Position numbers and translations under genes: made by a program
Part shown: piece after piece, positions 1-64,000 of the stretch
Position numbering within the stretch: the first letter of the stretch is position 1
Layout of the letters: every line of letters begins with the position of its first letter
The notes under the pieces: generated by a model
The model's database searches: none
Told to the model about the DNA's origin: nothing
The model's input: the letters and a program-made list of their open reading frames with translations, nothing else
Source: Lycium barbarum
Taxonomy: Eukaryota; Streptophyta; Magnoliopsida; Solanales; Solanaceae
NCBI RefSeq assembly: GCF_019175385.1
Contig: NC_083343.1
Span: forward strand, 53,280,457-53,344,456
Reading direction: 5' to 3'
DNA: 64,000 nt

Positions 1-1524
1 CCTTTCAATACGAGCATACTTCCTTCCTTAAGTTCTTGGTTCTCTTATACCGGTGATTATTTGAGACTTAAATTAGCCTCCATTCTCCTTTGGCCCCTTA
101 TCGTCGTCCTTGCACCATTCTACTGGACGGTTCATTACGGTGATTGTCTATATGGTTCTATGTCATACACTCACACAATTGATATAATCAGCAACTTGGA
201 ATTTCACAATTTACAAGGTACTTTCTAATCTCAGGCAGTACTGCTGTCTTGCTATCCATAGGCACACTATATTCCTTTCCTTTGAAGATCATTGAACTTC
301 CTATAAATATTCCTCTTTTCAAGCTTCATCTCTTCTAGTGCTACAAGTTCTTGTTAGTAGTCCCGATTGTCTCTTATACATATTCCTGGTCAGCTTGCAG
401 GCCCTTCTTACTCCTCCTGTTACCTTATAGAGTACGTTACTACATATTTAGTTGTAACCAAAATTTCTCCGGTGTGAGTGATTCGAATCATCACACGGAA
501 CACAACGTATCGCGTTGACAAAACTTATTCTCTTAGATTCACTAAACCTTCATCATCTTGTCATGCCTTCTTTTTTTAGTCTCATAATATAATTGCATTT
601 AGTCCATTCTCACTTTCCTTTAGCGCATTCTTGATATATCGGTTGATCTCCAATTTTGGCTCCTTCAAGCCAGTACATTTCGCTCTTTTGAACTTGGGAA
701 TATTGTAGTTCATCTTAGAACTGAATTTGTTCTCCTCCCCCCCCCCCCCCTTTTAAAGGATGTACTCATATACCAGTAACATTCGAGTATTAACCGTCTT
801 TGGTAGTCATCTGGCCGACCTTAGCGATCCTTCAACTCCTGTATTCCATGTAATGCTGGAATTCTTTTCATCGAATGGTTTAACTTATTTCATTTTTGCT
901 AACTGGATTCTTCTACTATGTCAAATGTTTACACATATCGGATATAATTCTGATGCTTTCTTTATTAATCACCTCTTCCTTTCATAACTAACAATCCCCT
1001 AGGCTAATGAATCAATGATGACACCGGAATTCGTTAGACTCCTTATGGAGTGGCTGACCTCCAGCCCTAATCTTCCTTCATAACTATCTTTTTACTAATA
1101 TCCTTGAGATTTTTCTTGCTCTTAGTTCCCAATTCCGATTTATATCTATACTATACCATTAGAAGTTGATACCCTCTACCATTTATTCCCACGACTCATT
1201 CTTTCATTAGCTTAGCTCATATTGTCCCATAGTTCTCTTAACTACATGTTTACATCACAGTCGTGCATCATAGTCCTTCTAATATTCTGCCGGTTCCTAT
1301 TCTTATCATGAAATCTTCACGAAGCACACCTTTTTCTTTCTCCTTTCGTCGAGTCCTTATCTTCCCTTATGATACTATAACTTGCTCGTATTTATACATT
1401 ACCCCCCCCCCTCCCCCGCTCCGGTACATTCATCCTATTTCCTTTATGATCGAATTTCTTTACTCTTTATCAAGACTCTTATCCCATGTTACCAATGTTT
1501 TGCCACTTGGCCAGACTCGTTAGC

Positions 1525-1705
1525 TTATTATCCTTCCTCTTGTCCTTGATGGCTACACAACTTCCTTTGCCAATTCATTAGTCCACTTTTCTTACTTTTT
1601 CCCTTAGGGTCCTTCTTGACTTCCCTTCTCATAAAGCGTTTTTCCCAACTTGCCATTCTACCGCAGTGGCCCTGGAATTTGTAGAATATTCTATTAGAAA
1701 TACGA
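1525..1705. repeat. Imperfect direct duplication, first copy
   Basis: About 180 bases here recur as a diverged direct copy at about 2455-2650. Shared stretches include CTTCCTTTGCCAATTCATTA against CTTCCTTTAACCAATTCATT, then GTCCTTCTTGA, then TGTAGAA. Both copies have the same order of blocks, so this is an internal duplication within the G element and not chance low complexity. Confidence 0.65.
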
Positions 1706-2454
1706 ATCTGTTCTATTCCTAAGATCGCCTTTTGTTGGGGGGGGGGGAGCTTTTCCGCTTTCTAAGTGAATGTATCAATATGGCTTCATATTTATCCTCT
1801 CGATGTACCTTAAGAGTCAAAAATCCCTTGACACTTTTCATAAAATATGATTATTCCCTCTCAAGCTATATCCATGTCCATCGGTATTATAATTCAATCC
1901 TGTTTATCAAGATTTGTTTCGAAATCTTCGCATTCGTCTTTTATTCCATATTGCCATGCTCTATCCTTCCTGCTTGCTTACTTTAGAAATTTATCCGAAT
2001 GGCTCTTCGCCTCTACCTTCGCCTTAATCTTTTTCTTGGAAACCTTACTTGCCCCTGACTAGCAACATACTTCCCTTGCTTACCCTTCTCCTCTTCTCAT
2101 GAAATCATAATATTCTTACTCTTATATACACACATTCTTCTTCTCCCCAATATTATTACATCATGATTATCCAACTTTAACGTTTGGAGAAAACAATATC
2201 AACCTGCCTATAGCATTTGCTACCTTCACTTCAATACCAAGCTCAATCAGTACCTTTAACATATCATAGGATCGATCATAAGGGCACGCATAATATTTAA
2301 TGTGACCACTCTAAGTTATCATTTACATTGCTTAATACTACCTCACTTACAAAATATCCCAATTCTATTTAAGATTGTCTTGTTTCTTTTGTAATCGTAT
2401 CTCTATTTCAAGTCCATTGTCTTATCCTATCATTGTCTACCTTTGGCCAACCTT

Positions 2455-2650
2455 ACTAATTTATTAGACTTCCTCTTATCGTCGATGGTCACATAACTTC
2501 CTTTAACCAATTCATTAACGTATTTTCTCTTACTTTCATCCTCAAGGTCCTTCTTGATTTCCTTTATTCTTAAAATACACTTTTCCCTTTGCCATTTTAT
2601 AGTATGTGCCTAGAAATCTGTAGAACATTCCCTTTTAAGTACAAACCCAT
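2455..2650. repeat. Imperfect direct duplication, second copy
   Basis: Partner of the copy at about 1525-1705, with many substitutions and small indels. A short TA run follows at about 2674-2694. Confidence 0.65.
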
Positions 2651-3401
2651 CATCAACTCGTCCTCATCTTATGCATATATATATATATATATATAAACAT
2701 CTAGAGTAAAACTTTTCCCTAATCGTTAACTTCGTTTCCCATATCAATATCTCCTCATTATCTCTTACTCACCAATCTATAAATTGTAATACTTCTTTTG
2801 AGTTCTTAATGTCAACTTTCCCTATATCTTCATAAATCTCAAGTATCCGAAATCTCGAATGCAACTCATTCCAGTTCCATTAATTACAAATCATTTTTCC
2901 CCTCCAAGGTTCTTCCCGTAAATTAAATTGAAATCATTCTAGAACTTCTCTTTGAAAGCATCTCATAATTGTTCATTCAATCATGACTTACTAAACATCC
3001 GATTGTCACATTTTCCTTCATTCTTTCTCTATAGCATAGACAATCAAATAATTCTATTTGTAAAAATTTCAGCAGAGTTTCCTCTATACTTCTTAATGCC
3101 TCATTCCTTCACACAACCCAGAAAACACATCCAATGCCTCACAGGGCGATCACAAATACCTGTAACATCTAGCTCAAGTTCTTGTATCAAAGTCTATCAA
3201 TATCAATACGACAGGAAACATACCTTTCGGTGTAAGAACTTCAATTCTCATCAATTACCTCATAGCGGCATAATCAACTGCTTATCCACAATCAAAACAT
3301 TTAGGGTTAGAACCAGGGATATCACATCCTATAATTTAGCTCTACGACATGATCTAAGATGAGAAGGAAGGTTCAATGGTTCCTAAATGCCCTATAGCCT
3401 C

Positions 3402-3436
3402 TTGTTTATAATTGTGGCGCGCTTCACACCTATAAA
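3402..3436 (-). promoter_or_regulatory. Leader stem-loop with palindromic loop GCGCGC (element G)
   Basis: It lies about 50 bases downstream of the primer binding site, reading the minus strand. The arms TTTATA and TATAAA flank an inner TGTG/CACA stem, and the loop holds GCGCGC at 3417-3422. The same position in the other elements carries a stem-loop with a different self-complementary hexamer. Dimerisation or packaging is inferred. Confidence 0.55.
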
Positions 3437-3482
3437 TAAGACTCTACTAGACATGAGCAGCAGACAACCCTAGGACAGAACT

Positions 3483-3494
3483 ACTCTGATACCA
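3483..3494 (-). other. Primer binding site for initiator tRNA-Met (element G)
   Basis: On the minus strand this reads TGGTATCAGAGT. It matches the complement of the plant initiator tRNA-Met 3' end (TGGTATCAGAGC) except for the last base. It is five bases from the LTR edge. Confidence 0.75.
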
Positions 3495-3499
3495 AATTT

Positions 3500-3635
3500 G
3501 TCACGCCCCAAATCTAGAGCAGCGTGATCGGTAATTGGTGCCAAACTAGGCCCGAGCGAACCACTTTAAATCTGAAACTCTAGTAAGGCCTACCTGCAAA
3601 TAGACAATACCAACAAGCCGGCGAGGCCATATTAT

Positions 3636-3681
<46 letters not shown>

Positions 3682-3790
3682 GCTGACAATCTCATCTGAA
3701 CTGGGCACACACACACCGAAAATATATATACACAACTGAGCAAGACGACAAGGCTGCTATGTATGTTGTACAACAAAATGAGAGTTGACG
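3500..3790 (-). mobile_element. Element G 5' LTR, U5-end fragment
   Basis: The fragment starts with TGTCACGCCCC, the complement of the LTR 3' terminus used by the other elements (TGTCACGACCC in A, B, D and E). It contains the phrase AAGCCGGCGAGGC, also found near the LTR ends of E, and a long TA microsatellite. It stops where LTR fragment H begins, near 3791, so most of this LTR is missing. Confidence 0.6.
3637..3679. repeat. TA dinucleotide microsatellite
   Basis: About 20 uninterrupted TA units within the G LTR fragment. Confidence 0.95.
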
Positions 3791-4115
3791 CGTTACACCT
3801 CTTGTTTTTGTCGCGAGAAGGTCCTTAGCTTATGGGTGGTCTATACCCTTAGTATGGAGATCCGTACCTGAGTTTTTGGGAGACTAAGTGCTTTTCCTCA
3901 TGAGTTCCCAAGTATGAGTATATGTACTTTGTAATTCGATAGGATTAGAAGGTAAATGAATCGAATCATCGCAAGTAGAATGGACTCAGGGAACAAGCAG
4001 GGCACTAGTCCCCTTTGACGGACCATCGACTTGTCGACGGTGGAGTCAACCCACGCTGTCGACATGCCGCTTTCTCCGATTCTCAGGTGGCTGCATTGAC
4101 GGTGCAAGTCAATAC

Positions 4116-4180
4116 GTCGACGGGCCGTCGACCCACTCGTCCAACCTCACCCCTGAAAGTTTCTTGAACCATCTATATAT
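4116..4180 (+). promoter_or_regulatory. H LTR core promoter: palindrome plus TATA box
   Basis: A perfect inverted repeat GTCGACGG-G-CCGTCGAC (4116-4132) lies 41 bases upstream of TATATAT (4174-4180). Two more GTCGAC hexamers are at 4033-4038 and 4058-4063. A GTATGT splice-donor-like site follows at 4405. Confidence 0.55.
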
Positions 4181-5211
4181 GTCTAGCCCCACAACTTTAT
4201 TTCTTATTTTTCATTTCCAAGCTAGAGAAAGACCTAATATATTTACTCTCAACATTTTCTATCAAATTGGAGGAGTGTTAGTAAGATCCGAACCCGTAAA
4301 ATCCGAACTAGTGAAGAAGAAGGTTGTTCCTAGGGTTTTGTTAAAGTTGCTGAGCTTTGGAATTGAAGTTGAAGTTTGATTCTTGGAATCCTAGACTTCT
4401 CAATGTATGTACATGTGTTTTACCTTTATGTTTTAGTTAATTACCAAGATTTTTAGTGGTTTAAGTAAAGAAAATATAGTTATGAAAGTTGTAAAGTGAA
4501 TAACGGTAAAGTTGGACTTGAGGGCTATTTTGAGGGATGATTCGAAGTGAAATTGATTATATTGCGATATGTAGGAATTGACCTTGTCATGGATGGTGTT
4601 ATTGTTTATATTTGAGTTGAATCGGAAGTTAAGGGATTATTGAGTTACGAAGGGGATGTTGCCTGAGATTTGTTAAATTCCTTTTTCACTTAAATTGGAT
4701 AGCAAGTGATGTAAATAGTCTAATTGTGGTCATGTTATCTTGATTGTAGACTTATGAGTCCGAGAAGTAGAAGTTGGACAATTAGATACACTTCAAGGTA
4801 TGTTAAGGCTATCCTTTCTTTCATTTTGGCATGATCTTATGATATGAGCGAACAATGTGTAAACGAACTTCCATATTATTCTACTCTTAGAAGCACTAGG
4901 AGTACCTCAGTCCTTGATGATCCCATGCTCCTTGTTATGATTGTTCCTTCTTTTCTTAGGTCATGTGATTCCATATATTGACGATGTTAGCCCAAAAGAT
5001 GTTTATCAGAGGTAGTACGACCTTATGTCACTTTGAGAGCTCTAGTTACTCATTATGTTTATGCATTGCATTGATTAAACATATGCATATTGACCCTTGA
5101 CCAAAAAGCGTTATATACGTGTATATTATATGTATATGGGGTATGGGGAAAGGGATAGGCATTATATACTCATTACCACCTGATCAGCTAGTACACAGGG
5201 ATGATGATGAT

Positions 5212-5334
5212 GATATATGGATCGGGACGTACGTTCCTGGGCACTATTACATGATATATGGATCAGGTCGTACGCTCCTCGGCACTATTATATGATATAT
5301 GGATCGGGCCATACATTCCTCGGTACTATTATAT
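5212..5334 (+). repeat. 41-bp tandem repeat, three units (H LTR)
   Basis: Units start at 5212, 5253 and 5294 with GATATATGGATC and end in CACTATTA or TACTATTA, a period of exactly 41. It occupies the same place, upstream of the conserved LTR block, as the unrelated arrays in D, E, F and C. Confidence 0.85.
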
Positions 5335-5468
5335 ATTATGAGCTATGGATATAATGCACCCTCAGAGGCACTATCCTGTTATACAAATGTTCACAAATGT
5401 CTATCTACTGAAGCATTCAGATATCAATATTTGCTTTCATGATTCTTATGTATTTATGTTCCTATGCC

Positions 5469-5546
5469 TTACATATTCGGTAAATTTTCTGTACTGACTC
5501 CCCTATTGCTCGGGGGGCTGCGTTCATGCCCGCAGGTTCAGGTAGA
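5469..5546 (+). promoter_or_regulatory. Conserved LTR two-hairpin block (H)
   Basis: It runs from TTACATATTCGG through GTACTGACTCCCC and GGGGGGCTGCG to ATGCCCGCAGG. The CCCC and GGGG arms of the second hairpin are kept. The same block occurs in every LTR family of the window. Confidence 0.7.
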
Positions 5547-5735
5547 CAGAGAGACGATCCCGCACAGTAGGATTTCCCCCTCAGTTGTATTCGGTGAGCT
5601 CCATTTGATCCGAAGTTGCGGTCTATTTTGCTATGCTATTTTGAGATGTACATGTATATATGGGTATGAAGGGGTAAAGAGGAGGTGAAACTCATTTTTT
5701 AAGGACTAGAATAGTAGCGACTCTGAGAACGTAAA

Positions 5736-5925
5736 ACTCTCTAGAAACCCTAGCCTCCCATGCAAAACACTAAATCATAAACCTACGCCGCCGGCTAAAT
5801 AGCCACTGTGGCCGCTGGTCACCCACCTCTGTTGGCTGGCCAAACTTCTGCTACACCTACTCCAACCATTGACAATGCCCGCAATTCCCCGACAATTCAT
5901 AAACTAGACTTTAGAAAAATCTTTC
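5736..5925 (+). pseudogene. DUF4283-type gene relic, 5' part, cut by element B
   Basis: The frame from 5808 reads VAAGHPPLLAGQ and later NSPTIHKLDFRKIF. This proline-rich, low-complexity start is typical of Solanaceae DUF4283/zinc-knuckle proteins, which often accompany LINE-type elements. An in-frame TAA at 5796 closes the frame upstream. The reading stops at 5925, where element B entered. The left edge near 5736 (AACCCTAGCC) is a guess. The larger remnant, on the other side of B, carries the recognisable domain. Confidence 0.5.
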
Positions 5926-8809
5926 TGTCACGACCCAACCCCGTGGGCCGCGACTGGCGCCCTACCTGGACACCCGAACCCATCTATCCAATGCATTCAA
6001 GTAAATAGCAGAAGCCGACAAGGCTATATTCCAAATTTAGATAATTTCCAGAAAAATTTCGTTAGAGTTTCCTTTGTTTTACAGACTATCCAAAATAACC
6101 CTGTACACAACAAACACCAACAAAGGCCACACAGGGCTAACAAAGAAACGTATAAACATATGCGGACCGGCCGCCTCGGCGTATGGGATCGCCCAAACAT
6201 CATATACACATATCCATACAGAAAGACCCTAACCCACAAACATGTCCACAGACCTCTAAACAGACCGACAAAATCATATGACGGGACAGGGCCCCCGCCG
6301 TACCCAAATAGTCAGATATACAGAAATGTATATACATAGACAAAGATGTATGTACCAAAAGTGGACTCCGAATCAAAGGGGGTACTCCGAAATAGCAGAA
6401 GTGGAGCCTACAGTGGTGGATCACCGGCGTCTGTACCTGCGGGCATGAAACGCAGCCCCCGAAGAAAGGGGGGTCAGTACGAAAGATGTACTGAGTATGT
6501 AAAGCATGGAGTACAAAATTATAGGCCACAACTGAAAGCGAACAGAATACAAAAGAGAGAAATGCCGAACAGTTTATCAAAATCATATATACATAATGCA
6601 AACGAAATCATGCAAAGCTCAGGAACGTGGTCACCACTCCGACGCTGGTGCCACACACAGCATAACACCAGAATGTTCAAATCTCCGTACATCCCCGAGT
6701 ACACACATATCAACATATCGTATCACCAGCCATATCACAGCATAACACCGAACGAAACTCGGCCCTATGGCGAGGTCTCGGGAACCGTAACACAGCATAC
6801 GGTCGAATTTATCATAATGCGCACGAATCATAACCGACCCGGGAACCGGTGAACGAAGTCATAATAAGGCACGAGCGGAGTCGTGAGCCAACAATGCAAT
6901 TGTATATCAAAATAGTCTTTCAAAACTTGAAAGCTTCATAAGTCATTTCATTAAACAAAGTAGTCGAATAATTAGTTAGTACGGAAGTTTATTTCACAAA
7001 AATGTTTCCAAAGTGGTACGTATCTCTCAAAACATAACTTAGTATATCATAGTGATCAAGCATTATTTCATAGAGGACAATTTCAAAATCAAAAATTCTT
7101 TATCGAAGCTTATCCAAAGAAAGAGCCTAATAGAACGAATAAGGCATCTCGGGGTTAGCGGGCCCACCTCGGGTCAAGTCGAGGTGGCGAACATAATTTA
7201 TGAACATTTCGGGTCTATAAGCTAATACATAAAGATTTCAAAGTAACCCGATCTCATTTACATAGGTTTCGGACGTTTGATTGCTTTCTAGCCAAAATAG
7301 AGTCATTAGGCTTCAATCGAATTGAATGAATAGTAGCCATTCTATAGATCGGATTTCGAGGAGCGGAAATGCTCCCGGGGTTTCGATATCAACCTAACAT
7401 ACTAAGACATGCCAAAAGAAGAAGTGGGAAGTTTTACATACCTTATAGACGTCTTATGCTCACCCCAAACTCAAATCCCCTTTCGTCCAGAATCTGCAAA
7501 TGGTCAAAGTTACCAATTAGAGATTCTAAGGCTTAAGAATTCCCTTAATTTCATTTTTGCCTACCAAAATTTCGGCAGCATTTCCCCTATATATCTAACA
7601 CCCCCGAGACTTAGCTCGGCTCAATAAACATCAACAACAACAATCCAAACATCACAAACAACATAAATCACAACTAAATCATTCTAACTCCAACATTCTT
7701 TCTTATCATATAAGTTGACAACTTTCATTCAAACTTCACAATATCAAACTAATGTCCACTTTATTGTATTCATTCACTCATTCAAGATTATTCAAACACA
7801 TCCCAATTATGCTCCAAACAATATACGCAAATTCATGAAGTTCGTCACTTTTCATATTTCATCCGAATCGTCAACAATTACGACGAACATACTAACGCGC
7901 ATTGTTTCATTCCAAGTTCATTAACAACAACCATAAGTAACATTTAAAGTCTTAATATCATAATTATACAAGGATATACACAAATATACCGAAATCATAT
8001 ACTTTCCCATAATAAATCCACAACCATTTCCAACGCCAATTCAATTCGTTAAACATTTATTTACGTCATAAATGCAATAACGACGCAACTAACGGACTAA
8101 ATAGGATTCAATTCACCTCCCCTTTCAAACCACATAAGTCACGGCCAATACACCACACACACATATACCCACAGTTTCATTCACACATCAATACTACGTA
8201 ATTCTCGTCTATTCTCAATCCTTAACATATTCATACCAATTCCATAACATTAAAAGGGCACATATACCGACTTGTCGCAAACGTGCACCTTTCGCCAAAC
8301 TAATTGTATCCCGTTGAAGAGCGTCTTGAGTACACTACAAATATGGAAAGGGCACGGTTTTTGGATCAATAACAAAGGCTAGAGAATTTTTGGTTGATGG
8401 AAAGTGAGGTTCGGCCGAGAGGGAGTATTATAAGCTCAAGGGTGTGTTGAATGATTTTTCTTGATAACTCTTAGGGATCATTGATATATATCCACATTTA
8501 AGAGTCACATGGATATCACATGACTTTTAAAAATGGGCTTGGGCCTAGCCTTGTGGCCGGCCACCCCATATCTTTGGGCCTCAATTTTTGTTCCAATTTT
8601 CTTGTTCCAATTCGTTAAGAATCCCGTTTTGTAATTCCCGAAACTAATTTCCGAAATTCCAAATTTATCCTCGGCCTTCCCCAATGTCTTAACACCAATA
8701 GTTTCATAACCAACATGGTCATGTTAACTAGAATCAAAATATTTCCTTATAACATACAAGTCTTAATTATTTCTCGATTTCCAATTATGCGAAAACACGG
8801 GACATAACA
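5926..8809 (-). mobile_element. Element B 3' LTR
   Basis: 2,884 bases, closely similar to 13959-16816. Differences include an extra segment of about 50 bases near 7030-7085, absent from the other LTR. A short deletion near 8260 removes the splice-donor-like site kept in the 5' LTR. The conserved two-hairpin block is at 6431-6504. Two long ORFs inside (168 and 133 codons) recur in the other LTR simply because the LTRs are copies; they carry no domain. Confidence 0.92.
6431..6504 (-). promoter_or_regulatory. Conserved LTR two-hairpin block (B 3' LTR)
   Basis: Minus strand: TACATACTCAGTAC, a seven-base loop, GTACTGA, then CCCCC and GGGGG arms around TTTCTT, then GCTGCGTTTCATGCCCGC. The first arms, TCAGTAC and GTACTGA, are perfectly complementary. 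Confidence 0.75.
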
Positions 8810-8845
8810 TTCTCCCCCCCTTAAGAACATTCGTCCCCGAATGTT
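8810..8845 (-). other. Polypurine tract and adjacent inverted repeat (B)
   Basis: On the minus strand the purine run AAGGGGGGGG (8810-8822) abuts the 3' LTR. Just upstream, AACATTCG (8826-8833) and CGAATGTT (8838-8845) form a perfect eight-base inverted repeat around TCCC. This is the plus-strand primer site for reverse transcription. Confidence 0.85.
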
Positions 8846-8917
8846 AAATTAATCTTATAAAGTCTTATGATCATGGAGGGGGAGTCCCTCTTACTAATGA
8901 CATACGCAATTCATTTG

Positions 8918-10009
8918 TCAATTAACACAACAAACTAAAAAGTTTAGATTACCTGTGGACGTCGGGAACAATTGGGGGTATTTCTTCTTCATCTCATCGT
9001 CCGCCTCCCAAGTCATCTCCTCCCGATTGTTGTTGCGCCACAGGACTTTGACAGAAGGCACTTCCTTAGTGCGCAATCTCCTCACCTGTCGATCCAGAAT
9101 AGTTACAGGCTGCTCGTCATAAGACAACTGCTCCGTTACCTGAATGTCATCCACTGGGAATATCCTGGAAGGGTCACCAATACATTTCCGCAGCATAGAC
9201 ACATGAAATACCGGGTGTACGACCTCCAAGTCGGATGGTAAGTCTAGCTCATAGGAGACCTCGCCTATCTTCCGAACAATCTCATACTGCCCAATATACC
9301 GCGGGCTCAACTTATCCTTTCTACCGAATCTCATGACACCCTTCATGGGCGACACCTTCAGAAATACCCAGTCGCCAATCTGGAACTCTAACGGTCGACG
9401 TCGTCTATCTGCATAAGCTTTCTGTCGACTTTGAGCAGCCAATAATCGCTCCCGAATAAGTTTTACTTTGTCCACCGCTTCCTGGATCACATCTGGCCCA
9501 ATTAACTTAGTCTCGCCCACGTCGAACCAACCAATAGGAGATCTACATTTTCTACCATAAAGGGCTTCATACGGTGCCATCTGAATGCTGGAGTGATAAC
9601 TGTTATTATAAGAAAATTCAATAAGCGGCAAATGATCATCCCAGCTGCCTCTGAAATCAATAACGCAGACCCGCAACATATCTTCCAGCGTCTGAATAGT
9701 GCGCTCGGCCTGCCCATCGGACTGAGGGTGAAAAGATGTGCTGAGGCTCACCAGAGTCCCTAATCCCTCCTGAAATGACCTCCAGAAATTTGTCGTGAAC
9801 TGGGCACCTCGGTCAGTAATAATAGATACAGGGACTCCGTGAAGTCTAACTATCTCTCTAATATACAGTCTAGCATAGTCCTCAGCCGAATAAGTAGTCC
9901 GGACTGGAAGAAAATGGGCTGATTTCGTCAATCTGTCAACAATAACCCAAATAGAATCATACCTGCGTGGAGTGCGCAGTAACCCAACGACGAAGTCCAT
10001 ATTAATCAT
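8918..10009 (-). pseudogene. Element B integrase core and chromodomain-like tail
   Basis: A 363-codon open segment that continues the pol frame after a TAG at 10010-10012, where a tryptophan codon stands in A. It starts at NMDFVVGL, holding the first aspartate of the DDE triad. It has the second aspartate in ITDRGAQF and the glutamate in DGQAERTIQ. The C-terminal part has the GDWVFLKVSPMKG motif, then DLEVVHPVFHVSMLRKC and a chromodomain-like end with VKVLWRNNNREEMTWE. A chromodomain-type tail is what defines the chromovirus lineage. The triad is intact, but the segment cannot be made as part of the polyprotein because of upstream stops. The shorter ORFs on the other strand are shadows. Confidence 0.85.
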
Positions 10010-10012
10010 CTC

Positions 10013-10783
10013 CTATTTCCAGGCTAGAATTTCCATCTCCTGTAATAACCCACCGGGCTTCTGATGTTCAATCTTAACTTGCTGGCAATTTGGGCACTGA
10101 CCAACGAATTCAGCAATATCTTTCTTCATACCGTCCCACCAATACAAACTTCTGAGATCATGATACATTTTAGTGGAACCAGGATGAACAGAATACCGCG
10201 CATTATGCGCCTCGCCCATGATTTGTCGCCGTAAGCCTGCAACATCCGGAACACAGAATCTGCCTTCATACAATAATACCCCTTCAGGTGAAATTTCAAA
10301 CGGAGTCTTGTCTTTATTAAGGGCCACATCTCTGTACTGAACCAGGATAGGATCTTCAAACTGACGCTGCTTTACCTCTGCTATAATAGATGATTCAGCA
10401 ACTGCACGAACAGAAATCCCAGAATCTCCAGAATCCGCCAAACGAACTCCAAGGCTGGCCAACTGATGAATTTCACGAACCAAGTCTTTCTTATCAGATG
10501 GTACATCAGCTAAACTGCCCATGGACTTGAGGCTAAGTGCATCCGCTACCACATTGGCTTTTCCAGGATGATACAGAATATCAACGTCATAATCCTTCAA
10601 TAATTCAAGCCATCTTCTCTGCCGCAAATTCAATTCTTTCTGCGTAAAAATATACTGGAGACTTTTATGGTCCGTATAAATATCAACGTGGACCCCATAT
10701 AAATAATGCCGCCAAATCTTCAAAGCATGAATCACCGCGGCTAACTCAAGATCATGAGTGGGATAATTCTTCTCGTGCGGTCT
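10013..10783 (-). pseudogene. Element B RNase H C-terminal part and integrase zinc domain
   Basis: It is in frame with the neighbours, between a TAG near 10785 (a CAA glutamine codon in A) and a TAG at 10010. It reads through RNase H motifs ([12 protein letters not shown], then [11 protein letters not shown]) to [13 protein letters not shown]. It then gives the integrase zinc-binding region, with [11 protein letters not shown] and CPNCQQVK supplying the HHCC ligands. The first methionine in the open segment is only 16 codons into the RNase H part. Nothing marks it as a true start. Confidence 0.82.
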
Positions 10784-10786
10784 GAG

Positions 10787-12163
10787 CTACCGGGAGGCAT
10801 AGGCTATGACTCGACCGTGCTGCATCAACACGCAACCTATCCCAATACCAGAGGCATCACAGAAGACAACATACCCGTCTGATCCTTCTGGAAGAGCTAA
10901 CACTGGGGCTGTAATTAATTTTTCTTTCAACAGCTGGAAGCTGCGCTCGCAGGCATCTGTCCACTGAAATTTCGCTGCTTTCTGAGTAAGCTTCGTCTGT
11001 GGTGCTGCAATAGAAGAAAATTTTTCCACGAACCTGCGATAATATCCGGCTAACCCCAGAAAACTGCGCACCTCTGTCGGTGTATTAGGCCTGGGCCAAT
11101 TCTGTACAGCTTCAATTTTCTTTGTATCGACCCGAATACCGTCTGCTCCGACAATATGCCCCAAGAAAGCCACAGAAGTTAACCAGAATTCACATTTGGA
11201 AAATTTAGCATATAATTTCTGTTGACGGAGAGTGCCAAGTACTGTCCTCAAATGATCCGAATGCTCCTCTGCTGATCGTGAATAAATCAAAATATCATCG
11301 ATAAACACAATCACGAACATGTCCAGGAAAGGCCGAAATACCCGATTCATCAGGTCCATAAATACTGCTGGAGCATTAGTCAGCCCGAAAGACATAAATC
11401 TGAATTCATAATGCCCGTACCGGGTCCTGAAAGCAGTCTTCGGGATATCTGATTCTCGCACTCGCACCTGATGATAACCTGAGTGCAGATCTACCTTCGA
11501 AAAATATTTAGCACCCTGCAACTGATCAAACAAAACATCTATCCGGGGGAGGGGATATTTATTCTTTATAGTCACCTTATTTAATTGCCGATAATCGATA
11601 CACATGCGCAGTGACCCGTCTTTCTTTCTTACAAATAATACCGGCGCTCCCCAGGGTGATGTGCTGGGTCTGATAAAGCCCTTATCCAACAAATCCTTCA
11701 GCTGCTCTTTCAGCTCCTTCAACTCGGCCGGTGCCATCCTGTACGGCGGAATAGATATAGGCTGCGTATCCGGCATCAACTCCATAGTAAAATCTATCTC
11801 CCGCTCAGGCGGAAGGCCAAGGAGCTCGTCAGGAAATACATCTGGGAATTCAGTAACGACCGGAACAGAATGGAGGGTAGGTGTCTCAGCTGCAGTATCG
11901 TGCACACGAACCAAATGATAGATATAACCTTTCTGGATCATCTTCTTAGCCTTGAGGTATGAAATAAACTTACCCCTCGGCGATGCTGTAGACCCGAACC
12001 ACTCTATAACTGGTTCCCCTGGAAACTGAAAACGGACTACCTTTTTCTGGCAGTCAACATTAGCATAACAGGAAGACAACCAGTCCATACCCATAATGAC
12101 ATCAAACTCAAGCATGTCTAACTCTATCAAATCAGCTTTAGTGCAACGATCATAAATAGTCAC
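10787..12163 (-). pseudogene. Element B reverse transcriptase and RNase H start
   Basis: A 458-codon open segment. It begins downstream of the protease, passes [17 protein letters not shown] (protease-RT linker) and enters RT at [17 protein letters not shown]. It has the fingers motif [10 protein letters not shown], the palm motif [12 protein letters not shown] with the catalytic double aspartate, and [10 protein letters not shown]. The RNase H start follows at [10 protein letters not shown]. The segment ends at an in-frame TAG just after IAYASR. RT looks catalytically complete, but stops on both sides separate it from gag and integrase. Confidence 0.88.
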
Positions 12164-12166
12164 AGA

Positions 12167-13466
12167 TCAATCCCTATAGATCTGCCTCGCTATAACATAA
12201 TCCCCAACCGGCGTAGCTACCTCAAATGGCTCTATAGGCACAGACACTATCCCAATTTTACTAGCAACGAGCGGGGAAATATATGATAAAGTAGAACCAG
12301 GGTCAATCAATGCATACACAGATCTGGAGAAAACCAGTAATGTACCTGTGACGACATTCGGCGAAGCCTCCTGATCCTGTCGGCTGGCCAATGCATATAT
12401 GCGGTTCGAGGGACCGCTAGAACCTGAAACACTGCCGCGACCTCGACCGCGTCCCGCCGGTGCCGACATACCTCGCCCTGCAGGGCGTGCAACAGATGGA
12501 GCAGATGAAGAACCGGCGGCTAATCCTGTCGGCTGAGCCACACTACCAGAACCGCTAGCCAACGGAAAATCTCGCATAAAATGGCCCTGACCACCGCACG
12601 AAAAACAAGCTCCAGTAGCTCGATAACACTCCCCAGGATGAGACTTCCCGCAATGAGAACAACGGGGTCTGGGTGGTCTGGCCTGGCTGGAGCCTCTAGA
12701 CACCTGTGAACCTTCCGCCCTGGAGCTCTGACCGGCCCTAGACGGTCCTGCACTATCAAACCTCCTGCCGCCTGACTGAGTACTCCGGCCGGACGGAGGA
12801 AACTGTCTGCCTGACTGCTGCTGCTGAGGCTGTCCGCCTCGAGAATCTCCCGAATATCCTGCAGATCTGGCCCTCTTGGGCGGCCTCCTGTCCCGATCTC
12901 TACCAGAATGATCAGACCTGTGACGGTCCTCCATACCCAGCGCATAAGCCTGAAGTCGGGCAATATCCATGTCTGTCTGCAATGACACCGCCATACAGCC
13001 ATCGATCAAATAACGATCCAACCCCATAACATATCTGTGCATCCGATCGGACATATCTGCTACTACGGCAGGTGCATACCGGGCCAGGGAATCAAACTCC
13101 AGATTATACTCACGAACGCTCCGACCCCTCTGCTGCAGATGTAAGAATCGGTCAGCCCGCGCCCGCCGTAACTCTGGGGGCAGAAAGTGGCGGGTGAAAG
13201 CAGTCACAAACTCGTCCCAAGTAGCTGGAGGAGCACCCTCACCCCTGGATATCTCCTAGGTCTCATACCAGTGAGTAGCAATATCCCGAAGTCTATGCGA
13301 GGCCAACTCGACCAACTCGGTCTCTGAAGCCCTGATGAAGTCTAGCGAGCGCCGCATCCCCCGAATAAAGTCAAGGGGGTCCTCATCGGGCTTAGACTCG
13401 AAAAACTCTGGAGGGCCACATAATAAGAACTCCCGAACTCTCAGGCTGTCCCGCCTGTCATTATCA
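12167..13466 (-). pseudogene. Element B gag (capsid, zinc knuckle) and protease start
   Basis: It has the capsid signature HFLPPELRRARADRF and then a long Gln/Ser/Arg-rich linker. The zinc knuckle is CFSCGGQGHFMRDF, whose last cysteine has become phenylalanine. Next comes the protease active-site stretch [17 protein letters not shown] at 12167 replaces a cysteine codon of A, and a TAG near 13255 replaces a tryptophan codon in the capsid part. The segment is out of frame with the gag N-terminus by a deletion near 13478. Confidence 0.82.
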
Positions 13467-13754
13467 TCATCGTCCCTCCGCTACCAATGTGGTCAGTAAC
13501 TGCACAGCCTCCCTCATGGTCCAGTCCTCTGCCCCGAGCTGAGGAGCTGGAGGCTCGCGTGTGGGTACACGGGCCCCTGGAGCTGCTGATGGACCTGCTC
13601 CAGGCTCCGCCTGTGGTGGTGTAGCGGATCCCTCTGAATGGGGCACAACCTCGGGCAAATCATAAACACGAGCCCGGGTAACTCGCTGTGCCTGACTAGT
13701 GCCTGCCATCCCTGCCTTGCCCTTCTGGGCCGCCGTTGCCTTCTTCGGAGGCAT
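13467..13754 (-). pseudogene. Element B gag N-terminus, cut by a frameshifting deletion
   Basis: It starts at an ATG (13754-13752) with MPPKKATAAQKGKAG, the lysine-rich start shared by A, E and F. It continues to AVQLLTTLVAEGR and stops. In A the matching place has about 20 more bases coding an arginine-rich stretch; their loss here shifts the frame. A CAG splice-acceptor-like site lies two bases upstream of the ATG (AG at 13758-13757). Confidence 0.8.
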
Positions 13755-13864
13755 CACTGCAAACACAATAACGAATTAGATCAAAATCATCCTAATAGCA
13801 CAGCTCTAACGCACGATCTAAGATTCCAAAGAAAAGTGACACCCTAAATGCCCTGTAGCCTCCT

Positions 13865-13898
13865 GTTTATAGACGTGGTGCACAACACACCGATAAAC
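13865..13898 (-). promoter_or_regulatory. Leader stem-loop with palindromic loop GTGCAC (B)
   Basis: Minus strand: outer arms GTTTAT and ATAAAC, inner arms GGTGTG and CACGTC (two G-U pairs keep it closed), loop TTGTGCAC. The palindrome is 13878-13883. Confidence 0.7.
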
Positions 13899-13942
13899 AA
13901 GACTCTACGAGACACGGCCTGTGGACATTCCGAGGACAAACC

Positions 13943-13954
13943 GCTCTGATACCA
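13943..13954 (-). other. Primer binding site for initiator tRNA-Met (B)
   Basis: The minus strand reads TGGTATCAGAGC, a perfect 12-base match to the plant initiator tRNA-Met 3' end, four bases from the 5' LTR. Confidence 0.93.
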
Positions 13955-13958
13955 CTTT

Positions 13959-16816
13959 TGTCACGACCCAACCCCGCGGGCCGCGACTGGCGCCCTACCT
14001 GGACACCCGAACCCATCTATCCAATGCATTCAAGTAAATAGCAGAAGCCGACAAGGCTATATTCCAAATTTAGATAATTTCCAGAAAAATTTCGGCAGAG
14101 TTTCCTTTGTTTTACAGACTATCCAAAATAACCCTGTACACAACAAACACCAACAAAGGCCACACAGGGCTAACAAAGAAACGTATAAACATATGCGGAC
14201 CGGCCGCCTCGGCGTATGGGATCGCCCAAACAACATATACACATATCCATACAGAAAGACCCTAACCCACAAACATGTCCACAGACCTCTAAATAGACCG
14301 ACAGAATCATATGACGGGACAGGGCCCCCGCCGTACCCAAATAGTCAGATATACAGAAATGTATATACATAGCAAAAGATGTATGTACCAAAAGTGGACT
14401 CCGAATCAAAGGGAGTACTCCGAAATAGCAGAAGTGGAACCTACAGTGGTGGATCACCGGCGTCTGTACCTGCGGGCATGAAACGCAGCCCCCGAAGAAA
14501 GGGGGGTCAGTACGAAAGATGTACTGAGTACGTAAAGCATGGAGTACAAAATTATAGGCCAGAACTGAAAGCGAACAGAATACAAAAGAGAGAAATGCCG
14601 AACATTTTATCAAAATGTTTATCAAAATCATATATACATAATGCAAACGAAATCATGGAAAGCTCAGGAACGTGGTCACCACTCCGACGCTGGTGCCACA
14701 CACACCATAACACCAAAATGTTCAAATCTCCGTACATCCCCGAGTACACATATATCAACATATCGTATCACCAGCCATATCACAGCATAACACCGAACGG
14801 AACCCGGCCCTATGGCGAGGTCTCGGGAACCGTAACACAGCATATGACCGAATTTATCATAATGCGCACGAATCATAACCGGCCCGGGAACCGGTGAACG
14901 AAGTCATAATAAGGCACGAGCGGAGTCGTGAGCAAACAATGCAATTGTATATCAAAATAGCCTTTCAAAACTTGAAAGCTTCATAAGTCATTTCATTAAA
15001 CAAAGTAGTCGAATAATTAGTTAGTACGGAAGTTTATTTCACAAAAATGTTTCCAAAGTGGTACGTATCTCTCAAAATCAAAAATTCTTTATCGAAGCTT
15101 ATCCAAAAAGAGAGCCTAATAGAACGAATAAGGCATCTCGGGGTTAGCGGGCCCACCTCGGGTCAAGTCGAGGTGGCGAACATAATTTATGAACATTTCA
15201 GGTCTATAAGATCATACATAAAGATTTCAAAGTAACCCGATCTCATTTACATAGGTTTCGGACGTTTGATTGCTTTCTAGCCAAAATACAGTCATTAGGC
15301 TTCAATCGAATTGAATGAATAGTAGCCATTCTATAGATCGGATTTCGAGGAGCGGAAATGCTCCCGGGGTTCCGATATCAACCTAACATACTAAGACATG
15401 CCAAAAGAAGAAGTGGGAAGCTTTACATACCTTATAGACGTCTTATGCTCACCCCAAACTCAAATCCCGTTTCGTCCAGAATCTGTAAATGGTCAAGGTT
15501 ACCAATTAGAGATTCTAAGGCTTAAGAATTCCCTTAATTTCATTGTTGCCTACCGAAATTTCGGCAGCATTTCCCCTATATATCTAACACCCCCGAGACT
15601 TAGCTCGGCTCAATAAACATCAACAACAACAATCCAAACATCACAAACAACACAAACCACAACTAAATCATTCTAACTCCAACATTCTCTCTTATCATAT
15701 AAGTTAACAACTTTCATTCAAACTTCACAATATCAAACTAATGTCCACTTTATTGTATTCATTCACTCATTCAAGATTATTCAAACACATCCCAATTATG
15801 CTCCAAACAATATACGCAAATTCAAGAAGTTCGTCACTTTTCATATTTCATCTGAATCGTCAACAATTACGACGAACATACTAACGCGCATTGTTTCATT
15901 CCAAGTTCATTAACAACAACCATAAGTCACATTTAAAGTCTTAATATCATAATTATACAAGGATATACACAAATATACCGAAATCATATACATTCCCATA
16001 ATAAATCCACAACCATTTCCAACGCCAATTCAATTCGTTAAACATTTATTTACGTCATAAATGCCATAACGACGCAACTAACGGACTAAATAGGATTCAA
16101 TTCAACTCCCCTTTCAAACCACATAAGTCACGGCCAATACACCACACACACATATACCCACGGTTTCATTCACACATCAATACTACGTAATTCTTGTCTA
16201 TTCTCAATCCTTAACATATTCATACCAATTCCATAACATTAAAAGGGCAAAATTCTTACCTTTACTTGAATTTCCGACTTGTCGCAAACGTGCACCTTTC
16301 GCCAAACTAATTGTATCCCGTTGAAGAGCGTCTTGAGTACACTACAAATATGGAAAGGGCACGGTTTTTGGATCAATAACAAAGGCTAGAGAATTTTTGG
16401 TTGATGGAAAGTGAGGTTCGGCCGAGAGGGAGTATTATAAGCTCAAGGGTGTGTTGAATGATTTTTCTTGATAACTCTAAGGGATCATTGATATATATCC
16501 ACATTTAAGAGTCACATGGATATCACATGACTTTTAAAAATGGGCTTGGGCCAAGCCTTGTGGCCGGCCACCCCATATCTTTGGGCCTCAATTTTTGTTC
16601 CAATTTTCTTGGCCCAATTCGTTAAGAATCCCGTTTTGTAATTCCCGAAACTAATTTCCGAAATTCCAAATTTACCCTCGGCCTTCCCCAATGTCTTAAC
16701 ACCAATAGTTTCATAACCAACATAGTCATGTTAACTAGAATCAAAATATTTCCTTATAACATACAAGTCTTAATTATTTCTCGATTTCCAATTATGCGGA
16801 AACACGGGACATAACA
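13959..16816 (-). mobile_element. Element B 5' LTR
   Basis: 2,858 bases running TGTTATGTCCCG to GGGTCGTGACA on the minus strand. A TATA-like ATATATAT is at 16491-16498. About 230 bases downstream (16258-16259) lies a consensus splice donor, AAG then GTAAGAA. The conserved two-hairpin block is at about 14464-14538. Proper TG...CA ends and the adjacent primer site fix the boundaries. Confidence 0.93.
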
Positions 16817-17717
16817 CTATCAACCTATAAACCCTAATTCCATGCAAAACCCTACGTCAAGTATTCATGTAAAGAAGGTAGATTATCATAATGGTATTCA
16901 TGTGCTTCGTTGGACACAAAAGGAGGTGCATCATATGGAATCTCTGGAGGATTTGAAGGATGCAGTCGTTGGAAAATTCTCATATGGATGGCCATCATTG
17001 GAGGAACTCCGGACACTTATCCCAGAGCAATGTGGGATGAAAGGAAAGTGCCAGATTTGATTGTTTCGTGATAGACATGTCCTTATTAGATTATCAACAA
17101 AGGAGGATTTTTTTAATCTATGTTCGAAGGGTGTGTACTACTTGCAGTCAAGAGATGGTTATTCTTATCAAATGAGGCCTTTGATTTATGACTCTAAGTT
17201 TAAAGTTGATGAATAGGCATCAAAGGTTATATCTTTGATATATTTTCCTTATCTATTACCTACGTTCTTTGTGAAGGAAGCTTTGTTTTCTCTAGCTTCT
17301 GCTGTTGGGATACCTTTACAAGTGTCTCTGGCCACTATAAATCACACAAGGACAAGTTGTACGAGAGTTAAAGTTATCATGGACTTATTAGAAAATCTCC
17401 CTAGTTATGTGGATATGCAGATAGAGGATGAGGATACTAAGAGGTTAGAGTTGATAAAGTGAATATTTAATACGATTACCTCCCAACATATTGTCAAGAA
17501 TGTAGGTTACAAGGACAAAATGAGAGTGAATGTTGGAAACTCCATCCTGAATTAGTAGCCTTTGATGATGATGATGAGAAAGTAGCACCTGATACTGCAG
17601 GAAAAAGGCAAGGAAATGATGGTCAACAAGGATGTTCAGGCTCCTCAGCCTCAGAAGAAACAGTTTCATCGTAATCGAAGGAGGTTTAATGCTAGGATGT
17701 TATCCAGTGGAAAGATT
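16817..17717 (+). pseudogene. DUF4283 / zinc-knuckle gene relic, main part
   Basis: The frame from 16842 reads VVGKFSYGWPSLEELRTLIP, the core of a plant DUF4283 domain, then HVLIRLSTKEDF and LIYFPYLLPTFF. It continues with PLQVSLATINHTRTSCTRVK. Stops at 17058 (TGA) and about 17214 (TAG) interrupt it. After a frameshift near 17465 the text resumes as YDYLPTYCQECRLQG with a zinc knuckle of C-x2-C-x4-Q-x4-C, so the histidine ligand is glutamine here. A further frame change gives a basic stretch (KKQFHRNRRRF) up to 17717, where element C entered. Such proteins are common in Solanaceae, often as ORF1-like parts of LINEs. Its 3' end should reappear beyond C, outside the window. Confidence 0.72.
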
Positions 17718-17800
17718 GTTACACCCCAGAAAATTTCGCGTTACTAAGGCAGCAGACGGCTTAATGTGAGCTCAAGGAGGAGAAAATATTACAATTATAA
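17718..17800 (+). mobile_element. C LTR1, first 83 bases
   Basis: It matches the starts of LTR2 (51111) and LTR3 (54786), for example GACGGCTTAATGTGAGCTCA, and breaks at the insertion site of D. The text resumes at 47652 without loss apart from the duplicated TATAA/TTTAA. Confidence 0.88.
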
Positions 17801-18208
17801 TGTCACGACCCGACTAAGGGCCACGACGGATACCCGACGCTAACCACCGAGCACCGCTCATTCTATTACTCATCATACTCATTTAAAGCTCTTTTATCAA
17901 ATTTATACTCAATTATAAGAAAATCATCTTTCATTTTGAAAACATAATTACTTTCATATACGTATGCCTCTCGGCCATCAAAATAATATATATACATGAT
18001 GGCATCCTCATGAGACCATATAACCCACACTGCGTATCTACGAGCCTCTACTAGAGTGCTAGACATAGGAACGGGACAGGACCCCGTCGTGCCCAAAATA
18101 TACAAATATACACAAAAGAATAATCACGGCACCTCCGGAACAATGGAGTGCTCTCAAGTCAGCTAACAACCCCTACGAGTCTAGATCAAGCTCACCTCCC
18201 TATCTACC

Positions 18209-18275
18209 TATGGGTATGAACATAGCGTCCAAAGAAAACGGACGTCAGTACGAACATTGTACTGAGTATGAGAGG
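18209..18275 (-). promoter_or_regulatory. Conserved LTR two-hairpin block (D 3' LTR)
   Basis: Minus strand: TCAGTAC, loop AATGTTC, GTACTGA, then CGTCC and GGACG arms. In A and B the second stem is CCCCC/GGGGG, so both arms changed together and pairing is preserved. Confidence 0.65.
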
Positions 18276-18697
18276 CATAAACAACAACAATACGTTAATG
18301 AGATATAGGAATCATCAATAAGGAGCAACTATATATGACTGTCACTTATAAAAGGAATAACACATGCCGACATACTCATAATCATCGTCATATCATATAT
18401 GCATAAATGTACAAATGTATAAGCATAAGTTGCCCGTCCATATAGGTACGGTGTGATAATAATTAACCTGCATCCAGGCCTCCCGCGTCCGGGGTATAAG
18501 CTGCCCACTATAGTGGTGTGTATATCTGCCCGACCATATAGGTACGGTGTAATATCATCATCATATGCTCATCATAATATGCTCATCATAGTATGCTCAT
18601 CATAATACATGCATGAAGACTCAAGGACAACTATGCGTTATCGGGGTGACGTAAGGTCATGATCCCCCGATTTCGTTATGGAGCATTCACAAGCATT

Positions 18698-18900
18698 CTG
18701 TCTCACCGTGAGGGAAGTAGTATATAAGGTGAGTGTGTACAATGCATAACATTATAGACTTTATGGTCCTCTGCCTCACCTTGAAGGAACAACGCATAAG
18801 GTGAGTGTATACAATACATGACATACTTGACTTAATGGTATTTTGCCTCACTCGAAGGGAATAATGTATGAGGTGAGTGTATACAACATACGACATCATT
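18698..18900. repeat. 72-bp tandem repeat, three units (D 3' LTR)
   Basis: CTCACC or CTCAC starts are at 18702, 18775 and 18847. Each unit closes with AAGGTGAGTGT or GAGGTGAGTGT, so it holds a short inverted repeat (CTCACC...GGTGAG). The other D LTR has the same array at about 45991-46195. Confidence 0.82.
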
Positions 18901-20358
18901 AGCATTATAGGAATGTCATAACATGAACTCTAGAGTGTTTAGACTCAAGCTTATCGTCATCACCATTGGACTTATAACATATCTCTTATCTCATATAGCA
19001 ATTCATGATCATAGACTCTTGACTTTCCGGTATATATAGAGAATTCATGGATAGAAAGGAGAATCATACCATCGGATTCATGCCAAAGAAAGAAAGGACT
19101 AGCCTCACATACCTTTGTCGCTTAACTATTCTATCGTTCGCTTGTTCTTCTTCAATGCCACATTTCTACCTTCAAGAGAGAATTCGCATTAATGTTAGTT
19201 AATCGACTATAAGAAAGTGTCGCTATTCCTAGGGAAAATAGGGTAGCATTTCCTTTGTTTTTACTACTTTCCCCACATTCTATATCAACTCCCAAACGCT
19301 CACAACAACATTCACAGTATTGCAAACAACAATCATCATTTATCTACATTTACCACAATTCACCATTTCTCTTCAATTTCTCCACAATTATGGTTATAGC
19401 TGATTATCGCGTTTTCTCATATGTAATACTCATTCCATGGTATATAGGTCATTCATAACATGTTTACAATCACAACATACCAACACTTATGATTCATCCC
19501 AATCACTATTCAACAATGACACTATTCACTCATTCATGACCCATTTTATAGGTCTTTCTACAATTCAAGTGTCTTAGCCTTCCAATAGCTTAAACAACAT
19601 GGTATGGTAATGAAACTTACCTTAGATGATGGATGAACAAGCCTGAATGGAATTACTCTTCTAGCACCAAAACCCTATTTCTCTCACCTTGAGTTTTCTT
19701 GGTGTAGATTAACTTTGGCTAGGTTTCGTACACTTGTTTTCATGGATTTGGTGTTGTTAATCATGTTTTTCCCCTTGAATTCTTATGGATGAATGATGGA
19801 GAATATTCTAGAGGTTTCTTGAAGTGTAGAGGGTGGAAATGAAATGAAACGAAATGGGAAAGGGTCATTTTTATTAAATTGAAAGTTGTCCCGACCAACT
19901 TATACAGACCAACATACGGACCGTACATTTTATACGGGCCATATGTTTTTTCCAGTGAGTGATGACCCTCTTGGCTAATTATACGGCCTGACATACGGCC
20001 AGTATGTTGGGCCGTACAATGCCCAGCTGTTCCGATTTCGTTCTAGTCGACTCGTTTGATCTCCAATCCGTATGGAACCTTCTTGACACTTGTTTAACAC
20101 CTCAATACCAATCTAAGGGACGTTATCACTATTCTCTAAGATGTCATCATGCCATTATTAACTTGTCGCCCATAATTCTTACTCGACACGCAACATATCC
20201 TTTGCTTTCCTTGTTAACCTTCTTCCTTTTCGTTAAATGTCTTGAATCTCAATTAGGATCATCAAAGGCTATTTATCACTTATCGAAACATTGTATACGT
20301 CGTGTTCTTCGCTAACCTATTCACTGTACGTTAATGGGGAATTTTCCAAGGTGTAACA

Positions 20359-20395
20359 TTCTTCCCCCCTTTTGGAACATTAGTCCTCGAATGTT
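20359..20395 (-). other. Polypurine tract and adjacent inverted repeat (D)
   Basis: The minus-strand run AAAAGGGGGGAAGAA (20359-20373) abuts the LTR. Beside it are AACATTAG and CGAATGTT (20376-20395), an eight-base inverted repeat with one mismatch. Confidence 0.8.
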
Positions 20396-20584
20396 AAACC
20401 CTCGGGAATTCTACGAAAATTTCGCCAGAGTTTCCCCTGTAATATGGCACTACCATCCTGCACAACAACCCACAATAATACTGCCTCACAGGGCCACAAC
20501 ACAATGAAACTATAAATTGGCCACACACGACCAAGAGCATGAAAATAAAGCATACATACCTCATATTGTTAGTGTTTCATCTTT

Positions 20585-20960
20585 AATCTCTCCTGGGGAT
20601 GAAATAAGACACGTGGATTTCATATTTTCTTCCGTTTCCCGAGTCATTCTTCTCAGTTGTTATCTTGCCATAAGACCTTAACTGAGGCCACTTATTTATT
20701 TCGAGGTCTCCGTACTTGCCTATCGAATATGGCAATAGGTAGCCCTTCATACATCAATCTTTTCTTGTCACTTGAACATCATTTACTTGCATAATCCTAG
20801 CAGGATTTCTAACATATTTATGAAGCATCGAGACATGCACAACTGGGTGAACTGACTCTAAATCAGGAGGTAGATCTAATTCATAAGCCACCTTGTTTAT
20901 TTCGCACACAATCTCATAAGGCCTAATGCATCGGGGACTAAGCTTCCCTCCCATCCAGTG
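20585..20960 (-). pseudogene. Element D integrase tail and chromodomain relic
   Basis: The frame ending at 20754 reads GGKLSPRCIRPYEIVCEI, then AYELDLPPDLESVHPVVHVS. This is the integrase C-terminal region seen in A, B and E. Further left, after a frame change, IAIFDRQVRRPRNK and VASVKVLWQDNN are recognisable, with several stops: a dead chromodomain-like end. It shows that D descends from a pol-bearing element. Confidence 0.75.
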
Positions 20961-22528
20961 ATCTTATTGCATTCGTAAGTTGTCACACCCCAAGGCTACC
21001 GTAGGAAGCGTATAACATGTACTTATGTCATGTTCTAAGTAATTGTCCTATTTATCCCTAACAGTAATCCCAACTCAACATTTCAACTCAATTTACCATA
21101 TGTTTTCCTTCAACTGACCCGGGGTATCATGACCATACTATTCTTGTTTACCTCTTACTCCTCTTTTTAAGTACCCACTTGGTTTCATTGGCGACGTATA
21201 ATTACTTGCGAGTTACACAATTCATTCTTGCGTGATTCGTGTACATACACATCTATACATATATATGTATTCCTATCTGTATCCGTATTCATAATTGTAC
21301 TCGTTTACATATCGTATCCATGGTCATATTAATATACATATTATTTACATAGCATGCCCGACCATGAAGGTTCAGTGTCATTCATACCGAAATTCTTTTG
21401 TGTATCTGTAGTAACTTATCTCGTCGTGCTCTCTTCCTTCCTTGATTATCATATCTAGTGTCCTACTATAGAAAACCTTAGGTCTCTTTCTTAATTGTCG
21501 CTTATAAATCGCCATATCATTAACTATGACTTTATCGTTAGTGCCTTTGCCTCTTATTCGGGTATAATATCGCCATCCCTTACAATACCCCTTGAGTTAT
21601 TTGCTCTCAATGTCACGTGGTTCAAGGTCTTCATGGATGATTTCCCGTACAGTCTCAGATGCTTGCTCAATTCATATTCGTTTATTTACTAGTCATTAGA
21701 CTCATTTCTGCGTAGCTCTCACTCTTTGTTTTATAGTCTATATCTGTCGCATCTTAGAGTCCATCATTTCAATCTCTACACTCGTATTCTCTTTACTCGC
21801 TTCCCCCCTTTAAGGGTTTTATTTGTACTATTCTCAAATCCGTTGCCTCACCTCCAAAGCTTGAATCCATATACCCCTCACTATGCTACATCTTACTCAT
21901 ACTGTTTCCCATAATCTATGGCTATAATAATTCATGTGTGAAGTCTTAGCATACTCACCTTGCAGTCTTGTAACCAAATAATACAACCGATATAGCAATC
22001 CGGACAACGATGTATTTTACTTAGCGCATCTAGTAGTTATGAGTCAATGTCTAAATCCGCTCCGATTAATAGCTTCTGTCCCATAGGGATACTCATCATA
22101 GTAGTAGGTCTAATTATCCATACCATCCATATAATGTCACTTACCCTCTTCTTCGGTGCTCGAAGTCCACTTGTCACGTCATCTTTGTTTTCCACGGCCT
22201 AAGTCTCATACGCCACTAATACCCCTCATGCCTCTTATTCTTTTACCCTTGGTTTGCATTCAACACTGATTTTCAAAACCAATCATAATCGTATTATATT
22301 TGTCGTTGATGATAGCTTTACTCTATCACTTTATCGTCATACGGTAACTCACAACTTATGATCATCTTTTTGTTTTCAACTCTTTACTTCATATACTTTA
22401 CTCGTTCTAACTTGGTATAGGATATTCGTAGCACATACACCCTCCTTTAATCATAACGCGACTACTTCTCAAGTGCGCGTACTTTGCGGCGTATTTCCTT
22501 CTCTTTCTATTCCCATTCTTATTCCTTT
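20961..22528 (-). other. Element D internal region, no coding sequence seen
   Basis: T/C-rich sequence resembling the G internal region in composition. No gypsy protein motif is visible. It replaces the RT and integrase core expected here. CCTTT at 22524-22528 is the left target duplication of E. Confidence 0.6.
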
Positions 22529-23333
22529 TGTCACGACCCAGCCCCGTGGGGCATGACTAGTGCCCGAGCTGGACACCCATATGTACCTGTCAAACATTAT
22601 CGGACTGATACTATAGGCCCTCAATTAATCACATCGTATTAACATACGCAAGCCGACGGGGCTGCCACTGCGAAATGATAATATATACAAGCCGGCAAGG
22701 CTGCTATAACGACAGAATATCCACAATGATCATATAGACACAACCGAACACATCTGAATACAACCCACATACATGTCTATAGACCTCTAAGAGTTTCAAC
22801 AGTGAAATATGACGGGACAGGGCCCCGTCATACCCCTAGACAACATACACATATATACCCCAAAAAGGGTCTGTACCAGAATCTAGGCTCCGGAACAACG
22901 GAACTCTCCAAGATAGCAGAAAGGGAATCCTAAGCTGGCGGATCACCAAAGCGAGTATCTGCACCTGCGGGCATGAAACGCAGCCCCCCGCCGAAGAAAG
23001 GGTGTCAATACGGAATATGTACTGAGAATGTAAAGCATAAAATATAGTAAACAGGATCATAACTGAAATAAGCAGTACAGAAAACGAGTACAATAACCAG
23101 AATACCAAAATACTTGCCTTTGAAACATAAATCATGCATGTCAATATCATATATCATATCCGGCCCATTATGGGACTCGGTGAATAAAGTCGCCACCCCG
23201 TCTTTGGCGCCATAACACAGCATACTCCATAACACAAATAACTCCATAACACAGCATAACTCTGTAACACAGCATAACTCCATAACACTACATAACACCA
23301 TAACACAGCATAACGCCATAACACAACATAACT

Positions 23334-23373
<40 letters not shown>

Positions 23374-24890
23374 ACCCGGCCCTCTAGTGAGGGACTCGGT
23401 GAATAATGCAGTGAAACTGTTCACGATAACATATCCTGGCCCGGGACTCAGTGAAAGACATATTGAGACAAGCACGAGTAGAGTAGTGAGCAAGCCTATG
23501 CAAATTAAAACTTTCTCAAAGACTCAATGGAATAATCAACACGAACTATCATTTGAAAGTCAAGACAATAGTCATATCAAATACCTTTCGAACGTCACTC
23601 GGAAACCTAACAAATATCTCTCGAATGTTATCATAAAGTATATCAAAGAGCCTTAGTAATCATAGTCATATGTCGATATAGTATGAAACATCTTACAGAA
23701 GTCCGAACATTAGTTATCATAGAGTTCCTAAGAATAGGAACGGATATATATCGACTATTATCGAACATACAGAAAACCGAAAAGGGAGGCTCAATCACTT
23801 GAAAGTTCTAACATCAAGAAGTGAATAAGAATAAAAAATCACACTTCAAACTTATGAATAGAATTACCCCAAAGTTCATATCGTTCATCACTTAGATCTA
23901 AGACATGCCAAAAGAAAGAAGGGACAACTTTACATACCTGTTAGCGACTATTCGAAAATCCGCTCGCCTCGTCGCTCTTTTAGCCTATTTAATATAAGAG
24001 TAACGTCAGCGTTAGTAGCTATACTTTCTAGTTCACAAATCTATAGCCCATTGTTTATAGGACTTTATCCTTTATCTTACACAACCTCGGTTAGGGTTTT
24101 CTATTAGTTAAGGACTTAACGAAAATCGGGCAGCACTTCCCCTATATATTCGCCTAACCCGAATTTCCAATTACCCTCCTGTTTACACAGAAATACCAAC
24201 AACAACATATAGACATAATCACATCTCCAATCTTTTCAACTTGACAAGGATAACAACATGTCCATAACAACCCAACTTTAACCGTATATATCTAATTCTT
24301 TCATTCTTTTACTACAAACTCTATGATCACAACAACCACAATGCAACTTAAAATCAATCCACTATCCTTACTCAACATGACATTACTACACGGATCAACA
24401 TGAATATATATAACCCTTCATATTCAACACACATCTATCAATTATACAAGTCTAAACTACCTCCAAAATGTGTAGAAGGGATTGAACTTTACCTTAAGCC
24501 ACAATGTCACAATTTGTTTGAATTTTTGAAGATGATCCAACTCCGTTGCGATTACCTTGAAAATCAATCACACTTCAAATAATTTTTTTCTCTAACCTTG
24601 CTCGGCTAAGAAACCATGGCCGAGAGCTCAAGGTTCCTTTCCTTTTTTTTTTGCCTTGTAAATGTTTGAAGATGATGACTTAGGAGTCATCTTGTTGATT
24701 TATATACTTGCCCCTTGGTTCCTACACGTTCCCCCTAATGTGTCACCATTTTCTATTATTAATAATTTATATTCTAATTTAGAATTTGAAAATTAAAGGA
24801 TTTCTATTCCGTGTCCGAGAATGATCCCGTCTTTAACTCGAGTCGATTTTCTTGCGAATAACTCGACGTATAAAAATATGGGGTATAACA
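22529..24890 (-). mobile_element. Element E 3' LTR
   Basis: 2,362 bases ending TGTTATAC... / ...GGGTCGTGACA on the minus strand. Features: conserved hairpin block at about 22966-23040, a 20-bp array and TA run at 23210-23368, splice donor AAG then GTAAAG at 24491-24492, and TATATAAA at 24699-24706. The inverted repeat GATGACT...AGTCATC is at 24674-24691. It lacks a segment of over 100 bases that the other LTR has at about 42270-42430. Confidence 0.92.
23210..23368. repeat. 20-bp CATAACACAGCATAACTC array plus TA run (E 3' LTR)
   Basis: Six to seven degenerate units followed by about 16 TA units. The sister LTR has only about four units and a shorter TA run at 40790-40883. Confidence 0.88.
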
Positions 24891-24926
24891 TACTTCCTCC
24901 CTTTAGAACATTCATCCTCGAATGTT
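24891..24926 (-). other. Degenerate polypurine tract and inverted repeat (E)
   Basis: The minus-strand purine run (24891-24905) is interrupted by pyrimidines. AACATTCA and CGAATGTT (24907-24926) form the same inverted repeat as in A and B, with one mismatch. Confidence 0.75.
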
Positions 24927-24945
24927 GGATTGGTCCCGTAAGGTT

Positions 24946-25449
24946 CTATAAGAATTTTGGGAAGGTTTCCCTTATCGTTATAACATATAGTTTTATCAGG
25001 CAATCAATATAACCAAGTGAGGAGTTTGAATTACCTGTAGGCGTAGGGAACAAGTAAGAGTACTTGTTCTTCATCTCCTCCTGGTCTTCCCAGGTCATTT
25101 CTTCCCTATTGTTGTTTCGCCATAACACTTTGACGGAAGCCACGACCTTAGTTCGCAACTTCCTAATCTGCTGATCAAGTATGGCTATAGGCTGCTCCTC
25201 GTAAGATAACTCCTCTGTCACCTGGATATCATCTACGGGAAATACTCTGGAAGGATCGCCTATACATTTGCGAAGCATTGACACGTGAAAGACTGGATGC
25301 ACTGCTTCTAAATCAGACGGTGGGTCTAACTCGTAGGCAACTCGGCCTACCCTATGTATAATCCAATAAGGCCCAATGTATCTGGGGCTTAGCTTCCCTT
25401 TCCTGCCGAATCTCATAACACACTTCATGGGTGACACCTTCAAGAACAC
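24946..25449 (-). pseudogene. Element E integrase C-terminus and chromodomain-like tail, cut by F
   Basis: Reading from the F junction: VFLKVSPMKCVMRFGRKGK, then YIGPYWIIHRVGRVAYELD, then VHPVFHVSMLRKCIGDPSR, and a tail with VKVLWRNNNREEMTWE. The rest of the integrase resumes beyond F at 35480. AACAC at 25445-25449 is the target duplication. Confidence 0.85.
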
Positions 25450-25745
25450 TGTTACATCCGACATTTTTGTTTATTCGAAAAATTCAAGATAAATTGACTT
25501 GTGATGAATAAGGCCACAATTGGACATTTCATGGTATGAATGTGTAGGTTATGAATACCATGGTGTGGAATTACGAAAGGAGGCCAAGGGCAAAAATTGG
25601 AATTTTGGAAATTTGTCCCATGAATTACAATAATTAGCCAACCATTTTGGGCTCAAAAAAATAAGTGAAGGGAGGCCCAATTTAAGGGGCCCAACCGGCC
25701 ACATGCCAATCCAAGCCCATGGATTAATTAAATTCCATGGGAAAT

Positions 25746-25996
25746 TATATAACATGGATAAGCTCTAAGAAGCTTCAAGAAAAAAAAAGAAAGCAAGAAA
25801 AAAAAAAGAGCAAGAGGGTTCGGGTTTGAGAGAGAAAAATAAAGAAAAGAAAGAAAAACATTTAGGAGCCAATTCTTTGGTTTAAAAGATCATCTCTTGT
25901 GAAATTATTACCAAGTGCAAAGCCCTCTACAAGTTGATATAAGTATTGTGGCAAGAAAGCAATTTTAACCTCCAAGCGAAGAACTTGAAGAAAGGT
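25746..25996 (+). promoter_or_regulatory. F LTR TATA box and downstream splice-donor-like site
   Basis: TATATAA at 25746-25752 is followed by an A/G-rich stretch, typical of a plant 5' untranslated region. GAAAG then GTAAGG follows at 25995. The 230-base spacing matches the other LTR families. Promoter use is inferred. Confidence 0.55.
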
Positions 25997-27819
25997 AAGG
26001 ATTTCATGCTTTTGCTATGTTATAAATGGTATATGTATGTTGTAGTATGTGTGAATGAGTGAAAAACATGAAAATTTTGTGAGTTGAAAATCATGCATGT
26101 TGGCCGAATTTATGCATGAATTGTATGTTTAAGATGGCTTGAATTCATGTTGTAATTTAGTTGTAGTATGATGGAAATTGTGTTAGAAATGAAAGTGGAA
26201 TGAATTAGTGAAAATTGGAAAATATAGGAGGTGGCCGTGTGGTGCTATGTTGAGTATGGAATATGAATTTGATCTTGTTTTCATGCTAAGTGTGCTATGG
26301 TGAAGTGAATGGGAAGATAACAATCTCTATTATCTTGGAAAAATGACTATTAAGTTGTTGTAGGAGAATATGCAACTTTGTTATGGTTTATGTAAAAATG
26401 GAAATGAAAGTATCAAGAGGCAAATTATGATCATTGTTGATGAATTTGGAAGATGGAATTGTATAATGAACTTGTATGTGGATGGTTAGGAAAAAATTGG
26501 AAAAAGTAGTGACTTAACGGAAAGTTTGAATGTTTGCGTATCTTATGAATATTGTGTGAAAATGGTATGGATGCCTCCGATGTATGTCGTAATGAATTTG
26601 ATGGATGATGAATATGAAAATAATGAGTTTGGTTTGGAAATGTAAGTTTGAAACGAAAGACGTTCCGTTATGTCGAAAGATGGCTAATGATGCCATAGTG
26701 TATGTTTTAATGTCTATTGATGTTTTGATGTCATTTCTGGGTTGTTGTGTTGATGAATTGAGCCGAGCTAAGTCTCGGGGATGTCTTATATACAGAGGAA
26801 ATGCTGCCGAAATTTCGGTAGGCAAGTATGTGTAAAGTTGGAATATTGAAAGTTTGAAACTAACAAATGGTAAACTTGACCATTTCCAGATTTTGGACGA
26901 AATTTGGATTGACGCCAAGCGAGCATAAGGCGCCATCGAGGTATGTGAAGCATTTCCCTTTGTTCCTAGGCATGTTCTGGATGTGATAGGCTCGGCCGCG
27001 AGCCTTAAGTACGACTCCGTTCCCCGGAATTCGAGACGGAAAACCGCTCCAATTCCTTCAATTCAATTGAAGCTATTTTCTTACAAATTGCCTTTAAAGT
27101 GAGTTTTTGTACAAAACTTCCCTCAACGGAGTCGGAACACTTCCAAACGATTATGGATGACCTCATAAGGTCTATTAGCGATAATTTACATATGTTGCCT
27201 CGAGTTGGTCCGAGGCGGGCCCGCAAGGCCCGATATCTTCTGTAATACTTTAAGTACTTCCGTTTTGTCCGATTTTCTCAGAAACCATCTGAACTATTAT
27301 TTTGATTATGATACGACTATTTTTATGAAATTCTTACAAAATGATTTCTGAACATCTGAGAATCTGATTCTGATAATAATCTGTCGTGCCTTCCCAAGTA
27401 GGATATAGGCGCGTACTATGCATACTATCCGTATACTCTGATTTTGACTCGCCGTTTGGCACCCTTCAGTTTGATTGAGTCTGTATGTTGAGTCTGTATG
27501 TAAGTAGTTTCTCATTTATCGGTTCGTGTCTGTCTCAATGCATTCCTTCACTGCGTCCCGGGCCAGGTTCTGTTATCGTGCATATTTCTCTGCATTGTTC
27601 ACCGCATCCCTCGGTGTGCGGGCCGGGATCTGTATGTCTGTATGATATTATGATCTGTGTATGGGGATGGCGGCCAGGATGGCATATGATCTGACCTGAT
27701 TCTGTCTGTCCACCGCGTCCCGTACTTAGAGGGCCGGGTTCTGTTACCGCGCCCCCAGACAGGGCCGGGATCTGTATGAATGTATGCGTGTGCCATTTGT
27801 ATTTATTTAAGCACATGCC

Positions 27820-28215
27820 TCTGCATGATTCTGTATGACTCTGTACTACTCTGCATGCATAATTCTGTCCGACATACTTCTGTCTGTCCGTCTGAATTAC
27901 GACTATGTCTGTATGTCCGTATGGATTCTGATTCTGTATGTCTGTATGGATTCTGATTCAGTAGGTCCGTATGGCTTCTGATTCTGTATGTCCGTAGGGA
28001 TTCTGATTCTGTATGTCCGTATGGATTTTTATTCGGTACGCCCGTATGGACTCCGATTCTGTACGTCTGTATGGATACTGATTCTGCTCGTCTGTCCGTA
28101 TTATGATTCCGTCTGTCTGTCCGAACCATGATTCTGTTTATCTGTATGAACCACGACTCTGTATGTCTGCCTGGATCATGACTCTGTCCGTCCGTCTGAT
28201 TTATGGTTCTGTCTG
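27820..28215. repeat. TCTG-rich tandem array, about 30-bp unit (F left LTR)
   Basis: Roughly a dozen degenerate units like GATTCTGTATGTCCGTATGG. The right LTR repeats it at about 34535-34930. Reading frames across it on either strand are repeat artefacts. Confidence 0.85.
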
Positions 28216-28269
28216 TTATATTTCTGTGACTCCGGTTCGGACTATGTTTATATCTACTATGTTTCTGCT

Positions 28270-28336
28270 TTACATACTCGGTACATTTTTCGTACTGACC
28301 CCCGCTCTTCGGGGGCTGCGCTACATGCCCGCAGGT
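28270..28336 (+). promoter_or_regulatory. Conserved LTR two-hairpin block (F left LTR)
   Basis: TACATACTCGGTAC, GTACTGA, CCCCC (28299-28303), GGGGG (28311-28315), then GCTGCG and ATGCCCGCAGGTACAG. Confidence 0.72.
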
Positions 28337-28772
28337 ACAGACGCGCCAGGTGATACGCCGCCAGCATAGGTTTCTGGTTCAGCTGTTTTGAAGAGCTCCT
28401 TTGATCCGGAGCGTATATTTTTGGTATATATCTTCTGTCTTCTGTATACTCTGTATGTATAGATATTCTGGGTACGGCGGGGCCCTGTCCCGTCATATGA
28501 CTCTGTATGTCTGTAGAGGCCTGTAGATAGATGTGTGGGTCACGGGTTTCGTCGGTATGTTAGCCTTATCGGCTTATATGTAAATGTCTGTATGTTCAGG
28601 TATGTATGTATATATATGTATGTTTGCGCGCGTGCCATATTTGTATCGACCTACTTCTGTAACTTCTGTTAAAAAAAAAAATCTGTATGATTCGAAAGTC
28701 GGTCGGGTAGGTATGTACGGGTACCCAGTTAGGGTACCAGTCGCGGCCCACGGGGTTGGGTCGTGACAAAAG

Positions 28773-28784
28773 TGGTATCCGAGC
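28773..28784 (+). other. Primer binding site for initiator tRNA-Met (F)
   Basis: TGGTATCCGAGC, one mismatch to the expected TGGTATCAGAGC, four bases after the LTR. Confidence 0.88.
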
Positions 28785-28828
28785 GGTTAGTCCTCGGAAT
28801 GTCTACAGGCCGTGTCTAGTAGAGTCTT

Positions 28829-28862
28829 GTTTATCGATGTGTTGTGCACCACATCTATAAAC
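28829..28862 (+). promoter_or_regulatory. Leader stem-loop with palindromic loop GTGCAC (F)
   Basis: Arms GTTTAT/ATAAAC and GATGTG/CACATC with a single mismatch between them; loop TTGTGCAC, palindrome at 28844-28849. Confidence 0.72.
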
Positions 28863-28971
28863 AGGAAGCTACAGGGCATTTAGGATGTTACCCTTCATTG
28901 GATTCTTAGATCGTGCGATAGAACTGTATTAGTAGGATGATCCTCTCCTAACGATCTGCTATGTTTCAGTG

Positions 28972-30444
28972 ATGCCTCTGAAGAAGGCAACAGCTGCCCA
29001 GAAGGGCAAGGCGAGGATAGAGGCAGGAGAGATCAGCCCGGCCCAGAGGGTTACCAGGGCCAGTGTGCAGCCTGCACTTGAGGATGTGCCCCCGTCGTCT
29101 GGATCTGTTACACCCCCCTTGCCGGAGGATATCAGAGCAGCAGAAGCTGCTAATCAGGAGACGGCTCCACCACAAGCTCCTGAGGTTCCAGTGCCCGAGC
29201 CTCCAGCTCCACAGGCAGGGGCGGAGGGTAGGGCCATGCGAGACGCGGTTCAGTTATTGACCACATTGATGGCGGAGCAGGTTCGGAGGCATGGATTTGG
29301 GGGTGGTCGTGTGGACAGGTATGAGAGCTCCAGGGCTCGTGAGTTTTTGACATGTAATCCTCCAGAATTCTCCGGGGCAAAACCTGAGGAGGACCCCCAG
29401 GAGTTCATTAGAAAGATGGAGAGTACAATACGATTGATTAAGGCTTCGCCGATTGAGTCTGTGAAGTTGGCTTCGTATCGATTATATGAGGTGGCGGCAA
29501 ATTGGTATGAGTCTTGGCAGCTCTCCAGGGGTGACGATGGTCCCCCAGCGGTATGGGCCGAGTTTACTAAGGCCTTTCTTGATCATTTTCTACCACCAGA
29601 GCTACGGAGAGCTAGGGTTGATCGGTTCTTGAACCTGAGACAGAATGGTAGAAGTGTTCGCGAGTACAGCCTAGAGTTCGACTCACTGGCTAGGTATGCG
29701 CCCGCCATAGTAGCCGATATGGCCGATAGGGTGCACAGGTACGTGATGGGACTAGACCCTTATCTGATTGACGGTTGCTTGGCCATGGCTTCTCAGCCAG
29801 GGATGCATGTAGCCCGGGTACATGCATACGCCCAGGGCATGGAGGACCGACGTAGGGAGCGTCGGCCTGATAGGGGTTACGACAGGGGCCGGCCTAAGAG
29901 AGCCAGATCGGCTGGATATTCAGGGGGATTTCAGGGTGAGCCTTCCCAGCGGCAGGGTAACAGGTATTCGTCCCAGCCAGCCTACAGTACACCCCCACAC
30001 TTCACGGGACAGAGCTCCAGAGTCCCAGGCCCACAGGTGAGCAGAGGTCCCGGTCAGTCGAGGCCACCCATACACCCATGTTCTTACTGTGGGAGACCCC
30101 ACCCGGGGGAGTTTTATCGCGCTACGGGCGCTTGTTATTTTTGTGGGAGCCCAGACCATCGAGTCAGAGAGTGCCCGCTTAAGGGCAGTTCAGGTTCAGC
30201 CCGGCCTACTGGGTCCGTTGCAGGCTCATCTTCTCCTTCGGCGGCCATGCGCCCCACGGGGCGAGGAGCACCGACACCAGCACCAGCGCCAGCGGGTCGT
30301 GGCAGAGGACGTGGTGCAGATTCTGGTTACAGCGGTCCTTCGAACCGCGTGTTTGCTTTAACCGGCCAGCAGGACCCAGGAGCGTCTGCGAGCGCACGCC
30401 CAGGTACGCCAGCGATTCTTTTTGAGAGATGTATGTATGGATAA
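28972..30444 (+). CDS. gag: Element F Gag polyprotein, intact (490 aa)
   Basis: An uninterrupted frame starting at the ATG at 28972 (MPLKKATAAQKGKAR), two bases after a TTTCAG acceptor-like site. The upstream GTG is not used as a start by its relatives. Residues about 150-245 hold the retrotransposon gag capsid region (NWYESWQLSRG, HFLPPELRRARVDRF, SLEFDSLARYAP). A basic Arg/Gln/Ser/Pro-rich linker follows. One zinc knuckle, CYFCGSPDHRVREC (about residues 387-400), has all four ligands. The upstream half-knuckle of its relatives has lost a cysteine (GEFYRATG). The frame ends just before the point where the protease begins in A, B and E. Expected role: virus-like particle assembly and RNA packaging. 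Among the gag sequences here only this one is unbroken. Confidence 0.9.
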   Translation: MPLKKATAAQKGKARIEAGEISPAQRVTRASVQPALEDVPPSSGSVTPPLPEDIRAAEAANQETAPPQAPEVPVPEPPAPQAGAEGRAMRDAVQLLTTLMAEQVRRHGFGGGRVDRYESSRAREFLTCNPPEFSGAKPEEDPQEFIRKMESTIRLIKASPIESVKLASYRLYEVAANWYESWQLSRGDDGPPAVWAEFTKAFLDHFLPPELRRARVDRFLNLRQNGRSVREYSLEFDSLARYAPAIVADMADRVHRYVMGLDPYLIDGCLAMASQPGMHVARVHAYAQGMEDRRRERRPDRGYDRGRPKRARSAGYSGGFQGEPSQRQGNRYSSQPAYSTPPHFTGQSSRVPGPQVSRGPGQSRPPIHPCSYCGRPHPGEFYRATGACYFCGSPDHRVRECPLKGSSGSARPTGSVAGSSSPSAAMRPTGRGAPTPAPAPAGRGRGRGADSGYSGPSNRVFALTGQQDPGASASARPGTPAILFERCMYG

Positions 30445-30654
30445 GTCTGTATTTTGTTGCATTACGTGATCTTTTACTTCTGGGTATTAGAAATAGTAAG
30501 GTAAATGTTAACTTGGTAAGTACCAAGATTCAGAAAGGCAATATGGTAATTATATGACTTAGCCGGGGGTGGGACCCGCTACAAAAATTTTCCGAAAATT
30601 TGCTAAGACCCCGATTTGCTCTAAAATTACGTGACAAAGGTCGTGCGGGGTGAT

Positions 30655-30773
30655 CGACGAAATTATATCAGCCCTAACGCGTCGAAATGTATGGAAGTTT
30701 CGGAGTTAAGCGTGCTCAAGCCAGAGCAATTCTGGGATGGGTGACCCCCTGGGAAGTAATGCAAAATTTTGCA
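30655..30773 (+). ncRNA. 5S-rRNA-like segment inside element F
   Basis: Matches to plant 5S rRNA from memory: GTTAAGCGTGCT (30705-30716), then exactly 18 bases as in 5S, then GGATGGGTGACC (30735-30746) and CCTGGGAAGT (30748-30757). Upstream, 30662-30710 aligns without gaps to about 5S positions 8-56 with reduced identity. So the whole 5S length seems present, in sense orientation, with the internal promoter region best kept. It is a derivative, not a functional 5S gene: many substitutions and no terminal T-run. 5S capture is known from Cassandra elements, but there it lies in the LTR. Confidence 0.78.
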
Positions 30774-31379
30774 CAAAAGTATGTATGATAGATATAAATG
30801 GAGAATTGGGGTAATTAAAAAGAAAAGAGAATGTGTGGAGTAATTAGTGCCCTTACAAGAGTCGCGCAGAACGAGGCGGACTAAATGGACAAAAAGAAAA
30901 GGGTACAACCCCGCTCGGGAAATTGAGCGAATTCGAATAACAGTCAGAGACGTTCGCCAGTAAGATAGTAGTAAATATATGTGTATGTGTGTATGTGTGT
31001 ATGTATGATTTTCGTTTGATGCCCATGTGGGTTAAGAGCCGAGTCCCGGCAACTAATATTGTGATCGGTGAAAGGTTTTACTAAACCGAATACATGAAAC
31101 GAAGCGGGGGTGAGGGCACAAATGCTGTCAAGGACTAGAAAAACCCCTATCCCATTATAACTCAGTCTGGTATGACGATGTCTAAAAAGGAAAAGGAGTA
31201 TGGATGGTAGGAAGGACGAAAGATAAGAAGTGCGAATAAGCGGAATCTTTGAAAGAGTCGATAAGCGACACGCGAGACGATTTGTATGATAACTTGGCTA
31301 ACCAGGTTACCAATAAGGGAATTTTCCATAAATCACTGGAGCCTTACAAAGAGTGATCTGATTCTAACTCAGATTCTAC

Positions 31380-31915
31380 CTGTTATACTTTTACCCTCCC
31401 GATTCTGATAAGGCTCTGCCTATTACGTCTCTGTACTTCTGAACTCGATTATGTTTCTGACCTGATAAATCTTTGTACGTCTGATTCTGAATATGTTTCT
31501 GGTCGACATACCTCTGTATGATCGATTCTGAATAAGTTTATGTCTGACATATCTCTGTACGATTAACTCTGATTACGAATCTGTCTGACACACCTCTGTA
31601 TATCTGACTCCGGATATGAATCCGTCTGATATGCTTCTGTGCGTCTGATTTCGATCGCACGCCTGTCTGATACATCTCCGTATGTCTGATCTTGATTACG
31701 ACTCTATCTGATACATTTCTGTCTTGCTGACTTTGATCATGATTCTGTATGATACATTTCTGTGCGTCTGACTCCGATCTCAGATCTGTCTGACATACTT
31801 CCGTACCCCTGACTTTGACTATGAATCCGTCCGCCATGGTTTAGTATGTCTGCCTCCGATTACGAATCCGTCCTATATGCTTCTACGCGTCCGGTTCTAG
31901 TTCTGAATCTGCTGG
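31380..31915. repeat. TCTG-rich tandem array, about 45-bp unit (F internal)
   Basis: About ten degenerate units, roughly TCTGACACACCTCTGTATG plus GATT spacers. A 99-codon minus-strand ORF with a 15-residue periodicity is a by-product. Confidence 0.78.
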
Positions 31916-32178
31916 TATGAAGTGTCTGGTATGAAGTGGGATTACGAAAATGTGGTAGGGATATCAGGAGTGTAACAAGAAATGATGTGGACTATGACGT
32001 CTGGAAAGCGTTTGTCTGTTACAAGAATATAGCTTATGGTTCGATGATTATGTGGGGTATGAGAAAATATATTATGAAGGCATTTGAATCAGTAATGTGA
32101 AAAATTACCCCATAATGTTGGTGAAGAGGCCATGTCGGAAAGTCAACAAAAGACGACTATGGATTAAGATGGCTTAAG

Positions 32179-35100
32179 CATTTTTGTTTATTCGAAAAAT
32201 TCAAGATAAATTGACTTGTGATGAATAAGGCCACAATTGAACATTTCATGGTATGAATGTGTAGGTTATGAATACCATGGTGTGGAATTACGAAAGGAGG
32301 CCAAGGGCAAAAATTGGAATTTTGGAAATTTGTCCCATGAATTACAATAATTAGCCAACCATTTTGGGCTCAAAAAAATAAGTGAAGGGAGGCCCAATTT
32401 AAGGGGCCCAACCGGCCACATGCCAATCCAAGCCCATGGATTAATTAAATTCCATGGGAAATTATATAACATGGATAAGCTCTAAGAAGCTTCAAGAAAA
32501 AAAAAGAAAGCAAGAAAAAAAAAAAGCAAGAGGGTTCGGGTTTGAGAGAGAAAAAGAAAGAAAAGAAAGAAAAAAATTTAGGAGCCAATTCTTTGGTTTA
32601 AAAGATCATCTCTTGTGAAATTATTACCAAGTGCAAAGCCCTCTACAAGTTGATATAAGTATTGTGGCAAGAAAGCAATTTTAACTTCCAAGTGAAGAAC
32701 TTGAAGAAAGGTAAGGATTTCATGCTTTTGCTATGTTATAAATGGTATATGTATGTTGTAGTATGTGTGAATGAGTGAAAAACATGGAAATTTTGTGAGT
32801 TGAAAATCATGCATGTTGGCCGAATTTATGCATGAATTGTATGTTTAAGATGGCTTGAATTCATGTTGTAATTTAGTTGTAGTATGATGGAAATTGTGTT
32901 AGAAATGAAAGTGGAATGAATTAGTGAAAATTGAAAAATATAGGAGGTGGCCGTGTGGTGCTATGTTGAGTATGGAATATGAATTTGATCTTGTTTTCAT
33001 GCTAAGTGTGCTATGGTGAAGTGAATGGGAAGATAACAATCTCTATTATCTTGGAAAAATGACTATTAAGTTGTTGTAGGAGAATATCCAACTTTGTTAT
33101 GGTTTATGTAAAAATGGAAATGAAAGTATCAAGAGGCAAATTATGATCATTGTTGATGAATTTGGAAGATGGAATTGTATAATGAACTTGTATGTGGAAG
33201 GTTAGGAAACAATTGGAAAAAGTAGTGACTTAACGGAAAGTTTGAATGTTTGCGTATCTTATGAATATTGTGTGAAAATGGTATGGATGCCTCCGATGTA
33301 TGTCGTAATGAATTTGATGGATGATGAATATGAAAATAATGAGTTTGGTTTGGAAATGTAAGTTTGAAACGAAAGACGTTCCGTTATGTCGAAAGATGGC
33401 TAATGATGCCATAGTGTATGTTTTAATGTCTATTGATGTTTTGATGTCATTTCTGGGTTGTTGTGTTGATGAATTGAGCCGAGCTAAGTCTCGGGGATGT
33501 CTTATATACATAGGAAATGCTGCCGAAATTTCGGTAGGCAAGTATGTGTAAAGTTGGAATATTGAAAGTTTGAAACTAACAAATGGTAAACTTGACCATT
33601 TCCAGATTTTGGACGAAATTTGGATTGACGCCAAGCGAGCATAAGGCGCCATCGAGGTATGTGAAGCATTTCCCTTTGTTCCTAGGCATGTTCTGGATGT
33701 GATAGGCTCGGCCGCGAGCCTTAAGTACGACTCCGTTCCCCGGAATTCGAGACGGAAAACCGCTCCAATTCCTTCAATTCAATTGAAGCTATTTTCTTAC
33801 AAATTGCCTTTAAAGTGAGTTTTTGTACAAAACTTCCCTCAACGGAGTCGGAACACTTCCAAACGATTATGGATGACCTCATAAGGTCTATTAGCGATAA
33901 TTTACATATGTTGCCTCGAGTTGGTCCGAGGAGGGCCCGCAAGGCCCGATATCTTCTGTAATACTTTAAGTACTTCCGTTTTGTCCGATTTTCTCAGAAA
34001 CCATCTGAACTATTATTTTGATTATGATACGACTATTTTTATGAAATTCTTACAAAATGATTTCTGAACATCTGAGAATCTGATTCTGATAATAATCTGT
34101 CGTGCCTTCCCAAGTAGGATATAGGCGCGTACTATGCATATTATCCGTATACTCTGATTTTGACTCGCCGTTTGGCACCTTCAGTTTGATTGAGTCTGTA
34201 TGTTGAGTCTGTATGTAAGTAGTTTCTCATTTATCGGTTCGTGTCTGTCTCAATGCATTCCTTCACTGCGTCCCGAGCCAGGTTCTGTTATCGTGCATAT
34301 TTCTCTGCATTGTTCACCGCGTCCCTCGGCGTGCGGGCCGGGATCTGTATGTCTGTATGATATTATGATATGTGTATGGGGATGGCGGCCAGGATGGCAT
34401 ATGATCTGATCTGATTCTGTCTGTCCACCGCGTCCCGTACTAAGAGGGTCGGGTTCTGTTACCGCGCCCCCAGACAGGGCCGGGATCTGTATGAATGTAT
34501 GCGTGTGCCATTTGTATTTATTTAAGCACATGCCTATGTATGATTCTGTATGACTCTGTACTACTCTGCATGCATAATTCTTTCCGACATACTTCTGTCT
34601 GTCCGTCTGAATTACGACTATGTCTGTATGTCCGTATGGATTCTGATTCTGTATGTCTGTATAGATTCTGATTCTATAGGTCTGTATGGCTTCTGATTCT
34701 GTATGTCCGTAGGGATTCTGATTCTGTATGTCCGTATGGATTTTTATTCGGTACGCCCGTATGGACTCCGATTCTGTACGTCTGTATGGATACTGATTCT
34801 GCTCGTCTGTCCGTATTATGATTCCGTCTGTCTGTCCGAACCATGATTCTGTTTATCTGTATGAACCACGACTCTGTATATCTGCCTGGATCATGACTTT
34901 GTCCGTCCGTCTGATTTATGGTTCTGTCCGTTATATTTCTGTGACTCCGGTTCGGACTATGTTTATATCTACTATGTTTCTGCTTTACATACTCGGTATA
35001 TTTTTCGTACTGACCCCCGCTCTTCGGGGGCTGCGCTACATGCCCGCAGGAACAGACGCGCCAGGTGATACGCCGCCAGCATAGGTTTCTGGTTCAGCTG

Positions 35101-35474
35101 TTTTGAAGAGCTCCTTTGATCCGGAGCGTATATTTTTGGTATATATTTTCTGTCTTCTGTATACTCTGTATGTATGGATATTCTGGGTACGGCGGGGCCC
35201 TGTCCCGTCATATGACTCTGTATGTCTGTAGAGGCCTGTAGATAGATGTGTGGGTCACGGGTTTCGTCGGTATGTTAGCCTTATCGGCTTATATGTAAAT
35301 GTCTGTATGTATATATATGTATGTTTGCGCGCGTGCCGTATTTGTATCGACCTACTTCTGTAACTTCTGTTAAAAACAAAAAAAAAATCCGTATGATTTG
35401 AAAGTCGGTCGGGTAGGTATGTACGGGTACCCAGTTAGGGTACCAGTCGCGGCCCACGGGGTTGGGTCGTGACA
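32179..35474 (+). mobile_element. Element F right (3') LTR
   Basis: It matches the left LTR from CATTTTTGTTTATTCG onward to the shared end GGGTCGTGACA. The first 12 bases of the left LTR are absent here, and the preceding sequence has no G-rich purine tract. A splice-donor-like site is at 32711-32712, a TCTG array at about 34535-34930 and the hairpin block at about 34985-35050. Confidence 0.9.
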
Positions 35475-35479
35475 AACAC

Positions 35480-36247
35480 CCAGTTACCAACCTGAAATTC
35501 TAAGTGTCGACGTCGATTATCTGCATATGATTTCTGCCGACTCTGGGCTGCCAGTAATCTCTCCTGAATAAGCTTCACTTTATCAACAGCCTGCTGAACC
35601 ATATCTGGGCCTATTAACTTAGTCTCACCAATATCAAACCAACCAATAGGTGACCTGCACTTCCTCCCATACAAAGCCTCATACGGTGCCATCTGAATAC
35701 TCGAATGGTAGCTTTTATTATAGGCAAACTCAATAAGTGGCAAATGATCATCCCAGCTACCCCTGAAATCAATAATAAAGGCCCGTAACATATCTTGTAG
35801 TGTCTGAATGGTACGCTCGGCCTGTCCGTCAGTCTGAGGGTGAAATGCTGTGCTGAGACTCATTTGCATCCCCAATCCCTCCTGGAAGGATCTCCAGAAG
35901 TTAGCTGTAAACTGGGCTCCTCTATCGGAAATAATAGCTGTGGGAACCCCGTGAAGTCTCACTATCTCCGTGAGGTACAACCTGGCATAGTCCTCAGCTG
36001 AATATGTAGTCCTGACTGGAAGAAAGTGGGCTGATTTTGTCAACCTATCAACGATGACCCAAATAGAGTCATATTTTCACGGAGTGCGAGGTATACCTGT
36101 TACGAAGTCCATATTGATTACCTCCCATTTTTAGGTCGGAATCTCTATCTCCTGTAATAATCCCCCGGGCTTCTGGTGCTCGATCGTAACCTGTTGACAA
36201 TTCGGACACTGAGCAACAAACTCTGCTATATCCTTCTTCATGCCATC
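35480..36247 (-). pseudogene. Element E integrase core
   Basis: This resumes the pol frame on the far side of F. It has the integrase second aspartate in ISDRGAQF and the glutamate in DGQAERTIQ. LYGRKCRSPIGWFD and QVGNWVF follow, the last ending at the F junction. Stops near 36134 and 36078 break the stretch around the first catalytic aspartate (NMDFVTGI). Confidence 0.84.
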
Positions 36248-37660
36248 CTACCAATACAGGCATCGGAGGTTATGATACATCTTCGTTGACCCTGGATGAA
36301 CAGAATAACGGGCATAGTGTGCCTCCCCCATAACGTTTTGTCGTAACCCTGCGACCTCAGGTACACATAATCTACCTTTGTATCGTAGCACTCCTTCAGG
36401 TGCAATCTCGAATGGGGTCTCTTCCTTTTGAATAGCTACATCTCTATGATGTACAAGAATAGGGTCCTCGTACTGGTGTCTCTTTATCTCTTCTATGATA
36501 GAGGACTCAACAACTCCTCGAACAAAAACCCTGCCATTATCAGAATCAGCCAAACGGACTCCAAGATTATCTAACTGGCAAATCTCACGGACTATCTCTT
36601 TTTGTTCTGGTTGTACATCTGCCAAACTACCCATAGATTTACGGCTGAGTGCATCTGCTACAACATTTGCCTTTCCTGGGTGATATAGAATGTCAACATC
36701 ATAGTCTTTCAGCAACTCTAGCCACCTCCTCTGCTGCAAATTTAGCTCCTTCTGCTTGAAGATGTATTGGAGACTCTTGTGATCTGTATAAATATCAACA
36801 TGCACACCGTATAGAAAATGTATCCATATCTTCAAGGCATGAATCACCGCTGCTAACTCCAGATCATGGGTGGGATAATTTCTTTCATGCTTTCTGAGCT
36901 GCCGGGAGGCATAGGCTATAACTCTGCCATGTTGCATCAACACACAACCTAACCCGACGCCTGAGGCATCACAGTAAATAACATAGCCATCTGGCCCCTC
37001 AGGAAGTGTTAGAACAGGAGCCGTAGTCAACTTCTCCTTCAATAACTGAAAGCTTCGCTCACAAGCGTCGGTCCACTGAAACTTAGCTGCCTTCTGCGTC
37101 AGCCTTGTCAAAGGCGCTGAAATTGAGGCAAATTTCTCCACAAACCTCCTGTAATACCCTGCTAGCCCCAGAAAACTACGTACCTCGGTAGGCGTCGTAG
37201 GTCTCGGCCAAGTCTTCACCGCCTCAATCTTCTGCGAGTCTACCCGAATGCCATCAGCTCCGACAATATGCCCTAAGATTGCTACTGCAGTTAACCAGAA
37301 TTCACATTTGGAGAACTTAGCATACAATTTCTGGTGCTGGAGCACCCTAAGTACCGTCTTCAAATGATCTGTATGCTCCTCCTCTGATCGTGAATAGACC
37401 AGAATATCATCAATAAATACAATCACGAACAGGTCAAGGAATGGCTTGAACACTCGGTTCATCCAATCCATAAATACTGCTGGAGCATTGGTCAGCCCAA
37501 AGGACATCACCCTAAACTCATAATGCCCGTATCGAGTCCTGAATGCAGTCTTAGGAATATCTGCGTCCCTCACTCGCACCTGGTGGCAGCCTGACCGTAA
37601 GTCTATCTTGGAGAAACACTTAGCACCCTGCAACTGGTCAAATAGATCATCAATCTGGGG
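36248..37660 (-). pseudogene. Element E RT palm, RNase H and integrase zinc start
   Basis: A 461-codon open stretch that starts after a one-base deletion near 37660 (PLPR then a frame change) and ends at a TAG replacing a tryptophan codon (RCLYW). It holds [16 protein letters not shown], the catalytic [12 protein letters not shown], and RNase H motifs [21 protein letters not shown] and [11 protein letters not shown]. It ends in the first zinc ligands of the integrase ([11 protein letters not shown]). Catalytic residues are intact but the polyprotein is not. Confidence 0.87.
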
Positions 37661-39903
37661 AGGGGATATCTATTATTTATTGTCACCTTGTTCAGCTGCC
37701 TATAATCGATACACATTCGCAGCGACCCATCCTTCTTCCTCACGAAAATTACCGGTGCTCCCCAAGGTGAGGTACTGGGCCTGATAAAGCCCTTTTCTAA
37801 TAAATCTTTTAGTTGCTCCTTCAATTCTTTCAGTTCTGCAGGTGCCATTCTTTAAGGAGGAATAGATATGGGTTGAGCGTCTGGCAACACGTCTATAGTG
37901 ATCTCTATCTCACGCTCAGGAGGAAGACCTGGAAGTTCGTCTAGGAACACATTTGGAAATTCGCTAACTACCGGCACTAACTGAAGAGTCGGCGCTTCTG
38001 CCTTCAGGTCATGCACTCAAACCAGATGATATATATAGCCTTTTCTAACCATCTTCCTTGTCTTGAGGTATGAAATAAACTTACCCCTCGGCGATGTTGT
38101 ATTTCCTATCCACTCTATAATTGGCTCTCCTGGAAATTGGAAATGAACTACCTTTCCCCGACAATCAACATTGGCATAACAAGAAGCTAGCCAATCCATA
38201 CCCATAATAACATCGAATTGAGTCATATCCAACTCTTTCAGATCTGCTTTGGTGCAACGGCTACATATAATTACCGAACAATCTCTATATACTTGCCTTG
38301 CTATAACAGAATCTCCTACAGGTGTAGCTACCTCAGATGTTTTTATCGATTCAGGTTTTATCCCAATTCTACTAGCAACAAGGGGAGAAATATACGATAA
38401 GGTGGATCCTGGGTCTATCAATGCATATACATCTCGGGAGAAAATCGATAGTACACCTGTAACCACATTTGGTGACGCCTCCTGATCCTGTCTGCTAGCC
38501 AAAGCATATATGCGGTTCGAAGGACCGCTAGAACTGGAAGCTCCGCCACGACTTGTATCACGGTCTGCTGGTACCTGAAAACCTTGCCCCATAGGGCACA
38601 TCGCTACAGAAGAAGATGAACCAGCAACCGACCGAGTAGGCTGAGCTGCACCACCTGGACTACCCCCGAGTGGACACTCCCTCATAATATGGCCCTGACG
38701 GCTGCAAGAAAAACAAGCACCCGTAGCATGATAACACTCCACAGAATGATGCCTCCCACATCGAGAACACCGAGGCAAAGGTGGCCTCGACTGAATGGAA
38801 CCTCTGTTCACTTGCGAACCCCAAGCCTTGGAGCTCTGACCGGCTCCTGAGTATCCTGTACTATCGAATCTCCTACCCGTGAACTGTGGGGGTGCACTTC
38901 GGCCTGGCTGAGAAGGATATCTATTATACTGCTGAGGCTGCCCGCCTGGAAACTCACCGGAATAACTAGCCGATCTAGCTCTCTTGTGCTGGCCCCTGTC
39001 ATGATCTCTATCTGGCTGACGCCTACTGTGTCGATCCTCTACCCCTTGTGCATACGCCTGTACCCGAGCAATATCCATCCCTGGCTGGGAAGCCATTACC
39101 ATACAGCTATCAACCAAATAACGATCAAACCCCACCACATATCGATCCATTCTATCGGTCATATCAGCTACAATAGTGGGTGCATGTCTAGCCAATGAGT
39201 CAAACTCTGGACTATACTCTCGAACACTCCTGCCCCTCTGTCTCAACTGTAGGAATCTATCAACTCCAGCTCGCCGCATCTCTAGAGGCAGAAAGTGGCC
39301 AAGGAAGGCCTCCACAAACTCATGCCATACTGCTGGAGGAGCATCCTCGCCCCTAGACAACTCCCACGACTCATACCAATTAATAGCTACATCCCGCAAA
39401 CGATACGAAGCTAACTCAACAGACTCAGTCTCAGAAGCCTTGATTATCCTCAACGTATGCTGCATCTGCCGAACGAACTCCAGCGGGTTATCCTCGGGCT
39501 TCGACTCGAAAAACTCTGGAGGATTACAGCTTAGGAAGTCACGGTCTCTCAAACTGTCATATCTATCCGTCTGGTCAACCCCTAGTCCATGCCTGCGAGC
39601 CTGTCCTACCACTAATCTGGTGAGCAACTGAACTGCATCTCTCATGGCTCTATCCTCTGCCCCTGGCTAAGGAGCTAGAGGGTCAGGTGATGGAACCTCG
39701 GGAGCTGGCGGTGGAGCCGCCCCCTGAACCGGAGCTGTCGCTGTCCTAGGTTCCCCTGGAAGTGGCGGTGTAGCAGAACTCGCGGACTGGAACACAATCT
39801 CAGTCATAAACTGGGCACGAGCCCTAGTAACTCTCCGAGTCTGACTAGCATCCCCTATTACCGATTTGCCCTTCTGGGCAGCTGTCGCTTTCTTTGGAGG
39901 CAT
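37661..39903 (-). pseudogene. Element E gag, protease and RT N-terminus
   Basis: It starts at ATG 39903-39901 (MPPKKATAAQKGKS), just after a TTTACAG acceptor-like site. An in-frame TAG at about 39667 replaces a glutamine codon. A 542-codon stretch (38017-39645) then gives the capsid signature, zinc knuckle CFSCSRQGHIMREC (all ligands present) and protease [13 protein letters not shown]. It ends at a TGA replacing an arginine codon. A further TAA near 37855 precedes the RT start ([27 protein letters not shown]). Confidence 0.87.
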
Positions 39904-40013
39904 AGCTGTAAACATAATAGTCTGTTAGGAAGGGATTATTCTGATAATATAGCTCTATCGCACGATCTAGGATAAGAAGAAAAGATTACATCCTAAATGT
40001 CCTGTAGCTTCCT

Positions 40014-40047
40014 GTTTATAGATGTGGTGCACAACACACCGATAAAC
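40014..40047 (-). promoter_or_regulatory. Leader stem-loop with palindromic loop GTGCAC (E)
   Basis: Minus strand: arms GTTTAT/ATAAAC and GGTGTG/CACATC (one G-U pair), loop TTGTGCAC with palindrome at 40027-40032. Confidence 0.7.
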
Positions 40048-40091
40048 AAGACTCTACTAGACACAGTCTGTAGACACTCCGACGATGAACT

Positions 40092-40103
40092 GCTCTGATA
40101 CCA
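40092..40103 (-). other. Primer binding site for initiator tRNA-Met (E)
   Basis: The minus strand reads TGGTATCAGAGC, a perfect match, four bases from the LTR. Confidence 0.93.
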
Positions 40104-40107
40104 CTTT

Positions 40108-42556
40108 TGTCACGACCCAGCCCCGTAGGGCATGACTAGTGCCCGAGCTGGACACCCATATGTACCTGTCAAACATTATTGGACTGATACTATAGGCCCT
40201 CAATTAATCACATCGTATTAACATATGCAAGCCGACGGGGCTGCCACTGCGAAATGATAATATATACAAGCCGGCAAGGCTGCTATAACAACAGAATATC
40301 CACAATGATCATATAGACACAACCGAACACATCTGAATACAACCCACATACATGTCTACAGACCTCTAAGAGTTTCAACAGTGAAATATGACGGGACAGG
40401 GCCCCGTCGTACCCCTAGACAACATACACATATATACACCAAAAAGGCTCTGTACCAGAATCTAGGCTCCGGAACAACGGAGCTCTCCAAGATAGCAGAA
40501 AGGGAATCCTAAGCTGGCGGATCACCAAAGTGAGTATCTGCACCTGCGGGCATGAAACGCAGCCCCCCCCCCCGAAGAAAGGGGGTCAGTACGGAATATA
40601 TACTGAGCATGTAAAGCATAAAATACAGTAAACAGGATCATAACTGAGATAAGCAGTACTGAAAACGAGTACAATAACCAGAATACCAAAATGCTTGCCT
40701 TTGAAACATAAATCATGCATGTCAATATCATATATCATATCTGGCCCATTATGGACTCGGTGAATAAAGTCGCCACCCCGTCTTTGGCGCTATAACACAG
40801 CATACTCCATAACACAGCATAACTCCATAACACAGCATAACACCATAACACATCATAACTCCATCATATATATATATATATACCGTACCCGGCCCTCTAG
40901 TGCGGGACTCGGTGAACAATGCAGTGAAACTGTGCACGATAACATATCCTGGCCCGGGACTCAGTGAAAGACATATTGAGACAAGCACGAGTGGAGTAGT
41001 GAGCAACCATATGCAAATTAAAACTTTCTCAAAGACTCAATGGAATAATCAACACGAACTATCATTTGAAAGTCAAGACAATAGTCATATCAAATACCTT
41101 TCGAGTGTCACTCGGAAACCTAACAAATATCTCTCGAATGTCATCATAAAGTATATCAAAGAGCCTTAGGAATCATAGTCATATGTCGATATAGTATGAA
41201 ACATCTTATAAAAGTCTGAACATTAGTTATCATAGAGTTCCTAAGAATAGGAACGGATATATATCGACTATTATCAAACATACAGAAAAACCGAAAAGGG
41301 AGGCTCAATCACTTGAAAGTTGTAACATCAAGAAGTGAATAAGAATCATAAATCACACTTAAAACTTATGAATAGAATTACCCCAAAGTTCATATCGTTC
41401 ATCACTTAGATCTAAGACATGCCAAAAGAAAGAAGGGACAACTTTACATACCTGTTAGCGACTATTCGTAAATCCGTTCGCCTCGTCGCTCTTTTAGCCT
41501 ATTTAATATAAGAGTAACGTTATCGTTAGTAGCTATACTTTCTAGTTCAGAAATCTATAGCCCATTGTTTATAGGACTTTATTCTTTAGCTTACTCAACC
41601 TCGGTTAGGGTTCTCTATTAGTTAAGGACTTAACGAAAATTGAGCAACACTTCCCCTATATATTCGCCTAACCCGAATTTCCAATTACCCTCCTGTTTAC
41701 ACAGAAATACCAACAACAACATATAGACATAATCACATCTCCAATCCTTTCAACTTGACAAGGATAACAACATGTCCATAACAACCCAACTTTAACCGTA
41801 ACTATCTAATTCTTTCATTCTTTTACTACAAACTCTATGATCACAACAACCACAATGCAACTTAAAATAAATCCACTATCCTTACTCAACATGACATTAC
41901 TACACGGCTCAACATCAATATATATAACCCTTCATATTCAACACATATCTATCAATTATACAAGTCTAAACTACCTCCAAAATGTGTAGAAGGGATTGAA
42001 CTTTACCTTAAGCCACAATGTCACAATTTGCTTGAATTTGTGAAGATGATCCAACTCCGTTGCGATTACCTTGAACATCAATCACACTTGAAATAAAAAA
42101 AAAATCTCTAACCTTGCTCGGCTAAGCAACCATGGCCGAGAGCTCAAGGTTCCTTTCCTTTTTTTTTGCCTTGTAAATGTTTGAAGATGATGACTTAGGA
42201 GTCATCTTGTTGATTTATATACTTGCCCCTTGGTTCCTACACGTGCCCCCTAATGTGTCACCATTTTCTATTATTATTATTATTTTTAATTAAAAATCGG
42301 GTGGGACCCACTTTTGTAATTAACTTTAATTAATTTAATTAATTACTAATTCCTACTTATTAATCTAATCACAATTAATTAAACCCTAATCTCCAATAAT
42401 ATATTTTACACTAAATAAAATTTATAAATAATTTATATTCTAATTTAGAATTTGAAAATTAAAGGATTTCTATTCCGTGTCCGAGAATGATCCCGTCTTT
42501 AACTCGAGTCGATTCTCTTGCGAATAACTCGACGTATAAAAATACGGGGTATAACA
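40108..42556 (-). mobile_element. Element E 5' LTR
   Basis: 2,449 bases. It differs from the 3' LTR mainly by fewer array units, a shorter TA run and the extra AT-rich segment at about 42270-42430. A splice donor AAG then GTAAAG is at 42005-42006. Confidence 0.92.
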
Positions 42557-42561
42557 CCTTT

Positions 42562-43959
42562 ACATTCCTTCCTCCTCAATTTGTCTTATTTCCTCCCGTT
42601 TTATAATCAATCCTTTATTCTTCACACGAGGAACCCTATTCTTAACTTAGTACCGCTTGCCCTTTAGAGTATACCACCTTTGTACGATCCATTCTTTGCT
42701 TCCAAAACTTATACTGTTCATTCTGATCATCTCCTCTCATTCTTATTGTGTTGATCCTTTCGTTATTCATCTTTCTGTACTCTTGGTCTTTTACATCCGG
42801 CTAAAAATATCGCTCATATTCTTGATTATGCCAATCACAAACTACTACTATTCTGCCATCTCACTCTTCTCTGATTTCTTTTTCAAGTTGACTTCCCCCT
42901 TTTGCTTGCTATCATTTCTGTCATTGAGGAACCCCTATGCTAGACTTTCCCCTAACCAGGTCTTATAAACTTTATCATCTACTGCTCCATGGCTCGCTTG
43001 TTGGTTTCATATTTACATTCACTGTTATTTCATATTGAACATGTCACATCTTTAGTCGTTTCCTCGCTATACTTTGTATTACCATTCCTATTACGTTCTT
43101 ATTATACCCTGATCATGATCAACTCTATAGAGTGACACTTTTTTATCTCATTCGCATTCCCGCTTATACAATAGAATAAACTTCGTGAAGTAAGCATACT
43201 CAACCTGTTACTCTTTCTAGTCAGCCCTATTACACTTACCATATAAATGGTTCTACCAACGTATTCTCATTCATTATAACCCTTCGTATTCGTACCTCTA
43301 TCTCCGGGTACTGTTACTTTATTTGCTAGTAAACTTATCATATCTTACTCGCACTTATCCATCCAATCAATACTCTAGTGTCACACTCTATTGGAGTTAT
43401 CCTTTCTCTTCCATGACATGTTTTAGTACTACCAAGAACTTCTCTTTACCGTATCAACGTCGCTCTTATAACTACTGTTACTATCAATTCAATAGTATTT
43501 AACTCATCTCGTATATTTGTTAATGATACTGCTAACTTAATCTCGTCCCGCCATTTCTTTTTGCACCACATCATTTCCCGTTAGGACATAAGCCTATATC
43601 TCATCTCCTTTTAGATTCTAGGAAAATTTTGACAGAGTTTCTCTTGTAAGCATAACAATCCCAAATCTGCACATAGCCCAGAAAACACATCTGATGTCTC
43701 AATAGGACATATACCGGAACACACATAATACGCAACTCAGCCACAAAAGATCACTTACCATTAAAGGATATAAATAATAGAGCTTGTCTCATAAGTTGTG
43801 CCTGCACACTCGGTCTAAAATTCCAATATCTATATACATACACATATTACTTATATTCACTCACTGTCAATCAACTTACTCGTAATTCACGATTCTGGAT
43901 ATCACCAGGTTACGAACAAATATAGTCATCTCAAATTGTCGGATTGGCTCAGATTTTTC
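42562..43959 (-). other. Element D internal region, no coding sequence seen
   Basis: T/C-rich, like 20961-22528, and without gypsy motifs. It includes a copy of the recurring AAAATTTTGACAGAG motif at about 43622-43650. Confidence 0.6.
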
Positions 43960-44874
43960 ACCTCAACCCATTCATTACAACGGGGGTGATACATGATAGC
44001 ATAGGATCCCGATCAATTGAGGTACACATATCATAAGAGGATACTAATAATATACCTGGAACAGTATCGGGGGAAGACTCAAGATCCTGTCGCTTAGCTC
44101 ACTCATGGATATGATGCTGGGATCCACTTGAACTGGGCATTCCTCTTTGGTCTCTATCACCACCTGCTAACATATGTGGCCTTGGCCTGGGAGGGTGTAC
44201 CGATGACAAAGAGCCAGCTACTAACCCCATAGGCTGAACCTTATCTCTACCACGCCTCCATGGGCAGTCGTGCATGATATGGCCGGGCCGAGCACAGGTA
44301 TAGCAAACAACTGAGCCCCAGCGGCATGGTCCCCAATGTAACCTACGACACCGAGTACATCGTGGTATCGAGGATCTCGTCTGACTAGAACCACTCCGAA
44401 TCTGAGAACTAGAAACTTTGAGACTCTGGGTGACCTAGAATAAGTATATCCATCAAATCTGGGTCTAGGAAATTGCGGAGGAGCACCTCTTGTTGAACGA
44501 ACTGAGGGCCTAAATAAATGTGGCCTCGGAGCACCCCTAAACTCATGATCAAACCCTGCAGAATTAACTCCCTTTCTCCAACCCCTATTATCGTGGCCCA
44601 CATCCTGCCGCTGAGCTTGAGCGGCTACCAATTGAGTCAGTAAAAGAATAGTCTGCCTCATCTCTTGGCCCGAGGCATCTGGTGGAGGAACGGGGGGTGC
44701 TGGAGCTAAAGTTGAGGCTCCTCTCTAATCCTCGAAGGTGGGCGAAGTATGGAAAAACTACGGTGGGGCCTTATTCTGGTGTTCGTCCTCCTCCATATCT
44801 ATACACAGCTCCCGTTCAAGCCCTTTTTCAACAACTATCTTGCCCTTTTGGGCTGCCGTAGCTTTTCCTTTCAT
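43960..44874 (-). pseudogene. Element D gag relic and protease start, capsid core missing
   Basis: It starts at ATG 44874-44872 with MKGKATAAQKGKIVVEKG, after a TTTCAG acceptor-like site. After frame changes it reaches QTILLLTQLVAAQAQRQD and then passes directly to the Arg-rich linker (RPHLFRPSVRSTRGAPPQF). The roughly 200-residue capsid region seen in A, E and F is absent. A complete zinc knuckle, CYTCARPGHIMHDC, lies in another frame near 44290. The text AKRQDLESSP and a decayed protease start follow to about 43960, where similarity ends. Not translatable. Confidence 0.75.
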
Positions 44875-44992
44875 CAACTTTGCTGAAATTATAACGCACC
44901 ATTAGGGAGGGGATAATCTTATAACACAGCTCTATCGCACGATCTCTTAAGATGAAAGATGGTCAGTTTTCCTAAATGCCCTGTAGCCTCTT

Positions 44993-45037
44993 GTTTATTA
45001 GTGTGGCGCGCAACACTCCATAAATAAGACTCTAATA
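44993..45037 (-). promoter_or_regulatory. Leader stem-loop with palindromic loop GCGCGC (D)
   Basis: Minus strand: AGTGT and ACACT form a five-base stem around TGCGCGCC, with looser outer TTTAT/ATAAA pairing. The palindrome is 45006-45011. Confidence 0.62.
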
Positions 45038-45071
45038 GACACGGCTCGTAGACACTTCCTAGGACGAAACT

Positions 45072-45083
45072 GCTCTCATACCA
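45072..45083 (-). other. Primer binding site (D)
   Basis: The minus strand reads TGGTATGAGAGC, one mismatch to the initiator tRNA-Met complement. Confidence 0.85.
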
Positions 45084-45087
45084 CTTT

Positions 45088-47651
45088 TGTCACGACCCGA
45101 CTAAGGGCCGCGACAGGTACCCGGGGCTAACCCCCTAGCACCGCTCGTTCTATTACTCATCATACTTATTTAAAGCTTTTTTATCAAATTTATACTCAAT
45201 TATAAGAAAATCATCTTTCATTTTGAAAGCATAATTACTTTCATGTACGTATGCCTCTCGGCCATCAAAATAATATATATATATGCATGATGGCATCCTA
45301 ATGAGACCATATAACCCACACTGCATATCTACGAGCCTATACTAGAGTGCTAGACATAGGAACAGGACAGGACCCCGTCGTGCCCAAAATATACAAATAT
45401 ACACAAAAGAATAATCACGGCACCTCCGGAACAATGGAGTGCTCTCAAGTCAGCTAACAACCCCTACGAGTCTGGATCAAGCTCACCTCTCTGTCTACCT
45501 GTAGGCATGAACACATCGTCCAAAGAAAATGGACGTCAGTAGGAACATTGTACTGAGTATGAGAGGCATAAACAACAACAATACGTCAATGAGATAAAGG
45601 AAGCATCAATAAGGGGCAACTATATATGACTGTCACTTATAAAAGGAATAACACATGCTAACTTAATCATAATCATCATCATATTATATATGCAAAAATT
45701 TACAAATGTATAAGCATAAGCTGCTCGTCCATATAGGTACGGTGTGATAATGATTAACCTGTGTTCAAACCTCCCGCGTCCGGGGTATAAGCTGCCAACT
45801 ATAGTGGTGTGTATATCTGCCCAACCACACAGGTACGGTGTAATATCATCATCATATGCTGATCATAACATGCTCATCATAGTATGCTCATCATAAAACA
45901 TGTATGAAGAGTCAAGGAAAACTATACTTTATCGGGGTGACGTAAGGTCGTGATCCCCCGATTTCGTTATGGAGCATTCACAAGCATTCTGCTTCACCTT
46001 GAAGGAAGTAGTATATAAGGTGAGTGTGTACAATGCATAACATTATCGACTTTATGGTACTCTACCTCACCTTGAAGGAACAACACATAAGGTGAGTGTA
46101 TACAATACATGACATACTTGACTTAATGGTATTCTGCCTCACCTCGAAGGGAATAATGTATGAGGTGAGTGTATACAATATACGACATCATTAGCATTAT
46201 AGGAACGTCATAACATGAACTCTAGAGTCTTTAGACTCAAGCTTATCATCATCACCATTGGACTTATAACATATCTCTTATCTCATATAGCTATTCATGA
46301 TCATAGACTCTTGACTTTCCGGTATATATAGAGAATTCATGGAGAGAAAGGAGAATCATACCATCATATTCATGCCATAGAAAGAAAGGACTAGCCTCAC
46401 ATTCCTTTGTCGCATAACTATTCTATCGTTCGCTTGTTCTCCTTGAATGCCACGTTTCTACCTTCAAGAGAGAATTCGCATTAACGTTAGTTAATCGACT
46501 ATAAGAACGTGTCGCTATTCCTAGGGAAAATTGGGCAGCATTTCCTTTGTTTCTACTACTTTCCCCACATTCTATATCAACTCCCAAACGCTTACAACAA
46601 CATTCACAATATTGCAAACAACAATCATCATTTATCTACATTTACCACAATTCACCATTTCTCTTCAATTTCTCCACAATTATGGTTATAGCTCATTATC
46701 GCGTTTTCTCATATATAATACTCATTCCATGGTATATAGGTCATTCATAACATATTTACAATCACAACATACCAACACTTATGATTCATCCCAATCACTA
46801 TTCAACAATGACACTATTCACTCATTCATGACACATTTTATATGTCTTTCTACAATTCAAGTGTCTTAGCCTTCCAATACCTTAAAAAACATGGTATGGT
46901 CATGAAAATTACCTTAGATGATGGATGAAAAATCCTTGAACGGAATTACTCTTCTAGCACCAAAACCCTATTTCTCTCACCTTGAGTTTTCTTCGTGTAG
47001 ATGAACTTTGGCTAGGTTTCATACACTTGTTTTCATGGATTTAGTGTTGTTAATCTTGGTTTTCCCCTTTAATTCTTATGGATGAATGATAGAGAATATT
47101 CTAGAGGTTTCTTGAAGTGTAGAGGGTGGAAATGAAATGAAATGAAATGGGAACGGGTCGTTTATATTAAATTGAAAGCTGTCCCGACCAACTTATACGG
47201 ACCAACGTACGGTCCGTACATTTCATACGGGTCGTATGTTTGGTCCAGTGAGTGATACCCCTCTTGGCTAATTATACGAACTAACATACGACCAGTATGT
47301 TGGGCCGTATAATGCCCAGCTGTTTTGATTTCGTTCTCGTCGACTCGTTTGATCTCCAATCCTTGTGGAACCTTCTTGAAACTTGTTTAACACCTCAATA
47401 CCAATGTAAGGGACGTTATCACTCTTCTCTAAGACATCATCACGCCATCATTAACTCGTCGCCCATAATTCTTACCCGACACGCAACATATCCTTTACTT
47501 TCCTTATTAACCTTCTTCCTTTTCAGTAAATGTCTTGAATCTCAATAAGGATCATCAAAGGCTATATCTCACTTATCGAAACATCGTATACATCATGTTC
47601 TTCGCTAACCTATTCACTGTATGTTAACGGGGAATTTTCCAATGTGTAACA
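45088..47651 (-). mobile_element. Element D 5' LTR
   Basis: 2,564 bases. It keeps TATAAA (complement of 47161-47166), a donor-like AAG then GTAATT at 46911-46912, the 72-bp array (45991-46195) and the palindromic U3 motifs (47196-47330). Confidence 0.9.
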
Positions 47652-48094
47652 TTTAATGGATGAAATTATACTATATTAGCATGAGGATAGCATGAGTATG
47701 ATATTTAGAATTTGTACAATATGATTGGCATGATACGTTAAAATATATATATAGCCCTCGTAACAGTAAGCTGGGGTGGGGCCCACATGATGGGGTTTTT
47801 ATAAAGGACATATTACAAGTTATATGGACTGTATATGTGAAGTTAAACACAACTCAAGAAGGACACTTGAACCAAATCCAAGTGTAAGCCCTCCAAAAAA
47901 GATGTTTCTAAATTACGTTTTCGGGTGATCTTACTTCGGGAGGCCATAACCCCATCATTATTTTGGAATTTGGGAAAACTCAAAATCTGAAAGTTGTAGA
48001 TAATTGAATTAGATTTCAAACCATAGTTTGTGCACCTTCATGTGACAGGGATAAAAAGTTATGGACATTTTAAGGCCAAAAGGTTAAACAACGC

Positions 48095-48153
48095 AGTGGG
48101 CTCGGCCCAACCCGACTCCAAGTCGGGTCAGGCCCACTTCCCTTGCTATTTAA
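48095..48153 (+). promoter_or_regulatory. C LTR U3 hairpin and TATA-like box
   Basis: AGTGGGC (48095-48101) pairs with GCCCACT (48132-48138). Inside it CCCGACT-CCA-AGTCGGG (48111-48127) is a perfect hairpin. TATTTAA follows nine bases later. LTR2 repeats the arrangement at 51632-51690. Confidence 0.6.
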
Positions 48154-49327
48154 TGCGAGTTTTCACCCCTAACTTCCTCATTTTCATACCAAAAGAACCA
48201 AAACATTTTAGATAGAGAGTGAGGAGAGTTACAAAGATAATTCAAGGGTTCGATCAATTTCGAGGCCCCGAATCACGAGGCTCGTGAAGGATAAAGTGCA
48301 GTACCAGTTGTCGTCGTCATTTTAAGCTAAATATTGAGCTTTGGAGATGGTATTTTCGTGGTTGAGCTACTGCTAAGGTATGTATTATCTTCTCATCTTT
48401 GTTATTGAGATGATTGCGTAGAGATTTAACGGATTAAAGTGTTAGGAATATAGTTATAATTATCGTATGCCGAATATTAAGGCGTTGTGGTTTAGGGGAT
48501 ATTTTGGATGGAATTGTAAGATGAGTTTAGTTAAATTATTGTTGAAAATTGTTAGATTTGTTATTGTTGTTGGTTATTAGCTGAATTTGGAATTGTTGGG
48601 TTGGTAGGATTATAGACGAGATGTTGTCCAGATCACGTTAGGCGAAAGAATAAATGATTGGTTAGAGTAATCTTGTTGGCCTAGTCTTAATCCCTATACT
48701 CAGGAAGGGACTGGAGGAATAGCTTAAGGCGTAAATAAGGTATGTAAGGCAAAACTTTCTTCCTTTGGCATGATTCTTATTGTCATTCATTCTATAAGTA
48801 CTCTATATGATTCAATTCTTAGACGAGTAAGGTCTAAATGTTTGTTGTGATGGCTTATTGATATTGTACTCCTATTCTGTTCTAAAAGGAACACCCATAA
48901 GATGCCAAGTTGAGTTGTGTATGTGGTTTTACTAATGATTTCGAGGAAATGAGTTTTATACTAAAGGAAACATAAAATTTGATTTTCAAAACAACTCCGA
49001 AGGGGGTGCGAGATTTACTACTTCATTTCATATAAGATTTATGTTTACATTCCATAGTATCATCCCTTTGTATTGATATGATAATTTATTATTTGGGAAG
49101 GGCAATAAGATGAAATTGAGTAGAATATATGTAGTAAGAATTTCATAACAATTCTACCCTCAAACCTGGAAGTATGTCCTCCTAAGTCTAGTGAGATACA
49201 AATTTGATAACTTCTTATGAAAGACTAAGGCTAATAACTGGATTGTGATGAATTGATTAGTCACTTATGATATAAATTGAAATTGATATTTGTGGATTGA
49301 GTTTGTGTTGATATGATGGTAATTATA

Positions 49328-49460
49328 AGCCGGAAGCGGCTGCCCGAAGGGGCCATCATTATTATGCCGGAAGCGGCCGTCCGAAGGGACTATTGTGATA
49401 CTAGCCGGAAGCGGCTGTCCGAAGGGACCATTCTGTTAACATGTCAGAAGTGGCATGTCT
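49328..49460 (+). repeat. GCCGGAAGCGGC hairpin repeats (C LTR1)
   Basis: Three units plus a degenerate fourth. Each begins with GCCGGAAGCGGC, itself a 4-bp stem with a GAAG loop, followed by CCGAAGGG. LTR2 has a rearranged version at about 52855-53010. Confidence 0.8.
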
Positions 49461-50108
49461 GTTGGATTGCATTATTTACTTAAATACGTTGTGTGCACAT
49501 TCATGATTCTTCCAGCGAAGGCTGCAGGTATTGAGTTAGATTGTGATTTCTTCTCTCCTAAGTCAAATTATTATTATGATTTGTTACCACCTTACATACT
49601 CTGTACATTGTCCGTACTGACATCCTTTTTCCTGGGGACGTTGCGTTCATGCCCGCAGCGCAGATTGTTTGGCAGGTTAAGTTGACGTCAGCTGGGATTG
49701 GGAAGTTTCACCTCATTTTGGAGCTGTGCTGAGACATGTATAGATATGTTTGATTATGGGTATGTAAGGGCCCTATCCTGACTCATAATGTTCAGTTTAC
49801 TTCTTAGAGAATTTTGCAGACAGTGTCGTGTGATGTGTTTGTCGATATGTTAACAAAGTGATGTCAGTTGAGTCATTTGTGGATTTTAAAAGAGTATGTA
49901 TTATAGATGATTTCAATTGGTTTAAAGTACTTATTTGATCGAAAGTTTTCATAATCGTTATAAAGATAATGATTTCTATTTGGAAACGTTTTATGTTCTT
50001 AAAAGTTTTTGAAATAAAAAGTTTTTAATAGAGCGAATATCTGAGGGTTCGCTCGACTCTGATGAGAGTCGGGTGCCCGTCATGCCTTACCATTGTTAGG
50101 ATGTGACA

Positions 50109-51110
50109 AAGTGGTATCGGAGTAGTTCGTTCTAGGGGTTGTCTGCAGAGTCGTGTCAGGTAGAGTCTTGTGGATGGGTGTGTTGTCGACCACACTCATG
50201 AACAATAGGCTACAGGGCATCATGGATGGTTTCCCTTCATTCAGATCATAGATTGTGCTATAGAGCAGTGTTATAGGCCTTGAATCCTTACAGCAAACTT
50301 TAAGATTTGAATTTTGATTAAGTGATTGTAAAGTGCAGATATGATTGCGAAATTGGAATTGCTCGTAAGAAAGGGTGTTGTAATATGATTTTGGCCCTGT
50401 GAGGCATGTTGATATATTTTGATTGTTGCCCTGTGAGGCTTATTGGTTAGCTGCGTACAGGTGGGCAGTACAAATTACAGAGAAGGCTCTGCCAAAATTT
50501 TGTTAGAATTGATTGTGATCTGTATATATATGTGTGCTATGATCAGTAAGATACACAAGTGTAAACAGAAGAGTGAAAGGTTAATAATAGTTGTAAATCG
50601 GCTGAAAGGAGGGTTATAAGATGGGTTCAGAATGAGTTTGAGAGTTAGATTGAAATTACTCGACGATATAGAAGTGAGTCAAGGGTTAAGTTATGCTCTC
50701 TCGGGGATTAGAAGTAATGTTTATGAACTAAGATTAATATGATTTGAATAATGCGATAAGATTAGGAGAAGAGACCTAAGAGGGGAAGCAATGATAAGCA
50801 AGGACTCATTCGAGAGGTGAGTTAGTACAAAAAAGAGTAAGCTTAAACGTGTAAAGAATGAAACAAGGAAGAGAAAGAAGCATGATTATATGTGTTTGAG
50901 GAAAGGGATTAATGTGTCCCTCATAGAAATCAATATAACTGAAAGCATCAATGAGGTTAAGGGAAGTTGAAGACTATAAGGGAAAGATAATTGTCGAAAA
51001 GGACCTTACGAATTGTGAAGGGTTGAATGATATCAGTAAGTGTTGGAATTGGATACGAGTATTAGTCTTCATTTAATATTCGAGGACGAATGTTTCTAAG
51101 AGGGGAAGGA
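50109..51110 (+). other. C internal region 1, non-coding
   Basis: It has the primer site TGGTATCGGAGT (50112-50123, two mismatches), a leader stem-loop (50174-50199), no ORF of note, the inverted repeat AATATTCG/CGAATGTT (51075-51094) and a purine tract (51098-51110). Relative to internal region 2 it lacks 130 bases at 50373/50374. Confidence 0.82.
50174..50199 (+). promoter_or_regulatory. Leader stem-loop with palindromic loop GTCGAC (C, copy 1)
   Basis: ATGGGTGTG pairs with CACACTCAT (nine pairs, one G-U); loop TTGTCGAC, palindrome at 50185-50190. Confidence 0.7.
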
Positions 51111-53653
51111 TGGTACACCCTAAAATATTTCTCGTTCCTAAGGCTGCAGACGGCTTAATGTGAGCTCAAGGAGGAGCAAATATTGCAAGTATAAAGGATG
51201 AAATTCTACTCTATTAGCACGAGGATAGCATGAGTATGATATTTAGATTTAGTACAATATGATTAGAATGATACGTTAAAAGATATATAGCCCTCATAAC
51301 CGTAAGTTGAGGTGGGTACCACATGATGGGGTTTTTACAAAAGACATATGACAAGTTATATGGACGGTATATGTGAAGTTAAACACAACTTGAGAAGGAC
51401 TCTTGAGTCAAATCCAAGTGTAAGCCCTCCAAAACAATTGTTCTAAGTTACGTTTTCGGGTGATCTGACTTCGGTAGGACATAACGCCATCATTATTTGG
51501 ACATTTGGGAAAACTCCAAATATTAAAGTTGTAGATAATTGAATTATCTTTCCAACCATAGTTTGTGCACCTTCATGCGACATAGGGATAAAAAGTTACG
51601 GACGTTTTAAGGCGGAAAGGTCAAACTGGGCAGTGGGCTCGGCCCAACCCGACTCCAAGTCGGGTCAGGCCCACTTCCCTTGCTATTTAAGGAGAGTTTT
51701 CACCCTTATCTTCCTCATTTTCATACCAAAGGAACAAGAACATTTTAGGGAGAGAGTGAGGAGAGTTAGAGAGATAAAGCAAGGGTTCGATCAAGTTTGA
51801 GGCCCCGAATCCCGAGGCTCGTGAAGGATAAAGTGTAGTACGAGTTGTCGTCGTGATTTTAAGCTAAATATTGAGCTTTAGGGATGATATTTTCGTGGCT
51901 GAGCAGCTGCTAAGGTATGTATTATCTTCTCCTCTGTGTTATTGAGATGATTACGTAGAGACTTAACGGATTAAAGTGTTAGAAATATAGTTATAATTAT
52001 CATATAACGAATATTAAGGCGTTGTGGTTTAGTGGCTGTTTTGGATGGAATTGTCAAATGAGTTTAGTTATATTATTGTTGTAAATTGTTAGATTTGTTG
52101 TTGGTTATTAGCAGAATTTGGAATTGTTGGGTTGGTAGGATTATAGAAGAGATGCTGTCCAAATCCCCTTAGGCAAAAGAATAAATGATTGGTTAGAGTA
52201 ATCTTGTTGGCCTAGTCTTAATCCCTATATTGTTTATTATATTCTAGTTGACTAAGCTCAAGATGGGACTCGAGGATTAGCTTGAGGCGTAAATAAGGTA
52301 TGTGTGGCAAACCTTTCTTCTTTTGGCATGATTTTTATTGTCATTCATTCTATAAGTACGCCATATGATTCCATTCTTAGACGACTGAGGTCTAAATGTT
52401 TGTTGTGATGGCTTATTGATATTGTACACCCCAAATTGAGTTGTGTATATGGTTTTCCTAATGATTTCGAGGAAAAGAGTTTTATACTAAAGAAAACATA
52501 AAATTTGATTTTCAAAACCACTCCGAAGTGGATGAGAGATTTTACTACTTCATTTCATATACGATTTATGTTTACATTCCATAGTATCATCCCATTGTAT
52601 TGTTATGACTATTTATTCTTCGGGTAGGGCAATAAGATTAAATTGAGTAGAATATAAGTAGTAAGAATTTCATAACAATTCTACCCTCAAACCGGGAAGT
52701 ATGTCCTCCTAAGTCTAGTGAGATATAAATTTGATAACTTCTTATGAAAGACTAAGGCTAATAACTGCATTGCGATGAATTGATTCGTCACTTATGATAT
52801 GAATTGAAATTGATATTTGTGGATTGAGTTTGTGCTGATATGATGGTAATATGAAGTCGGAAGCGGCTGCCCGAAGGGGCCATCATTATTATGCCGAAGG
52901 GACCATTCTGTTAACATGTCGGAAGTGATATGAAGGGATTATTGTGATACAGGCCGGAAGCGGCTGTCCGAAGGGACCATTCTGTTAACATGTCGGAAGT
53001 GGCATGTTTGTTGGATTGCATTATTTACTTAAAGATTGTTTTGAAACTTCGTGTGCAAAGCGAAGGCTGAAGGTATTGAGTTAGATTGTGATTTCTTCTC
53101 TTCTAAGTCAAATTATAATTATTATTTGTTACCACCTTACATACTCAGTACATTCTCCTTACTGATGTCCTTATTCCAAGGGACGCTGCGTTTATGCTCG
53201 TAGCCCAGATTGTTTGGCAGGTTAAGTTGACGTCAGCTTGGATTTGCAGGTTTCACCTCATTTTGGAGCTGTGCTGAGTCATGCATAGATATGTATTATT
53301 ATGGGTATGTCAGGGCCCTGTCTTGACTCATAATGTTCAGTTTACTTCTTAGAGACTTTTGCAGATAGTGTCCTGTGATATGTTTGTCGAGATGTTGACA
53401 AAGTGATGTCAGTTGAGTCATTTGTAGATTTTAAAAGAGTATGTATTGTGGATTATTTCAACTGGTTTAAAGTACTTATTTGATCGAAAGTTTTCATAAT
53501 CTTTATAAAGAGAATGATTTATATTTGGAAACGTTTTATGTTCTTAAAAGTTTTTGAAATGACAGGTTTTTTGTAGAGCGAACATCTGAGGGTTCGCTCG
53601 ACTCTGATGAGTGTCGGGTGCCCGTCATTCCCTACCATTGTTAGGATGTGACA
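51111..53653 (+). mobile_element. C LTR2, complete
   Basis: 2,543 bases, TGGTACACCC to GATGTGACA. It starts after a purine tract and ends before a primer site, so it acts as right LTR to one internal region and left LTR to the next. U3 hairpin at 51632-51675, TATTTAA at 51684-51690, donor at 51915-51916. Confidence 0.9.
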
Positions 53654-54785
53654 AAGTGGTATCAGAGCAATTCGTTCTAGGGGTTGTCTGCAAAGTCGTG
53701 TCGGGTAGAGTCTTGAGCATGGGTGTGTTGTCGACTACACTCATGAAGAGGAGGCTACAGTGCATCTTGGATGGTTTCCCTTCATTCAGATCATCGATTG
53801 TGCTATAGAGCTGTGTTATAGGCCTTGAATCCTTACAGCTAACTTTAAGATTTGAATTTTGATTAAGTGATTGTAAAGTGCAGCTATGATTGCGAAATTG
53901 GATTTGCCCGTAAGAAAGGTAAGTTCTCTGATGATTAATGATTGCTATTTGAGGTAAATGTTGCAGGTTAAGGACTACATTAAGAAAGGTATGCTTCTTA
54001 TCGAATTGAGAATGCCATTGTGAAGAGCATTTGTACAGGTATGTATAGGATGTTGTAATATGATTTTGGCCCTGTGAGGCATGTAGATATATTTTGATTG
54101 TTGCCCTGTGAGACTTATTGGTTAGCTGCGTACAGGTGGGCAGTACAAATTATAGAGAAGGCTCTGCCAAAATTTTGTTAGAATTGATTGTGATCTATAT
54201 ATATGTGTGTGCTATGATCAGTAAGATACACAAGTGTAAACAGAAGAGTGAAAGGTTAATAATAGTTGTAAATCGGCTGAAAGGAGGGTTATAAGATGGG
54301 TTCAGAATGAGTTTGAGAGTTAGATTGAAATTACTCGACGATATAGAAGTGAGTCAAGGGTTAAGTTATGCTCTCTCGGGGATTAGAAGTAATGTTTATG
54401 AACTAAGATTAATATGATTTGAATAATGCGATAAGATTAGGAGAAGAGACCTAAGAGGGGAAGCAATGATAAGCAAGGACTCATTCGAGAGGTGAGTTAG
54501 TACAAAAAAGAGTAAGCTTAAACGTGTAAAGAATGAAACAAGGAAGAGAAAGAAGCATGATTATATGTGTTTGAGTAAAGGGATTAATGTGTCCCTCATA
54601 GAAATCAATATAACTGAAAGCATCAATGAGGTTAAGGGAAGTTGAAGATTATAAGGGAAAGATAATTGTCGAAAAGGACCTTACGAATTGTGAAGGGTTG
54701 AATGATATCAGTAAGTGTTGGAATTGGATACGAGTATTAGTCTTCATTTAATATTCGAGGACGAATGCTTCTAAGAGGGGAAGGA
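53654..54785 (+). other. C internal region 2, non-coding
   Basis: It has the primer site TGGTATCAGAGC (53657-53668, perfect), a stem-loop (53719-53744), and TGCAG then an ATG two bases on (53879-53888). A 130-base intron-like segment is at 53919-54048. The rest is nearly identical to region 1, ending in a purine tract (54773-54785). No gag or pol is present. Confidence 0.82.
53719..53744 (+). promoter_or_regulatory. Leader stem-loop with palindromic loop GTCGAC (C, copy 2)
   Basis: ATGGGTGTG faces TACACTCAT; the pair next to the loop is lost. Loop palindrome at 53730-53735. Confidence 0.65.
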
Positions 54786-54995
54786 TGGTACACCCTAGAA
54801 AATTTCTCGTTCCTAAGGCTGCAGACGGCTTAATGTGAGCTCAAGGACGAGCAAATATTGCAACTATAAAGGACGAAATTCTACTCTATTAGCACGAGGA
54901 TAGCATGAGTATGATATTTAGAATTTGTACAATATGATTAGAATGATACGTTAAAAGATATATAGCCCTCATAACCGTAAGTTGAGGTGGGTACC
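54786..54995 (+). mobile_element. C LTR3, first 210 bases, cut by element A
   Basis: It matches the LTR2 start and breaks after GGTGGGTACC. The sequence that follows that string in LTR2 (ACATGATGGGG) is missing and should appear after A, beyond the window. Confidence 0.88.
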
Positions 54996-55285
54996 TGTTA
55001 TGTCCCGTGTTTTCGTATAATTGGAAATCGAGAAATAATTACGATTTGTGTGTTATAAGGAAATAATTTGATTTTAGTGAATGTGACTATGTTGGTTATG
55101 GAATCATTAATGTTAAGACATCGGGGAAGGCCGAGGGTAAATTTGGAGTTTTGAAAATTAGTTTCGGGAATTACAAAACGGGACTTTTACGAATTGGGCC
55201 AAGAAATGGACAACAAAAAAAAATGAATGAAGCCCAAGTCTATGGGGGTAGCCGGCCACTTTGGCATGGCCCAAACCCATTTTCA

Positions 55286-55327
55286 TGTCATGTGTTAAGC
55301 ACATGACACTTATAAGTGGATATATAT
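55286..55327 (+). promoter_or_regulatory. A LTR core promoter: inverted repeat and TATA box
   Basis: A perfect 9-bp inverted repeat with a 5-base spacer, then TATATAT. The 3' LTR has the same TATA at 63415-63422. Promoter role inferred from position and from the A/G-rich leader that follows. Confidence 0.6.
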
Positions 55328-57351
55328 GATCCACACTTAGACTTATCAAGAAACAAAGCTCAAAAAAATCAAAGAACACCACAAAAGAGGGTTCGGCCGA
55401 AGCAAAAGGGAAGAGAAAGAAAAAATTCTCCAAGCCTTGTTTGTAGTCCAAAGATCCTAATCTCTATATAGTTGTGAAGTGCTCAAGACCCTCTTCAACG
55501 GGGTATAATTAGTTTGGCACAAGAACTACGTTTGCGACAAGTCGGGGTTTCAAGAAAAGGTGAGAATTCTTACACTTTTATGTTATAGAATTGATATGAA
55601 TATGTCAAGGATTGAGAATAGACGAGAATCCCGTAACTTTGATGTATATAGAAAGCCATGGGTGTGTGTGTATATGGTATGTTGGCCGTGAGTTATATGT
55701 AGTGCAAAGGTATGGGAATTTTATCTTGTTTAGTTGGGTTGTGGCGTCGTTATAACATTTAGGACGTAAATGACTGGTTAGTGAATTAAATTGGCGTTGG
55801 AAAATGATTTAGGACATTATCGGAAAGTGTATACCTTTGGTATAATTGTGTATATCATTGTATATTTAGGGTGCTAAATACTTTAAATATGAGTTATAGT
55901 TGATATTAATTAATTCGGAATGAAACGACGCAAGTTAGAATGTTCGTCGTGAATTTTCGATGTTTTGAAGAATTATGGAAAGTAATGGATTTTGGGGCAA
56001 TTTCGTGTATGGCTTGGATTGTATTTGGGATGTGATTGTATAAGTTTGAATGAGGAAATGAATACAATTATGTAGATATAGAGTTGGAGTTTTGGAAGTT
56101 TGAATGAAAGTTTCCAACTTAGGTAACAAAGTAGAACTTTGAAACTAGAGTGGTTTGATTATTACTTGTGTTGTTTGATGATGTGTGGGCTCTTGTATTG
56201 ATGTATTTTGAGCCGAGCTAAGTCTCGGGGATGTTAGATTTACAGGGGAAATGCTGCCGAAATTTCGGTAGGCAAAAATGAAGTTAAAGGCATTTTTAAG
56301 CCTAAGAATCTCAATTGGTAACTTTGACCATTTGCAGATTTCAGACGAAACGGGACTTGACTTTTGGGAGAGCATACGTCGTCTGTAAGGTATGTAAAGC
56401 TTCCCACTCCTTCGTTTGGCATATCTTAGTATGATAGGCGAATATGAGAACTTCCGGAGCATTTCTGCTCCTCGAAACCCGATCCACAGAAAAGTTACTA
56501 TTCATTCAATTCAATTGAAGCCTAAGGGCTCTATTTTGGCTAGAATGCCACCACTCGTCCGAAACCTATCGAAATGTGGTCGGGTAACTTAGAAATGATT
56601 ATGTATGACCCTTCGGCCTATAAACGTTCGATAAATGTGTTCGCCACCTCAATTGGACTCGAGGTGGGCTCGCTACCCCGAAACGCCCTATTTGTCTTAT
56701 TGGGCTATCTATGTGAATAAAGTTTGACATGCTACTTTCGATTTTGGAACTTCCTCTTACGGGATATGTTTTTGATATTACGATGCGCTAAGTTACGTTT
56801 TGAGCTATACGTACTATTTTGGAAACGTTTTGTGAAATGAAACCTTATATCGACTAAGTATTCGATTACTTTGTATTATGAAATGACTTATGGGATTACT
56901 CTGTTTTGAAAGACTATTTTGAAGTATGATTTGCATTTGTTTGCTCACGACTCCGCTCGTGCCTTATTATGACTTCGTTTACCGGTTCCCGGGCCGGTTT
57001 TGATTCGTGCGCATTGTGATAATTCGGATGTATGCTGTGTTACGGTTCCCGAGGCTTCGCCATAGGGCCGGGTTCCGTTTAGAGTTATGCTGTGATATGG
57101 CTCGTGATGCGATACGCTCACCTATGATTATGTTTGTGTTCGGGGATGTACGGAGATTTGAAACCTTCTGGTGTTATGCTGTGTGTGGCGCCAGCGTCGG
57201 AGTGGCGACCACATTCCTAAGCGTTTGCATGATTTCGTTTGCATTATGTATACGTATATGATTTCGATACAGATTTTGACATACCGATTTGTACTCCACT
57301 TTGTCATTCGGTTTGCTTTCGGTTTTGATCCATATTTCTGTACTCCGTGCT

Positions 57352-57417
57352 TTACATACTCAGTACATATTTCGTACTGACCCCCTTTCTTCGGGGGCTG
57401 CGTTTTATGCCCGCAGG
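57352..57417 (+). promoter_or_regulatory. Conserved LTR two-hairpin block (A)
   Basis: TCAGTAC (57360-57366) and GTACTGA (57374-57380) are perfect arms. CCCCC (57381-57385) and GGGGG (57393-57397) form the second stem, followed by ATGCCCGCAGGTG. Confidence 0.75.
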
Positions 57418-57933
57418 TGCAGACATTGGTGATCCTCCGCAGTAGGCTTCACTCTTTGCTATTCCGGAGTACTCCTCTTTGATCCGGAGTCCACTTCTGG
57501 TACAGACTCCTTTTGCTTTGTATATATTCTGTACATTTGACTATTTGGGTACGGCGGGGCCCTGTCTCGCCATATGTCTTTGTTTTGAATTCGTAGAGGC
57601 CTGTAGTCATATATGTGGGGTAAGGGTCCTGTGTATGTTGGTTTGATTTCAATTCTTGTCTTAAAGCGGTCTGTTTGTTATGATGGCCCCAAATGGCCCT
57701 TATGCTTTTGTTTACACTTTTGACCGGCGATGTCTATTCCGCCGCTCCGTTTGTATTTGATATGGTATTTTGATTTGGCGCGACCGCTTAAGACATATTT
57801 TCATATAAATTATGTTTGATATGATTTCGTAAAATTCGGAAATAAGTCTGGACCTTATAATGAATGTGTGATTCGGTCTGGGCACCCAGGTAGGGTGCCA
57901 GTCGCGGCCCACGGGGCTGGGTCATGACAAAAG

Positions 57934-57945
57934 TGGTATCAGAGC
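57934..57945 (+). other. Primer binding site for initiator tRNA-Met (A)
   Basis: TGGTATCAGAGC, perfect match, four bases after the LTR end. Confidence 0.95.
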
Positions 57946-57989
57946 AGTTTGTCCTCGGAATGTCTACAGGCCGTGTCTCGTAGAGTCTT

Positions 57990-58023
57990 GTTTATCGATG
58001 TGTTGTGCACCACATCTATAAAC
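57990..58023 (+). promoter_or_regulatory. Leader stem-loop with palindromic loop GTGCAC (A)
   Basis: GTTTAT/ATAAAC and GATGTG/CACATC give 12 pairs with one mismatch; loop TTGTGCAC, palindrome at 58005-58010. It lies between primer site and gag. Confidence 0.75.
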
Positions 58024-58132
58024 AGGAAGCTACAGGGCATTTAGGATGTTACTTTCTTTGGAATCTTAGATCGTGCGATAGAGCTGTGCTATTAGGATGA
58101 TTTTGATCTGAATCGCTATTGTGTTTGCAGTG

Positions 58133-59376
58133 ATGCCTCCGAAGAAGGCAATGGCGGCCCAGAAGGGCAAAGCAAGGATGGGAGAGACTAGCCAGGCACA
58201 GCGAGCTACCCGGGCTCGTGTTTATGATTTGCCTGAGGATGTGCCTCATTCTGAGGGGTCTGCTACACCCCCACTAGTACAGCCTGGGGCAGGACCTTCC
58301 GCAGCTCCAGAGGTCCGTGTACCCGCACCTGAGACTCCAGCTCCTCAGCCAGGGGCGGAGGATAGGACCTTGAGGGAGGCTGTACAGCTGTTGACTACAC
58401 TGGTAGCAGGGCAGGCTCGCAGACGCGGGCGGAGGGACGATGATGACGATGACAGGCGGGACAGCCTGAGAGTTCGGGAGTTTTTGTTATGTGGCCCTCC
58501 AGAGTTCTTCGGGTCTAAGCCCGACGAGGACCCCCATGACTTTATTCGGGGGATGCGACGCTCACTGGACTTGGTCAGGGCTTCAAAGACCGAGTCGGTT
58601 GAGCTAGCTACGCACAGGCTTCGAGATGTGGCTACCCACTGGTACGAGACTTGGGAGCTGTCTAGAGGAGAGGGTGCCCCTCCTGCCACTTGGGATCAGT
58701 TTGTGACAGCATTCACCCGCCACTTTTTGCCTCCAGAGTTACGGCGGGCGCGGGCTGATCGATTCTTATGTCTACAGCAGAGGGGTCGGAGTGTTCGCGA
58801 GTATAATCTTGAGTTTGACTCTCTGGCCCGATATGCACCAGCCGTGGTAGCAGATATGTCCGATCGGATGCACAGATATGTTATGGGATTGGACCGGTAT
58901 TTGGTGGATAGCTGTATGGCAGTGTCATTGCAGACAGACATGGACATTGCCCGACTTCAGGCCTATGCGATGGGTATGGAGGACCGTCGCAGGTCTGATC
59001 CTGCTGGCAGAGATCGAGATAGGAGGCCGCCCAAGAGGGCTAGGTCCGTAGGTTATTCCGGAGATTCTCGAGGCGGACAGCCTCAGCAGCAGCAGTCAGA
59101 TAGATATTTTCCTCCCTCCGGCCGGAGTACTCAGTCAGGCAGCCGGAGATTCGATAGTACGGGACCGTCTGGGGCCGGTCAGAGCTCCAGAGTGGCAGGT
59201 TCACAGGTGTCCAGGGTCCCATCCAGGCCAGACCACCCAGGCCCCGTTGTCCTCATTGCGGGAAGTCTCATCCCGGGGAGTGTTACCGAGCGACTGGAGC
59301 TTGCTTTTCTGGTGGTGGTCAGGGCCACTTTATGAGAGACTGTCCATTGGCTAGCGGTTCTGGTAGTGCTGCTTAG
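58133..59376 (+). pseudogene. gag: Element A Gag, broken by a one-base deletion and a stop
   Basis: It starts at ATG 58133 (MPPKKAMAAQKGKARMG), two bases after TTTGCAG; GTG codons upstream in frame are not the start. Capsid motifs are ATHWYETWELSRGEGAPP and HFLPPELRRARADRF. Near 59213 one base is missing compared with B, so the frame runs off to 59335. In the correct frame the zinc knuckle reads CFSGGGQGHFMRDC, with the second cysteine replaced by glycine. A TAG at 59374-59376 then replaces a glutamine codon. Expected role was particle assembly and genome packaging. Confidence 0.87.
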
Positions 59377-61539
59377 CAGACAGGGTCAGCCGCCGGTTCT
59401 TCATCTGTTGCACGCCCTAGAGGGCGAGGTATTTCAGCACCGACAGGACGCGGTCGAGGCCGCGGGGGCGTTTCAGGTTCTAGCGGTCCCTCGAACCGCA
59501 TATATGCTTTGGCCAGCCGCCAGGATCAGGAGGCTTCGCCAAACGTCGTCACAGGTACATTACTGGTTTTCTCCAGATCTGTATATGCATTGATCGACCC
59601 TGGCTCTACCTTATCATATATTTCCCTGCTCGTTGCTAGTAAGATTGGGATAGTGTCTGAGCCTATAGAGCCATTTGAGGTAGCTACGCCGGTTGGGGAT
59701 TTTATTGTAGCGAGACAGATCTATAGGGATTGTTCTGTGACCATCTATGATCGTAGCACTAAGGCTGATCTGATAGAGTTAGATATGCTTGAGTTTGACG
59801 TCATTATGGGCATGGACTGGTTGTCTTCCTGTTATGCTAATGTCGATTGCCAGAAAAAGGTAGTCCGTTTTCAGTTTCCAGGGGAGCCAGTCATAGAGTG
59901 GTTCGGATCTACTGCATCGCCGAGGGGTAAGTTTATTTCATACCTCAAGGCTAAGAAGATGATCCAGAAGGGTTACATCTATCATTTGGTTCGTGTGCAC
60001 GATACTGCAGCGGAGATACCTACCCTTCAGTCTGTTCCGGTCGTCAGTGAGTTTCCAGATGTCTTTCCTGACGAGCTTCCTGGCCTTCCGCCTGAGCGGG
60101 AAATTGATTTCACTATAGAGTTCATGCCGGATACGCAGCCTATATCTATTCCTCCGTACAGGATGACACCGGCTGAGTTGAAAGAGTTGAAGGAGCAGCT
60201 GAAAGATTTGTTGGATAAGGGCTTTATCAGACCCAGCACATCGCCCTGGGGAGCGCCGGTATTGTTTGTCAGAAAGAAAGATGGGTCATTGCGGATGTGT
60301 ATCGACTACCGGCAGCTAAATAAGGTGACTATTAAGAATAATTATCCCCTCCCCCGGATTGATGACTTGTTTGATCAGCTGCAGGGTGCTAGACATTTTT
60401 CAAAGATAGATCTGCGCTCAGGTTTTCATCAGGTGCGAGTACGGGAGTCAGATATCCCGAAGACTGCTTTCAGGACCCGGTACGGGCATTATGAGTTCAG
60501 AGTTATGTCTTTCGGGGTGACTAATGCTCCAGCAGTATTTATGGACCTGATGAACCGGGTATTTCGGCCTTTTCTGGATATGTTTGTTATTGTGTTTATC
60601 GATGACATCCTGATGTACTCGCGATCAGCCGAGGAGCATTCAGATCACTTGAGGACGATACTTGGCATTCTCCGTCAGCAGAAGCTATATGCTAAATTCT
60701 CTAAATGTGAGTTCTGGTTGACTTCTGTGGCATTCTTGGGCCATATTATCGGCGCAGACGGTATTCGGGTCGATACGCAGAAGATTGAGGCTATGCAGAA
60801 TTGGCCCAGGCCTACTACACCGATAGAGGTGCGCAGTTTTCTGGGATTGGCTGGGTATTATCGCAGGTTTGTGGAGGATTTTTCTTCTATTGCAGCACCA
60901 CTGACGAGGCTTACCCAGAAAGCAGCAAAATTCCAGTGGACAGATGCCTGCGAGCGCAGCTTTCAGATGCTGAAGGAGAGATTGATTACAGCACCAGTTC
61001 TGGCTCTTCCAGAGGGATCTGACGGGTATGTTATCTATTGTGACGCCTCTGGTATTGGGATACGATGTGTATTGATGCAGCACGGTCGAGTCATAGCCTA
61101 TGCTTCCCGGCAACTCAGACCGCACGAGAAGAACTATCCTACTCATGATCTTGAGTTGGCCGCGGTGATTCATGCTTTGATGATTTGGCGGCATTATTTA
61201 TATGGGGTCCATGTTGATATCTATACGGACCATAAGAGTCTCCAGTATATTTTTAAGCAGAAGGAGCTAAATTTGCTGCAGCGGAGATGGCTTGAGCTAC
61301 TAAAGGACTACGACGTTGATATTCTGTACCATCCGGGGAAAGCCAATGTAGTAGCTGATGCGCTTAGCCGCAAGTCCGTGGGCAGTCTGGCTGATGTTCC
61401 ATCTGATAAGAGAGATTTGGTTCGTGATATTCATCAGCTGGCCAGCCTCGGAGTTCGTTTGGCAGATTCTAGAGATTCTGGGATTTCTGTTCGTCCAGTT
61501 GCTGAGTCATCTATTATTCAGGAGGTAAAGCAGCGCTAG
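59377..61539 (+). pseudogene. pol: Element A protease, reverse transcriptase and RNase H
   Basis: Open from after the TAG at 59374 to a TAG at 61537-61539 (a glutamine codon in B). Protease [13 protein letters not shown] lies near 59590. RT begins at [27 protein letters not shown] and the catalytic [10 protein letters not shown] follow (aspartates at 60601-60606), then [10 protein letters not shown]. RNase H shows IYCDASG (near 61041), [12 protein letters not shown] and [12 protein letters not shown] glycine of the GIGIG motif is arginine (GIGIRC). RT and RNase H active-site residues are present. No frameshift separates this stretch from the integrase part, only the stop. Confidence 0.92.
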
Positions 61540-62955
61540 TTTGAGGATCCTCTTTTGATTCAGTACAGAGATGTGGCCCTTAATAAAGCAAAGACTCAAT
61601 TTGAAATCTCGCCTGAAGGAGTATTATTGTACGACGGCAGATTCTGTATACCGGACGTTGCGGGCTTACGGCGGCAGATTATGGGCGAGGCACATAATGT
61701 ACGGTATTCTGTTCATCCTGGTTCCACTAAGATGTATCGGGATCTCAGGTGTTTGTATTGGTGGGACGGCATGAAGAAAGATATTGCCGAGTTTGTTAGT
61801 CAGTGCCCGAACTGCCAGCAAGTTAAGATCGAGCATCAAAAGCCCGGTGGATTGTTACAGGAGATGGAGATTCCAGCCTGGAAATGGGAGATGATTAATA
61901 TGGACTTCATTGTTGGGTTGACGCGTACTCTACGCAGGTACGACTCTATTTGGGTTATTGTGGACAGGCTGACAAAATCGGCCCATTTCTTTTCGGTCCG
62001 GACTACTTATTCGGCTGAGGACTATGCCAGATTATATATCAGAGAGATAGTCAGACTTCACGGAGTCCCTGTATCTATTATTACTGACCGAGGTGCCCAG
62101 TTTACAGCTAATTTCTGGAGGTCATTTCAGGAGGGATTAGGGACTCAGGTGAGCCTCAGTACAGCTTTTCATCCTCAGACCGACGGGCAGGCCGAGCGCA
62201 CTATTCAGACGCTCGAGGATATGTTGCGGGCCTGCGTTATTGATTTCAGGGGCAGCTGGGATGATCATTTGCCGCTTATAGAGTTTTCCTACAATAACAG
62301 TTATCACTCCAGCATTCAGATGGCTCCGTACGAGGCCCTTTATGGCAGGAGATGCAGATCTCCTATTGGTTGGTTCGACATCGGCGAGACTAAGTTGGTT
62401 GGGCCAGATGTGATCCAGGAAGCTGTAGATAAGGTGAAGCTTATTCGGGAGCGACTATTGGCTGCTCAGAGTCGACAGAAAGCTTATGCTGATAGACGAC
62501 GTCGACCGTTAGAGTTCCAGATTGGTGACTGGGTATTCCTGAAGGTGTCGCCCATGAAGGGCGTTATGAGATTTGGTAAGAAGGGTAAGTTGAGCCCGTG
62601 GTACATCGGGCCATACCAGATTGTTCGGAGGATAGGCGCAGTCGCCTACGAGCTAGACTTGCCATCCGATTTGGAGGCCGTGCACCCGGTGTTTCATGTG
62701 TCCATGCTGCGGAAGTGTATTGGTGACCCTTCCAGGATATTCCCAGTAGATGATCTTCAGGTGACGGAGCAGTTGTCTTATGACGAGCAACCTGTATCTA
62801 TTCTGGATCGTCAGGTGAGGAGATTGCGCACTAAGGAGGTGCCTTCTGTCAAAGTTCTGTGGCACAACAGTAACCGGGAAGAGATGACTTGGGAGGCGGA
62901 GGATGAGATGAAGAAGAGATTCCCCCATTTATTCCCTACGCCTCTTGTAACCTAG
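61540..62955 (+). pseudogene. Element A integrase and chromodomain-like tail
   Basis: This continues the same frame after the TAG to a TAG at 62953. Zinc domain: [11 protein letters not shown] (about 61711) and CPNCQQVK (about 61804). Catalytic triad: aspartate in NMDFIVGL (about 61903), aspartate in TDRGAQFT (about 62085) and glutamate in GQAERTIQ (about 62190). The C-terminal region has GDWVFLKVSPMKG and VHPVFHVSMLRKC. A chromodomain-like end with VKVLWHNSNREEMTWE may direct integration into heterochromatin, as proposed for chromoviruses. All integrase residues expected for activity are visible. Confidence 0.92.
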
Positions 62956-63053
62956 ACTTTTGTATTTATTGTACCAATGAACGGATGGACCATGTGTGCT
63001 ATTTATAAAAATGGTTTTCCCGTTATGTTTGTGAGCCTTCATAAGATTTAATT

Positions 63054-63089
63054 AACATTCGGGGACGAATGTTCTTAAGGGGGGAAGAA
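63054..63089 (+). other. Inverted repeat and polypurine tract (A)
   Basis: AACATTCG (63054-63061) and CGAATGTT (63066-63073) are perfect arms around GGGA. The purine tract AAGGGGGGAAGAA (63077-63089) abuts the 3' LTR. Confidence 0.88.
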
Positions 63090-64000
63090 TGTTATGTCCC
63101 GTGTTTTCGTATAATTGGAAATCGAGAAATAATTACGATTTGTGTGTTATAAGGAAATAATTTGATTTTAGTGAATGTGACTATGTTGGTTATGGAATCA
63201 TTAATCTTAAGACATCGGGGAAGGCCGAGGGTAAATTTGGAGTTTTGAAAATTAGTTTCGGGAATTACAAAACGGGACTTTTACGAATTTGGCCAAGAAA
63301 TGGACAACAAAAAAAAATGAATGAAGCCCAAGTCTATGGGGGTGGCCAGCCACTTTGGCATGGCCCAAACCCATTTTCATGTCATGTGTTAAGCACATGA
63401 CACTTATAAGTGGATATATATGATCCACACTTAGACTTATCAAGAAACAAAGCTAAAAAAAATCAAAGAACACCACAAAAGAGGGTTCGGCCGAAGCAAA
63501 AGGGAAGAGAAAGAAAAAATTCTACAAGCCTTGTTTGTAGTCCAAAGATCCTAATCTCTACATAGTTGTGAAGTGCTCAAGACCCTCTTCAACGGGGTAT
63601 AATTAGTTTGGCAGAAGAACTACGTTTGCGACAAGTCGGGGTTTCAAGAAAAGGTGAGAATTCTTACACTTTTATGTTATAGAATTGATATGACTATGTC
63701 AAGGATTGAGAATAGACGAGAATCCCGTAACTTTGATGTATATAGAAAGCCATGGGTGTGTGTGTATATGGTATGTTGGCCGTGAGTTATATGTAGTGCA
63801 AAGGTATGGGAATTTTATCTTGTTTAGTTGGTTTGTGGCGTCGTTATAACATTTAGGACGTAAATGATTGGTTAGTGAATTAAATTGGCGTTGGAAAATG
63901 ATTTCGGACATTATCGGAAAGTGTATACCTTTGGTATAATTGTGTATACAATTGTATATTTATGGTGCTAAATACTTTAAATCTGAGTTATAGTTGATAT
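63090..64000 (+). mobile_element. Element A 3' LTR, first 911 bases
   Basis: TGTTATGTCCCG start; same order of U3 features as the 5' LTR, with a splice-donor-like site at 63654-63655. It is cut by the window end, with about 2 kb expected beyond. Confidence 0.95.

Follow-up and report, generated by a model that had tools for sequence, protein, structure and literature searches.

Plant LTR retrotransposons make up much of many plant genomes, and how their RNAs are chosen and paired is little known. A 64,000-nt stretch of the goji genome (Lycium barbarum), here called the window, raises this question in concrete form: the leaders of several retrotransposon families carry a hairpin whose loop hexamer changes its spelling from family to family and remains self-complementary. 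What keeps the symmetry while the letters change? Here, we argue from sequence and structure prediction that the leader hairpin of these Ty3/gypsy elements is very probably best explained as a retroviral-type dimer-initiation kissing loop. Every sequence analysed comes from this one genome (1.67 Gb), and papers are cited by PMC number for the portions of their text that were available.

Eight leaders in one window

The window leaders are eight copies from seven families: A, B, D, E, F and G occur singly and C occurs twice (Table 1). The original prediction spoke of six elements, a number at odds with its own list, and located the hexamers correctly: all eight lie exactly where it placed them and are spelled as it gave them (GTGCAC in four, GCGCGC in two, GTCGAC in two), and all eight are palindromic. 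Element A has the gene order of a plant Ty3/gypsy chromovirus (Gag, then protease, RT, RNase H and integrase), of a clade that we take to be Del/Tekay. Its integrase part matches Integrase_H2C2 above the cut-off (64.5 bits) and rve just under it (31.9 bits, cut-off 32.6), followed by a Chromo match of 21.8 bits (cut-off 25.1). B and E resemble A all along gag and pol. F has an open gag frame of 490 residues with a zinc knuckle (28972-30444), and no pol match was found for it in the window; it may be a half-parasite, one whose Gag could come from itself. For C, D and G, no gag or pol match was found within the window apart from a chromodomain-region remnant by D (20647-20948); G extends beyond the window edge. 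The closest named relatives of gag are L. barbarum proteins, at about 70-76% identity.

Two of these elements have an unusual architecture. Both LTRs of F (27831-28280 and 34546-34995) hold an array of 25-base tandem repeats. C, at 47654-54995, is a tandem of the form LTR-internal-LTR-internal-LTR, the third LTR of which is cut by A; the similarity of its first two units is 87-94% up to 50371 and 96-100% beyond. Such a mosaic is expected from template switching between co-packaged relatives (for template switching in complex elements, see PMC1950507), or from unequal recombination.

Table 1. Positions of the leader features and of the genes of element A, numbered along the window
Feature	Position	Strand	Basis
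A, conserved leader block common to all families, LTR end to before gag	57925..58099	+	self-comparison, alignment
A, primer-binding site	57934..57945	+	
A, hairpin plus outer helix (GTGTCT/GGGCAT)	57973..58040	+	alignment
A, candidate kissing-loop hairpin, loop TT+GTGCAC, hexamer 58005-58010	57986..58027	+	fold -18.1 kcal/mol, z -4.57
A, gag open frame (Retrotrans_gag)	58133..59332	+	ORF and domain match
A, pol, protease-RT-RNase H	59509..61539	+	domain match
A, pol, integrase and chromodomain-like end	61555..62955	+	domain match
F, hairpin, GTGCAC 28844-28849	28825..28866	+	alignment and fold
B, hairpin, GTGCAC 13878-13883	13861..13902	-	alignment and fold
E, hairpin, GTGCAC 40027-40032	40010..40051	-	alignment and fold
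D, hairpin, GCGCGC 45006-45011	44989..45029	-	alignment and weak fold, z -1.07
G, hairpin, loop AA+GCGCGC, hexamer 3417-3422	3400..3441	-	alignment; minimum-energy fold pairs part of loop
C copy 1, hairpin, GTCGAC 50185-50190	50166..50207	+	alignment and fold
C copy 2, hairpin, GTCGAC 53730-53735	53711..53752	+	alignment; minimum-energy fold pairs part of loop

In a self-comparison of the window (matches of at least 150 bases at E 1e-20 only), the only part of A matched by D, C and G starts at 57893-57925 and ends at 58085-58095, the rest of the LTR and the genes being unmatched. An alignment of the eight leaders (A1), which starts at the LTR end and stops short of gag, has 189 columns with a mean column identity of 82%. 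The hairpin sits between gag and the primer-binding site, presumably a tRNA-iMet site (TGGTATCAGAGC in A), with the hexamer 60 nt past the primer site in A, and it is present in elements with and without recognisable genes; this place, and the presence where no gene is recognised, would fit a packaging-linked dimerisation site. Two loop bases (TT or AA) stand 5′ of the hexamer, and stem bases follow directly at its 3′ side. When 50-nt pieces are folded in isolation, the proposed hairpin with its 8-base loop is the minimum-energy structure in six of the eight copies (A, F, B, E, D and C1), but not in G and C2, where part of the loop pairs. The z-scores range from -4.57 (A, F) to -1.07 (D), and the isolated D hairpin barely beats its shuffles, 29 of 200 of which fold equally well. 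Compensating G-U closure of the stem, as originally suggested, is seen at pair 79/98 (G-C in four leaders, G-U in four) but not at the loop-closing pair 84/93, which is G-C in seven of the eight. An Rfam scan of the window gave no family at gathering score, and MIR2084 (16.4 bits against 100) was taken as chance. A second well-conserved leader block lies beyond the hairpin (GATCGTGCGATAGAGC in A, 58069-58084, A1 columns 155-170).

Could the eight palindromes have arisen by chance? Columns 87-92 of A1 form the sole six-column window, out of 184, in which all eight rows are palindromic, the runner-up reaching three. The variable gap-free columns give 3916 pairs; every row is Watson-Crick at 17 of these, including the nested, adjacent hexamer pairs 88/91 and 89/90. 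For a neutral simulation, GTGCAC was evolved from A on a leader tree built without the hexamer, under eight settings of rate and transition bias with 1,000,000 runs each; runs with all eight tips palindromic in at least three kinds make up 1e-6 to 2.9e-5, a probability to be doubled for the choice of site because row A has two palindromic hexamers. An earlier simulation of 4000 runs gave zero such outcomes. Column shuffles of the eight rows place both the number of cells changed on both sides and the covariation score above all 500 shuffles; the number of pairs changed on both sides does not exceed them all (9/500 for stem plus loop, and an ordinary 99/500 for loop alone), and that of further pair types is ordinary (338/500 and 337/500). 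These eight-row counts are small.

Spellings across the genome

Other copies were sampled with a profile whose hexamer columns were masked, run over twenty 10-kb pieces of the genome at round coordinates plus three next to the window. Hits below 28 bits or with fewer than 45 bases of columns 60-115 were dropped; these include the incomplete copies of L171 and L137, and weak matches that the hairpins give on their own reverse strand. Fifteen leaders pass this cut, 12 close and three distant (L134, L135 and L148). Nine of the close leaders are palindromic, three of them C-family copies beside the window; two have one G-U pair (GTGCGC, GCGCGT) and one has a mismatch (GCGCAC). The round-coordinate stretches alone thus give six palindromic leaders out of nine, with the same three exceptions.

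Larger samples come from loop-masked searches for four families (best 40 of 1541, 3956, 4461 and 1241 candidates), each of which listed 38 or 39 other places; 20 of these were taken every time, picked down the list before reading. Among the matches listed, the C family has 15 palindromic copies of 20, all GTCGAC, next to GTCAAC (2), GTTGAC, GGCGAC and ATCGAC (one each). A family near G (L143) has 14 of 20, all GCCGGC, next to GCCGAC (2), ACCGGC, GCCGGA, GCTGGC and GTCGGC. A D-type family (L144), with which D groups on the tree at a support of 0.76, has 13 of 20, namely 12 GCGCGC and one GCATGC, next to GCGTGC (3), ACGCGC, GCGCAC, ACGCAC and GCACGC. With 19 of 20 in a distant family described below, non-palindromic hexamers are not equally frequent among the matches listed. 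Seven more A-type copies, taken from the 39 further places that an unmasked query listed, all have GTGCAC.

In sum, the sample comprises 87 distinct leaders (8 from the window, 7 A-type, 12 sampled and 60 out of three family searches), and 66 of them are palindromic: one spelling has 20 copies, three have 15 each, and GCATGC has one. The count and the tree exclude leaders below 100 bits or with fewer than 85 bases of columns 40-140 (L134, L135, L148 and L171), and L122, which is window A itself, is excluded from the count. The four common spellings all have G-C at positions 1/6; they are the four combinations that result when 2/5 is either T-A or C-G and 3/4 either G-C or C-G. The next-best palindromic site, CCTAGG (A1 column 33 on; near the primer site in the distant family), occurs in 48 of the 87 leaders in one spelling; this second palindrome never becomes another palindrome. 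On a hexamer-free leader tree, the kind of palindrome in the loop changed at least six times, once for the single GCATGC copy, as counted on 67 palindromic tips of 88 rows after pruning the 21 non-palindromic rows; node supports reach 0.99 at best and 0 at worst, with several weak nodes. Window G (GCGCGC) falls inside the GCCGGC clade. The central claim, that self-complementarity is kept despite changes of sequence, is upheld by these changes, by the neutral simulation and by five spellings in all.

The fifth spelling belongs to the family of L135, which scores only 30 bits against the leader profile, yet folds at the corresponding position into a hairpin whose loop has nine bases. In its family search eight loop bases were masked, and 20 copies taken from the 39 other places in the best-40 list give TGATCA 19 times and TGATAA once. 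In 15 of these copies the predicted loop has nine bases (two, then the hexamer, then one), in three it has 11, and two lose the stem. TGATCA is found in 20 of the 22 rows of the family alignment, and other palindromes are kept equally well (CCTAGG in 22 and, at a second site, 18; TCTAGA in 21; AAGCTT in 21; TTTAAA in 20), so the conservation of TGATCA alone proves little. The weight of this family is that it offers a fifth palindrome spelling in the same loop. The other distant leaders, both single copies, are non-palindromic (TGACCA in L134, GACTTC in L148).

Departures from the family spelling are C-to-T or G-to-A in 19 of 21 substitutions, and 12 of the 21 are at CpG; these exceptions look like the decay of methylated copies. 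Single copies show 0.042-0.083 departures per site in the hexamer against 0.021-0.026 in the rest of the leader. They lose the hexamer faster than other leader sites, and the constraint is therefore visible between families, not among copies.

The stem was followed in 37 leaders (8 from the window, 9 from the round-coordinate stretches and 20 of the C family), with shuffles and without R-scape. Of all cells, 94.0% pair; 39 cells are changed on both sides, against 13.3 +/- 3.4 in 500 shuffles (none as high), a count that related rows inflate. The covariation score is 0.160 against 0.107 +/- 0.005 in the shuffled set, and sliding the partners by 1-3 columns gives 2-5 both-side-changed cells. Two further measures are ordinary (pairs changed on both sides, 77/500; further pair types, 78/500), so the covariation that was anticipated appears in most of the measures but not in all. 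Pair 78/105 (A3 columns) is C-G in 20 and U-A in 15 of the 37 leaders, a compensated change in which the A family has U-A and the C family C-G.

A candidate dimerisation site and its alternatives

We propose that the hairpin is the dimerisation initiation site in the genomic RNA of the Ty3/gypsy elements described here. Two genomic RNAs would meet by Watson-Crick pairing between their self-complementary loop hexamers, forming a kissing loop; the palindrome would thus act between two RNAs, and Gag would package the resulting dimer, which would then be reverse-transcribed. Pairing of two identical RNAs would explain why a loop stays self-complementary through changes of spelling, and the sampled families, the neutral simulation and the stem covariation all support the leader stem-loop as a candidate dimerisation signal.

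The loop might instead pair inside its own RNA, as a pseudoknot or monomer switch, its self-complementarity being a by-product. In A, F, B, E and D, a GTGCG or CGTGCG at A1 columns 158-164 could serve as partner to 5-7 bases of the loop, and the HIV-1 monomer is described as hiding its own palindrome (PMC5192399). By the same criteria, however, G and C2 have such a partner only elsewhere and C1 has none, although all eight hexamers are palindromic, and, judged by eye, neither GTCGAC nor GCCGGC matches GTGC. We consider this reading improbable, and an intramolecular partner was rejected as a general explanation since it is not kept in all families; the downstream GTGCG may act as a monomer switch. 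We give equally little credence to a plain packaging or translation hairpin whose palindromes are inherited or fortuitous: the whole leader is conserved and is common also to elements without any gene found, as such a hairpin would have it, but the chance of the window pattern is at most 3e-5 and the spelling changed at least six times with its symmetry kept. Palindromes suit dimeric DNA-binding proteins, which favour them, but a double-stranded DNA site with no RNA element is very improbable for a hexamer that lies inside the transcript, downstream of the primer site, and whose five spellings have symmetry alone in common, at the tip of a hairpin with a compensating stem.

A dimer-initiation loop has close counterparts in known systems. 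The HIV-1 dimerisation loop lies before gag and has a 2+6+1 size, and the loop of the distant goji family is likewise 2+6+1. As in HIV-1 SL1, the goji palindrome is six bases long and occupies the apical loop of a hairpin in the 5′ leader; unlike in SL1, the loop of the main goji families has 8 nt, with two bases 5′ and none 3′ of the hexamer, the spellings include GUCGAC, GCCGGC and UGAUCA, and the site belongs to a retrotransposon of plants. Dimerisation through 5′ palindromes is known from retroviruses, with GUGCGC as a third HIV-1 spelling (PMC5874298) besides GCGCGC and GUGCAC, which are among the commonest of HIV-1 (PMC3605237). The original prediction took the shared spellings for convergence with HIV-1, which is not borne out. 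Yeast Ty3, itself a Ty3/gypsy element, also uses a 5′ palindrome: PAL6 is a short palindrome near the 5′ end, lies at a hairpin tip in vivo and is needed for dimerisation in vitro (PMC11381356). In contrast to the goji site, Ty3 CUGCAG lies at +391-396 and, by its position, would be one of three palindromes that the same paper places in the GAG frame. For yeast Ty1, kissing loops are proposed to start dimerisation and Ty1/Ty2 divergence to limit co-packaging, but through two different complementary loops and not one self-complementary loop (PMC5454406). For the barley pair BARE1/BARE2, a plant element lacking Gag is described as packaged by the particles of its relative, and conserved dimerisation and packaging signals are stated; unlike the goji elements they are of Copia type, and the available text gives no loop sequence or covariation and calls the packaged RNA of other elements fairly little known (PMC3735527).

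A plant Ty3/gypsy dimerisation loop was not recognised among the matches listed from the open-licence literature, a body that mostly leaves subscription papers outside, nor were words of the hairpin sequence found in open-licence papers; the available main text of a 2025 review of plant elements has no word beginning with "dimer" (PMC12786077). Searches of IMG/VR found nothing related to the pol protein and, by primer-site pattern, no locus among at least 121 that matches the proteins of A. GTDB genomes gave nothing, and a protein-level route through the antisense frame over the hairpin gave no candidate.

Predicted pairing between families and possible parasites

If loops kiss, their spelling would influence which RNAs pair. 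The predicted unpaired probability of the loop is at least 0.94 in A, E and F, 0.70-1.0 in C1 and lower in the remaining four, so that C1 is mostly exposed, B and C2 are partly so, and D and G poorly. For the last two, folding of the 206-nt leader predicts about half or more pairing at most bases of the hexamer. Hexamer energies (kcal/mol) are -7.9 for A-A, -10.9 for D-D and -7.5 for C-C among like pairs, and -6.6 for A-D, -0.1 for A-C and -0.9 for D-C among mixed ones. Cofolds of whole hairpins, where extended duplexes are modelled instead of kissing loops, yield -11.4 for A-A, -19.3 for D-D and -10.9 for C1-C1; with D, -10.6 for A, -20.4 for B and -17.0 for E; and with C1, -1.7 for A and -6.7 for both B and E. 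B and E thus cofold better with D than with themselves (-11.4). C is predicted to pair poorly with the remaining families, and for D, pairing with A, B and E is not clearly barred; by energies and cofolds, C should stand apart and D should not. The suggestion that neither C nor D would pair with A, B, E and F is therefore sustained for C and not for D. HIV-1 RNAs with GCGCGC and GUGCAC palindromes do copackage, reduced only 2.3-fold (PMC3605237).

A tentative extension, which we regard as possible but somewhat doubtful, is that the hexamer serves as a compatibility code: co-resident families would differ in their self-pairing spelling and so avoid heterodimers, and parasites would keep the spelling of their helper or change it. 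The split would run chiefly along the centre pair, GC-centred GTGCAC and GCGCGC against CG-centred GTCGAC and GCCGGC, with TGATCA apart; pairings were computed for the window leaders, and those of GCCGGC and TGATCA are read from their letters. F shares GTGCAC with A, B and E, and might be co-packaged with any of these. Loop spelling would then predict with which partners a family or a parasite can share particles and recombine, and a loop that can be read from sequence, with at least five natural spellings in one genome, supplies ready-made compensatory mutants.

Separate from the hairpin, a 3′ splice-site-like TTTGCAG, TTTCAG or TTTACAG ends two bases 5′ of the gag ATG in A (58124-58133), F (28963-28972) and, at the same place, B and E. 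A donor-like CAG/GTAGGG, a partner sought by eye, stands at the LTR end of A and B and is absent from E. The gag mRNA might thus be spliced free of the primer site and the hairpin.
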